Source of the DNA: Eudorina sp. 2006-703-Eu-15
Taxonomy: Eukaryota > Chlorophyta > Chlorophyceae > Chlamydomonadales > Volvocaceae
Length of the DNA: 64,000 bases
Direction of reading: 5' to 3'
Assembly (NCBI GenBank): GCA_003117195.1
Contig: BDSI01000205.1
Coordinates: 62,001-126,000 of the forward strand
Below are positions 1-64,000 of this stretch, piece by piece. The notes under the pieces were generated by a model that saw nothing but the letters and a program-made list of their open reading frames with translations, did not search any database and was not told the origin of the DNA. Numbering within the stretch: the stretch's first letter is position 1; the number at the start of each line of letters is the position of its first letter. The position numbers and the translations under genes are program-made.

Positions 1-790
1 AGGCAGGGACAGTCTCCTTAGGGCGCATGATAAACTGGCGGGTGGCAAGCTTATTGCGGGCCTCAGTGACACGCGGCTGAATCTGAGGTGCAAAGCGCTT
101 CAGCAAGGCAAGCAACAGCTGATCAGACGTGTACGACGGGGTGGACAGGGTCCACTCGTCGTGGAACGACTTAGCCGCGCCCCCCAGCGCCTGACCCAAG
201 TACAGGCATCGCAAACCGTCATCGTGACCGCCCTTGACCAGCGTGAAGTAGCGCTTGACGTCGCGGACGAAGGCACGAGTAGCAGCGGCAACGGCAGGCG
301 GTGCGGAAGCGCAGCTCTTCGGGTCCGTCGAAATCTGCAACTTGGGCGCGGGCACGGACAGCTTGATTACCTCAGCAAACGAGGCGTTGTCGGCAGATGC
401 CCCAGCAGGCGCAGCGGCCACAGGAGCCGAGGGGACAGCCACGCCTGCACGGCCAGCGCCGGAGGACACAACAGCGTGGTGGGGCAGATACCGCAGCAGG
501 TCAGAGTGTTCGTCGGAGACAGCGCCGCGCAAAGCAGGAGAGCGGCGAAACAGAGCGCGCAGCGCATCCAGATCGAAGTCAGCAAAGGGATCCGATGCCA
601 AGTCAATGACAGGGACTGCGGCAGCGGAGCTCAGGTTCACAGCAGGCAACTGTTCAGCAACAGCAGGAGGAGCCGGAGCGTGTTCCACAACCGCAGGTTC
701 AGGAGCAGGGTCCGCAACAGCAGCGGGCGCAGGAGGATTCACCAGAACGGCGTCACCATCAGCATTCCATTCATTGACCAGGTTCGCCAT
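1..790 (-). CDS. Retrotransposon gag-like protein, N-terminal part
   Basis: The frame starts at an ATG at 790 and stays open for 263 codons to the window edge. The first ~75 residues are rich in Ala, Pro and Val. A Gag-like block follows near residues 185-260, with a V-K-R-Y-F-T-L-V-K core, a C-L-Y-L-G-Q-A-L-G-G-A-A segment and a W-T-L-S-T motif, as in the capsid-like domain of plant and algal Ty3/gypsy or copia Gag proteins. No zinc knuckle is reached before the edge. It sits downstream of an LTR-like end and a primer-site-like sequence. It is not the same sequence as the gag of the 21.8-33.6 kb element. Assignment rests on composition, context and these short motifs. Confidence 0.6.
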   Translation of the reverse strand, partial: MANLVNEWNADGDAVLVNPPAPAAVADPAPEPAVVEHAPAPPAVAEQLPAVNLSSAAAVPVIDLASDPFADFDLDALRALFRRSPALRGAVSDEHSDLLRYLPHHAVVSSGAGRAGVAVPSAPVAAAPAGASADNASFAEVIKLSVPAPKLQISTDPKSCASAPPAVAAATRAFVRDVKRYFTLVKGGHDDGLRCLYLGQALGGAAKSFHDEWTLSTPSYTSDQLLLALLKRFAPQIQPRVTEARNKLATRQFIMRPKETVPA

Positions 791-1186
791 GATGGGCAGA
801 AACAGAAACAGAGTTCAGTAACAGAGAACAATCTCACGATTGCTCACCGAACTTGACAGACAACAACCGAACGAGGGTTGTCGGCGAAGCGTTGTTCAGA
901 ACAGTCGTCGGCGAAGGATGCTCCGGTGCAGCCACAGTAATCCGCAGCCGGATCGGGTATTCACCGGGAGTTGACTCTGCGATGCTACAGCAGGTGAGCG
1001 CAGGAAGTCGACCCAACAGACAGAATAAAGCAGAATAATTTACAGACCTGCACCAGCAACGCGAGCAATGGCGGCGTTGGTGTTTGGCGAGTAAACAGAG
1101 AAACGGGAAGGGGTCGCCATTGAAGTCAAGGCAAGTGAGTAACAGCTTAGCGGAAGCGTATCAGGAAAGACCGTCTCGATACCACT

Positions 1187-1257
1187 TGTTGTATCCACGT
1201 ACTTAGGTGGTAGTAAGAACTACCGATTGTTGAGTCGCAGTGTGCTTAAATGCACCA
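1187..1257 (-). repeat. 71-bp LTR-like repeat, copy 1
   Basis: This 71-bp segment is identical to 3299-3369 in the same orientation. It begins with TG and ends with CA on both strands, as LTR ends do. On the minus strand it is followed by AG and then TGGTATC. It may be only part of a longer LTR that has diverged elsewhere. Confidence 0.6.
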
Positions 1258-1407
1258 CGTCTGTAATTTTGGAGGCCGTGTATACTCAGTGTCACGACTG
1301 TGTATCACACGGCCGTGTATGCAAAAATACCCGGATAGGCTATTATCCGAGGGTGTAGACACGGTCGAATATATCCGGTGCGTGTTGACACTAGGATATA
1401 TCCCATC

Positions 1408-1527
1408 GTGTCAACATGGCATGGATATACACTGGCCGTGTTAACATGGCATGGATATACACTGGCCGTGTTAACATGGCCCGGATATACACTAGATGTG
1501 TTAACATGGCCCGGCTATACACCTCGT
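1408..1527. repeat. 30-bp tandem repeat, four copies
   Basis: Four copies of a 30-bp unit start at 1408, 1438, 1468 and 1498. Copies 2 and 3 start with GTGTTAACATGGC; differences are mainly CATGG versus CCCGG and the last few bases. Degenerate related sequence lies upstream (1350-1407). The unit length keeps all frames open, which makes spurious reading frames on both strands. Confidence 0.85.
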
Positions 1528-2051
1528 GTAAACCTGGTGGCCATGTACACGCAGTTTGCCGTGTGCAAACCGTAGGCAGGGGGGCAAGAGTATCCAATGG
1601 TGTGTGTTGTTACAGAGTAGCTATCTAGCTTGCGCTCCAGTGTACTGCTACCGCCTTCATGCCCTCCTCGCTCCAAATGGCAAGTAAGCCGCACCCTCAT
1701 GTCCATGCACACAAGCCAAATGTGTCCGCCCACCTCCACAGAGCAAGGCTAAACACAGTGTCATTACGACACAGATACACAACGCGTTGGCACTTGGCAG
1801 CTAGCCATGCCGCAGCTGTAGACCCAGACAGGGCCCAAGCACGCACGGTACTTGATTGAACAAAACACTCATACCCAGCAACTCCAAGTCAAGTAAGTCA
1901 AGGAGACCAATCAGGCGCGAGACACAGCACGCCCGGTTAGCCCGGTCGGCGGTACCAAGGGTTCAACAAATCCTATAGTTACCAATTAGTGGTGGATTTC
2001 GCGTGTGCGTGTGTGTGCGTGTGTGCGTGCAGTGGTGCCTGCAGCAGTGCG

Positions 2052-2276
2052 TGGACAGCGGAATTACCGGATGTGGACATTGTGGACAGATCGGAATTAC
2101 CGGGTGTGGACAGCGTGGACAGAGCGGAATTAAAGGGTGTGGACAGCGTGGACAGGCCCGCATTACAGGGCGTGGACAGCGTGGCCAGGCATGTATTACC
2201 GGGCGTGGACAGCGTGGACAGGCCCGTATTACCGGGCGTGGACACTGTGGACAGGCCCGCATTACCGGGCGCGGAC
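2052..2276. repeat. 33-bp minisatellite
   Basis: About six to seven copies of a 33-bp unit built on GTGGACAGCGTGGACAG plus a CGTATTACCGGGC-like half. As 33 is a multiple of three and the unit has few stops, long frames run through on both strands. I treat these as a by-product of the repeat and not as genes. Confidence 0.85.
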
Positions 2277-2376
2277 TAGCCCGACATGAAAGCCAATGAA
2301 CAGGCACTGTAACCGTTCTGGATGCGACTTGCCTCCCCAGTTACTGGGCAAGGGGGGCTGAGTTACCGGGCATGGG

Positions 2377-2680
2377 AGTCGGTTACCGGGGGGGTCGGGT
2401 TTGGGTCGTTTTGGGGTCAGTAACCGGGCGGTTGACCGAGGGGGCCGGTTGACGGAGGGGGTCGGCAATTCCTGCCGGTCAGCTCGGTAACCGACCCCCT
2501 TAGGTCGGTTACCGATACCTACGGGATCGGTTACCGAGCCCCCGGTTACCGACCGGGGGGGGTCGGTAACCGAGCCGACCGTTGCGGATTTCCGACCCCC
2601 TCCGTCAACCGGCCCCCTCGGTCAACCGCCCGGTTACCGACCCAAAAACGACCCAAACCTGACCCCCCCGGTAACCGACT
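2377..2680. repeat. Inverted repeat with 89-bp arms
   Basis: The left arm 2377-2465 is the reverse complement of the right arm 2592-2680 with only a few mismatches. The 126-bp spacer is itself full of short palindromes of the type CGGTAACCG. The whole could fold into one long hairpin. No coding capacity is seen. Confidence 0.85.
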
Positions 2681-2699
2681 TCCCCACCGCCCGGTAACC

Positions 2700-3298
2700 G
2701 ACCTTTCTATGCCATAGGGCTACCCCGCCCACGCACCCAGCCAACACAATAATCCTTCTACCCCAAACACGTTTGCTTGCTATCCTTCTCCTCGCCACGT
2801 ATGGTCGGTAGTCCTGTTCACTGCTGATCCGCCTCTGTTGACAACAGCCCTGCAGGGTACATAGCAGAGAAAGAAAAGAGGTGTTGCACGAAAAACAGAA
2901 CAGAGGTGTGTGCGTGTGTGCATATAAGAGAAGGCCGTGTGTGGGGTGACGGGGATTCATTCTAGTGTCATCCAGTTGTTTGGCTGGATCCGGAAAGCAC
3001 ACCCCACACATCCAATAGACATACATACGTGCGTACATCAGTTCCTGCCACTGCTGCCACTTACCAGCTCGGGTCCCAGGCTTTCGGTCCCAGGCTTTCG
3101 GTTCCAAACCAAACTCAATACGAGTTTGCATTGAAGGATCGGATCCATCCTGTACATCCTGTATCACCGTACCTATCTACCAGGTATCCTCAAAAAGTAT
3201 TTAAACGCCACTTGTTGCTCAGGTAACCGGCGGCCGAAGCCTCTCATGGAAATCAGGCGGCCGACGGAGAAGCAAACGAAACTTGGGCCACCGACCAC
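2700..3298. other. Intergenic sequence, no gene seen
   Basis: Between the inverted repeat and the second 71-bp repeat I see short GT-rich stretches and a TGTACCTATCTACC-like motif near 3170 that recurs near 3853. I find no splice-consistent or homologous coding region. Confidence 0.5.
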
Positions 3299-3369
3299 TG
3301 TTGTATCCACGTACTTAGGTGGTAGTAAGAACTACCGATTGTTGAGTCGCAGTGTGCTTAAATGCACCA
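3299..3369 (-). repeat. 71-bp LTR-like repeat, copy 2
   Basis: Identical to 1187-1257 over 71 bp with TG..CA ends. On the minus strand the next bases are G then TGGTCGG, so a TGG-type start follows here too but with different sequence beyond. No matching target-site duplication is evident. It could be a solo LTR fragment or the end of a related short element. Confidence 0.6.
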
Positions 3370-3639
3370 GGTCCGCGCCCAGTAGTGTACGGCGAGCCGC
3401 CACTTGGACGAAGGGTCAGTGAGGCAACGGTTTAACCGTCAGTTTGAACTCAGCAACCGGAGTCACACAGAATCAGCTACCAGGATCAGTTGTCCTAATT
3501 GTAAACAGATTACAATTACCAGCAGAATAACAGGATTCGGCAGTCCGAAATACAGGTTCGTAAACAGTTACGTATCAGCAAAGTGTAAGGAACAGCTTCC
3601 TCAAAAGTGACAGCAAATACAGAACAGTAAAATACCATA

Positions 3640-4960
3640 AAGAGCACATTGTTTATTATGCGAGACAGAGCATAATACAACAACCACAAAGGCGGCAACG
3701 ACAAAGTCGAACAACACACTCGATCTACATAACGACAGGTAAAACCAACCAGCACGGAAACCGTACTACACGACACTCGCCGCTCCAGGTCCTCCTACCT
3801 CGCGCTCAAAACGAATTTGACACAGGAAGGATATCTCAACATTCTGCATTCCTGTACCTATCTACCTGGGTCATCGCGAAAAAATAGCAAGGTTTAACTT
3901 AAATAAATGTGCGTTATTAACGCGCAAAATAAAATAGTCCCACCGGGGCCTGCGCGTTAACTTTATATAATTGCATAATGGCAAGTAAGGTGATGAATAT
4001 ACAATCACGCGCTCCCACGTAACAGACCGTGATGAACTCCGGTCATCACGCTTCAAGGCTGTTACCATCCTGATTGACCCGCCCGCAGCTCCGAGGCAGA
4101 TAGAGTCTGCGCCCCCATTGGATTTGCTATTCATGCATATCCTACAACTTAGGCTCTGGGCTCTTCAAGAATAATATTGTACTACTTATCCACTGGGCGA
4201 AAAATGCGCGCGTAGTTGAAACGTTTGCTAGGATGCCTGCGTGTTATTATTAGCTTAATATAGTTCCTTGCGGGCCTGCGCGTTGAAGTTCAATTCTTAA
4301 GCGCCGATCAGACACACGCAGGCAGGTGCGGTATATCCTGATTGCATTTGATTCCTGGTAGTGTTGCTTGCGTGCCGGCTCGCTCGTTGTTCAGTCGGGT
4401 CCGACTCCATCCGCCCCGGGTGCATCGAGCGATCATACATAAACGCAAGTGGCCTTGCTTGCGCCCGCCGCGGTTATGAAGGGATAGCAAGAATTATTTT
4501 ATGTGCGCCGCCCGCGCGTACGTCATTTCACCGTCATTTCTGTTACGCACAAACGGACTCGTTATATATAACAGCCTACCGTGTTATTCAGGAGGCGCTC
4601 GCTGGTAATAATGTAGAAAACACACACATGCGTGCTTGTGGCGGATATATAACCTCAGCGAGCATCCGTCAACGCCACCGTTCGAATTCCCTTATTCCAC
4701 CGACGCTGCCGGGATTCCACGCAGCGAAGTAAATAAAAAAAACAAAAAATTATATGAACCTAAGTTCCAACGATTATTCCGTTAATTTACTGTGTAAAAC
4801 CGCTACATACACATATTCTGCAGTGAGCCCTGTCCAGCGTGCGTGCATCCAGCAACCTTACCGCATCCATTTGATATCACCGTCATTATATAGTAATCAA
4901 ACAGTTTCACGCAGATATTATCAAATACATGCCTAGCCAGTCTATCTGCACGGATGTTCG
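3640..4960. other. AT-rich island without a recognisable gene
   Basis: Base composition is clearly more AT-rich than the flanks. The phrase GGGCCTGCGCGTT occurs near 3953 and again near 4272, and GCATTTGATT, ATTAT and TATATA runs are common. Only short frames with no recognisable domain occur. It may be a decayed mobile element or an intergenic spacer. Confidence 0.4.
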
Positions 4961-5070
4961 TAAACATGATACCCCAATAACCCCATCCACCAGCTCAGCA
5001 CGCACGCACTAAACTAACTAAACTGCATATAACTAAACTGCATCGCCGAACACCCGCTCTCCCCGGGGGC

Positions 5071-6421
5071 GTGGTGCTGGAACGCACCACTGTGGGGGAA
5101 CCCACTGCTCCCGGAGGAACTGCCCGAGGGGGGCCGCCCCGGCCTCGAGCATGTATTCCCAGACCTGGTGGACTGCACCGGGCTGCAAACGATCGGACAG
5201 GTCATCCGTGTAGGGGAGGCGCTCCGGATGGTAACAGACGGCTGGGCAGAGCCACACTGCATAGACTCCGCTCGCATGGCACGGTGCGCCGCACGGGCAT
5301 GGGCGACCTTCGTACAGGATTGCCTGGGCTCTCGCGCGGGGGCCGGGCGATGGGGTGATTGGCGGCAATGGGTCGAACTAGACTGGTGGACCTTCAAGCA
5401 AGGCTGCCAGCGGCCTGGGTGGCAGCAGCCCTAGAGGTACGGGCGAACGGGGCCCAGGGGGCGCATGTGCCCACGGAAGAGGAGGTGACGGCCATGCTGC
5501 TCGATCGCATGGGCTGGCGGTTGAAAAATGGGCTGAAGGTGGCCCTGAGAGATTACTCTGTTCGAGTGGGGACGGCGATGCAACTAGCCGAGGTGGCGGC
5601 CCACTTGCTGTTTGCCTTTGACGTCGCAGTGCATGCGGCCCACTTGCTGTTTGCCTTTGAGGCGGTAGGACTGGGGGCCACCGACCCGATCACTCAGGTG
5701 GCGGCCGCCCGGATCCAGGGACTGCTGAGCCGCCTCTGGCTTAGTGTGTACCCGGTGGGAAAATGAGCATAAGGAGGCCCTTTGGCGCCTTACAGTCGAT
5801 GGCGTCCCGTTGTTGGGCAATTCCCATATGCGCCACGCGAGGGTGGCGCGGTGTGGATGCGGTGGATACCCAACGGAAGGCGGGGGGACAGAAACACCCC
5901 GCCAGCACCATTTCTGGTCGTGCCGGGTGGCCCAGACGGTGGTGGGTCAGATGGAATCGGGCCTAGGGGCGCGGATAAGGAGGACGCATGTCTGGCTGGC
6001 GGAACCCCCGCCACCCGTGGAGCAATGTGTATGGGATGTGGTGGTGTTGGCCGCGATCGCGGCCATGGATACTGGTCGCCGATTCATGGCGGCCGCCCTG
6101 CGGCGGTCAGCACCTGGTCAGGGTACGACTGTACGGCCGGGACCGGAATTGGCAGAGCAAGGGGAGCGGCGCGCAATCGCTGACTTTTGGGGGCGCCTTC
6201 ATCGGTTTGCCCAGTTGGGACTCCCGAGACGTGGATGGACCTCGGTGGGCCCCTTCCACCCTTTCTTGAAAGTGTCGGGGGGAGTCTTGCGTTGTGCGGG
6301 GCCTGCTCCTGATGAGGGACGGATGAGGCACGGGTTCCCCGCTCTCTACCTGTTTGTATTCGGGTTATCCGACCCGGGGCTCAAGTTGGGGACCTGGCCT
6401 GCCCTACCTCACATTGGGTAG
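5071..6421 (+). pseudogene. LINE ORF2 C-terminal fragment, frameshifted
   Basis: Three frame segments together read as a single protein tail. The first, from about 5071, contains W-C-W-N-A-P-L-W-G-N-P-L-L, like the W-x-x-P-L-W-x-N-P region after the reverse transcriptase of L1/Tx1-type elements. It passes into a second frame near 5359-5766 and a third from about 5744 to the stop at 6421. The last contains C-G-C-G-G, then H-H-F-W-S-C, a zinc-knuckle-like motif common at LINE ORF2 C-termini. A 25-bp piece is tandemly duplicated at 5595-5660. With the 5' truncation and the frame changes this copy cannot make a working protein. Confidence 0.65.
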
Positions 6422-6863
6422 GAGGCAGGGCTCCCGTTGATATATTATTGCTTGACCTAGGTATTTCTTCTGATGCGGGCTACTCCACTAGCGGTCGCTG
6501 GGCAGTGTCACGAGCCAGGCGTGGGTCTTCCAAGACCTCGAGAGGGTGCAGCGTTGGGTGCCTCAGGTACCTCAGGGGTGGTGGTAGCTGGGTGATGGGG
6601 TGCCTGTGTGGGCGACCTCCCCTGTGCTTGGCTTTATCCACTTCTGGGGATTCTGCCCTCTGCTGTGCCTATCCCTTTGATAGTGTTGCCCCGCTGCGCG
6701 CCTCTGCTTGCTTCGGCGTCTGGCTGGGTGGGGTCATGGCCTGGTGTGGTTTTGGGTGCGGCGTTGAGGTGTGGAGGTAGGTGTCCTGCCGCCTTGGCGG
6801 TGGGGCCTGCTGGGGCTTGCCCTGGTATACACCGGTGATCCCTTTGGGGTCCGCTGTAACGTT

Positions 6864-6886
6864 CATTCATTCATTCATTCATTCAT
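6864..6886 (+). repeat. CATT microsatellite tail of LINE
   Basis: CATT repeated about six times right after GGGGTCCGCTGTAACGTT. The same junction is found at 35425-35478, marking it as the element's 3' terminus. Confidence 0.8.
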
Positions 6887-7006
6887 ATAAACCCTGCCCT
6901 GCCTTACCGCCCGTGCCCAAAGCGCAAAACTGATGCGTCGTTTGATTGCAGATGCTGAAAATGCTAGTTGACCGACGATAGATAGGACGGAGTGGGAAGA
7001 TGGCGA

Positions 7007-7291
7007 ATGTTCGTGCTTGTTCTCGTTATGCTGGCCCAGTTGGCCAACCTATCTATCTATCTAGAAGGGCGACCCTACCTAAAAGAGATACCTGACTTTA
7101 TTGCACGCAATAATTGGAAAGTAGAGCATGCCTCAAGGGTTCCGATGATCAGGCGTGTTTGTGTACGTAAGGTATGTACCCACTATACGGTACCAACCGG
7201 GGATGAAATCAAGTTACCCGGGCATTCAATCTTCGTGTACGTACGTAATATGACGATATCTGTCGGTCGAACGAATCGGACAATCGCCTAA
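7007..7291 (+). CDS. Possible small secreted protein, unrecognised
   Basis: An ATG at 7007 opens a 94-codon frame starting M-F-V-L-V-L-V-M-L-A-Q-L-A, a short hydrophobic stretch like a signal peptide. Three cysteines and several basic residues follow. No family is recognised. It lies just after the LINE and antisense to the 3' flank of the gametolysin-like gene. No promoter, intron or repeat copy supports it, so it may be chance. Confidence 0.2.
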   Translation: MFVLVLVMLAQLANLSIYLEGRPYLKEIPDFIARNNWKVEHASRVPMIRRVCVRKVCTHYTVPTGDEIKLPGHSIFVYVRNMTISVGRTNRTIA

Positions 7292-7766
7292 CCTTGCTTA
7301 AGTGTGTGCATGTATGTGTAACCGCGAGCGAGGCAGGATCGATGTTGGACGTGATTTGCTCCATCGGGTGGTGGAATCAACCAACATTCAAATATTGGCT
7401 TCGACATACATACATTCATACAGCAGTAGTCCGGCTCTTCATCAGTCGGTCAGCGACGCGGCTGGCCCAAGTAGTTCACGCGGCCTTGCACCATGGTTCA
7501 AGTGACAGCAGCCGCCCGAGATGTGACATTGGTCGGACACTCGGTGTACGAATAATTGGCATTGCCGTACCGGCAAATGTAGACCACCAAGGTATCGGAC
7601 CCGGCTCGGGTCCATGGGCCCCCATAGACCACCAACTTGTACGACAACAACAGCGCGATTCCGCCGTTGGCGCGGGCGGTGGCGATGAGCTTGACTTTGC
7701 GGTCGTCTGCTCGCTGGAGGGCGCCACTCGACATCGCGTTGTCCTGGATGGACGCAGAGACAGCAT

Positions 7767-7804
7767 GAATGATGAATAAATGAATGAACGTTACAGCGGA
7801 CCCC
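7767..7804 (-). repeat. Short 3' tail of the LINE family inside an intron
   Basis: On the minus strand this reads GGGGTCCGCTGTAACGTT followed by CATT-like units, the same terminus as at 6845-6886. It lies in the last intron of the gametolysin-like gene, just upstream of the acceptor at 7744. It looks like a severely 5'-truncated insertion. Confidence 0.65.
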
Positions 7805-9424
7805 ACAGTATGTCGGCACGCAACCGGCGATATGACACGCACGTATGAAATACAGAACGAGTAAAATAACAGCTGGCTGGCAGCATTTGCATATATATAG
7901 GTAATGGAGGCAAACAACCAGCGGGATAAATATGAAGACTACCGGACGGAACAGACCCGCCCGCGCTAGCTCAGTGGGGCGTGCATTATATATTGGGGAT
8001 GAACGGGCGGGTGGGTGGGTAGGCGCATGAGTGGGTGCATGTATGGGTAGGGCGGGGTCGGTGTTGACGGATGCATGGGTTCGTTCACAGAATTTGTTCC
8101 GTACCATGCATGCCGTACACATACACTGCAAGCAAGCGCGATCACATGACATCAGCTACATCAACCTGCCTCCGTCGTACTCTCAGTTTCGCACTTACGT
8201 GATGAACCAACGTTGTTGTCAACAACGAACACACACGGTTCCGTATGTGCATACATACATACTTACCAGATCGGCAGCCACCTCATGCACATGGAAGCGT
8301 CCGGAGTACGTTCGGTCCAGGTCCACGTCTCCTCCTTTAGCCATTCGTACAGAGACGTACAGGTTGGTAGCGCCGCCGATCCAGTCGGGCTTGATGCGCA
8401 CGTAGGCGCCGTCGCCTGTACATACATGCATCGATGGCACCACGGCGACGGAGTGGCAACGCACGTATATAGTCTATATAGTCGCGCGCGCGTACACGTA
8501 ATAATGAGGAAAGACAGGTAGAGTTCAAGTCCGTACCAGCAGTATGCGGTACTGCTTTAGCAAAACACGCCTCCCTTGAAAGTTTAGAGGGTGATTACCA
8601 AGAAAGCTCCACTTCCCCATACATGCCTGCGCTGTCACACAAGCAAATAATCTTTCACGCAACTAACCTACTGATGCCCACTCATCATCACCTACCAAAT
8701 AAAACCTCTTCCCACGCCCTCTTCCCACGCACCAAATAAAACCGATATCCTGCAACCCATCCATTCAACAACGAACCTGTCAGGTATGTTGCCGGCAGAC
8801 TGAACTTTAATGGCACGCCCCTGACCAGTTGTGCGGAGGTGACGCCTGAACCGTCGGCGGCAGCCGTAGCCCAGCCCAGCCACGCAAGTTCAGGAGCATT
8901 CGGGCAGGCCACGCCGGATGCCGTACACGTGGTGCTGTCCGCGGCCTCCTTGTCGTTCCACCAGGCATGCCTCAAGCCTATGGGTACGTCGTCATATCAT
9001 CACTGTGAGAAAACACGACATCATGGACTACATGGACTACATGGACCAGAGAACCAACCGCAAAATACGGCACTAGGACGGATAGGGCGTGCATGCGGCA
9101 ACGTACGTACACCCCCTTTCAGCTCGCCAGCACTCGACCGCTCGTGGATCGATGGTCCATGTATTATATATATTATATGTATATGTAGATTAGATAGCGC
9201 GTTTATTTAAAACGTGACTGGATCGCATCGGGCCGTTGGCGGCGGTAAACGCGAGGACTGTATGTGAACGATAATTATTCCAAACGATGAACAATGTATT
9301 TGAACCCGCGCGTACATCAATCTCGCTCACTCCGTGCTGGTGCCCTGCCTGTGGTTTGGTACGACTAGTACAACAGACGATACGCCGCCCGAACGACACA
9401 GCGCACGCACGAAAAACGAAGGAA

Positions 9425-10122
<698 letters not shown>

Positions 10123-12382
10123 CCGCTGTGCTGCTTCTGCGTGTGTATGTCAGGGTAACTGAGCCGTGCCAGATCACTGCTCTGGAGCGTCCGTCCGTCG
10201 ACTACGGCCGGGGATGGCTAGACAGCAGGGCGGATACGCTAACGTTTAATTTGCAAGCCAGGCTTACCGACACCTCCGCCTGAGTCATGTATCTAATCTA
10301 TCCCGGCGGGTTACGCCTTTGTGCTAACTCCCGGGTTACGCCTTGGTGCGAACGTATTTATTAACGCCAAGGGCGGGAGATACGGTAGATAGAGCGAGCA
10401 ATGGCAAACGTAATAATACGACATATATACATCATACATTGCAACGATCGATCCCTGAGCTCGCTCGCACATGGCTGGCGGCCGCACGGTGCCGTTTGAA
10501 TAATGCATGCGTGCTCGCTCCATTCGGCAACCCCCGCGCGCACACCTACGTACCGTAGATCATGAGGTTGCCCTGCATCACCGTCGCCCAGCGCCGCACG
10601 CCGCTGGCCCCCGCGGATGCCGGCGGCGTCACTAGCCACGCATGCGCCGCCGCGATCGTTGCCACATACACCACTCCAGCTACAGCTGTACCACATGCAA
10701 GACGGCAGGATGTACGTAAAATGGTTTAGCTTGCAAAGCTGAAGCCCGCCGGCACCAGGCCGATGGTAGCAGCAGCGGCCCGGGCGCTGTTGGCTGCGTC
10801 CCACGGGTTGCAGCTGTCCAACTGCTGCCGATTGCACGGTGGCGTCACCCGCACCACCGTGAACGATGGAGATGCCAACGTGGCCATGCCGTACGAGCAC
10901 TGCGAGAGCTTGGCCGCCATGCCGCTGACGAGGAGGCTGCGGACGTCGGTTTCTGAGAGCGTGGCCGCGCAGCCGCAGGCCCTGTAGTCCAGGATGACCA
11001 CCAGGCTCCGGTTCGGGTCCATGGGAGTGTGCGACCGGGCAGCATGGGATGCCCGTCCACGAAATGGAGCTGCAGGTCCCCGTGGCGGGGTCCACTGGGC
11101 AGTTCTGCGGCGAGCGAGGGACGGCACGCATGGCGGCAAGCACCACGAATGAAGCGAGGCAAATAGGGGCAACGCGGGCCGAGGGAGACTCTCCCTCTCG
11201 GAGAGGGGTCGCGGGGCAGCAGTCGGCAGCGGGAGGAGACGAGGGCGGGGGCGAGGGAGGGCGGGCGGGGCCGAGGGAGGGAGGGGGCGCGGAGCAGGGG
11301 ACGGAAGGAGGGGACGCGGGCCCGTTTGTAGATAGTTGGCGGGGATTGACCGACGGACGGGCAGGTAGGACGTGGCGGATCATGGCGAGCGAGCCGCCCT
11401 GCGATTATTAGCCGCACGCACACGACACATAACGCGCACCGACACACGTGCCGCCGCCCGCCGTGCAGCCTGACAGGTTCTATCTCGCTGCTGTACCTAG
11501 GTTGTCACTCATGCGCGAGAAGTGCACGACATAAGGGACGCAAGGATTAAGCGACGGACTCAGCGGCGGCGGAGAGTGCATGTGCTACATTCGTAGTTAC
11601 ACAGGCATGTGCTGTACTCGCTGGACAACATCAGCGGTCGGTAGGTAATTACTGCTGATCATTAACATCATATCCACTGCTGCCATGGAGGCGGCAAAAT
11701 GTGTGGGTGTTGATGTAATGTATATCTGTGCGTGCAATCCACATGATGATAGCTCCGCGGCTGCGTGGGATAGATTGTACGTACTCACGATGTTTACCCA
11801 CGCGCCCGGCTGAAGGATGGCGTTACTCGAGTCCCACAGCGGCAGCTGGATGTCGCGGCCCAGAGCCACCAGGCGTCCCGTACTGTCCTGCAGGCCGTAC
11901 TGCAGACCGCGGTACGACTGCATCCTGGCAGTGTCCAACTCCAACAGCCAGCCCGAAAGGCGCAGCGGGGCTGCAGCTGCGGGCGGCGTTCGTTACCCGC
12001 GTTCGATGTCACAGCAGAACAACCGATGGACTGACTGACAGACGCCACGTGTCGCATACATGCATAGTCAAGTCGATAATTGAAGGCTCTTTGTGTATCG
12101 CGGGCGTTGCTTGACTTGCCGCAGGCTTTGCATGTCTGTCTGCAGTGAGCGAGCTTGAGCAAATTTAATCAGACCCCAAAGAACGAATCATTCCAAGACA
12201 TACAGCAGATAGATCGAGATAAACCCTGATCATGATGTTGATCCGCTCTGGCTAGGATCGATAGGAAGATCCACCGCACCTGCTGCACCTGACACGCAGC
12301 CCAAGTCCTGCGCTGGTAGTGTCACCAACAATGCCACCAACGGAGCCACCGCGATCACATTTATGAGCTTCTTTGTACGCAT

Positions 12383-15300
12383 GCGATGTTAATTTCGTTG
12401 TAAGAGGGTCTGCACGAGTCTGCTGAAACATGTTTACCCCGGCCCTCCCCCGCCCGCCGCCCTCTAAGCTGCCGAGACCACAGCTGATGAAATTCAGAAT
12501 CAGGGGATAACAGGGGCACGCAAGGCACGCGGCCGCCCATGGAGGGGATTAACCAAGGTGCAGCACTTATCAATGAGCCTTCGGAGGACGACACATTATA
12601 AAGAATGATATGCGCCTACGACTCGACCATCCACCCGCTCATGACAGCTGAGGCTGTGCGTGTCCGTCCGTCTTTGGTTTGGGTGCCGCTTTGCTTTGGC
12701 TTCACGCAGCTGCTCAACCGGGTAAGACGGTGTGCTGGGTAAAAGTCATGGCGGTCACACAAACGGCAGAAGGCAGACTTGTGCACACATACACGCACAC
12801 ATACAATGTACAATGTACCAGGAGGCCATTGTATGGCAATCCTCGCGGCCGGCGGAGACGTGGCCTGACCCTGCCTCCGTGAAAGGACGCCTTGAGATGG
12901 CGGGTAGAGTCCATGCACATCATCTAAGTGTTGAACGACTGAATGGCATGCTTGCTTGTGGTTGGCAGTTGGTCCATGGTAGGTAAAAGTTTCATTGCGA
13001 GTCGTTAGGGGACGGCTCGAAATGACACGGAGGCGACGGCTCGTGTTGCCTCTTGCACTAGGCAAAGGCATAAAAGAAGGACTATTGCTGGCCAAGCGGT
13101 TGTTGTGAGAAGAGGCGCGAACGCACAACTCAAACTGCTTCAGAGTCATCTCAAACGAAATTGATATTCCATATCTTATAAAGTCAAGGACTTATAAGGT
13201 CAAGGAAAGGGATGACGCGACGTCGTCATTCGTCTGTCATAATCACGGTACCCCCGAAAACTTTTTTAAGGGTTTTCTGCTACGATTATTCGTGTCAACC
13301 ATCGTGCATGTCACCGAATGCTGCGGGCCCACCGAAAGGTGCGTGCTGAGCGAGCGAGGGCGAGAGCGAGGGCGAGCGGGGGCCCCCGACAGACTTGCCC
13401 CTCTGTTTCCAGCAAGGATTTCCCGTTGCCAAAGCCGCTATTGGTCCTGTCTTATTACGGCCATGGCATTGGCACAGCCAGTCGTGCTATCTTGAGTGCC
13501 GTATCTTCGAGTTCGTGGCCTGTCCCGAATGTTCAATATCTGCAAATTATTGCCGAGTCCGTCGCGAATATCTCAAATCACGTAAACATTTCAAGGCCAC
13601 TTTTCCTGCCATCACGAATTTTTCAATCGCGGAAACAAAGTAGCAATACGGTATGCCCGGAAGCCCCGAAGCCCGGCACAAGCGACACAAACAACCTTGA
13701 ATCGAAATCCTATTTAGTAGGCATAGTTGACATGTCATGCTCAGATGGTGCCCTATCAGAGCTATCAGTTCATGAAGCTGATCGACTACTGGGTGTGGGT
13801 CATATTGTTTTATGTTGCACCGGGGCTGCAATGTTACATGATGACATAAAATAATGTAAGACCATAAATTCAGCCATGCATCAGACGACCAAAACCTTCG
13901 TGGAAAATTGCGAGACGTTTTTGCCGTTGCAAAAGCGGCCGTTGCCGAAGCGGCCGTTGCTGTCGTTGTTGTCGTACACAATTTCCGAATTACAACCTCG
14001 CCGAAAGTGAAGCTTGTAGCTCAAAACAGTAAAACGTCAAAAACGCCAGAAGTACAACGGAGCCATCAGGGAGTGCATTTGACGCGCAACAAAATATTGT
14101 TATTGCTATGGGGTCAACGTCCGCTTGATCGGGCATAACCTTTGGCGGAAAAGTGGCGCAGTAACGTGACGGCGACTGTGCTTCACTTCATAGGGGTTCC
14201 GCGTCATTCAGTTCATGAACCCTCCGTCCATCCTTACGTGCTCCAGTTCATCAGGGTTTGAATGAATTCTCGGAATAGTTGCGGCACGACGTGCGCTTGC
14301 CTACACTCTTGGGAACCGAACCGGCATAACACTACCTTGAGGATATCCTCCGCTCGGGCTGTTGTGTGGGATACGGGCATGTCACAACGACAACCAGAAC
14401 CGCGGTGTTGGGTGTGTGTGTATCCGTTGCCTCTAGCTAAGATGCTCCTACACAGATCCAAACGTTCCGGTATGGGAAATTGGGGAGAACTAACGGGTGG
14501 GATAATTCTTTTACGTGCGTGGGGGACAGGGGGGAACCCAAACAGGGCGGCAGTGGAAAAGCTGTGTGGTCAGCGAACACCCCTCAGCCCCCCACCCCAC
14601 CCCACCCCCCTCCACACACACGCACGCACCCACACACACAGAGGAGGCCTGGTGCCCACAGATACCGGTAGGTCGGGCGCATGGAGGGGCGAGCGCGCGC
14701 TAGCAGTCCCAGATAGACGGCCACGGCAACAAGAGCCGACAGGCAGCAGTAGTTCTGCAATCATCAGGGACACAGCACACCGGCGAGGTCGACCCGGAGC
14801 GCGCGCCAGCACTGCCCGAGTGAATGGCGGAATGGATGTCGTGCACCGATGACGGCACGGCAATTCTGTGGCGATTCTGTGGCGCCAGTGGCAGGCTATG
14901 TGCCGAGCGAGCCGTACTCGGGCGCTGACATGGAGTGGGGAATCCTGCGGACGGTGCGGCCCCGCCGTGGGAGCGGAGCGTTGCATGCCGCCGAGCGATT
15001 GATCGTCATGATGATCGTCATTGGAGAGCGAGGAGATCAAGGGCCAGCCAGTTTGGGACAGCCAGCAGGCGGCAAGGGATATGGCATGAGCCGATCCCAA
15101 ACGGCCGGTGGGCCCCTGCTGAACCCTCTCCTCCCCCCGCCCCACACACACACACATCAGTCCCCATACCAGCATTGCGGGCATAAAAAGAGCAGAGTCC
15201 AGGGCGGCGGCGTCCTGAGGCGCGCCTACAGCGGCGGCGGCCTGCGGCGCACCCGCAACGGCGGTGTCCACGGCTCGCGATGCAGAGGTCGCGACCCTAG

Positions 15301-15840
15301 CCATGAGCCTGGCGGCTACAGCCGCGGCCCGGACTTTGACACCTGCCGCTGTGTCAATAATAATAACGACGACTGCAATCCTGACGCACCAGTAACCTGG
15401 TGTGTTGGCCGGTATGGCTGCATGGGCCCCTGCAGTTGGTGGTGGATGGGTGCGCAGTCCTTGGAGGGGGTTAGTTGCTGAGACGAGGAGACCACGACCT
15501 ATCTGGGCTCGTTGGAACGCCCGATCGGGGCTAAGGGTCCACCGTGTAACGATTTCCAGCTTAACAACGATTATTATTGCACGCTGGGTTAATCCCACCT
15601 TGATTCAGGGGGCAGGGGCGGTGAGCATGGCACATTGCGCGGCCTACGCGCGGCTGCCCCCGGGCCGACGTAGCAACGACATCGCCCTGCTGCCAAGCAG
15701 CCACGGTGATGGCACCCGCGCCCGGTGACAGCCACAGCCTGGCCGGTGATACGGGCCGCGGAGTCTTATGTCTTATCTCGCCGGCTGCTGGGCGTGGGCG
15801 GGTTCGTTTTAGTGAGAAAAGGTGCGTGGGGCAGGCGGTC
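12383..15840. other. Intergenic stretch, one possible membrane exon
   Basis: I see no gene with recognisable homology. On the minus strand 14754-14666 looks like an 89-bp exon: acceptor TTGCAG, donor GTATCT, and a membrane-like segment L-S-A-L-V-A-V-A-V-Y-L-G-L-L between them. A long open frame lies just upstream (15170-15598) with V-V-V-I-I-I, but I cannot connect the two. A 178-codon frame at 13318-13854 (+) has no recognisable domain. Confidence 0.3.
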
Positions 15841-15842
15841 TG

Positions 15843-15883
15843 AGGGAGGGAGGGAGGGAGGGAGGGAGGGAGGCAGGGAGGGA
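15843..15883. repeat. GGGA tetranucleotide repeat
   Basis: About ten tandem GGGA units, with one interruption (GGCA) near the right end. Confidence 0.9.
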
Positions 15884-16229
15884 TGAAGGGAGGGAGTGTT
15901 CATAAGAGAATGATGAGGGGGGAATGAAGGGACGTTGGAAACAGAACCGGCAGGAGCGACGGCACCTATCGATCGTAGAACTCCTTGATTCACCCACCCT
16001 CCCACACGCCCGAAACCTGCGATCTCGAAGCTAGGTCAGAACCCGAGAGGTCCGTAATGACCGCGGCGGCAGCGCCGCCGGACAGGCGGGACAGACCCAG
16101 TTGTCACAACTATAGGGGGGAAGGAGGCCGACACCCGGGCGGGACATACAGCGAACACGGTGTGGCCCCCTCTTAGCACCCTGCAAGGATCCACGTCTGG
16201 CGCTGCGTATAACCCCTCCAGTCAAGCAC

Positions 16230-16652
16230 CCCATGGGTCGTATCGGGTCGGGTCGGGTCGGGCCACCTCTTGGGGGTCTCTCCCCAAGAGGTGGCCCGAC
16301 CCGACCCGACCCGACCCGACCCGACCCGACCCGACCCGACCCGACCCGACCCGACCCGACCCGACCCGACCCGACCCGACCCGACCCGACCGACCCGACC
16401 CGACCCGACCCGACCCGACCCGACCCGACCCGACCCGACCCGACCCGACCCGACCGACCCGACCCGACCCGACCCGACCCGACCCGACCCGACCCGACCC
16501 GACCCGACCCGACCCGACCCGACCCGACCCGACCCGACCCGACCCGACCCGACCCGACCCGACCCGACCCGACCCGACCCGACCCGACCCCCCCCCCGAC
16601 CCGACCCGACCCGACCCGACCCGACCCGACCCGACCCGATCCGACCCATGGG
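16230..16652. repeat. Folded-back CCCGA pentanucleotide array
   Basis: From about 16294 to 16640 there are roughly 68 units of CCCGA, with short breaks near 16390, 16453 and 16590. The left end is the same unit inverted (TCGGG, 16244-16262), followed by GGCCACCTCTTGGGG, a six-base loop at 16276-16281, and the complement CCCCAAGAGGTGGCC. The outer edges are also complementary: CCCATGGGTCG at 16230 pairs with CGACCCATGGG near 16640-16652. The locus is therefore one palindrome whose right arm carries an expanded array. Confidence 0.9.
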
Positions 16653-16659
16653 ACCCCGA

Positions 16660-18749
16660 CGAACCTCCTGGGCACGCTTTTGCGGCTGCTGGGCCGCGTC
16701 GCCGCGTAAGACACGATTCCGAGCCGTGGTGGTCGGTGCAGCGCAATCGTACAGCAGAGTACGGCAAGTGCGGCCACACGGGCAAGGCACGCAGTCAAAT
16801 CAAGCATGTACACGCATAGACCAGAGGACGGTACGGCAGTCTCATGACGCACGTTGGTCCCCCTTATAATCCATGCCAGGGTTCGTTATTGTTGGTACGC
16901 ACCGTTTGCAAGCCCCCTTGTTTGATCGTAACCAAACTCCTCCGCCTACCCGAGCATCCAGACAACCCCATCTCCGCCCGCACAGGCCCGAACTAGCCCT
17001 AAAACCTAGATTGACTGAGTTGCCTGGGCCGTGCGGTGAACCCGTATCTTTAGTACGGTACTGTACAACAACGCATAGGTTTGCATGCTTTGGACGGATA
17101 CCGACCGCTTAAGGGTCGGTTGCAAGTACTGATCGAGATTCCTGGCCGTACGTACGGGCAGCTACGTACGTAGCTGCCCGTACGTACAGTATCCTGGCAC
17201 AGGGTATATATGTACCTGCGCCCGGTCTGAGCAATGCGCGGATGGGCGGGGGCTTAGGGAGAGCAGCTCTCTCTCTACATGTCCAGGCTGTGGATTCTGA
17301 GAACTTTGTGCTGCTCAGCCGTCCACCAGCCGTTGGCCGCCAGCACCACTGTGGATTGCCCTCCCGACAATGTACGACACGACGAATTACATGCATCGCC
17401 GCAGCCATCTCCACCGATTGGCCGCCTTGGTTGTCCGCTTTGATTGTCGGCATTCACATCAGCATCAACCACTTGCCGCTGACGGACCCTCCGTCTAATC
17501 GCATGCAACCTGCTAATGCCCGCCTGCATTACCAATGAACGCTCAAATGACATCGCAGCACCACGCTGCGCGTCGCCTTCACTAACCCTTAACTACCCCG
17601 AAATAGGGGAGTTCAGTAGATGTCCCACTCTTTCAATAACCGCAAAGAAACAACAGACTGACCACGGGGAGGGTCGTACAACCACTCACCCGCGCCCAGC
17701 CAACTCCTGCACACATGCACAATCGCGCAGTCCCTTAAAACAGACCAAACGTTTGGCTACCCTCAGGTACACCGACGCCATGCTTGCCATCCTGGAAACA
17801 ACAGGCCCAACCCCACCCGCCGTTGCTACCGTCCTCCAATCCACGTGTCCGCGCGCGGTCCCCTCCTGCATGCCTCTCATCAAGTGCTGTCCGTCTCATT
17901 CAACGAAGCACGCACCACAAAACACCGCCACGGTACGTCATGCGCGCTACCTCTTCGGGATGAGATCTAACAGCGCCACAGGGATGGAAGAAAGACTGGA
18001 AACACGGAACATACCGGCAAGGAAAACCGCTGCCATCACCTATGATAGCTACCGCTTTCGCCAGAATAAATCAACTCACATTGTCAATCAGTTGTTAGGA
18101 ATGTATCAACGATCGGTATGACCGAGTCGAGTGCAAATCGAAGTCAAAATGTCTGTGCGGGAGATCACCGATGGGAGCGCAATCAGCTCCTCATTCTAAG
18201 ATAGAGGGTACGCAATTAGGTTTTCCGACACCCCGCGCTCCGGCGCGCAACACACACCACCTGCGCGTGACGGCGTGTGACACCAGCTGCGCGTGACGGC
18301 ATGCGACACCAGCTGCGCGTGACGGCATGCGACATCACTCCCTGCTCGCGGCACCGGCGCTATCTATATAGCACATCACGACACGTACCGCCGACAAGGA
18401 CTAACGTAACACAGGAGGGACCCGCCCGACCAACCCCCACCCGAGTAAACGGTCAACGGTCAACCAGTCGAGTCAAGCACGCACCCCTGCCACCCAAACC
18501 CTCAACAATCAGGGGACACATCAAACATCCATCCGTTGCTCTGCGCGCGCGCCTTTCCTTTCTACGCACAACAACAGCTGCGCACGCTCGTGTGTACATC
18601 ACGAACCGGCGAATTCCCCTTCCTTCCATCCGCCAAACTCCAAACGATTCAGGTTTGCTGCGAGGGTCTTGAGATGGAGGTGAAGAAGCCGGGAAGATGG
18701 CCCCCTAGAGCCTCCTCCTTCGTCTCCTCCTGCCGCCTCCTCCACCTCC
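16660..18749. other. Intergenic stretch with palindrome, no gene supported
   Basis: Apart from the 40-bp palindrome at 17148-17187, I see only short or compositionally odd frames. A minus-strand frame at about 17275-17400 contains S-T-V-V-L-A-A-N-G-W-W, which reads like protein, but no acceptor or neighbour exon could be fixed. Near 18260-18330 a 25-bp CAGCTGCGCGTGACGGC unit occurs two to three times. Confidence 0.4.
17148..17187. repeat. 40-bp perfect palindrome
   Basis: The 40 bases are exactly self-complementary, centred on ACGT at 17166-17169, with arms beginning GTACGTACGGGCAGCT. The flanking bases do not pair. It could extrude as a cruciform. Confidence 0.95.
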
Positions 18750-20386
18750 TCATGGCCAGCCGCCACCGCCCGAGCCACCCTCGCCACCAGCGCCTCCATC
18801 CGTTTGGGTCTCAGGGCTCGGCGGCGGCAGGTCTGTGACGCTGCTGGTTGCCGGCGGCGGAGACCCTGAAGCCAGGGGCGTGTCCGGGAACGGAGGCGGG
18901 CTGGCTGGCGGCGGCGGAGGAGTGCGGTACGGCGGCGGGCTCCGTGGGGCACGAGGAGAAGGCGGCGGGGGCCGCGGGGGCCGCGGCGACGGCGGCCGCC
19001 GAGGGCTCGGCGGTGAGCGGGGGGGCGGCCGCGGCGGCGACGGCTCGGCGGGCGGCAGAGGCGCGTTGGGCGGCGCAGGCGCTCCCGGCAGACCTGGGGG
19101 CTCGTTGGGCGCCATCGGGTCGGTCGTGTTGAACCAGTCCGGCCGCGGCGGCTTCTGCGGCGGCGCCGGCGGCTGGGGCATTCCGATGACGCCGACTGGG
19201 CAGCACTCGTACTGGTCGACCTTCTTGTCGTACAGGGAGTACTCGACGCGGTACTTGTTGTACGAAAACATGGCCATGTTCCAGCACGGCTTCTTCAGAT
19301 TGTAGCAGACCTTGACACCGCGGACTGAATTGACATCCTTGAGCCACTGGCTGAGTGGGGTTACCTTCATGATATCCTGACCCTGATGACGCTCATAGTA
19401 GATTGAGCTGACGGAGTAGTTCTTGCCGCTGGGCGTAATGATCTGGACGCTTCCAACAGAGCCGCGGCAGTTCAGGGCTGAGCGATACCAACCGAATGTA
19501 ACCGTGGCGATGACCGGACGGGGGAGGACACGCCCGAGGTAGTGCCGGATTGCGGGAAGCGAGGTGAGGGCAAACGGGAGGGGGGAGAAACACTGGTCAG
19601 CCGTAGAAGAAAGAAAGAGAGGTTGAAGAGTAGGACTGGCTGAATGAGAACTGTATAGGCCGCAAGAAATCGTGAGTGACGACCCGCGGAGCCGCGGTCG
19701 ACGAAGTCGGACGGCGCCCGACGTAAGCTTTTGGCGGGCGATGCGGTGGTTTGACCAGGAGGGCATTTGGTGCAAGGAACCATCCTATAAAATAGTCTCA
19801 CCTGGAAACAACTTGATCTTGTTGATGTAGGCATTCGGGCTGCAACAGCGATAGGGGCCTGAAACGCACTTGTTGCCAGCCTTCAGCTCAATACAAAACT
19901 GTGATGTATTCCTTGCCGCATTAATAGTGTAGCTTGAAAGAACGGCCGAGAAGGGGCTGTACTTGGTGTTTTGCACGCAATCCTCAAACTGGGGGGGCAG
20001 GGAATTCCAAACAACATTCATCTTTGATCGCAACAACGTTGAAGAAAACGGAAGCTCAAGTTGTACACGAACGCGACCCCATACTAAAAGTCCACGCCCG
20101 CGGCTGCGCTTCGTCAAACACATCCAGGAACATCCTGAGTCCAATATGCGTGGAACATAACGAAAAATAACATTTCATTATGACATCTTGCTCTCACCGG
20201 AAACTTCGTGCCGGTCAGGTAGCTGCCTTGCACAAAAACCGTCAGGCAGGCGACGAGTGCAAACAACAGCGCGGTGCGAGATCTGCACGCCCAAGAATAT
20301 TACATAGATTGTTAATTTTTGTCAGTGTGCACGGGTATGGCAGAAGGGGATGGTAGAGGTTGCTACCTGTCGCCGATGCGAGACAT
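18750..20386 (-). CDS. Pherophorin-family extracellular matrix protein (gene 1)
   Basis: Exons: 20386-20367 (ATG, seven codons), 20282-20198 (signal peptide core A-L-L-F-A-L-V-A-C-L-T-V-F-V), 19988-19802 and 19477-18750. GT/AG sites and phases agree at all three introns. The mature part has the cysteine-rich pherophorin domain: F-P-F-E-D-C, F-C-I-E-L, Y-R-C-C-S-P, K-I-K-L-F-P, then L-N-C-R-G-S-V, V-C-Y-N-L, Y-S-L-Y-D-K-K and Y-E-C-C-P. A ~150-residue Pro/Ser spacer (S-P-P, P-P-P) follows, a likely hydroxyproline and glycosylation region. Pherophorins are secreted building blocks of the volvocine matrix and usually have a second globular domain after the spacer. Here the frame ends in a Gly-rich tail at 18750, so that domain is missing or in an unseen exon. 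Confidence 0.85.
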
Positions 20387-21755
20387 GGCTCTCGTTACCC
20401 GCTCCAGCGGGATACGTCCTCAGAACTGAGGCGGCTGCCTAGGAATATTTCTGAGTATGGTTCACAACTAGGATCAAGGCGAAGTGAAGATTTTGCTCTC
20501 AGCACGCTGCTAACAGCTACGTTACTCAGAAAGCGCGACCGAAGATTCTTGTCAGGATATCACAGGGATTTTCAGCAAGAAGTCCGCCGTTAAAACTATA
20601 TAGCAAATGAGGACAAGTGTGAGAACCGAAAGAGGGTGACCGTTCTCACTCAAGAACTCATCCGCATCACCTGCGGATATCTGTGGCGTTATATGCAATG
20701 TTGCTTTCTATTTATACTTCTGAGAAACCATCGCCGGCGAAGCTGCTACGATGCTAGGGCAGTACGCTGTTGTACAAGCCATCCACCATGTCCGCCAGTT
20801 TGCGGGAGTTTAGGAGTTCAGGTAAAATTTTGATTATCTTCAAGATACTGCAGCACTATTCACGAATGATGTTGCGCAACAGGCTTTTCTGCATCAGACT
20901 GACGCCCAACATCTCTCACACCGTAAATTGCAGTCAGACAACAGAGTGATAGACAATTTGTCGTTGTAACGGAGACAGCCTTGCGAGACGGATGCGAGGA
21001 ATTCCGCACAACTGATGCAAATTTGTGCTTTTCGTTGCGCAAGGTTTCACGTGCCGAATTATTGCAAACGCACCGATAAATTACTGTCGACGTATTGATA
21101 TCATAAATGTGATAGACCGTGCCATACCTGCAGAACCTGACTTTACGAAACAATTTTGTGTTGCAAGCAAGACTCTCAACTAAAAAATTAACATCATGGA
21201 ACAAAGAGGCGCACTTGATGTAGATAGACGCTTGAAGGGCAGCGCAGTGTTACTAATCATGCTTTGTAGAGGTACCGACGACCGGCAACTGGCAAACAAA
21301 AGCCCGACTGTCCTACGCACAGCGCGAGCTCACAAAGGCACATTCCAGGTTGGAACGGTGGAGTTCCTAATTCCAGGGTAAAGATGCGCGCGGTTTTGCA
21401 AAAACATCGTTGGCCCGTGCAGCGGTTGACGCGGACCAGGATTACAATGCCAAGGCTCATGAGGCCAGGCCGGCCACAAGGGGCCATGTTAATCATGTAA
21501 ATGTTGAATCATTTTTTGGCTTCTATGGACGGGTCCGTGGGCGAGGCGCTTTGGTGTCGCGCGTGTTGCGCATTTGGTCCGTCCGTCAAGCCTTGCCAAG
21601 CCAGACCACGCGCACGCCTTCGCACGCCGGGTGGCCGGCCGGTCCAACCCCTTCCACTCCTAACCCGCCGACTCAACCGCAGGGCCTGCGAGTTCTTAGT
21701 CTGGGTCGTGTGTGGCACTGCTGCGGACTTACATTGCCACACTGGCAGGCCGTAT
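20387..21755. other. Intergenic stretch upstream of pherophorin 1
   Basis: Moderately AT-rich. It should hold the promoter of pherophorin gene 1, but I see no clear element. A minus-strand frame at 20860-21204 has a possible donor (CTGCAG then GTATGG near 21128) but no recognisable domain. Confidence 0.4.
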
Positions 21756-22043
21756 GACGCCAAGATATACGCAACGGAATAAACAACGCAAAGCAATTCA
21801 CGGTTGCTACCTGATCCCAACTCACGAATCGAACGATCACTCTTTCCCGCTCGATTCCTCACACCTACGGACCGGCTACCGACTGGGCGGCGGTTACAAC
21901 GCGCGCCATAACGCATCGCGACGGAACACCTCACTCGCGACAAAACGGTGGGCTAATGCCACAAACTAACCAACATAAATCCGAATTAGGTAACTGCTGC
22001 TTGCTGCGCAGTAAAATGACGATGACACCCAAACGGCGCGACA
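21756..22043 (-). repeat. 3' LTR
   Basis: 288 bp, identical by eye to 33263-33550. On the minus strand it starts TGTCGCGCCG and ends TTGGCGTC. A 13-bp sequence, CAGGCCGTATGAC on plus, lies on both sides (21746-21758 and 22049-22061), overlapping the LTR end by three bases. Confidence 0.9.
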
Positions 22044-22162
22044 GCTGTCAGGCCGTATGACTGCTCTACTGACGTAATAAGTGCCTAGGGGAGACTCCCC
22101 CCCAAGCGGTCACCCGATGCATGCAGGGTGATCCGCGGCGACTAAGCCACGAGGCACGAACT

Positions 22163-25015
22163 TTAAACCAAATCTTCCACCAAACCGCTATCTTTCACGA
22201 TCAGCTGCTTGACCAACGGCGACGCGAAGATGATCACCCACATGAACAACGCCTCCTCGGATGGAACAAGGGGGCAGCGCAGCATAAGCAAACGACCCTG
22301 CCGCTGCAACGACTTCAACCAGCGCATGCGCAACTCATCCGCCGTAGCGATATATGACACAGGGACACGCGCCACCACGAAACTTTGCGTGAAACGGACT
22401 GCCGCTGGCAAGGCCAGATCAAGCACATGACCGGAAGCAGACAAGAACACAGACTGGACGGCGGACACCTGCCGCTGTACTGACTCATAAAACGACGGCA
22501 CCAACGGCCCCTTAGGATCGGCAGACTTACCTTTCATGATGCGGACACCATGCGACATCAAAACCGACCGCACCGCCGGTGAGACCTCCCAAGGGCAAAC
22601 GACCTCCCCCACCATGCCCAGATCCAACGCCGACTTCAACACATCGACATGCTCGCTGGGCACGCTGGACTCGGTGAAACTGCTGGACAGCGCATTGGAG
22701 ATGAGTGCAACCTTGGACGCGGAGTGCTCCCCAGGCATGGCCATAGAGAGTGCAGCGGCTACCGCCCCCCCAGAGTCCAAGCTCCAGTCCCCTGACTGGA
22801 CGGAGGTCACCGCCGCTGAGGCGCGCAGAACACGTGTTGGGCGTGGACTAGTGGGGGCAAGCATAGTGCGTAGCTGTCGTACCGTGACCATTTCGCTAGC
22901 ACCATTCTGATACACGACGTCAAACAAATGAGTGCGGCCCTGAAGGCCTACGTAAGTGGCAATGCCGGATACAGCACCTTGCGCACCCATCCCGGACCCT
23001 GTGCGAAGCACCCTGGCACCCTGCAGATGCTTTAGGTACGAAGGGGGCTCAGGCACAGGCTTGGGGGACGCATCGGGAACAGGCACCTTGGCAAGAGGCC
23101 TGGCATCAATCTGCTGGGGAGTGACACCTTGAGCGACGCACTCGGGGCACACCCAGGTACCCTCGGGGATACGACGCAACGGGGGAGTGAGACAGTACGT
23201 GTGCCAGCCCTTCCCGCAGCCATCGCATAGCAACATCCACTCGTCACCGGACGGGGATCGGCACACTTCACAAGGGAGCAAAGCAGAGGGTTTAGCAAGA
23301 CGTGGATCCACAGTCTCATCCCGAATGGGCAGGTGGCAAGGAGCACAATCCTTCACGTGAGATTTGAGTGTCAACCCGTTCTGACCCTGAAGAACCAAAA
23401 CACCGGTGGGCCGCACCTCAATGACCCGCAGGATAGTGGGCCTGGCGGCGGGGTCCAGCGTCGTCTGAGAAGTAGTATTGCGATAGTAGACATAGTCCCC
23501 AACCTCGAACTCGCGCATTTTTGGATGGTAGCCACCCCCACGAAGAGCAGCATACCGAAGGGTGTCCCTGTGCTGCGCGATCAGCAGGTTATCCCCAGCA
23601 ATGGAGATGCGCTGCCGCATGGCCTCCCCTCGTGAGAGAAGCGATGAGGCGGCTAGCTCAGGGTTGTCGAAGGAGATGTTATCCGCGAATCGGGGTTTGA
23701 TCGCAGGGGGAATGGTGGGCTCTACACCATGCATGATGAGGTAAGGGCTGAACCCCGTGGACTGATGCACGGAACAGTTATAACCCAACATGACGTACGG
23801 TAACAATTCATCCCAATCCCTGCCTTCAGCCCGCTGCCGCGCCATGCGACGGAGCGCCCTTTTGCAGGTCTGGACCACCCGTTCCGCCAAACCATTGGCC
23901 TGCGGGTGGTTGGGTGACGTCTCACGATGATCTATCAGCGAATTCAGCAAGAGCAACGAAAAGGCACCCTTCCACTCACTACCCTGGTCGGTGCAGACCT
24001 CGGCGCAGGCACCGTAGCGCCCTAGGATATGGTGCAAGAACGCGGAAGCCGTGCGATCGGCCTCCTTATCAGGCAACGGAACAAAAACTGCGTACTTAGA
24101 GAAATGCTCTACGCAAATCATCACGTAGACATTCCCCGAGTTGGTGCGAGTGAACGGGCCACAAAGATCCACGCCCCAGCGATAGAACAAGCCCTGTACC
24201 GGCAATGGATGCAGGTCAGGCGACGGGGCTGAAAACGAGGTATTAACACGATCACAATGCTCACAGTGTTTGACAAAGTTGACTACGTCTCGGTAGACGC
24301 CATGCCACCAGTGACGGGTAAGCAGCAGCGCAACAGTACGACGCACCCCGAAATGGCCAGTCTCCTCGTGCGTGAGTTTGATCAGTTCCACACGATCAGA
24401 AGGCTTGGGAACCAGACGTGCTTTGGAATCGTTGAACACGCGGTACAACTCACCCCCTTGCATGCGGTAGGCACGAACCCTCCGCGTGACACGCCTCTGC
24501 TCGGACGGGGGCAGGTTGGACACGTGCGTGCCCGTACGAAGGAAATGCATAGATGCTTCATCATCCCAGATATCCGGCCATCGTCCCTGGGACCCCGAAG
24601 AGTCCTCCTGCTCCGCTTGGACAGCCGCGGCGAAGACCGTGGGCCAAGGGGAAACAGGCTCGCAGGGAAACAGGGGATAGGCCAGGCCATGAGACGGCTC
24701 AGGCACAGCTGGGGACGAGTCACTCAGAGCACACGCAGCAACAACCTCATGCAGTGGCGTGTTGGAAAGAACTCGGCACAAAGACAACACACCAACGGTG
24801 GAGGCCAAGTCGGGCGCAAGACCCAGAATGCGGCGCTTCTGAGCCTCGCTTACCTCGCGAGCCTCTGTGGCCTCATCAGGGTAGCCCATGGCCCGGGCAC
24901 ACTCAAGGACTGTTAGACTGCCCAATTCCGGCTCACAGGGATCGAACACAAGATCATATTGGTGCTGCAGCTCCGGACGACTTAGGCTGGGAGCCACGCA
25001 CAAAGGCTCACCCAC
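22163..25015 (-). CDS. Methyltransferase C-terminal motifs, integrase and PHD finger (pol frame 2)
   Basis: The frame overlaps the upstream pol frame by 34 bp and is offset by -1; its first possible codon is a GTG, so it is probably reached by frameshifting. Residues ~25-75 hold the end of a cytosine methyltransferase: L-T-V-L-E-C-A-R-A-M-G-Y-P and G-L-A-P-D-L-A-S-T-V, matching the C-terminal end of DNMT3-type enzymes. The integrase zinc motif follows near residue 212 (H-E-E-T-G-H and C-E-H-C), then the catalytic D (G-V-D-L-C-G, ~279), D (T-D-Q-G-S-E-W, ~341) and E (N-G-L-A-E-R, ~377). A C4HC3 PHD finger occupies ~578-622 (C-E-V-C, L-L-C-D-G-C, G-W-H-T-Y-C, W-V-C-P-E-C). A Tudor-like segment (V-S-G-I-A-T-Y-V-G, F-D-V-V-Y-Q-N-G) and ~200 unassigned residues end the protein. 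Confidence 0.88.
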   Translation of the reverse strand: MGEPLCVAPSLSRPELQHQYDLVFDPCEPELGSLTVLECARAMGYPDEATEAREVSEAQKRRILGLAPDLASTVGVLSLCRVLSNTPLHEVVAACALSDSSPAVPEPSHGLAYPLFPCEPVSPWPTVFAAAVQAEQEDSSGSQGRWPDIWDDEASMHFLRTGTHVSNLPPSEQRRVTRRVRAYRMQGGELYRVFNDSKARLVPKPSDRVELIKLTHEETGHFGVRRTVALLLTRHWWHGVYRDVVNFVKHCEHCDRVNTSFSAPSPDLHPLPVQGLFYRWGVDLCGPFTRTNSGNVYVMICVEHFSKYAVFVPLPDKEADRTASAFLHHILGRYGACAEVCTDQGSEWKGAFSLLLLNSLIDHRETSPNHPQANGLAERVVQTCKRALRRMARQRAEGRDWDELLPYVMLGYNCSVHQSTGFSPYLIMHGVEPTIPPAIKPRFADNISFDNPELAASSLLSRGEAMRQRISIAGDNLLIAQHRDTLRYAALRGGGYHPKMREFEVGDYVYYRNTTSQTTLDPAARPTILRVIEVRPTGVLVLQGQNGLTLKSHVKDCAPCHLPIRDETVDPRLAKPSALLPCEVCRSPSGDEWMLLCDGCGKGWHTYCLTPPLRRIPEGTWVCPECVAQGVTPQQIDARPLAKVPVPDASPKPVPEPPSYLKHLQGARVLRTGSGMGAQGAVSGIATYVGLQGRTHLFDVVYQNGASEMVTVRQLRTMLAPTSPRPTRVLRASAAVTSVQSGDWSLDSGGAVAAALSMAMPGEHSASKVALISNALSSSFTESSVPSEHVDVLKSALDLGMVGEVVCPWEVSPAVRSVLMSHGVRIMKGKSADPKGPLVPSFYESVQRQVSAVQSVFLSASGHVLDLALPAAVRFTQSFVVARVPVSYIATADELRMRWLKSLQRQGRLLMLRCPLVPSEEALFMWVIIFASPLVKQLIVKDSGLVEDLV

Positions 25016-25719
25016 TTTGTTCCGGGGGTACGTGCCCGGGGATCAGGCGCTTGCGCGAGGCGCACAGTGCGCCCTGGGGAGAGCACATCCTGGAGCACGG
25101 CCGTGGTGGGCGGCTGCACCCCAGAGATCACCGCGGCAAGCGGCTTTGGCGGGGAGAGGTTTGTCCAATGCGTGGATACGCGATGCGCAAGTGCGCCAAA
25201 TTGTACTGCATCAAACGTGATGGGCTCACCGAACGCTCTCGTGACTCGTGACTGGGCAGCACATGCGTTCTTCCAGGACTCACGAGGCTGCTCACAAACA
25301 AGGAAATAAGCGGGCGAACGCCGCTGGACGCGCTGCAAAGTCTGAATAATGCGAACGACATGATCCACGACGCAGGACTCGGGTGCAAGGGAGCCCGGTT
25401 CCTTACCTACGTCGTGCCAGCACCAGCTCGCAAACACCACCCACTGGGAGCCGTCACAAGCTCCAGTGGCCATGAGTGACTCCTCCGTTACTTTGCGGGG
25501 ATCAAGAGGAAGGTCCAACCACACACGCTTGTAGGAGTCAGGGGCGAACTGCGCGGGGTACTCAGCGCTCAACCGATCCAAGCGCGCAGACACGATTTGA
25601 GCGGCAACTGGATCTGGTTCAGACGAGATGTAGCGGTTCACCCGGACGCCGCACCGAAGCAGGGCCTCCAGACCAGCACACATGCCCCCCAAGGGCTCGT
25701 AAACAGTGACTCCCTTACC
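24790..25719 (-). other. DNMT3-like cytosine-C5 methyltransferase domain spanning two frames
   Basis: Motif I: V-Y-E-P-L-G-G-M-C-A-G-L-E-A-L with the acidic S-S-E-P-D after it. Motif IV, normally around Pro-Cys, reads F-A-S-W-C-W-H-D, keeping the Cys with Trp in place of Pro. Motif VI: F-L-V-C-E-Q-P-R-E-S-W. Motif VIII: F-G-A-L-A-H-R-V-S-T-H-W-T-N-L. These lie at the end of the reverse transcriptase frame (residues ~885-1128). The closing motifs lie at the start of the next frame. Order and spacing follow DNMT3-type enzymes. Activity is uncertain because of the altered motif IV. Confidence 0.75.
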
Positions 25720-28368
25720 CAAGGCTTGAGAAAAGAATGCGCGGGACGTAGGATGTGAAGTATTTGCGAAAAGCTCGGGATTGGCGCGCGCAGCTGAGCG
25801 GACCCACTTGACCGCCGAGGCATGAACGGCGTCACGACGCTCCCTGACCAAGTCAGACTCCTTCGATGGAGGCATGTCTATCACATCAGACGGAAGGCCC
25901 AGATGGCCCGACAGAAACTGGTCAGGGACAAAGCAAAAGTCGTCGGAAAACTTAGCGTGCGGCACGTGGGAAGACAGTGCGGTGCGCACTGCTGTGCACT
26001 CCTGAGATGCATGCGACAGGGCAGCAGACACACGCCGAACGCCGGCCAAATCCTCCTCATCCAACCGAGCACCGGTATTATCAGCGGTCGTCTCCTCAGG
26101 ATGTCGCGACAACACATCCGCATTTTGATGCTTGAGACCCGGGCGATGGATAACCTCAAAGTCGTATTCTTGCAGTACAAGAGCAAACCGGGCGTACTGG
26201 CCCGTGAGCCCGTCCGCACTCATGAGGTACGTGAGAGGTTGATGATCAGTGACCAGGCTGAACTTCGGACCACCCAACAAGTGATGTCTAAACATTTTCA
26301 CTGCCCACACAGCCGCGAGCATCTCACCTTTGTAGCTGCTGTAATTCCGCTCATGCTTATTGAGTGATCTGCTGATGCAGGCACACATGTATTCGTTGCC
26401 CTGATCGTCCAGCTGACCCAGCACGGCACCCAACCCCTTGTTGGAGAAGTCGGTGTGCAAGATGAGGGGCTTGGAGTAGTCGATAGGGCGAAGAATCAAC
26501 CCCTCCTTGGAGAATACGGACTTGAGCGCGGTGAAAGCTGCATCCTGAGCGAGACCCCATACCCATGGCTGATCCTTCTTGAGAAGCACCGTGAGATCGG
26601 TGGTGAGCAGGCTCATGTTGGGGATATAGCACCGGTAGTAATTGATGAAACCCAAGTGAGCGCGAAGCTCGGACACATTGCGAGGAGTGGGAAGGTTCAG
26701 GATCGCGGACACCTTGGCGTGGTGAGGGCTGATTCCATCCGCGCTCAGGTTGTGACCCAAATACTCAATGACATCAGCTCCGAAAATGGATTTATCCGGG
26801 TGCGCACGAAGACCACATGAGTGAAGGGCGTCGAGGACAGCAGCGACATGCTGCACATGTTCCTCGGGGGAATTGCTGAAGATTAAAACATCGTCAATGT
26901 ACGCACGGGCGCAGTGGTCTAAGCCGGCCTTAGCCAACTCGTAATCCATGACCCGTTGAAACTTGGCAGAAGCATTTTTCAACCCGTACGGCATACGGCC
27001 GTACATCATCAACTTATTACCCATCCAGTACGCAGTTTTGGGCTGGTCCTGCTTGGCAATAGGGATCTGCAGAAAGCCCTGCCTAAGGTCCAACTTAGAG
27101 AAAACCTTCGCCTTAGCGCACTGATGGAAAATGTCCTCCGGGCGGTGGAGTCCATACCTGTCAGATCGGGTATGCTTGTTCACCGGTCGGTAGTCTTGCG
27201 CCATGCGGTGATCCGTCCACAGGCCCGTGTCAGGATCCTTCTTGGCGGCGATTACCGGATTGACAGCGCACACCGTGGGACCCGTATGCTCAAGAACTAT
27301 GCCCGCCTTGACCAGCTCCGCCGTTTTCTGCATGATGACCTCCTTTTCCTTCGGCGAGTACCGGCGCGGCGGTTGAACGATGGGGCGATCCGTGTCCAAA
27401 TCTAAGGTGAACGGCCCCTGCTCACCCGAGTAACCGGGCAGCTCCTCCATGCTATACGCAAAAGCCTTGCCCTTGCGCATGCGAACCGCCTCGCGCAGTG
27501 CGTGTGACGCACTGGGCTCAAACAAGGAACTATTTCCCCAAATCCATCCCCCATCGCTGTCCTTCACGTAGCGCTGATAGGCAGCGGCGGCCGAATTTCC
27601 CTCAGGGGTGAAAGATCCCACACTGGCCATAGCCATGGCGTGACCCCGCGTCTCCCATCGCGCATAGTCCCTAGGATCTGTCTCTGCCCAAGGATCATAT
27701 CCCACACCGCCGTACTCAGGCAGACGAACACCCCCGTGTTGCAAGAGAATGCCCCCGGAAGTCACGACATTGGAAGATATAGATGCAAGGTCACTGTCAA
27801 GCACGGCGCCGTGCATGGCACCAGCACCCGCAGCGAGTGTGAACAGCAAACAAGTGACGAGCGCAAAGGAAGCAAGGCTGAACCAGGTCCGCCGAGCGGG
27901 TGGGGGACTGCTAACACTCTTCTGACGGCGCCCCAAACGAGCCCGCTTGCGCTTACCCTTGCGCTCGACGAATGACCGGGTCGAAAGCGGTGGTGTAACA
28001 GGGAACGAGGCAGTCGCCATGCACGCTGACTCGATCAGCCGATCCAACACCACCCCCACCGGCTTTGCCGCGGCGCAACAGAATGCGGTGGACGTGGAGA
28101 TCAACGTGAGCAGGCTGGTGAGGAGGTACGTGAGGACGCCCTTCCACATGCCCCAGCTGGCAATATGCCTTGGCAGAGACGTTACGCACTTGGATGGCTG
28201 AGCTCCGTCCGGTGAGGGAGATGCTGCTGGTGGCGGTGCGGCATCCCCCGTGGAGAAGTGCATGGGCTCGACTGGCATTCTGGCAGCGTTGGCTGGCTTT
28301 AGTGAGGGAGATGCTGCTGGTGGCGGTGCGGCATCCCCCGTGGAACAGTGCATGGGCTCGACGGGCAT
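24982..28368 (-). CDS. Reverse transcriptase, RNase H and methyltransferase N-terminal part (pol frame 1)
   Basis: 1,128 codons from an ATG at 28368. Residues 1-60 contain a 30-residue tandem repeat. Two hydrophobic segments follow (residues ~77-98 and ~162-182) around a basic stretch (~137-150), unusual before a reverse transcriptase. RT spans about 300-530: D-Y-R-P-V-N-K, K-L-D-L-R-Q-G-F, M-P-Y-G-L-K-N-A, and Y-I-D-D-V-L near 487. The connection and RNase H follow (H-T-D-F-S-N-K-G-L-G-A-V near 636, T-D-H-Q-P-L, H-R-P-G-L-K-H-Q-N-A-D-V-L-S-R). From ~885 a cytosine methyltransferase domain begins and runs into the next frame. All key RT and RNase H residues appear present. The product copies element RNA into DNA. 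Confidence 0.92.
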   Translation of the reverse strand: MPVEPMHCSTGDAAPPPAASPSLKPANAARMPVEPMHFSTGDAAPPPAASPSPDGAQPSKCVTSLPRHIASWGMWKGVLTYLLTSLLTLISTSTAFCCAAAKPVGVVLDRLIESACMATASFPVTPPLSTRSFVERKGKRKRARLGRRQKSVSSPPPARRTWFSLASFALVTCLLFTLAAGAGAMHGAVLDSDLASISSNVVTSGGILLQHGGVRLPEYGGVGYDPWAETDPRDYARWETRGHAMAMASVGSFTPEGNSAAAAYQRYVKDSDGGWIWGNSSLFEPSASHALREAVRMRKGKAFAYSMEELPGYSGEQGPFTLDLDTDRPIVQPPRRYSPKEKEVIMQKTAELVKAGIVLEHTGPTVCAVNPVIAAKKDPDTGLWTDHRMAQDYRPVNKHTRSDRYGLHRPEDIFHQCAKAKVFSKLDLRQGFLQIPIAKQDQPKTAYWMGNKLMMYGRMPYGLKNASAKFQRVMDYELAKAGLDHCARAYIDDVLIFSNSPEEHVQHVAAVLDALHSCGLRAHPDKSIFGADVIEYLGHNLSADGISPHHAKVSAILNLPTPRNVSELRAHLGFINYYRCYIPNMSLLTTDLTVLLKKDQPWVWGLAQDAAFTALKSVFSKEGLILRPIDYSKPLILHTDFSNKGLGAVLGQLDDQGNEYMCACISRSLNKHERNYSSYKGEMLAAVWAVKMFRHHLLGGPKFSLVTDHQPLTYLMSADGLTGQYARFALVLQEYDFEVIHRPGLKHQNADVLSRHPEETTADNTGARLDEEDLAGVRRVSAALSHASQECTAVRTALSSHVPHAKFSDDFCFVPDQFLSGHLGLPSDVIDMPPSKESDLVRERRDAVHASAVKWVRSAARANPELFANTSHPTSRAFFSQALGKGVTVYEPLGGMCAGLEALLRCGVRVNRYISSEPDPVAAQIVSARLDRLSAEYPAQFAPDSYKRVWLDLPLDPRKVTEESLMATGACDGSQWVVFASWCWHDVGKEPGSLAPESCVVDHVVRIIQTLQRVQRRSPAYFLVCEQPRESWKNACAAQSRVTRAFGEPITFDAVQFGALAHRVSTHWTNLSPPKPLAAVISGVQPPTTAVLQDVLSPGRTVRLAQAPDPRARTPGTKWVSLCAWLPA

Positions 28369-28389
28369 GCTGGCAGCGTTGGCTGGTTC
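28212..28389 (-). repeat. 90-bp tandem duplication in pol N-terminus
   Basis: Two copies with a 90-bp period start at 28212 and 28302 and differ at only a few bases, giving a 30-residue protein repeat around M-P-V-E-P-M-H. The repeat lies across the overlap of the protease-like and pol frames. Confidence 0.9.
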
Positions 28390-29000
28390 CCCCCCAGATC
28401 GGAACCATAGGGAGACGAGCTGTCCGTGGTCGCGCTAACACAGGCAACGGCCAGCTGCGCCGTTTTGTTCGTGCTGCCTATGACCGGTTGCATGGGAATG
28501 GTGACACGATATTCCGGGTACTCAACCAGGTTGGGGTGAAAGTGCAGACGCGGCGTGGGGTAGGAATCCAAGCCATCGCCCCACAGCTTAGCTTGCTCGT
28601 TGCCAACCAGGAGATGGAACAAGTGCGGTGCCACGTCCACCACCAGGGTCTGGGTGAACGGCACCCTGGTGGCGTGCGGTGTGCCCGGCAGGAGCGTCAG
28701 GTAAAGACCGCTCACATCCAACTCGCCGCGCACACTGCATCCTAGCTGCGCAGAAGTTGACAGCCGGGTGTTTGTGGGTTTGATGGGCAGGTTGTGGGCG
28801 CGTGCTACCGACGTGGGAATGAGGCTGGCGGTTGCCGCAAAATCACGAAGTGCAGGAACATGCATCTGCCGGCCATCACGCTCAATGGCACAGGCCTGCT
28901 TGGGGTAGTAGTACATGCCCGCCGGCGTGGTAAGGTACCGCGCGGCCAGAGAGTTGCGTCGTAAGGCAGTCTCACGCTCCGAAACGGGAATAGAACTCAA
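28299..29000 (-). CDS. Retropepsin-like protease frame with altered active site
   Basis: A ~233-codon frame, offset -1 from gag and opening just before gag's stop, overlaps the pol frame by 70 bp. It has no good ATG at its start; the first codon near 29000 is TTG. The fold region is retropepsin-like: A-T-A-S-L-I-P-T-S-V-A-R-A-H-N-L-P-I, then L-T-L-L-P, V-V-D-V-A-P-H and L-L-V-G-N-E-Q. The residues expected as D-T/S-G-A read D-F-A-A (minus strand, near 28840), so only the Asp of the triad remains. Either the protease is inactive in this copy or this lineage uses a changed site. Location between gag and RT supports its identity. Confidence 0.6.
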   Translation of the reverse strand: MSSIPVSERETALRRNSLAARYLTTPAGMYYYPKQACAIERDGRQMHVPALRDFAATASLIPTSVARAHNLPIKPTNTRLSTSAQLGCSVRGELDVSGLYLTLLPGTPHATRVPFTQTLVVDVAPHLFHLLVGNEQAKLWGDGLDSYPTPRLHFHPNLVEYPEYRVTIPMQPVIGSTNKTAQLAVACVSATTDSSSPYGSDLGGNQPTLPACPSSPCTVPRGMPHRHQQHLPH

Positions 29001-30994
29001 GGTCCGCGGGGCACCGACGCAGAACCCGCGACCTCGTAGGCAAAAGTATCAGTGGAGAAGTGCTTACTTACGACGCTTGACATGGTCTGCCCCCCCTGAC
29101 ATGAGGGACTTGTCAACAAGCTGATGCCCTGCGGCGTTACATGCGTGGCCAGCTTTGGTACCACCGACTGTGCATCGTCTTGCGTCGTATCCGGCACGGA
29201 AGCGGGCTCACTGCCACACGTGGCTGCGGCCACACTGGAGTCACCCGGGACTGGCACGGGTTCCTCAGCAGCCGGCGCCTGAGCGTTAACCACGCACTTG
29301 GCAAAATCGAGCACACTCATGCGCGACAGACGCTGAATGGACACATCGTCTGAGGGTGGCAACGACGGCTTTCGCACAGGTTCCTTGGGGACCGCAGGGA
29401 CAGGGTACTTATCTGCGTCAAGCGGCTGCGGCTCGAAGCTCTTAGGCACCTGCTGCCTCGCCGCAACTGCGGCTGCTCGTTCCAAGACAGCCCTGACGGC
29501 GTCGGGGGTGCTCTTGGCGAGCTCCATGGCCGCGGCAAGCTGCTGTTCGGTGTAAGACAAAAAAGTGCACGGTTCGCGAACCTCCGATACGCGTCCGTAT
29601 GGGTAGTAGCTGGGCAAATCCAGGAACGTGCGCGACTCAGAGCTGGGCCCCGGCAGCTCCGCCTCCGCACAGGCGAGCGCGGAGCTGCTGGAGGCTGAGA
29701 CGTCATCCAGCTTGAGGGTAACAAGCGCGGACGCTGACTGGTAATCGTCCTCAGCGAAATCATCTTCCTCGACGCACGCGGCGGCCGCCACCTTTGGGGC
29801 TTTCGCCTTCTGCAGCTCGAACAGCACCTGGAGGGCTGGGCTGCTGGGCTTGAAGCCCGCGGGCGCGAGCTCCGGATGCTCGATGAAGCACCGGTCACGC
29901 AAGTGACCGGATAGGAAGCAGAAGTCACAATGCAGCTCGCTGCGAGGGCGCCGCGGCCCACCCTGCTGGCCCTGCCGGGGTGGGCCAGAGCCACCCGATC
30001 CGGATGGGCCAGCCCCAGCTACCGCGGGACGGCGCGGTTTCTGGGCTGGGTTAGGCTGCGCGGGCTTCTGGTTTGCTGCGGCGCTTTGCGTCAGCAGTGC
30101 GACGAGTTGCTGCACGATCCCGTCCGCCGCACCGGTTGAGACCATGGCGGGACGGGACCGGACCTGGCTCTGGAGCACGCGACAGTCAGCAGTGGTGTGG
30201 CTGGTGTTCCAGCCGTGCTTCTCGCACAGGAACATCCCCTTTTTGTCAGAGGACCCCTTCTGCTGCGTCGTGCGCGGCTTGTCCGCCTTCTCGGTCTTTT
30301 CCGCACGCTTGGCTGCGCTCGTGGGCTTTCGCTCATCCGGGCTAAGGTTCTCCCAGATGCGGTCCGCATCCGTGACGGTCTGGGCCATGCGGTTGTACCA
30401 GTCCGTGCGCGGGTACCGCATGAGTTCGCGCCTAACGTGTTCGCGCACGGTCGGGTGCAGACCCTCTACGAAACGCTCCGCCAGCTGATACGTGCTGACC
30501 CTGCCCGCTAAGCCGGCGTGCAGGGTTCTAAGGCGTTGGTAGTAGTCGCTGGGCTTCCCGTCGCCCTGAACGGCGCTAGTGAATTCGCCGTGATCCGCCT
30601 GCTCGGCCTCAGCTTTGAAATGCTCAGTAAGAATATGCTTGTAGTAATCGAACAGCTGCCACGCGGTAGCCACGGGAGCGACAGGAGCGACGGGCTGAGC
30701 GGCAGGCACGCCCGCAGCGGGCGCCGCTGCGGGAGCCTGCTGCGGTTGAGCCGCTTGTACGTGCGCGGCTGCATCGGCTAAGAAGGTGCTCTTCTTTGTG
30801 CCCCACCAGTCCGCATGCCTACTGTGGGGCTTCGGCAGGCTATCTAGCACTTGAAAGAAGGTGGCCGGCGTGACCGACCCGGCGCCGCGTTTCAACTCTA
30901 CATCCACCAGCGCCTTTTGTTTCACCTCGTGTAAGAACCCATCCACACCCTTACAGTGAAAGGGTTCTAGTACGGGAAAGCTACCGCCACTCAT
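28997..30994 (-). CDS. Gag polyprotein with CCHC zinc knuckle
   Basis: 665 codons from an ATG at 30994 (M-S-G-G-S-F-P-V). The frame is open further upstream, without another ATG, to a stop at 31451-31453, so a longer spliced form is possible. A capsid-like region is seen around residues 120-220 (L-F-D-Y-Y-K, D-Y-Y-Q-R-L-R-T-L, E-R-F-V-E-G-L-H-P-T-V-R). A zinc knuckle C-D-F-C-F-L-S-G-H-L-R-D-R-C (CX2CX4HX4C) lies near residue 350. Ala/Pro-rich linkers surround it. Gag binds element RNA and builds the particle. It ends in T-G-A at 28997 just inside the protease frame. Confidence 0.85.
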   Translation of the reverse strand: MSGGSFPVLEPFHCKGVDGFLHEVKQKALVDVELKRGAGSVTPATFFQVLDSLPKPHSRHADWWGTKKSTFLADAAAHVQAAQPQQAPAAAPAAGVPAAQPVAPVAPVATAWQLFDYYKHILTEHFKAEAEQADHGEFTSAVQGDGKPSDYYQRLRTLHAGLAGRVSTYQLAERFVEGLHPTVREHVRRELMRYPRTDWYNRMAQTVTDADRIWENLSPDERKPTSAAKRAEKTEKADKPRTTQQKGSSDKKGMFLCEKHGWNTSHTTADCRVLQSQVRSRPAMVSTGAADGIVQQLVALLTQSAAANQKPAQPNPAQKPRRPAVAGAGPSGSGGSGPPRQGQQGGPRRPRSELHCDFCFLSGHLRDRCFIEHPELAPAGFKPSSPALQVLFELQKAKAPKVAAAACVEEDDFAEDDYQSASALVTLKLDDVSASSSSALACAEAELPGPSSESRTFLDLPSYYPYGRVSEVREPCTFLSYTEQQLAAAMELAKSTPDAVRAVLERAAAVAARQQVPKSFEPQPLDADKYPVPAVPKEPVRKPSLPPSDDVSIQRLSRMSVLDFAKCVVNAQAPAAEEPVPVPGDSSVAAATCGSEPASVPDTTQDDAQSVVPKLATHVTPQGISLLTSPSCQGGQTMSSVVSKHFSTDTFAYEVAGSASVPRGP

Positions 30995-31792
30995 GTCTTC
31001 CCAGTCGTACGGCTGAGGAGGTGGCTGTGTATGTCTAGGCCGCGTAACAAACTCAAGGAACTTGGTCCACTGACTTGCGAGATGCTTTTGCTGGCGCGCG
31101 AATACAGAATTGCTAGGGTTAACAGAAGTACCAGCCCGCCCGGCCCCCGACGGAGGAAGAGCAGCTACGCCGGACCCGACGCCCTGACTCCCTCGTAAGG
31201 AACGACCCGACGCAAGGGCTGATGAAGGCCCACTATCACCCTCAGGATCACCCGAGCCTGACCCACCCGGAGACCCTGATGCTGAAGTCCTCTTAAAGTC
31301 CTTGCCCTCCCTGGAACTTACTTCCTGCGCGTCGCGCGCGGAGTTGGAGCGATATAACTGATTGGTGGCGCCACGTGGCGGGTTGCGGCGCAGGGGAGCT
31401 GAAGAAGGTCCAGAGTCTTGTGACGAATCCAGATTAATACCGAAGTCCCGTTACACGGTGCCAGATGCCAGGTCCAGCGCCAATATAGCCAAAAGAGCAG
31501 CCACTGAGGTCTTAAGCCCGTACAGTTCGATTCCAACTCAGAACAGCCACAAGGGCCTCACAATCGTACAGTTCAATGCCAAATCTGAGCAGCCGTGAAG
31601 GTCTTATGCTCGTACAATTCGTAATATCCTATTGTGACGGCGCGTCGAGGGACGCCCGAGGCCTGAATGGCAAATCAATCCTGCTCACAGGCAGAACGCC
31701 CGACACGGCCAAGTCGGCCCGCGACCCCTATGCTGGGCCTACGGCGAGCACCACTAGGTGATCACACCTCCAGCGTCGCTCACACTCGCTCC

Positions 31793-32350
31793 TTACTGAG
31801 CCATGGGCGTGGAGCCCGACGAGCCTAAGTTGAACGGCGGCGAAGGCTGGGACCCGTGAGGGCCCGGCGCAGGCACAGGTGGCGGTGCGTTACTGGCAGG
31901 AGGCTGGCCGGCGTGGTAAACCAACACAGGCAGCAGCTGGGAGTAGGGACCGATCGTAAAATAGTCGTACCCGCTAGGAGCGGGACAGGCCGTACCCTCG
32001 TTGTATTCGAGGTATACCAGGCGACGGATCCGTGCTAGTCCCTGCTGTTGCTGCACCGATGCGGTCGGTACCGTGAAACCGTGGGCCAGCTGGTTCCAGC
32101 CTAAGGCAACCTGACTGAACCCGTTAACGTGCACGAACGCCGGCCCAGGGCCAGGGAAAGGGCCACCCCGCGCCTCAATGATGTTCGTCGGCGGCTCGTC
32201 GCCGTAGGGTCCTGGCTGGCGAGGAGGAGGGTGGGACGGTGTACCACCAGACTCGTCCTGATTGCGGTGCTGGCGTTTGTGGGACTGACGGCCGCCGGAT
32301 CCCGCGCCGTGAGGGTACTGCACTGAAGGCGTAACACAGAAGCAACACAA
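31793..32350 (-). CDS. Possible upstream gag exon
   Basis: An open frame of up to 185 codons ends at ATGGCTCAGTAAGG, where the stop TAA overlaps a good donor (GTAAGG). A likely acceptor opens the frame near 32314-32320. Content: Pro/Gly-rich ends around a folded-looking core (H-V-N-G-F-S-Q-V-A-L-G-W-N-Q-L and Y-D-Y-F-T-I-G-P-Y). Splicing to the open frame before the gag ATG (31450 downward) would give a longer Gag. I cannot fix the acceptor. Confidence 0.35.
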   Translation of the reverse strand: MCCFCVTPSVQYPHGAGSGGRQSHKRQHRNQDESGGTPSHPPPRQPGPYGDEPPTNIIEARGGPFPGPGPAFVHVNGFSQVALGWNQLAHGFTVPTASVQQQQGLARIRRLVYLEYNEGTACPAPSGYDYFTIGPYSQLLPVLVYHAGQPPASNAPPPVPAPGPHGSQPSPPFNLGSSGSTPMAQ

Positions 32351-33262
32351 ACTACTTTAGAAATGATGGACCAATTCCTGGTGCAGGTGAACAACTGAGG
32401 ACAGGCAAAACAAGCTGAAGACTCGGACACTGTAGATCCAATTGCAAACGGTTCAGACCTCCTAATCGATAAAATCAAAATGGCACACACGGCTGTGCGT
32501 CACACAGCAGGAAATAAACGAGTGACAGGAGGACAGGCTCCTAAGTGTTGCGGCGATGGCAACGTTCGACCTACTGATCAGGCAGGTGAATTGCGCGGCA
32601 CGGGCGCGCTGTATGGCTACCTAAAAGGACAGCTTCTTAGATGAAAATGATGACGGGCTTACCGACGGAACGAGCAGCCCTCTGCACCCTTTGGGACGGA
32701 ACCTCGAACAAGGGCGACGACAAAACAAAGCCGAAATCTGCGCGTCCGCAGACCCGGACCCCAGAATCACTCACTTTGTTTTTCCCTTCTTGAAGCCTTG
32801 ACGGCTTTTCGGCTGGGATGCGGTGTTAAAAGGGAATGGAGGTGCAAGCGGACGACCACAAGCTTCGACGATGAAGAGCTGTTGCGAAGGCACACCACGT
32901 GCGCTCGCACAGCGCTGCAAAGCAGAAAGCTGTAAGTCCCCTTCTCACCGCGCCGGCTGTCACAACAGAGCGTGAGGATCGCGAGTTCCCACGCGCTGAG
33001 CTGCCGGTAAGAGATGCCAATGTGAGTAGTGTTGTGATCAGGAGCAGAATACTTGTGCGATCAAAATGCACAGGGCCTTTAGTCTAGCTCAGAGGACGTT
33101 TACAATCATCCAGACAGAGCCGAAAAGCGATGCTTACCAGCACGCTTTTGGCTAATAAGCGCAAACGCAGACGTACGACCTCGCGGGTTCGAACGCGTCT
33201 CAAGTTCGTAAGGCCGACTGGAGTCTTACCGCAACGCGGCGCTCCAATACACACGCAAATAA
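32351..33262. other. Retrotransposon leader
   Basis: Long leader between the 5' LTR and the first gag-related frame. I see no PBS directly after the LTR; the nearest TGG-start sequence (TGGAGCGCCGCG, minus) is about 17 bp downstream. No coding region is recognised. Confidence 0.5.
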
Positions 33263-33550
33263 GACGCCAAGATATACGCAACGGAATAAACAACGCAAAG
33301 CAATTCACGGTTGCTACCTGATCCCAACTCACGAATCGAACGATCACTCTTTCCCGCTCGATTCCTCACACCTACGGACCGGCTACCGACTGGGCGGCGG
33401 TTACAACGCGCGCCATAACGCATCGCGACGGAACACCTCACTCGCGACAAAACGGTGGGCTAATGCCACAAACTAACCAACATAAATCCGAATTAGGTAA
33501 CTGCTGCTTGCTGCGCAGTAAAATGACGATGACACCCAAACGGCGCGACA
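33263..33550 (-). repeat. 5' LTR
   Basis: 288 bp identical to the 3' copy at 21756-22043. It should contain the element's promoter, but no TATA box is obvious. Confidence 0.9.
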
Positions 33551-35367
33551 ACACCCTAACCATGCCAAACGTCCGAATCTAGCGCGTGACCACCCTGTCT
33601 GTCCTGTCAGCATTGCGCGATGCGGGTGGGAAGTCCGCATGCATTTGTAAGACGAGTAACAGTATGTGTGAGAAATCTACGAATATTGGGACAAAACCTG
33701 GCAAGTGCAAGTACAAGAAGGTGTGTGTTAGGTAATCACAACCGGTGCGCGCTGTAGACGTTGGGGAGGGTCGATCGACGGTGCTTTTCCTCTTGCAAGT
33801 AAGAGCGCAATAATGATTCCCGTGTGTGCTGGTCGACGGCATGACAGACAAACGGATGCCCGCGAAGCTCCGTACGCGGCGCCGCGACGCGGACGGGAAT
33901 CGGCCAGCGGAGAGCATACTTGCCCGCCAGGTGCCCGCGAGGTTGAGCCTCGTCCCACCATCCCACCGGATCGGAAGGCACCATCGGGAACGCACAGCGC
34001 GGTTCTGTTAATCCTTCTGTGGTGAGCCAGACTGGGCTTTGAGTATTATTCGAAAAACATTGTATGTGCGCAGATAATCTCAGCTGATGCGTCCAGATGC
34101 GTCGAGGAGGAGAGGGAAGCAGGTAACTCTTCACTGAGTCGGCGCTGGAAGGTTGTCAGGTTGTCCTATGGATTAAACCAAAGGTCAGACGGACAACAAT
34201 CACCATTTCATGCAAAAAATTTCTAGAGAGCAAAAGCCGCAAAAACTGGCGCGGACGCCGAGCCCAGCGAAACCTTCCCTAACCTTCTCACGCCCAATGC
34301 ACCAACCCCGCGCAATCATCACCCCTTCAAAACTAACTTGTCATAGCCGGTCCGCCGTCCCCTTCCGGGCCGACCCCATCCGCCAATCCATCCGCTCAGC
34401 TCTCGAGTCGAGACGCCGCCGCCGCTGCGGCAGCGTCGCGCAGCGTTCGCGTCCTTTGAGATGCTGCTGGTCAGATTGACACAAGTCGCGCTTACTTCAC
34501 AGGCAGGGAGGAGCAGTGTAAGGGGTGACGGGAGATGGCATGCTGCGACGATCGATTCCGTTTCCGGTGCGCTTCAGCGCCGGCTACCGCACCACCACCA
34601 CCAATGAGCTTGCCACCTCCAGAGGGACGTCTACCTACCTGGTACCTGCCACCTCCGGACGTCCGGAGGGACGTCTACCTACCTGCCCAACACAACCCGA
34701 TCATGCCGCTGCCAGCTGAGGTCGACTGACCGAGTGGCATGCGCGAGGTGGCCCCCCTCCCCCCTCATTGTCGCCCGGTGGATATGGGAAAGGGGGAGGG
34801 CACCCGGGGAATTGAGGGAGAGGAGGAGCGGCGTGCTGCGTCGGCGGTTGCATGTACCCATGAGCGAGGTCAACTTGGCCAGATTAATTGGCGCATGACC
34901 CACGCCCTTCTGCCAGCCCGTCGTGCCTCCCCGTGGCTTGGGGCCGGGACGTGGGGCCGGGACGTGGGGCCGGGACGTGGGGCCGGGATGTGTTGATTTC
35001 CCGGATTGCAGTATACCGTACCAGCAACGGGGTGGGAAACTGGATACAGCGTGGCATAGGGGTCTGCCAGCTGGCCCCTCGGCGCCTCGAGGCCCGCAGT
35101 TACTAGGGGGCCGGGACCGTGGGTCCAATGACAGATCCGCCCAGATGCGCCCAGAACCGCCTAGATCTGCCCAGAACCGCCCAGATCCGCCTAGATCTGC
35201 CCAGAATCGCCCAGGGCTGCGGGCGGCTGCGGGCGACTGCGGGCGGCTGCGGGCTGCCCGCTCCCGTCGGTGCGGCCGCCGCCCGCCAGGAGGGCACACC
35301 GCTCCACGCATGTGGAGAGCCGGTCGGTCCGCTCCATACTGTGAATATGTGCTCACCACATGTGGCG
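33551..35367. other. Flank of retrotransposon with short tandem repeats; weak exon candidate
   Basis: On minus, 34014-33736 follows a good acceptor (CTCACCACAG) and stays open for ~92 codons to a stop (P-M-V-P-S-D-P-V-G-W-W-D-E, H-P-F-V-C-H-A-V-D). No family is recognised. Near 34936-34990 a 14-bp GGGGCCGGGACGTG unit repeats four times, and at 35130-35215 a ~10-bp CGCCCAGA unit repeats. Confidence 0.3.
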
Positions 35368-35478
35368 GTGTCTTGCCGCCTTGGCGGTGGGGCCTGCTGG
35401 GGCTTGACCTGGTATACACCCTTGATTCCTCTTGGGGTCCGCTGTAACGTTCATTCATTCATTCATTCATTCATTCAT
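35368..35478 (+). mobile_element. Second copy of the LINE 3' end
   Basis: Starts with TGCCGCCTTGGCGGTGGGGC and matches about 6782-6887 closely up to GGGGTCCGCTGTAACGTT, then carries about seven CATT units. Only the 3' UTR end is present, so this is a 5'-truncated insertion of the same family. Confidence 0.8.
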
Positions 35479-37261
35479 GTATGGGAAGCCAGTCTGTGCC
35501 GCCTTCGAAGGAACGTTACTTATGTTGGCAGTTACGGCACCGCGAGTAGACAATGTTGACGTGGGCGCGAAATCTACGTGAAACGCATCAAAGGTATGTA
35601 ACGTAACGGAAGAGTGAGGGTGCGTGTGTGAGACGTACCGGTATCGAACAGGATCGTGGATCGAGCGGGCGCATCGACAGGTGGGAGCAGGGCGGGAGTT
35701 CTAGCCCACAGTCTCATGAAGTCTTCCACTCTGCCTCATGAAGTCTGCCACTCTGTGGAATTGTTTTTCATCTAATATAAAAAAGTTACATCCTGTTAAA
35801 TGCATCTGGAGAGCGAGCATGTCTCTGGAAAGCAAACACGCGTTATACAGACAGAGATGACAAAAGTTTAAAACATATTTAAAATGATAACGGAAGATCA
35901 ATTATCCAGCCGATCAGCCGTTGGTGCAGCCAGTTCATATGCCCAGCTGCCAAGCGCCAACCTACCGTACGGTGACACGTGCGACACGTGGCCCCGTCAC
36001 TTTGACTGTAACCGAGAAACTAAGAGGCCCCATCCCCTCCCCTTTTGTCATTGAGCACAGCGAAGTCGCGAAAAATCACCGAAGCCCCCCTCCTCCACCC
36101 CGCTGTCTTAGTCATTGCAAAGGGGTGAGCCCCAGAGAAGCAACGCCGAGCACATGGACACACGGGCCTCATTGGAAGCCCTCGCCGCACGCACTCGCCC
36201 TCGCTCTTCTCGACTCGGTGGAACTCGCTGCAGTCGTTTCACGTCATGTCCCACATTTCCAACACGACCTTACCACCGCCGCCGCTACCATCTATCCATA
36301 GTTCTGTCCATACCACAACAGTTACTGTTGCGTCACACCTCCGATCGCAATTACAGGAACAGTAACGGCAACGTTCGCATTACCAAAAACGTTACAAACA
36401 CTGGTCATCCCCGGCCAAGCTTGCACTGCGCGTACAACCTGCGCTTATGACGGCCGGCACTTTTGAACACAGTGCGGTTTGCCTGTGGCTTCATCACTCC
36501 CGCGCCTGCTGGCCCCCGATCCCCTTACCCCAATCACCTGCCTGCGTTTTCGCAGCGGTGTCACAGTCGTTCGAGGTCATGAACGTGCCATTATCCAGAG
36601 GGTGCTCACGCCCCAACGGGGTGCTCACGCCGCAACGGCAACGAACAACGGCCAACGGCCAACAAAATACAGCACCCCACAAGTCGGCCAACGACCCAGA
36701 CGTACAACAGTAGTGAGGCGGCAAGCAGCATGCCACGCATCGTACGTAGCGTACGGCATCGTCAAGGAGATGCTGCGACCGTTGGAACGGCAAGCAGCCT
36801 GCTGCAGCCATGCAAGCAGCCATACATGCCGCCACATCTAACTCAGTTCACCTGCCGCAACCTCGCGAGGCTGATCCTCGCGGCGGCCCTGCCCGCTACC
36901 CTCCCCCCTCCCCCCGGGGCAGAGACAGAGTTGCGCGCCAGCGGCCCACCTCTGATCCTCCGCCCCGTCAATTAATTCCACCTCCGCCTCAATATCTGCA
37001 TCCAAATCCAAAACCGCACCCGCCATCACCACCTCCACCTCCACCTCCCTGACCCCCACCGGGGATTGAACCGCGGCGGGGACCCCAGCCTACTGCCCTG
37101 ACGGATTGCCCGGAGGGCCACCTCCTCTCCCCACGTCATCGCGGACAGCGCAATCGCCGCCATCCCCCGCGGACGCCCCGCGGCCCTCTGGTCCTCCGCT
37201 GGATCCATCGCCCGACCCCCGGGACCGACCTTCGGGCCGCACAGGTCCGGGGAGACGGATC

Positions 37262-37345
37262 TAGATCTGGGTCTGCGTCTGGATATGGATCTGGATCTGG
37301 GTCTGGATCTGGGTCTGGATCTAGGTCTGGATCTGGGTCCAGGTC
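37262..37345. repeat. GGATCTGGGTCT tandem repeat
   Basis: Mixed 6- and 12-bp units of GGATCT and GGGTCT, reading Asp-Pro repeats in one minus frame. Confidence 0.85.
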
Positions 37346-37649
37346 TGCGTCTGGGTATCGGCACCGCCCCGGTACACGTACGTAACGTAGCTCCCAGCCG
37401 GGCACTCCCCATCCTCCGCTTTAACAAACTCTTGTGGCAGACTCTTGAGCGGATCCCCTCCCTCCCTCCCAGAGGGTTCAGAGAGCTTCAGACCCTGTGG
37501 TAGGTGGGTTGGATGGGATGAGGGGGATGCGACCCGGGGCACACAGGGCAAGGGGCAGCGCAGGCGGTGGGGCCGGGGCAGGGGACACCATCTCAATATA
37601 GGGTAACACAGTGCTAGCGCTACTGCCAACGCGACTGCCAGCGCGCTTG

Positions 37650-37766
37650 AGAATGCTACTGCGGATAGTGCTACTGCGGATAGTGCTACTGCGGATGGTG
37701 CTACTGCGGATAGTGCTACTGCGGATGGTGCTACTGCGGATAGTGCTACTGCGGATGGTGCTACTG
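37650..37766. repeat. 15-bp tandem repeat
   Basis: Seven to eight copies of CTACTGCGGATAGTG, alternating with a GGATGGTG variant; it reads S-T-I-R-S repeats on minus. Confidence 0.85.
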
Positions 37767-37941
37767 CCAGCAGCGCTATTGATCATGCTACCGTATTGCC
37801 AGCTAGCACGGACCGGATGCGGCTGGAGGCGTTTTGCGTGTCGCGGCGGCCGATCGTGCGGCAGGTGTCCAGAGCCTCACTTTACCGTGACAGTTGCAAC
37901 CGTCGGGGAAAGGCGCAACCAAGTCAACCAACCCAACCAAC

Positions 37942-38714
37942 TCACGCGAACTCGCAAATGAAACCCGGCTGGATGTCGGAGGCGCCGCCGGGGCTGTAGC
38001 GGTAGCCGCAGCCGCCGGCGGAGGCGGCGCACGCCAGGACGTAGTACCGTACCGCCGAGCGCGTCCTGTCGTATTGAAAGTCGTCCGGAATGTACGATAG
38101 ACGGCTGCCATCGGTGTTGAAGCCGGGGATGGCCCCGCCGGCTGTGGTGCGGATTGTGAGGCCGAACCAGACGTTGACGGCGCCGCTGTTGGGCAGATTT
38201 CCCAAGACGCTGTCGGACAGGAAGTCGTACTCCGCCTCCGAGTCTATGGCGGTTAAGTGACCGCCGAGACCCACGCACGTCGCCTCCGCGGCAGTGAAGT
38301 TGGAGGGTCGCAGGTACAGCAGGTAGGCCGAGTTGTCGTTCAAGAGTACGACGGCGCCCGGCGGCGGCGGCACCGGGACAGGCGGCGGCCGAGGCGACGG
38401 AGGACGAGGCGGCGACGTCACCAGCGGCGGCGGCGGCGACGGCGGCGGCGGCGGCGACGGCGGCGGCGGCGGCGGAAGCGGCGTCAAGGGGGATGGAGGC
38501 GGCGGCGACGGCGGGAGCAGCGGCGGCGGAGAAGGTGGCGGCGGCGAGAGCGCGTTGGCCACGCGCACCACGGTGATCGGCGGCGGCGGCGACTTCTTGC
38601 GCGGCGGCGGCGGCGGCGACGGGGCGGGTGCCGTACAGCTGACGGTCTGCGGCTCACGCGGCAGCGGTTGGCGATTGGCGTAAAGGGCACGAAAGGGTAC
38701 TTGTTAGCAAGGGA
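37942..38714 (-). CDS. Proline-rich C-type lectin domain protein (exon)
   Basis: The frame opens near 38714 after a stop (the real 5' end is a splice acceptor or lies further upstream; there is no ATG early in the frame). It encodes a V-S-C-T-A-P-A-P-S segment and ~70 residues of Pro/Ser-Pro spacer, then a C-type lectin-like domain: A-A-E-A-T-C-V-G-L-G-G-H-L-T-A-I-D-S, E-Y-D-F-L, V-N-V-W-F-G-L and closing Q-P-G-F-I-C-E-F. The stop TGA overlaps a good donor, GC then GTGAGT, so the chain may continue in another exon. It is likely a secreted matrix or wall lectin that binds sugars. It sits between two pherophorin genes, with the same Pro-rich architecture. Confidence 0.75.
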
Positions 38715-38879
38715 GAAGTGAAGAGCGCTCCTGTTGTGAGGACGGGCCCAGATGTACGAGGATGCGTCTCGTTGTACACCTGGTCCGTGTTGGTGTGTTT
38801 AAAGCCGCAGGGCGAGCTGATTCGAGAGGCCCTGGTTGAGTCGAGAGGCCCTAGCAGCGCAGAGGACCCCGAAGGCCCT

Positions 38880-38966
38880 AGCAACCTCCCCCTCCCCACC
38901 ACCCCCACCACCACCACCCCCACCCCCACCCCCACCACCACCCCCACCACCACCACCACCACCACC
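38880..38966. repeat. CCA/CCACCC microsatellite
   Basis: Imperfect CCACCA and CCCCCA units; reads poly-Pro or poly-Gly in several frames but belongs to no supported gene. Confidence 0.85.
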
Positions 38967-39163
38967 CATCACTCCTCTTTTGTCGCGGCTTAGTTCTCCA
39001 TTACCCATGCTGCGGCTGGGCTTTGCACACTTGCAGGTCGTGCGTGATCGTATCTAGGCAGTGCAGGGATGCGTAGCATGCAAGGGCCATAGCCCGGAGA
39101 CGACGTGCCCGTATGCCGCGTTCCTCCCCCTGTCGTGGGTGTGGGGAGGAAAGGGCTGGATGG

Positions 39164-42100
39164 CTAGGCGTGAGCTGCATAGCTCCCATTCCCAAACAGG
39201 GCGTGAAGCAATCCCCTCGTATTTTTGTATTGAGTAGTACCGTTACAGTGTGGATAGGCTTCCGTTAGCTGCCTTACCACGGGTGGAATGTCGGGGTTGC
39301 AAGCGCTTGACAGCATGGCAAAGTCATTGCCGCAGTCCGACAGGCTGAGCAACGCCAGCGTCGTTTCCTGTGTTGCCGTATCGCCGTACAGCGTCATCAG
39401 CCGCCCGGCGGCATCGGCCGACGGCAGCGTCATCGTCAGCACCATATTTGAACCGTCTGCGATCGCGCAGCTGTACGACACCTGCGCCGCCACGGCATTG
39501 TCGTTCAGGGGCAGCAGTACAAGGGCGCCGTACAGCTTGCAGACGTCGTCGGTGAAGCCCTGATTGGCGGCGGCGGCGCGGCGGATGCTGACGGAGACGT
39601 CACAGGCCGGCGGCGGCGAGGCCGGCGTTGACGGCGGCGGCGGCGGCGGGCGTTTCTTGCCGGACGGCGGCGGCGACGGCGGCGGCGGCGGCGGTGACCT
39701 GGGAGTGGGCGGTCGAGTTCTTGGGGCGGGCGAGGGCGGCGGCGGCGGCGGCGGACTCGGCGGGATCGACGGTGGCGGAGGCGGCGGAGGCGAAAACGGC
39801 CGCGGCGGCCGCGGCGACGGAGGTGGCAGCGGTGTCGGCGGAGGCGGTGGTCGCTTCTTGTTCGTAGGCGACGACGGCGGCGTCTGGGGTGTGCCTGGCG
39901 GCGGCGACGGCGGTGGCAAGGGCGGTACCGGCGGCGGCGGCGGCGACTTCTTACGTGGCGGCGGCCGTGGCGGCAACATTGGCGGCGGCCGCGGTGGCGA
40001 CTGCAGCCGCGGCGGCGGCGGCGACGATGGCGGGGGCGGCGATGGCGGGGGCGGGCTTGACTTGTTCGTCGAAACCGTCGGCGGCGGCGGCGGCGAGCGC
40101 TTCTGCTTGGGCGGCGGCGGCGGCGGCGGCCGCTCGGGAAACTCCGGCGGAAACGGCCACTTCGACGGCGGCGGCTGAGACGGGAAGCCCGGCTGCGAGG
40201 GCGCGAACGGCACCGTGCCCGACGGGCAGCACTCGTAGTTGTTGGCCTTCTTGTCGTACAGGGAGTACTGCAGGACATTTGGATAGTACGAAAAAGAGCT
40301 GGCCTGCCAGCAGGGCGCCTGCAGGTTGAGGCACAGGATGGCGCCTTCGGCACTGGCGACGGAACCCAGCCATTGGGCCAGCGGCGTGACCTTCAGGATG
40401 TCGTACCCTTGGTGCTCCTCCCAGTAGTACGACATGATGAGGTTGCCGTTGATGAGCGCGCTGGCGACGGAGCCGCGGCAATTGAGGGCTGCGGCGGCGC
40501 GTCGGCGATGTGGGGGGCAGCGGCAGGGGACGCGGGGGGCAGCGGAAGGTGAGGGTGGTACGGCGAAGGAAGAAACCGTACACACGGCATACGAAAACCG
40601 GCATTAAGCTGCAGCCGGACCTCGGGTGTGTCGCACTCAACTGCCAATCCACTATTCTCCATCTTGCATCCAATTCATGGGCGCGCCCAACCCAACCCAA
40701 CCCAACCCAACCCAACCCAACCCAACCCAACCCAACCCAACCCAACCCAACCCAACCCAACCCAACCCAACCCAACCCAACCCAACCCAACCCAACCCAA
40801 CCCAACCCAACCCAACCCAACCCAACCCAACCCAACCCAACCCAACCCAACCCAACCCAACCCAACCCAACCCAACCCAACCCAACCCAACCCAACCCAA
40901 CCCAACCCAACCCAACCCAACCCAACCCAACCCAACCCAACCCAACCCAACCCAACCCAACCCAACCCAACCCAACCCAACCCAACCCAACCCAACCCAA
41001 CCCAACCCAACCCAACCCAACCCAACCCAACCCAACCCAACCCAACCCAACCCAACCCAACCCAACCCAACCCAACCCAACCCCCGGCGCCCCGCGGCAG
41101 ATGCTCGCGCACCATACCGTAACCCGCGCCGCCGTCCTCTCCTACATTTATCCCCCAACCCCCATCCCCATATCCCCGCAGCCATAATCCCCTCCATGCC
41201 GCGGCACCCCTCATCAAATGGGGATTGTTCCCCGCTCCGACCGGGTACGGTGGGGAGCCAATCCCGCCAGCTCGGCCCGCCGCCCGGTCGCGCAGTCCCC
41301 CAACGTCTGCCGCGACGTGCGCACGTGCCTGCCGTACATGCCGGACGTTCCGGTCGTACGACCTCCCGACGGACATCCCCTGCACGCCCGTGCCCTCCCC
41401 CCTAACCCCCCATCCCACCCCCCCCACCCCACCCCCACACACACCCACCCTAACCAAATCAAAACAGAACCCCCCCTGGCACCCCCCGGCTCTCACCACC
41501 GAATCAACGAAATGAAGTCCCTGCCGCAATGTGTCCCCCCTCCCCCTCCCCTCTGCACGTTTCTGTCCTCCCCCCTTCCTGCCTGGCTCCTTCGCTCGCA
41601 GGGCACCTCCCCTCCTCCAAGCCCCCCCTCCCAGACCACCGGACGTTGCCGCGACCTCCCCCCCTCCCAGACCACCGGACGTTGCCGCAACCTCCCCCCC
41701 TCCCAGACCACCGGACGTTGCCGCAACCCCCCCCCTCCCGCAGACCGCAGACCGCAGACCCCCCTTCCGCGCCTGCCCCACCTGGGAACACCTTGAGCTT
41801 GTTGATCCCCGTGCTGCAGCACCGGAACCTCCCCGGGGTGCAGCTGTCCATGACGTTGATCTGCGGGGGCCGCGGGGGGGGAGGAGGGTCAAATGAGGTA
41901 TGAGGAACGCTAGGGCAAGGCGTTCCAAGGCGGCCTCCAATAACAGGATCCGAGATCCGCGACGGATCCGAATCGCCATCGATATGCCATCGAACAAATA
42001 CAAAGCGCACAGAGCAGGGACATCGAGACCCCCCAACGTTACACAAAGAGGGGGAGGGAGCCACAGCGAGATGACCCGACCCGACCCGGCCCGACCCCAC

Positions 42101-42680
42101 CCGACCCGACCCGACCCCGCCACCCCGACCCCACCTTTCCCGCGTCGGCCCCACCCCATCCGAATCAACTACGGTAATGTCACACCCACCCACTCGCCCC
42201 CAACACAGTCGAGAGGCACCGCCGTATGGAAACGCCGAGGCGCGTCGACGCTTTTTCGGCCCATCAGCATAAGGCACAGCAGCCCTCTCTTCCGTCTTGT
42301 TGTTATTGTTACCGAGACCGCAACCAGCCCCCGGACTCCAGCCCGTACCCCACCTGGATACAGAGGGTGGACGTGTTCTGAAGCCTGTTCTCCCGATAGC
42401 TGTACAACGTCGCGTAGTAGTGCGAATTTCGCTGCTCCTGAATGCACGACTCGAACGGAAAGTCCGGGCCCGTAGACACGCTGCCGTACGCGAACCGCAG
42501 CAGCGCCGGCGCCCGGCCGCCGCCGCCGCGGCCGCCGCCGCTCAGTACGACGACCAGCAGGACTATCAAAGTGGCAGCGGCGGCGGAGGGCGGCCGCGGC
42601 GGCGTCGATCGCCGCTGCCGCCACGGAGCGGCGCCCGAAGCGTCGCCGTCGCCGTCGCCGTCGTCATCGTTTTTGTGACC
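39164..42680 (-). CDS. Pherophorin-family extracellular matrix protein (gene 2)
   Basis: Supported exons: up to 42354 (contains a membrane-like L-I-V-L-L-V-V-V-L signal and F-P-F-E-S-C-I-Q), 41860-41782 (C-T-P-G-R-F-R-C-C, K-L-K-V-F-P) and 40488-39164. The junctions are in phase. The intron within V-F-P/A-L-N-C-R-G-S is at the same site and phase as in pherophorin gene 1. The last exon has the rest of the first pherophorin domain (Y-S-L-Y-D-K-K, Y-E-C-C-P-S-G), a ~190-residue P-P-P/S-P spacer with repeated K-K-R-P/K-K-S-P blocks, and a C-terminal domain (C-D-V-S-V-S-I, C-K-L-Y-G, Y-S-C-A-I) ending at TAG 39164. The 5' end is unresolved: the signal frame is open far upstream (to about 43367) with no ATG, while an ATG near 42652 is one frame off. 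Confidence 0.85.
40686..41080. repeat. CCCAA array, 79 perfect units
   Basis: 395 bp of uninterrupted CCCAA by eye, inside the 40489-41781 intron of pherophorin gene 2. The G-rich strand (TTGGG) is on the transcribed sense of the gene. It differs from the TTTAGGG/TTTTAGGG telomere types of green algae. Confidence 0.97.
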
Positions 42681-45600
42681 GAGGACTGGACCGTCTAGGT
42701 TCGAGGGCGGTTGTCGCGGCGCCAGCTGCTGATGCGGATACCGTCCGAGATCTTCGCTGCTGCTGCTGATACTGATACTGGCCTTGCTGGTGGTCTCGCT
42801 GCTGATACTTGCCTTGCTGGTGGTCTCGCTGCTGATCCTGTTGCGGCCGAGGATGCTGCTGTGGATGCTGCTACCGGTCCAGCACGTGGTGGAGGAGGAG
42901 GTGGCGGGGTAGGGGCAGGTGGTGAGGGCAGCGGGGGAGGAGGAGGTGGCGGGGTAGGGGCGGGTGGTGGGGTTGGAGGGGGAGGTGGAGGGAGAGGGAG
43001 AGGGGCAAGTGGTGGGTGTGGAGGTGGAGGGACTCTCGGGGGGAAGGATGGGGACGGGGAAGGGGTGGCGGGTATGGGTGTGGCCCGCCAAGGGGGAGCA
43101 TGCCGTTCTGAGGCCCTGCCCCTGCCAATTCACCGGCGGTGGACGTCCTCGCCCGGCTGAGGCCCTATCGGACAGCGAGGTGGTGGCGTGGAGGTCGGAC
43201 GGCGAGGCGGACGGCGAGGCGGAGGGGGCAGCGGAGGGGGCGGCGGAGGGGCGGCGGAGGGGAGGGGGAGGGGCAGGCGATGATGGCGCGAGATCTCCCC
43301 GCGGCGCGCATGTCACTGCACATGGTTGACGATGCAGCGCACGGGGAATGGCGCCCCATGGCTGCAACGTCTGCGGCTATCGGTAGAGCTATCTGCGCTG
43401 CTCCCGCGGCCGTGTTGGCGGTGCGCCTGCTGATGTGGTGAGTAGAAGCAGCGCTGGAGGAGGAGCACCTGGAATCGGCGGACCTAGGCGCCCAGAGATT
43501 GGGGTTGTGCGGGGCGGGGTCGCTGGATGTCCGGGGGATGGCTCCTAGGGTCTCGGTCGGCTGCCGTGGCTGGAGTCCGGGCCGGAAGACGGCCGACAGC
43601 GGCATGAACACGTGCTTGAGTTCAGGTTACGAACGACAAAATATAATGTATTGTCGGTTACGTTGAATGGTGACGAAGTGTCGCTGTCGCTGCCACTCCG
43701 CGCTACGAACGCCTCTCCAGCCAGACTGAGTGCGTTGGTTAGACGAGTCGGTTACTTGTCACGCCAAAAGGTCAAAGCGGTGACGTCGTTATCCTATCTA
43801 TTACTAGATGCAGGTGAAAGATCGATAAAAAAAAGTGGCTCGTTGAAAGCGGATGTAGGTTGAAGTTTCAAGCGGCTAATCTGACTCACATCTAAAAAAC
43901 CGTCGTCATAACAAGTCGGCGTCTTCCATGGATAATATATCCAGCGAATTATATGAAGCTATAAGAGGTGATTGTAGAATGTTTTCCGCCTGCCACGGTC
44001 GTTTCTGGGCCGATTGGTGGGGCACCAGGTGCTTCTAGGTACATAACGCAGTCTAGTTGATACTTGGTGTAGAATCAACTTTTCGATGGATGAAAATTAG
44101 GCCATGGTAAAAATCAGAGGTCGTTGTTGCCGTGATGCGGAATGACCGCCCACCGGTACGCCGCTACGGGCGCCCTTCCGAGGCATGCATGTCCCTTTTA
44201 CAAAGCCCAAATTGTAACAATGTCATAAGGGTGAGCTCACATATATTATAATTCTTGTAAGCGGCATAAATGTGCAGTATCGCAGCAGCAGGAGACTCAG
44301 TCATACAATCCCTCAACATGGCAACCGGGAACGAATTCGCGCAAGTCGGACGTTCCTTGCACACTGCGGTTAGCGTTTTATCAATATCCGCATGGAATTC
44401 GACCCTGCATAAAATAAAGCAAAGGCAAGCGCCGCAACATGAAGCGACGGCAAGCCCCGGAGAAGCCTTCCAAAAAAGCCAATGAACGCTTGGCAGACGA
44501 TAGAAAAGATATCTATCAACTTAACACGTACAAACAGATGCCGGGTTCAGATGCAAACAGCCAAGACTGCGTAAATGCACATACACACCCAGACCGGCAG
44601 ATGTCCTCGGTCACCGCCGTACGACGCACGGCGCATCCGCACGAAGTCCCTTTGTGTGGTTCGTCCAGGGACGGCGGCTTCTCTCTTGGCGGGATCCTTT
44701 ACTCCCCCTAGGCAGCAGCGTGGGTCACGCAAGCCGGCGAGCGCCAACGCACTGCACCAACCAACACGCAGCGCCGCCGAAATTCACTGAGCAGTCAGTG
44801 TGAAAGAAACTGAGCCGCGAAAACCGAGCAGTGTGTGCGGCCCCTTCCCCCACGGCCCCCTCACCGATCCTTATTGCTGCTATGGTACCCGGGACCCCCA
44901 CGACGCCCAACAGCCGCACCCACACACCCACACCTCGCGCCGTCCCAAGCGGCCGCGACGGCTATATCTGCCGCTGTCCCAACGGCCCCCGAACTGCTTC
45001 CCCCTCTCCCTCTCCCCCCTGGGAGAGCGGGCGGGTGGGCGGGCGAGGTGTGTAAGGTGCGCCTATGACGAGGTGTCTAAGGTACGCCTATGGCTGGCTC
45101 CTAGAGCAAGGGGCAGAGGGGGCGCCGACGGGGGGGAGCGAAGGAGGTGAGGGAGCAGACCGCAGCACGCCGCGTGCGCGTCGTCAGTTCTGGCCGGCCG
45201 GCGGCCGCGCGAACTGGCCTCGTCGTCGTCAACGTAGTTCGTCTTCGAACGAACGAGCGGACGGCTAGATGTGTGACGCTACGGAAAGCAGCTGGCGCAC
45301 CCGCCCAGCCAGCCAGCCAGCCACACGCACTGCCGGCTTGACATCCGCGCAGCTCCGTTACCCAGTCAACCTACACGCACACGCACACCCCCCTTCGCTC
45401 CCAACTGTTCGGCAGGCTTTGCAACTCTAGATGACCCCGGTGGAATTCGCCGAGGGGGAGCCCGCCCATCCCCCCCAGGAGCAGGAGGAGCAGGGGGAGC
45501 TGGGGAAAGATAACAAGATGGCACCCCGTACGGCACCACAACCGCTCGTGCCTGCCACCCCTGAACCCCCTGATGGGGAGGCGGGACCAACCCGGTCGTC

Positions 45601-46438
45601 TATCAGGAATTCACGATAATCTGAGTTTCATGTTTCATCACATGACCAGGCTTATCAACCCACCCACTGAATAGATTTATCAACCCATTCACCCACTCAC
45701 TCATTTCCGCTGTTCGGGTGCTCCATCATGCGCTCCTCCTTCCTTCGGTCAGAGGGTCTTCGGCGAGTGAATCGCGCCCGGCCTGCCTGCGCCCACGTAC
45801 GACGCACGTGTACAACCGCACACGTACAACCGCACACGTGCGCCACGACCCCACTACTGTGACGCGAAACCTCATCGACGCCGTCCTGCTGCCGTGCCTC
45901 GGGCGCCCGCACGGACCCGCACCCGCTCCCCCATCCCGACGCTTGTCCCACCCACACACAACAGAGACACGTCGTACGTCTTGCGCTGCGTGTACGGCAT
46001 GCGTGTGTGCAAGGCATGTGTACGGAATGTGTGCGTGCGCACTTTATTTCGACGGACGCTTTGTGTTTGGTGCTGTGATGGGGGTGTGTGTCTGTGCACT
46101 GCGCGCCCAGTGTGCGAGTTGTGCGTGCATGTCTGTGTGTGTGTGTGTTATCAAGGAGAAAAGCTGAGCCGCGAATAAGCAGACCCGTGTCCAGCAATGC
46201 AACCGACGACTGAGACCGAGACCAGAGTCACCAATATGCCAGGGCGAAGTATGTCGACCATAAGGAGTCCCAAGGCGGTGTAGGCCGTGATGCTGCAGCG
46301 CCCCGTAGCGTTGTCGAGCGCCGGTGGGCGCCGGGACGCCAGCAGAAGCAGCGGCTATGACGTCGTAGGCTAATGCAGACGAAAACTCTACTAAGCTACC
46401 TACTGATCCTAAGGTGCAGCAAAAGCAAGGGCGTATGC

Positions 46439-46439
<1 letters not shown>

Positions 46440-46472
<33 letters not shown>
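46440..46472. repeat. GT dinucleotide repeat
   Basis: About 16 GT units. Confidence 0.95.
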
Positions 46473-46475
<3 letters not shown>

Positions 46476-46728
46476 ATGAGAAACCCGCCCAGAACCGCCC
46501 GTGTGTGTATGTGAGTGTGTGGCGTGGGGCTCCGGTGGGGTGCCACAACCGTGGGTGCGTGTGTCTGTGGTGTTCATGGAACAGCGATGTCAGTGTGTTT
46601 GGCGAGCCAACCCACCCGACCCAACACCCGATCGTGGATGTGTATGTGTGTATGCATATGTGTAACTTGGTGGCAAGGGGAGGTGCGAGGAGGCCTGCAC
46701 GCCGCGACATTGCCGCCGTGTGATTGCC

Positions 46729-46730
<2 letters not shown>

Positions 46731-46805
<75 letters not shown>
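46731..46805. repeat. AC dinucleotide repeat
   Basis: About 37 AC units. Confidence 0.95.
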
Positions 46806-46807
<2 letters not shown>

Positions 46808-46859
46808 CCGCGAGCGGGCGGCCTGCCTGCCTGCCGGGATCCACCCCTCCTTTTCTTCG

Positions 46860-47140
46860 CCCCGCGGCATCCTCCTCCTCCGCCCATTCCTCCTCCTCCT
46901 TGCATTCCTCCTCCTCCTCCTCCGCCCATTCCTCCTCCTTGCATTCCTCCTCCTCCTCCTCCGCCCATTCCTCCTCCTTCCAATTTCCTCCTTCCATTCC
47001 TCCTTCCTCCATTCCTCCTCCTCCTCCCACTCCTCCCTCCATTCCTCCTCCTCCACCCATCCCGCCTCCTCCGCCTCCTCCGCCTCCTCCGCCTCCTCCG
47101 CCTCCTCCACCTCCTCCGCCTCCCCTGCCTCCAATTGCCA
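46860..47140. repeat. CTC/CTCCGC trinucleotide-rich tract
   Basis: Imperfect blocks of TCCTCC and CCGCCT with larger ~36-bp repeats of GCCCATTCCTCCTCC. It opens frames on both strands and is not treated as coding. Confidence 0.8.
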
Positions 47141-48486
47141 TCCTCCAGGCTCACGTTGAACGGTAGCTGCGGGGTGTCCCCCCCCCCGGGGAGGGGGGCC
47201 CTACCTCACCATCACACACGAGCGTGCAGCTATGCGGCTATGAAAGCGACGGAGCGACTCGGGAAGCGAAAGCGACCCAAAATCCGCAGCTCCGTCGGCA
47301 GTACGGACAGCAATACAGTACGTGCGGCAATGTACCATGACAACGCGCGTCATTGTGTACGACCCAATGTATCAATGCGATGGCATGCGCACTGGGAGAC
47401 ACGTGCGTGGTAATAACGGTAACGGTAACGGCAACAGAACTCGCGCGCAGCGGCGGCCCAAGTTTGCGGGCTCAGGAGCAACGATCGAGACAACGGCTCC
47501 GTCCACCTTGTAACGGTCACATTATGATCAAGTCGGCTGTCACCGATGACCCGCGGGGTCCGCTGTAACATCCTTAATATTAATCAAGTCAACGACAAGA
47601 CGGCAACGACAAGACGGCAACGACACAGCAACGGCACAGCAACGCAACGCAAGGCGCAGTGTGTGGCGGCGGGGTGGGGTTTCGGCTGTCACCCCTGACC
47701 TGCACTGTCAGCTTTACGGATAGGCGACACGACTCATTCAGCGCCACCCCACCCCACCCCACCCCACCCCTAGCAAACCTGCGGCGGTGCATTCTTCAAC
47801 AGCAACGATGCGCAGACAACAGCATCGCGCAGCAGAGAACGAGACACCTTCGCTTCCCGGTACGACAGGCGGATACAAAATAATTATTTTTTCGTCCAGG
47901 TCAACTGCGGTCGCCGAGGCAGACCCAGGTGATGACCCCCCTTCTTACATGTCGTACATGCCGTACATGGAAGGTTGTACAGTCATCCGTACTTGCTGAC
48001 AGGTGACGCCGTGCGTCGCTACCCGCGCTGGCCCCTGCCATCCATCCCATCCGATCTCCTCCCAACACGGCCCATGTCGGGATGTGAGCTCCTCCCCCCG
48101 CACCAGCCACCGCCCGCAACGCCCGCGATGGCCCAACGGCCAACCACCAACCCCCATCACGATCAGTCGGTCACAACCGACACACAGCGACACAATTACC
48201 AAGCCCTAACACGGCAGAGCCTTCGCGACCCGGCCCAACTTCCAACGGTTGATCTAACGGTTGATCCAACGGTGGGGTGCGCCACCGTTCCCGGCGGGGA
48301 CCCGACAGTCCCGGGGAGTAAACCGCGGTACGACATACACAACAAATGCGCGCGGGCCAACCCCATCTTCTCCCACAAGCCCGCCGGTTTCCCATCTCCC
48401 CGCCTCCGCCGCCTCCGCCGCCTCCGCCGCCACCACGGCGGCCATATGACACCCCGCTGACAACAGCCTCTCGTGACCACAGCCTC

Positions 48487-48673
48487 TCAGCGGTTCGCAC
48501 CGCGCAGGAGCAGTAGATTCCCCGGCAGCGACTGCCGCAGCACCGGTGCGCGACCCGCCCCTGGCCCCGCCCCCGCCCCTGCCGTGTAATAATCTCCTAC
48601 ATCCCCTCCACCAGCTCCTCCACCACCGCCGCCGCCTCCTACGCCCCCGGGCAGATGCAACTCCTGCTGTTGC

Positions 48674-48736
<63 letters not shown>

Positions 48737-50910
48737 GCGAACAACGACAGCAGCTGTGACGGCAGCTGCGGCACCGACTGCCGCAGCGCCGTCGCCGCCG
48801 GCGCCGCCGCCTCGCGGCCCCCCACCGGCCTCTCGTTCCGGTGCAGCCACATCTGAAGCGCCTCCGACTCCCCACTCAGCCGCGCGCTCCGATTCAGCGA
48901 CTGACAGCCCGCGGGCCCCCAAAGGAACGGCATCGCCTTCGGCGACGGATCACCCCCGGCCGCCGCCGCCGCCGCCGTCGGCGACAGCGGCTCCTCACTT
49001 AAAACCAGCGGCGGCGGCCGTCGCCGCGCGCCGCCGACGGCGGCGCCCGCCGGTCCGAAACGGGTCACCTCCGTCAGCTCGTCCAACGGGTCCAGCGGCG
49101 TCAGCGGTACGGCACCGCCGACGGCGGCGCGGCGGCTGTGGTTCCGCACCCACGCCTCCAAGCTGTCGCCCGGCGCTGCCGCCGCAAACGGTCGTGCGAC
49201 GTCCCGTGGGCCGCCACCGCCGCAGCCGCCGCCAGCCGCCGGCCTGGCGGCGCCTCCGGCGCCGCTGACGCGCCTCGCGTTGGCAAGCGCCGCCGCCGCC
49301 GAGGCTCGGAGCATGGCGGCGGTCAGCGGCTGCCCGAACTCGCCCTCGGGCGCCTCCGCCTCCGCGTTCGCTGCCAGGGACGCCAATGCCGGGCCGCCGG
49401 GGTAGCCGCGCCGTCCCGGCACGCCACCGCCCAGGCTATGAAACTTGGTCAGGAGGCGACTCGGCGGCAGCGGCTCCGCCGCCGCCGCCGCCTCCAGCTG
49501 ACTTTGTGGTGGACCCTCCACTCGCAGCTCTGGAAGCTGCCGAGGCGGCAGCGGCGGTGGCGACGGAGGTTCCGTCGCCTTTTGCCCGGACTCCGCCTCG
49601 AGATGGGCCACCTGCACCCCGGGTTCGAGTCCCATGGATCGCATTCGCAGCAGCTCCCGCGCCACCATCTTGCGCGCCTGAAGCTCGTCCAGCTGCACCC
49701 ACTCGCCGCCGCCGCCGCCGGCCTCGGCCCCGGCGGCGCCGCCGCTGCCGTCGCCGCCGCCGCCGTCGCCGCCGTCGCCGCCGCCGCCGCCGCCGCCTTC
49801 CTGGCAGTCGGCATCGGCCACGTCGTTGTCATCCGCCCCGGAAGCGTTGCCGACAGTGCCGCGGAGGCTGTTGGCGATACTCGTCATGTAGTCCTCCAAA
49901 GACGTTGAGGAGGAGGAGGAGGAGGAAGAGGAGAGGGAGGCGGCGGCGGCGGCGGCGGCGGAAGAGGCGGTCCCGTGGGGCGCGGGCCTGTCTGGGGCCG
50001 ATTGACCCGTCTGCCAGTCCTCCTCCGCCACCGGCGGCGGGGGCGGCGGCGGCGCCAGGCGGGAGATGTCGCCGATGACGGTGCCGCGCCTCGACGCCGC
50101 CGCGGCGACGGCGACGGCGGCGTCAGCGGCGGCGGCGGTCGCGGCGGCGGCCTCCGTGTGATCGTGGATGGCCTGCTGGACGGTAAGTCGCCAACGGGAG
50201 GATTGGGAGCCGGCGGTGGCGTATCCGCGTGACGACGCCGCCGCCGCGCTGCCGCCGCCGCCGCTGGCGGCGGCGTCGGCGTCGCCGTCCATGGAGGCGG
50301 ACTGTAGTCCCCCGGTCGTGATACGCCGGTGGCTTCGACCCAGCGGCGAATCTGCCGCCGCCACCGCCGCCGCTGACTTCACCGTTGGCGAGCCAAGCAC
50401 CTCCCGCAGCAGCCCCGGGGCCGCCGGCGCCGTCAAGCGCTCGGCCTCGCCGTACAGTGGGTTGCCGATGCCGTCGTCGTCGGGTTCCCCCGGGCCGCCG
50501 ACGCCGACGCCGGCCGCGAGTTTGCTACTAGCACGGCCCCCTGTCGTACGTCGCCGCCCAAGTAGCTCCAGTCCCGACGGCGACGCCGGCTGCGACAGCG
50601 TCGCCGGCGGCGGCGGCGCCGCCGCCGCCGCGTCGTCGGCGCGGGAATGCTTGAATGATCTGACGCCTCGGAGAGGCAAACGTGACACCGGTGTAAGCTG
50701 GTCGCCTTGATGCCCGACGGACAACGGCGGCAGGGGAAGTACGGCGTTACGGGGCGTCGTACGGCCGCCGAGCGACGTCGGCCCGGAGCCTGGGCCTGAG
50801 CTGGCCCGCGGACTGCCGCCGCCGCTGCCGCTGCCGCCGCCGGCGTTGCCGGCGGCGCTGCGGGACATCTGCTTGGTCATGATCCGGTGCACAAGCGACT
50901 GCCGTACCCC

Positions 50911-50942
<32 letters not shown>

Positions 50943-53900
50943 CGGAACCCGGTGACGTCAGAGTGGGCGTGCCGTTCGCCGACACGGCCAACGCGCGACC
51001 GCTGACGCCGCTGGCTGCTGAGCTGGGCGCGACGCTGGACGTGTCAACCGACAGGAGCGCGTTCGGGCCCACTGCCGTACCTAGCCGGGAATGCTGAACC
51101 GACATGAACCTCAGCAAGTTCCTGCCGCTGACCAGTCCCCCCCCGCCGCCGCCGCCGCCACCGCCGCCGTTGAACTCGGCCGAAGCGGTCGAGGCCTCCC
51201 CGCCAGCCTGAGGCGAATCCGGGATCCAGCCCAAGCCGCCGCCGGACGCCGCGCCGCTGCCGCCGCCGCCGGCGGGGACACCCACGGCGGCGACGCCGAC
51301 GGCCCGCCCGCCGGCGCCGCCAGGCCACCGCCCCGATGGGCTCGCAGCCGCCGGCGACATGGCGCGACTGCCCGATGATGCCACGACACCCCGCGCAAGG
51401 GACGACACGACGTCCGCCGTTGCCGTACCTACCGCCGGCGTGTCGCCGACGTCCACGCCTTCGCCGGGGGCCCGATCGCGCCTGCCGTACTGCCCGCTGC
51501 CGACGGCGCCGACCTGGGCAGCGCCGTCGACCGCATCCCCATCCGCCGGCGCCGCCGCCGCCGCATCCACGGGGTCGGCATCGACGCCACCGGCCGCGCC
51601 GGCGGCGGCGGCGGCGGCGGCGGTGAGCTCCAGGGTGGCGGCCCCGAGGCGCGCGCTGCCGACCTTGATCAGCTGCGGCTCCGCCTCCACCACAACGCGG
51701 CGCTTGCTGCTGCCGGACTTGAGGATGGATTTCTGCGGCCGGGTCGGGTCGGGTCGGGTCGGGTCGGGGCACGAACGAGGGTGGTGTACAAAAAACTGAC
51801 AGGCACGGATGAGCCCTTGTGGACTGCCCGCGAGGGGGGAATGACGGGGGCCTCCGTCCAACGGCCTGACGCATCCCAGGACCAGGTTGCTCAGTGCCTG
51901 TCGCCGGCCCAGCTGGGTGCGTCTGAGCGTTTTCCTTCCAATCCATCCCTGGACCTCGTGGCTCAGTATCTGTCGCCGGGCTGGGTATGTATCTCATCCC
52001 TGGACCTCATGGCCCGCGGATACGGATACGAAGGGCGAACTCGTGCGGGGTGGCGGATACCTCGAGGGCACCACCACCCACAACAGCAGCAGCCAGGAAT
52101 CGACCTCCCCAATTCGAAGGGACACAATAACCGCGGGACCGCGTCCAGCGCAGTCGGAGGCGGCAGGCGGCTCGCCCTCCCAGCTGCCGCCGGCTGCTGC
52201 TGCTGCCCTTGGCATGTTGTGGCTATCGAGTGTGGCAGCAGCCCCCTTCGTAGGGGTCATCCCTTCACCCCGCCTACATACAGACCTATGGGATACCCAA
52301 ACCGATCCCAAGCAGCAAACCCACCGACCGGCCCCCCCAACCCCACCGGCCGGCCCCCCCGGCCCCACCCACTTGCGGCTGCTGGGACAGCATGAGCTGC
52401 AGTTTCCGACTGCTTCGGGACGTCAGCTGCTGCTGCTGGGCCGGGCTGCCGCCCTCGCCACCGGCGGCGGCGGCGGCCCCTCCCAGCCCCGGCGAGGAGG
52501 GGGCCCCGCCGGGGATTACCCCGCCACCGCCACCGCCACCGCCGACCGCCACGACGGGCGAGGAGGTCACCGCCTGCCTGGAGCTGCGGACCATCAGGGT
52601 ATCCGACAGGGCCTTGGACAGCCGCCGCGACGCGCTCTTGCGGAGTTGCTGCGGAGAGGCGGGCGGCGTGGTGGGCGGGGTGGCGGGCGGGGTTCGGGTC
52701 AACGACGGTGTCGGGGTAGCGTTTCTTGACTCCAGGGGCACACGCGTCGTGCCAGAACTGTCGCGCCAGAACTGGGCTAATACGTAGTCTTTTGGTCAGC
52801 ACCGTACATGTACATACAGCGTGGTGCGTTACAAGCAAATGCCTGCCCCGGGAAAATCTCGTGGACCCGCGGGTCGCGCCGCGCCGCCCCTCTCCTCCCC
52901 TCTTGCCTTCGCAGCAGCGCAGTTTCCTGTACCCCTCCCTTCGCCGCCCCTTTCCTTCCTTCCCCTTCCCATTTCACTCCATTTCCTCCCTCGTCCTCCC
53001 CATCCCCTAGCTCCCCTCCTCACCCTCCTCACCTCCGCCCAACCCTCCTCACCTTGCGCTGCTTCGCCGCAATGACCGCCAGGTCGTCTTGGCCCTTGTA
53101 CCCGGCGGCAAAGGGCTCCGAGGAGCGCCCGCCGAAGAAACATAGCAGGCCCCGAAACCAGCCGCGTCGCTGGCCGCCAGCGCCAACGCCGCTGTCGCTG
53201 CCGCCGCCGCCAGCGACTCCGCGGTCGTGATGGGCGAAGGAGCGCGCCCCGAAAGCGTTGGCGCCGGTGACGTCATCGTACGGCGCCAGCACGTGGCTGG
53301 CGGTGCTCCCGACGGAGCCCGACTCGCTGTGAGCGCCGATGCCGCCGCCGCCGCCACCGCCGCCGGCGCTGACCTGTCGCCGGAATGACGGCGACATTCT
53401 GACGCCGGAGGCGGCGCCGCCGCCGCCCTCGCCGCCGCCGCCGCTCATCTGCCGCCGGAACGACGGTGAGATGCCGCCGCCGCCGCCATTGCCGCCGCTA
53501 CTGCGTGTCCCGGCGGCGGCGGCGGCGGCAGCGGAGGCGGCGGCGAGCGTCTGTCCCCGCATGCTGCTGCTCATCAGCAGGCCACCGCCGTTGGACGAGT
53601 ACCGCCGACTGCCGTTGGGCGCGAGTCCGCCAAACACGGGAGGAAGCTGTGTGCAGCTGCCGAACATGGTGCCGGCGTCGAGCAGCGGCGGCGGCGGCGG
53701 CAACATCTGTGGCGGCGGCTGCGGCGGCGGCGGCGGAGCCGGCGTTCGACCCGGCGACGACGACGACATGTTCCGTACAAGGCGAGACAACTGGGGGGGT
53801 GCGCGCGCGCCGGGCGGCGGCGGCGGCGGCGGCCGTGCAGCGGCTATGCCGGGGTCCGATGCACGTACTGGCGACCCAGGCCCTAGCCGGCTGGACGGCG

Positions 53901-54402
53901 GATGAAGAGGGACCCCCTCCGACGGCAGGCCGCCTCCGCCGCCTCCGCTGCCATCGATGCCGCCCTCGCAGGCGTCAGCCGTGGCAACGACGGCAGCTAC
54001 AGCCGCCGCTGCGGCCTGCTGGTACTGCGCAAGAACAGCGCGGGGGACGCCCAGGGCCCCGCGGCCGCCGCCGGCACCGCCGCCGCCGTCAAGGGACGCG
54101 GCGTTGGCGCCGGGGAGGGCCCCAGTGGGGCCTGGCAAGCACGTGGGGGTGGGGACCTGCGAGGGTGAGGGCCCGCCGGGTCCTGCGGGCGAGCCGGGCA
54201 GGTCCATGCAGCCCACTGGTTCGTTGGCTGCTGTGAGGCCGCTGGGGAAGCCGCTGAGGGCGTTGAGTCGCAGCCTGCCGTCGGGGGACGGCGCGAGGGC
54301 TGGGACGCTGCTCCCGGGGTCCGAGGGTGGCTCCAGGGTGGCGCTGTTGTCCGCCAGCGCGACCATGCTCGCGGCGCCAACAGCAGCAGCAGCAGCAGCC
54401 GA
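48487..54402 (-). CDS. Very large low-complexity protein with poly-Gln tract, unrecognised
   Basis: Three exons join in phase 0: 54402-53053, 52771-52373 and 51732-48487 (acceptors CTGCAG, GCCCAG, GCCGCAG; donors AAG/GTGAGG and CAA/GTGGGT), giving about 1,660 residues. The first ATG in frame is at 54366, but the exon seems to begin at an acceptor, so more may lie upstream. The chain is dominated by Gly, Ala, Pro and Ser runs. Recognisable islands: two S-P-S-F-R-R-Q motifs (before 53360), a basic/hydrophobic R-G-W-F-R-G-L-L-C-F-F segment, L-R-K-S-A-S-R-R-L-S-K (kinase-site-like), K-S-I-L-K-S-G-S-S-K-R-R, and ~20 Gln near the C-terminus. No enzyme domain is recognised. Large Ala/Gly-rich scaffold or signalling proteins of this kind are common in volvocine algae. 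Function unknown. Confidence 0.7.
48674..48736 (-). repeat. CAG (poly-Gln) trinucleotide repeat in coding sequence
   Basis: About 20 CAG codons in the sense strand, followed by R-Q-Q-Q-E-L. The frame is the large protein's. Confidence 0.95.
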
Positions 54403-56831
54403 CTGCAGGAAGGGTCAGAGATGCGATGTTTTGCGAGGCCGGTTAGGGATGGGTGGGGCTGCCTCAGCCCACGCGGCGGATGCGGGAGCGGAACAGATCA
54501 GGCAAGCGTTGACCTGTTTGGCAGAGCCCTGAGGGGCGGTGATAAAAATCGTGTGCGGTTGCGGTGCATTGGGGCATACAACTGCGTCATACAGCGACGT
54601 TCGATGGTCCAGTCCGCGGAAACGGGCTCGCCAGCCACGCTGGGCACGACTGGGGGAATTTGGCCGACCGTTGCCAAATTGCGCCACATTTGCAGAAATC
54701 AAATATGTATGGCGTTCACATACGTTCAGAGCTGACGTCTCTCCTCGACCGTGATGTCAGCAGGTCACTCGTCCCTGAGAATCGGTGTCCTTATCGTCGT
54801 CATCAGGTTTCTGACTTCTAAAAATCTGGCAGGTGTCATTTCCTTGCAGTTCACAGATTGTGGACGTCTTGATACGACCTTAATTGGGTTATGGGAGTTA
54901 CTTCCCTTACTCGCTACCTACACCATGGCTTGAAACTGAACAGCATGAGGCCATGAGCGAGTCTAGTGCAGAATTCTGCCATGATTTAATGATGGGGAGC
55001 TGCCTATGGAAGAGGAGCCCAAAAGAGCACTGTGCAGAACACCTTGTACTATATAATTAACATGATAGAATGTCCTTACAGCTGTTGCAAGGAGGACGGT
55101 TTCATGTTGGTGGAAACCGTATTGATGTAGTACGGGAAAATGTGTGGATTAATATGGTTGCCATCTTGCCAAGTGCCAGTAGCATGCGACAACCTGCTAT
55201 ACGTAAAACGCTCGACTTAACACAGATAACTACATCACTATGATCGTTTTGTCGCGACCCCTTGGCCCATCGACGCAGCCACGAAGGGCCACGATGTGCC
55301 AGGGGCACGTCGCTGCCCGCCGTGCTCTGTGCCGTACCACAAGCACAGTAGTTATGCGCAGCGGCGCTGCGGCTCGAACGGCGGTCGTGATGCAAGCACA
55401 GCTGGCGGCTGCCAAGTCGCTCCAGAGGACACCGTCGCCGGGCCCAACCACCCCAAAGAGACTACACTACGTCAACATGGCGATGGCTTTCTCGACATTG
55501 CGGCATGTTTGGTAATCCTGGCAAGTCCCCAGAAACCAAGCAGTTGACCGCTCGCATGCTCGAGACCCATGGGTCATCAAGCAGATCACGCCGATCGCCA
55601 CTGCTGCTGCCTGGCATGGTCGCTAGCTGCCGGGAGGTTCCTACCCGCACCACACCACACCACACCACACCACATCTCGATGCACCTCCTCCCTCAGTGC
55701 CGTGGACCAGACACAACCGGAACAACCTCCAGGCCACTGCACCCTCAAGCCCGCTGCACGCCTGCCCCCTCCAGTCCGATTCACTCTCGCGCCCACTGCA
55801 CCTAACCCTCCGGCCCGGCCCAACTCCTCCCATCCTCCATCCCGCTGCACCTCTCAACGAGGAGGCCGACAAACCCATCCACCCCGTGCGCAGCTTCACG
55901 GGACCGACCGACCGACCGACCGACCGACCGACCGACCGACCGACGTCCGACACCAACACCTGCGCGGTCCCCCCCAGGTCCAAGGTCTTCGGTCCACGCA
56001 TACGGTACCAGCCTGGTGTCCGCTCGTGCGTCGGTCCACCTCCCCTGGAGGACGAAACTGCCAGATGCGGGCTCGGTCGGCGTGTACGCGTGCTCGTGAC
56101 CAAGAGGGGGGGGGCCTGCCGTGTCATGAGCGGCTAACGGCAGCACTGCGTCCACGACACGGAAATCGCCAGGAGAACTGCCACGCCATCAACGGTGCAT
56201 GACAACCGCAGCGAGCACACCGGCGGCCGTCGCCCACCAGCCACCACCCAGCCAGCATCTCGTGGACAGCGGCCTCCACATTGACCATCCCTGGAGCCTG
56301 GACCCCGCCGGCGGACCGGCAATGCGGCATCCCACTGAGCAGCGGCGTCACTCCTCACCCCCCGCCCTCCTTCGACAGCCGCCCAGTCCCTCACAAGCCC
56401 GCCATGCCGCGGCAAGGCCGCGAACGGGTACTGGTACCCCCCGCGGCGGCGCGAACCCGCCACCCCGTCCCTCAACAAGCGCTGGCGAGGCGAGAGGCGC
56501 CCGCCGGTCACGTGCGACCACCACTCATAAGGCCCCTCGACCCGCCAGCGCACCAGGCACGTCACCGGCCTTCTTCCAGGGCAGCTAGGCCCCGTCCGAT
56601 CCCAGCCTCAGAGAAGACGCCTTCCAGGCGCCTGCCCTCAGGCCGCACAGCTCCACCGGGGGCGCCGGGTCCCCTCCGGTTCACAGGTTGCGGCCCGAGC
56701 CGGCGAGTCCAGCTGCCGCATGCCAGTCCTTCAGCTGCCGCGCCATACCCCCAGCTGTCCTTCAGCTGTCCTTCAGCGCCTCTGAACTCCCCTCAGCTGC
56801 GAGCTGAGCCAACCCCGGAGCTCTGACCCCC
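54403..56831. other. Stretch without a supported gene
   Basis: Contains a CACAC-type repeat at 55647-55672 and ACCG units at 55896-55943. It may include 5' exons or the promoter of the large minus-strand gene, but I could not fix any. Confidence 0.4.
55896..55943. repeat. ACCG tetranucleotide repeat
   Basis: About eleven units. Confidence 0.9.
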
Positions 56832-59362
56832 TCAGCTGCCGAACCGCTGCTCCGTCCGCAGGAACTTGGCCAGGGCCGCCTCCACTCGCGCGCGGTCCAG
56901 TCGCCTGCTGGGCCCCAGGTGCAGGATCTCGGAGGCCGCCACTTGCAGCGGCGGGAAGCCGGCCAGGGTGAGCACCGGCCCCACCACCTGCACGCGGTAC
57001 TCGACAGGCGCAGGCAGTACGACAGTACGACAGGACACAGCACGATGCACGCAGGCTGCGTTACCGTATAGCACATGTCTGTCTACCGCAGCTGCTATCT
57101 GCGGTACGGAACTGCGGGAGCTCGGTAGCTTTCCTTGCTACGCGCACAGCTTGCTGCTCTGGTGCGGGCTCTCCTTGCACACTGAAGAAGTAAGTGTAGG
57201 ATCCATTCGGGCTGGTTTCCTCTCTTGAGCACACACACTGGGCGAGGTCTCTTATCTAAACACACCCCCACCCGCACCGTGCAAGTGCGCGCGGCTCGTT
57301 GCCAGCGAAAACGCGCGCATCCAAACCTCCTGCCCCAAGCAGGCACGTCCACACAAGTATCAGTTCTTCCGGGATGGGTCGGGTCCTTGGCGCACGATGC
57401 TGGCTATTGCACTTGGCGGCAGCGCGGCCGCGCCGGCGCGGGTCGTTGCACAGTCCCATGATCCACTGCCGTGCCAAGTACCTCGTCACGGAAGTACTGA
57501 GAGTGCTCTAGGGTGTGCCCGGGTTTGTTCATGGGCTTGTTTCGTTTTGGATTTTTCAATCTCCCTCCTTTAGAGCATCGACCCCCATCCGGCCCATGTA
57601 CCCACCAGCACCAGCTCCGGCTGCACCAGGACTGCGGGCCCCGCCAGATCCGCCATCTGGTTCCGGAGCCGGGACAGCCCCTCGCGGTACGGCCCCTCCT
57701 GCATGGTCGGCAAGAAGCAGCAGGCAGGAGAGGGAGCAAGCAAGGGTGCGAGCCGCAGCAACCGGCGCGCGTGTGATTTGGTTCCCATAGGGGCAAACTC
57801 AATATACACACACTCTCTCTCACGGGGCGGGTCTCTTATCTAAACAAACACTCACAGGCGACCCGCGACGCCTTGGGGAGCGTCCAGGCACCCACGTTCC
57901 GTGTACCGATGACGGCACGTACGGGCGCCGACACCACGACAGCTGGTGGACGCCACAGCCAAGTGAGCAGCGCTACGCCCACACAGATCGACGCGCGATC
58001 CTCTGTAGCAGCTCAGCACATCAACAAGATGTATCCACCGGAAAATCCCCAGAATCGCCATACGCGGGATGCCTTTCTCCGGCGTAGTGCGACCACAGCA
58101 TGGCGAGCCCACCAAGCCGGGCCGCGATGTATGCCGCGCGGTCATCGGGCCCTAACACACGCATTCCCCGGCGTACTCCCCGAGTATTCGTAGCCGGGGT
58201 GTTATGGTGCAAAGTGTGAAACGGCACGTCCGGCTACCTTGGGGGTGGGGCTGCCGCCAGGTCAACCAGGCGCCGGATTCTTAACGTCAACGCTGCATGT
58301 GTTGGGGACATCCGTGCTGTGCCCAGTCCCTCGTCCCCAAGCCAATCCGTCCATCCCCACTGCATACCCACCCAAAGCCGCCCCACCCCACCCCACCCCA
58401 CCCCACCCCACCTGCAGATCCTGGTACAGTCGATCCGTCACCTGCCTTTGCTCTGGCAGCAGCGCAGTACGATTATACATACACCAACTTCCTATACCCC
58501 AGCCCGCCCCCCAACCTCCATTCCTTTCCAAAGCGCGCTCCGCGTTAACCCGCACCTTGAGGGGTATCACCGCCCCGCAGCCCGAGCACACCCCGCCGGT
58601 CCGCGCCGCGCCCAGCACGGGCGCGTAGCCGTCCTCCGCCGACAAGAGGTGCACGCGCACGCACCGGCGGTCGGCACCGCTGCTGCGCTCCCGGCCGCCG
58701 CCACACGGCGTCAAGCCCTCCCCATTCCCTGTAGGCTCCGACTCCGAAGCCTGCCCATCCGCGCCCGCGGACGGCCGCGGCGGCAGCGCGCCGCCGCCGC
58801 GCTGCCCGACCAGCCGTGGGTCGGCCGGGTCGGCACGCACCCCACCGAGCGTCCCCTCCGCGCTGCAGCTGCCGCCCGGATCCGTCGGTGGGGCCGCCGG
58901 GGCTGCCTGTCCTGCTCTGCCCTGAGCGCCCAGCATTTGGGACGACGTGGGTGTGGATGCGGATGCGGATGAGGAGGAGTGGCCGTTGGCCTGCGCGCTG
59001 CAGGCCGGCCCCGGTCGGCAGCCCGAGCAGCCGCCGGCGGGCGTCTTTGACGCGGACTGCAAGCCCCCCACAGCCTCACACGAAGCGCAGGGCCTGCTGC
59101 TTGGGAGGCCGCACCGCCCCGACCAGTCGGCCCGCTGGCGCCCGGAGCCCTCGGCCCCGCCTGCTGCTCGTGTTGATGCTGCGGGTGCCTCTCCTGCCTC
59201 TCCTGCTGTAACGGCTGGCCCCGCCGCTCCTGCCCCTGTCGCTGTCAATGTCATCGCTGCCGTTGCGGCTGTGTCTTCTGCTGCTGATGACGATGATGAT
59301 GATGCGGCTGCTGGCGGTGCGCCTGACGCCGCGGCCGGCGCTGTCCCCGGTGTCACTGCCAT
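56832..59362 (-). CDS. Unrecognised multi-exon gene
   Basis: Candidate exons that join in phase 0: from about 59362 (ATG) to 58556 (donor AAG/GTGCGG), a short one ending 58412 (V-T-D-R-L-Y-Q-D-L-Q, donor CAG/GTGGGG), 57698-57606 (E-G-P-Y-R-E-G-L-S-R-L-R) and 56987-56832 (V-V-G-P-V-L-T-L-A-G-F-P-P, then E-I-L-H-L-G, stop TGA). The first exon starts with a long Ala/Ser/Gly-rich part and closes with V-R-V-H-L-L-S-A-E-D-G and a C-S-G-C-G pair. The last exon reads as a folded domain, but I do not recognise the family. The phase agreement over three introns is the main support. Confidence 0.5.
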
Positions 59363-59816
59363 TAAAGGCGCGATTGCGCCGTCGTGGGAAAGGCGGGCGC
59401 AGCAAAGAGGTGCCACCGGGTCACGCCCTATCGCGGCGATGCAGATGTCCGCTGGTGCGCTGGCTGGGGAGCAGTCCCCGCCGCAGGGTGCGATGTCCTC
59501 CAGCGGCTGGGGGCACCGGGGACCCGGCAGCGCTGTCCGGTCGGCCCGCAGCTGCGGTGCGGAGAACGGCTTCTCGGATGAGCGGAGCGGCAGGTTCCGC
59601 TCTCCTGCTGCCGCTGCTGATGGTGATGGTGATGGCGGTGCATCTGGCGACGAAGAGCAGGGGGATGACGTATCGGCGGTGGTGATGCTGCTGCTGCTGC
59701 CTGTCGTGCCTTCCCTAGAGGCCCTGAACAGCGAGGGATCGCAGGGAGTTGGCTCATTGGCGATGCTCTGTAGTTATTTCGCTGCACGTGTGCGCAGTAA
59801 CCTATGGCCGGTGTGA

Positions 59817-62210
59817 CGAAGAAGGGCGACCGAGTGATGGCAGCAGTCACACAACACCACGACTCTGGCACGTCCACCCGCCACAAGCCGCATCGAATTC
59901 ACCTGCAGTCCTGACAGATAATGGAGAGGCCAGGCTGACTCGATTGCCATCCAACCTGCGCATGGAAGTTGGTTGATGTCACCAACCGACCTTGCCTGCG
60001 CTTGCCCTCACACCAGAATTACCTGAATTATTTTCTCAGGGAGATCAGACCGGAACTGGGCAGAATGCGGCTTTAGAATCCCTGTTGACATCAAACAAAA
60101 CGAACCGTCGTGGCGCCGAGCACATTTTCTCGGGACTGAACTAAACTGCCGACGGAGAAATCATCAGGGTATACCTGATGGATCATAGATGAGGAAAGAC
60201 TCCAATTTGCTGTGATCGCACCTGCGTTAAACAAGCCAAAACGCTTGCTAAAGGGTAAGGAATCAATGCTACCTTATGGGATTCAACGCAAAATACTTAC
60301 CATCGAATAATGTCAGCAAGCAACTTTATTGCAGAGTCTTGCAGCGCGTCTTCAGCCCAAACGACCGCCACGGCGCTGGGTGGGTCAGGTCTAGATCCCT
60401 TGTAGGCAGCACCTGAGTCAGCCCTATTCTCTGAATGGTATTTCAAGATGAATTTAAGAAGCCAACACACTAATTCTGCTATCCAGGCCAGCATTTCAGT
60501 GCAAGCTGTGTCCTTTTCTTTGCTCTTTCGCACACTATCAATTTCGCCATCGAGTGACCGCAACAACAACTTCTACCAAACAGCTGGATGATGATAGGTG
60601 TTGAGCTCTAGAGCTGCGGATTCGTTGTTACGGCAGACCGTATATTCTGTTGGTACGACTACCAGCCAACGAAGACCAGCAACCACCGGCGCACTGACAT
60701 TTCGACACCACAAACGGCCTGTAGCCCAAGGAACGAGTCACATTTCACAACGTGATTGCGTCGCAGTCAGAGCCAGAAGCCCTGGTCATAGCCACCTTCC
60801 GCAGACCAAGAGCACCGAACCTGGTCACAAAATGGCAGTTGGCAGGTATCATACAGGATCCCCTGGTCAGCCAAACCCCAAACAAGCCAGGCATCGTCGC
60901 CACATCAGGCTACCGTCTGGCGAACACCCCTGGGCGAGAAGAGTACACCTTGCGGTAAAGCACGCCGCCACACCTGAAAGGACCTGGATCCCTCTTCACG
61001 GGCATACTGGCTTCAGTCCTTTGAAATCGATATAATCCGCATGCCATGGTGTCATGCCTGCAGTAGCTCGACTCCACCGACAGCAGCAACCTACACCCAG
61101 CTGGCAAACAGTCTACACCCGGCGGCAAGGCACACTCCGTACCGAACCGTCAAGCTCAACAACACAGCGCCGGAACCAAACGGCATCATCAAGCCCGGAA
61201 GCAAGCCATAAAACATCCTGACACAGCCCATGTACACGCACCCTCAACAACGAACGTACACATTACTTATACCGCACTACATCAAGCCACACCGCACTGA
61301 AGCAAGCTGCTCCTGCTGCTGTCATATCCGGCGCAGGAAAAGAATAGTGTGTCATTATCCAGTCCATATCAGCATCTTCTTGGCTCCACGACTTCTCCGA
61401 CGGCCTGGCAACTCGTGCCTCCCCCGCAACATCCCCCGGCTCCCGTGCAAGCGCACTCGGAGCAAACCCCCCTCTGCTGGTTTGCCTGCGACGAGCCTGC
61501 GCGGCTCCCTCCCCCTGCTAAATAGCACCCACCATGCCACTTGGTTGCGCGCCGTCCTGCCGGCCGTCGAGCTTCAAAAACGCCACCCCTCCCAATCAAA
61601 GCGACGTGGCTTAAACGCTGCTGGCCCCGCCTTGAGAGGATCACGGATCAAATCCTTGGAACCTCGGACTGCGTCTACAGCTCTGAAACAAAGCTCTGAA
61701 AAACCCTGTTCGACTCTTGCGGGATCCCCCCCCCATGTCTGGTACGCTGACCCACCCGCGTCCATGCACGACACTCCTTATGTTTGTCCAATTGTACGAA
61801 AAAGACGTACACACGCCCATGTACGCTGCTGTACGTTGCACAACGCTCGCTGACGTGGGCTGCTGCACCTTGATACCCAAGTCCTGCCCAGTATTTCTTT
61901 AGACAGCTATTACGCGCGGGCTGGATGGTGGCGTTCAAACCAACCCACTACACACAACGAACTTGGTCTGCGGCATGAAGAGACACATTGAAGGGCTGAC
62001 GACGTGGACGAACGGTCCATAGCTGCAGCCTCTTAACGCCCCTTCCTAAACACCCTAACAGCTCAGCATTGCGCACTCTCATGATCGTCGCGCGCGCGCA
62101 CGTCATGCGCGCTTGCGTGTCCGGCCGGTTCCCTCAGTGCACCCACCCACGTAGGCGGAGTGGACGCTCGTCCACCCCGCCCAATACCATCGGCCTCAAA
62201 CCAGTAACAC
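59817..62210. other. Intergenic stretch, one possible exon
   Basis: On minus, a frame from about 60560 down to 60301 ends at a strong donor (CGATG then GTAAGT) and contains L-V-C-W-L-L-K-F-I-L and D-S-A-I-K-L-L-A-D-I-I-R. It could be an exon of an unidentified gene, or of the gene ending at 56832. The remainder (60600-62200) shows only short frames. Confidence 0.3.
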
Positions 62211-64000
62211 TCAAGCCGCCTGCATGGCGGCCAGGCTCTCCTCCACCAGCTGGCTGGAGCCCACACAGATCTTTGACCGGTCGTTAGGAGTGCGCACCGA
62301 AACGTCCAGCACCGAGCACTGCCCCGTCGTGCTGCAACCCCCCGCCGCCTGCACGCAAGGAGGTCACAGAGGAGCGAGAGCTGTCGGTCAGTCGGTCGGT
62401 CAGCCAGTCAGTCATACTCGGCCTCGGCCGGACGGCCGCCAGTCATGAGGTGATTGATGTGGCCCGGCACCCTGCGCCACAACCCGCGCAGATATCTTAA
62501 TCCCGGGCAAAGTCCCGGTCAGATGCTGGGAGGCTGGTGAATTCATTCCAGAAATGATTTTTGCTCAGTCGCTTACCGGCTGTGCATGCATGAGCGCAAT
62601 ATGGGTACCGACACGGCGGCGCGGAAAGTGCGCCGATGAGACACTCGCCGCTGCTGTTGCATGACCCATCCCGCAGCCGCGTGAGAGTGATCACGGTACA
62701 CACATGCATGGCGCGGCTGTTTCGCGACATCGTACCTCAACGATGAACGCCAGCGGTGCGCATTCAAACAGCAACCGCAGCTTCGCCGGCGCCCCTTCTG
62801 AGCAGGGGTTGCAGAAGACGCCGCTTCCCTTCGCCAGGATGTGATGCACGTCGGGCACCATCCCGCCCGTGTACCTACAGGGCACCCCGGTGAAAGCCAG
62901 AAGCTGAAAGGCGGGTCTGGTATACGACACAAAGGATGAAAACAGAGTCAAGCAAGGGCGGCACGACACGTACAAGGACGCTACACTGCGTAAGGTGTTG
63001 CGCAGGTCAGCCGCAACCCATATCGCCGCCAGACATGCCCGTGCCTTGTCACAACCCCCGGCTCGGGCTCTCCAGGGTAGGGAAGCGGTCACGACTCGAA
63101 CCCAAATCAAAACAGGCATACCTACTGCCGCAATGCCCATTGCAACAGCGCAAGTTCGACTTTGCGCGTCCACCCAACGGCTGCCGGCTGAACGAGATCC
63201 GCCGCTCATCCTCCCATCACTCGGGCTGACCTCAAAGTGAACGCCGCGTCAATCCACCGCCGCACCAGCGCCGCGTATTCGGCGTTGGTACTTGCCGCCC
63301 GCAGGTTTGCTGGCGCAAAGGTGCGGCTGACGGGCCCGATAGCCACATCCGACCGCTGCAGACGCCAAGCCCCATCTGATTGTAGCAGGAATTCCTGCAC
63401 CTCGTGCGATCTGTGGATGTTGCTGCCGCTGCTGCAGCACGCGTTGATCGCAGTCGACCCCACCGGCGCTACCGCCGCCGTCGCCCCGTCGTTGGCTGCA
63501 TCGCAGTGCGTGGGGTGTGCCGTCGCCTCACCTGGCGAGCCGCCATTCGCTGCAGGGCAGCAGGACCATACATGTCACGACGCTGGTGACAGGAACAAGC
63601 GGCAGAGGCGTCTGGGACATCACAACTCGCACGAACATGTATTCGAAGCTTCGGTGCGGCCGTAGGGTACCTACCAGGTGCCGATACGCCCGATCTAGGC
63701 TTGGCAATGACAAGAATGGTCTGCGGCCCGTACACGGCGTAGGCCGCGGCTGCTTGGTGTCGGCCGGCGCGGCCCACGGGGGTGCCACCCGGCCAGATCC
63801 CGAAGATTGTCCCCACAGCAAAGTTGGCACCCATAATGCTGCTGCCGTCGAGTGGGTCAAAAACCACGGTAAACCCGCTGCCCGACAGCGGCCTGATCTC
63901 CGGCTGCTCCTCACTGCCTGCTCCTTGGACTGCGCTGCATTCGGCGAGCCGCTCAAATATCAAACGGTCAACTTGCACGTCAACCTGAACAGCGTACCAA
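62211..64000 (-). CDS. Sedoheptulose-1,7-bisphosphatase-like protein, 5' end beyond window
   Basis: Exons: beyond 64000 to 63671, 63410-63231, 62874-62736 and 62348-62211, with GT/AG sites and matching phases. The FBPase/SBPase signature is intact: S-E-E, then F-D-P-L-D-G-S-S-I (metal site near 63850), [51 protein letters not shown] and closing [15 protein letters not shown]. These follow plant and algal SBPase, which removes the 1-phosphate of sedoheptulose-1,7-bisphosphate in the chloroplast Calvin cycle. It differs at normally conserved spots (after the metal site M-G-A-N, and C-N-P-C-S-E in the fourth block), and has a shorter, altered C-terminus ending A-A-M-Q-A-A. It may be a divergent paralogue. 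SBPase rather than FBPase is chosen from Y-T-G-G-M-V-P-D and the C-terminal blocks. Confidence 0.85.

Follow-up and report, generated by a model that had tools for sequence, protein, structure and literature searches.

A Ty3/Gypsy LTR retrotransposon of the volvocine alga Eudorina sp. 2006-703-Eu-15 encodes, between RNase H and integrase, a domain that is real and, as modelled, of DNMT3 type in fold, that is, a class I methyltransferase. Sequence comparison and trees indicate that most related elements keep the catalytic residues of this domain, and that these residues are replaced in the family of the element described here and in its volvocine and Chlamydomonas reinhardtii relatives. In several families the disabled domain is nevertheless still in frame and under purifying selection, which suggests that a captured enzyme has been turned into something else. 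Taken as a whole, the material is probably best explained by the capture of a DNMT3-type domain that was disabled in the volvocine lineage, with the fold retained in a non-catalytic role.

Layout of the element and identity of the domain

The window, meaning the whole stretch of DNA that was analysed, covers 64,000 nucleotides of contig BDSI01000205.1, and all coordinates given below are window positions. Pfam matches, open reading frames and repeats define a minus-strand element with two LTRs, gag, RT, RNase H and then integrase. The 5' LTR (33260..33550, minus strand) and the 3' LTR (21753..22043, minus strand) are direct repeats of each other, identical at 290 of 291 bases, with the sole mismatch at the third base from the outer edge. 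Inspection of the flanks by eye revealed no plain short target-site duplication; the 3' LTR is flanked by a 13-base repeat. The gag-like frame (28997..31450, minus strand) encodes 817 aa and matches Retrotrans_gag at E 0.014, under the Pfam cut-off. The first part of pol (24982..28434, minus strand) contains RT (RVT_1, 5.9e-24), RNase H (RT_RNaseH, 1.6e-31) and DNMT-like motifs I-VIII, and the second part (22163..25042, minus strand), which overlaps the first, contains the C-terminal DNMT motif, integrase, a PHD finger and C-terminal domains. Here Integrase_H2C2 is matched at 5.2e-15, the integrase core (rve) at 3.4e-6, under the Pfam cut-off, and the PHD finger behind the integrase (PF00628; 23138..23272, minus strand) at 1.3e-11, so that the matches above cut-off in the element are RT, RNase H, the integrase zinc domain and PHD. 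At the C-terminus of pol, the predicted structure points to a second, decayed methyltransferase-like domain (22166..22690, minus strand), the AlphaFold2 model of which (pLDDT 83.6, pTM 0.83) has class I methyltransferases as its Foldseek and VIA matches.

The DNMT3-like domain itself spans 24767..25746 on the minus strand and is identified by its motifs, by a profile match and by the fold predicted for the closest unbroken relative of the window family, from which the fold evidence was taken. Motifs I-VIII and the C-terminal motif follow each other in DNMT3-type order. Motif I (25657-25704), motif II (25603-25635), an altered motif IV (FASWCWHDVG, 25405..25434) with Trp in the position of the catalytic Cys, an altered motif VI (FLVCEQPRESW, 25273..25305) without Glu-Asn, and motif VIII (FGALAHRVSTHWTNL, 25156..25200) with His-Arg retained lie in one frame of the minus strand, and the C-terminal motif (24863-24919, minus strand) lies in a different one. 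This break inside the domain occurs in the window copy and in copy C38; most other long copies are single-frame. The initial annotation had described identical LTRs and long open frames: the LTRs are indeed identical but for one base, but the domain of this copy is split over two frames.

A profile of the window family, built from five domains (three genome copies and two relatives), matches DNMT3A at E 2.8e-6 over the whole chain, a value that sums weak pieces of which none is significant singly (best i-Evalue about 0.6). The match exceeds chance: all 26 sequences at E < 1 are DNMT3, 25 of them at 0.013 or below and one at 0.17, and the first non-DNMT3 matches, to glutaryl-CoA dehydrogenase, appear at E 1.7-1.8. 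With a wider profile the DNMT3A match reaches 2.1e-18, with one stretch at 1.2e-7. Pfam gives no DNA_methylase (PF00145) match for the window stretch between RNase H and integrase, even at E 1, and of the relatives scanned, two (P0048 and P0018) pass the PF00145 cut-off and two (P0005 and P0047) fail it. The proposal of a DNMT3-type domain in this place, for which a profile match and a methyltransferase fold had been named as the check, is thus borne out by motif order, by the DNMT3 profile match and by the predicted fold, but not by Pfam itself.

Related elements and the fate of the catalytic residues

In a protein collection, 7 relatives were retrieved with a window-family query and 107 with P0005, making 112 distinct proteins together. 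The 107 are nearly all Gypsy polyproteins, and 38 of them carry a precomputed PF00145 annotation by hand count. Relatives with a named source come from Pleodorina starrii, Monoraphidium neglectum, Haematococcus lacustris, Chlamydomonas eustigma, C. reinhardtii (30% identity) and Cymbomonas tetramitiformis (partial), with one filed under a bacterial bin; the nearest is that of Pleodorina starrii, also of the Volvocaceae, at 62% domain identity, and no Klebsormidium protein is named among the 107. RT precedes the domain in all 105 rows, from database and genome, with both parts measured, and a rough PHD pattern stands behind the domain in 88 of the 112 database proteins. Judged by sequence, this is the domain of a Ty3/Gypsy lineage widespread in green algae, usually with PHD behind the integrase, and the separate volvocine capture considered at first is not supported. 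A search for a stand-alone donor, in which a mixed profile scored the 7998 candidates sharing most words, found six proteins of metagenome source, at least one of them with RNase H beside the domain; among viral contigs, 63 pattern matches included no relative by tblastn.

The green-algal and metagenome polyproteins P0004, P0005 and P0008-P0111 resemble the window family in domain homology and in the RT upstream of the domain, but differ in keeping the catalytic residues wherever motifs IV and VI are spanned. The alignment comprises 130 rows, 112 database proteins and 18 genome copies. Outside the volvocine/C. reinhardtii set (P0001, P0002, P0003 and P0112, with P0001 and P0003 assigned by likeness alone) there are 108 database rows; two lack coverage of motif IV, and in the remaining 106 of 106 Cys, Glu and Asn are kept, in a sample mostly retrieved with one intact query, P0005, and hence biased toward intact relatives. 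Motif IV reads SWCWHDV in the window family and mostly GWxCQDLS in the relatives. Flanking anchors, a Trp two residues before the Cys (94/106) and an Asp two after it (103/106), are both kept in the window family; because they fix the register, the Cys of the window family stands one residue early, with Trp at the catalytic place. The earlier reading of a Pro-Cys site turned into Trp-Cys was therefore off by one position. In the motif VI columns the window family shows Val-Cys in the multiple alignment and Cys-Glu in the pairwise one, and Glu-Asn is absent either way. With both the catalytic Cys and this Glu-Asn missing, the idea that the element methylates its own copies finds no support in the window family.

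Among the disabled domains, the catalytic column is variable. Trp is common to P0001, P0002 and P0003, Ala is found in C. reinhardtii, and in other families of the Eudorina genome the column holds Ser, Gln, a gap or, in L026, Cys. L026 and L035 have Cys in this column but lack Glu-Asn; L024, L025, L027 and L028 retain Glu and have lost both Cys and Asn. None of the 30 genome copies read at motif IV combines Cys with Glu-Asn; these comprise 17 of the 18 alignment rows (L019 is cut off), 8 further copies and 5 more, with L038 unreadable at motif VI. Scanning the whole genome for W-x-C-[QE]-D-[LF]-S, with the Trp fixed, gave 4 matches, against 1 for the reversed control, and none of the 4 lies at a domain match.

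It might be argued that the domain still methylates cytosines, with the Cys of WCW serving as nucleophile after a one-residue shift. Cys and Glu adjoin their expected places, motifs I, II and VIII look usable, and all 12 window-family alignment rows that span motif IV have WCWHDV; five further copies, including the window copy, read WCWHDV and VCEQPR, and the exceptions are L033, which reads WCWQDV, and L020, a copy fetched and left out of the alignment, in which motif IV was not found. Against this stand the uniform presence of Cys and Glu-Asn in the corresponding columns of the spanning outside relatives and the loss of Cys or Glu-Asn by other routes in other disabled families, which make an active enzyme improbable. 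A change of chemistry, in which the domain would bind SAM and act on RNA or protein, or would only sense SAM, appears more improbable still: in the alignment the window family does keep Gly-Gly in motif I and an acidic residue in motif II, but motif I is altered too in L024 and L026, disabled families that are more distant.

Selection on the disabled domain and the number of losses

The Eudorina genome (181 Mb in 3033 contigs) yielded at least 117 matches to the domain, the weaker ones at 26-30% identity and with split pieces counted apart. In an RT-RNase H search, all 26 RT matches of 348-351 residues and at least 78% identity have a domain match behind them on the same strand, so that the presence of the domain in other copies of the family, on which the initial annotation depended, was confirmed; Gypsy copies at 36-40% RT identity, among the matches listed, have no domain match. 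According to Pfam, nine long open frames include RT and RNase H in eight, the integrase zinc domain in seven and PHD in five, the exceptions being L025 and L027 without integrase and L028 without RT. An exon-wise search for host methyltransferases with PF00145, which a spliced DNMT1 or DNMT3 gene could escape, returned only two short matches, one DNMT2-like by eye and the other of no clear type.

The disabled domain is under purifying selection, and it is less constrained than its neighbours. Selection was gauged by raw pN/pS with a codon bootstrap in place of YN00, which failed on most saturated pairs; with synonymous sites near saturation in several pairs, the values are as follows. Between copies C73 and C10, which share 80% domain identity, pN/pS is 0.156 (0.122-0.193) in the domain, 0.062 in RT and 0.027 in integrase; between C73 and the C14 family the domain gives 0.370 and RT 0.107; and for the pair C1-C109 it is 0.310 (0.235-0.399). 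The domain also diverges faster once disabled. At 70-80% RT identity, mean domain identity is 65% in intact and 33% in disabled elements (22 pairs each), but the difference is small at 80-90%, 0.71 (8 pairs) versus 0.61 (31 pairs), and above 90%, 0.87 (3 pairs) versus 0.81 (9 pairs), in pairs that share branches and are not independent, with few intact ones above 80%.

Such fast evolution also fits slow decay. The domain could be a functionless passenger on its way out, kept only since the frame in the middle of a polyprotein must stay open, and its rate, higher than that of RT and integrase and than that of intact relatives, the differing ways in which motifs were lost and the frame break within the domain of the window and C38 copies are consistent with this. 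However, the pN/pS of 0.156, even at its upper bound, is far below 1, the altered WCWHDV is invariant over five sequences that are 59-80% identical to the first, and the domain is matched behind RT in every close copy; a mere passenger is thus rather unlikely, and retention of the fold in a non-catalytic role is preferred.

The trees bear on how often the catalytic residues were lost. In the domain tree (127 of 130 rows, those under 240 residues having been dropped), all 21 disabled rows lie on one side of a single branch with an SH-aLRT of 99, with long branches among them, and this split would mean one loss. In the RT tree, which is blind to the decayed domain and was built from stretches of 350-700 residues (107 of 124 rows), the disabled copies fall at three separate points: the window family, L021 and C. 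reinhardtii together are sister to P0048, L024 with L027 is sister to P0047, and L026 is weakly placed. Both P0047 and P0048 keep the catalytic motifs. Starred branches of a quick RT tree force two changes. A careful tree of 95 of the 107 rows, after 12 near-duplicates were dropped, forces three, and none of its 200 bootstrap trees has one, with the bootstrap not fully settled. Placing the disabled copies, a group defined by motifs, in one RT clade lowers the likelihood by 63.6 log units and is rejected (p-AU 0.0129), in a test that was chosen after the first trees.

These three places suggest that the loss was probably repeated; from the sequences, two well-supported losses are likely and a third is possible. 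Another account would reconcile the trees through a single loss, after which template switching spread the dead domain among Gypsy backbones and so brought it to three RT places. It finds support in the single, highly supported branch of the domain tree, but that tree carries a long-branch warning, the catalytic column varies among the disabled domains (Trp, Ala, Ser, Gln, Cys or gap), and the sisters of two of the RT groups are intact. On this evidence a single loss with later exchange is rather unlikely, and repeated loss is preferred.

A retained fold and its possible role

The mammalian DNMT3L has a DNMT3 fold without catalytic residues, is joined to a PHD-type reader and is a host gene product that helps DNMT3A. 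It shares with the window family both this fold without catalytic residues and a PHD-type domain, but DNMT3L is a host gene aiding DNMT3A and the domain of the window family is encoded by the element. In the latter, the marks of a DNMT3L-like pseudoenzyme, namely a kept fold, lost catalytic residues and purifying selection, are found together.

Gypsy Pol polyproteins with a Dnmt3 domain are already known. KnitGypsy-Dnmt3 of Klebsormidium nitens is described as having a Dnmt3-type domain in an LTR Gypsy Pol polyprotein, as in the window element, but it comes from a charophyte host and has a DIRS-like repeat arrangement in place of plain LTRs (PMC5890265). Compared by description, its key functional residues are reported as conserved and those of the window family are lost (PMC5890265). 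Its lack of activity in a yeast assay, which the authors called inconclusive, means that intact residues need not mean activity (PMC5890265). SymbioDIRS-Dnmt3 and SymbioLINE-Dnmt are likewise retrotransposon-encoded cytosine methyltransferases with purifying selection on the domain; they differ in belonging to the DIRS and LINE classes of dinoflagellates and in that CG methylation has been shown for SymbioDIRS (PMC5890265). The same report states that dinoflagellate retrotransposon DNMTs methylate CG de novo and proposes methylation of the element's own cDNA (PMC5890265). Streptophytes and dinoflagellates are also reported to have DNMT3 in elements of the Copia and DIRS types (PMC12344493).

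For green algae, a perspective mentions, in general terms, Dam- and Dcm-encoding Ty3/Gypsy and DIRS elements (PMC6338049), so that part of the present finding may already be in print. Another report found no DNMT3 in green-algal transcriptomes (PMC9998398), and a source that mentions core-Reinhardtinia Gypsy elements lacks the word methyltransferase (PMC8226300). A limited literature search returned no account of methyltransferase-bearing Gypsy elements in volvocine or other named chlorophyte algae. As far as these searches show, what is new is the wide chlorophyte lineage with PHD, and the loss of catalytic residues with the fold retained.

The ancestral role of the domain may have been to methylate the element's own cDNA or its insertion site. 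Methylation is given as about 1% in Chlamydomonas and Volvox and is linked to transgene silencing in Volvox (PMC8566409); elsewhere CG methylation is put at 5.4% in C. reinhardtii and 4-5% in Chlorella (PMC9861306), and with Chlorella low too, low methylation alone does not single out the volvocines. In volvocine hosts, where low CpG methylation would be tied to the silencing of foreign DNA, an active enzyme could have been useless or harmful. Selection against self-methylation would then have led to inactivation, probably several times. By analogy with DNMT3L, the fold may have survived as a component of the integration complex without catalytic function, a putative DNA- or partner-binding module that would work together with the PHD finger. 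The full scenario, that volvocine Gypsy elements repeatedly and independently made a captured DNMT3 into a DNMT3L-like pseudoenzyme serving integration with PHD, because self-methylation marks elements for silencing, and that the enzyme is still active in relatives from other green algae, is offered tentatively, as a reading somewhat less likely than not.

With these elements, the methyltransferase-carrying Gypsy retrotransposons are no longer confined to a single charophyte but span a broad lineage of green algae. They also offer a natural comparison of relatives that have the catalytic residues with others that lack them, through which the benefit of a methyltransferase to a retrotransposon becomes testable. 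Should the fold outlast catalysis, some of this benefit would be something other than methylation.

Flanks of the element and other features of the window

The 13-base repeat CAGGCCGTATGAC lies at either end of the 3' LTR of the Ty3/Gypsy element, at 21746-21758 and 22049-22061. Elsewhere in the window, an open reading frame on the minus strand (18750-19784) contains a long proline-rich segment; by eye, it resembles a pherophorin-like wall protein of volvocine algae. Long repeat arrays of GCCT, CCCGA and CCCAA occupy positions 9425-10124, 16295-16647 and 40686-41083.

Additional segments in pol and in related elements

The N-terminal part of pol carries a tandem duplication of 85-90 bases at 28212-28386, with 95% identity between its copies. 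A strongly hydrophobic segment of pol lies upstream of the reverse transcriptase (27817-27882, minus strand). Comparable hydrophobic segments, judged by eye, precede the reverse transcriptase in the related database proteins P0005 and P0007. In the sister polyprotein P0048, a G-patch domain (residues 1184-1223) is placed between the methyltransferase and the integrase. The long frame of L026, another copy in this genome, encodes a second reverse transcriptase after the PHD finger of the element (residues 2154-2433), which is probably a nested insertion.

Frame break within the DNMT3-like domain

The DNMT3-like domain of the window copy is interrupted by a frame break near 24982-25042, and the same break occurs in the genome copy on contig C38 (L009). 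Since the break is common to both copies, the broken-domain version of the element may have multiplied in the genome, perhaps with intact copies acting as helpers.
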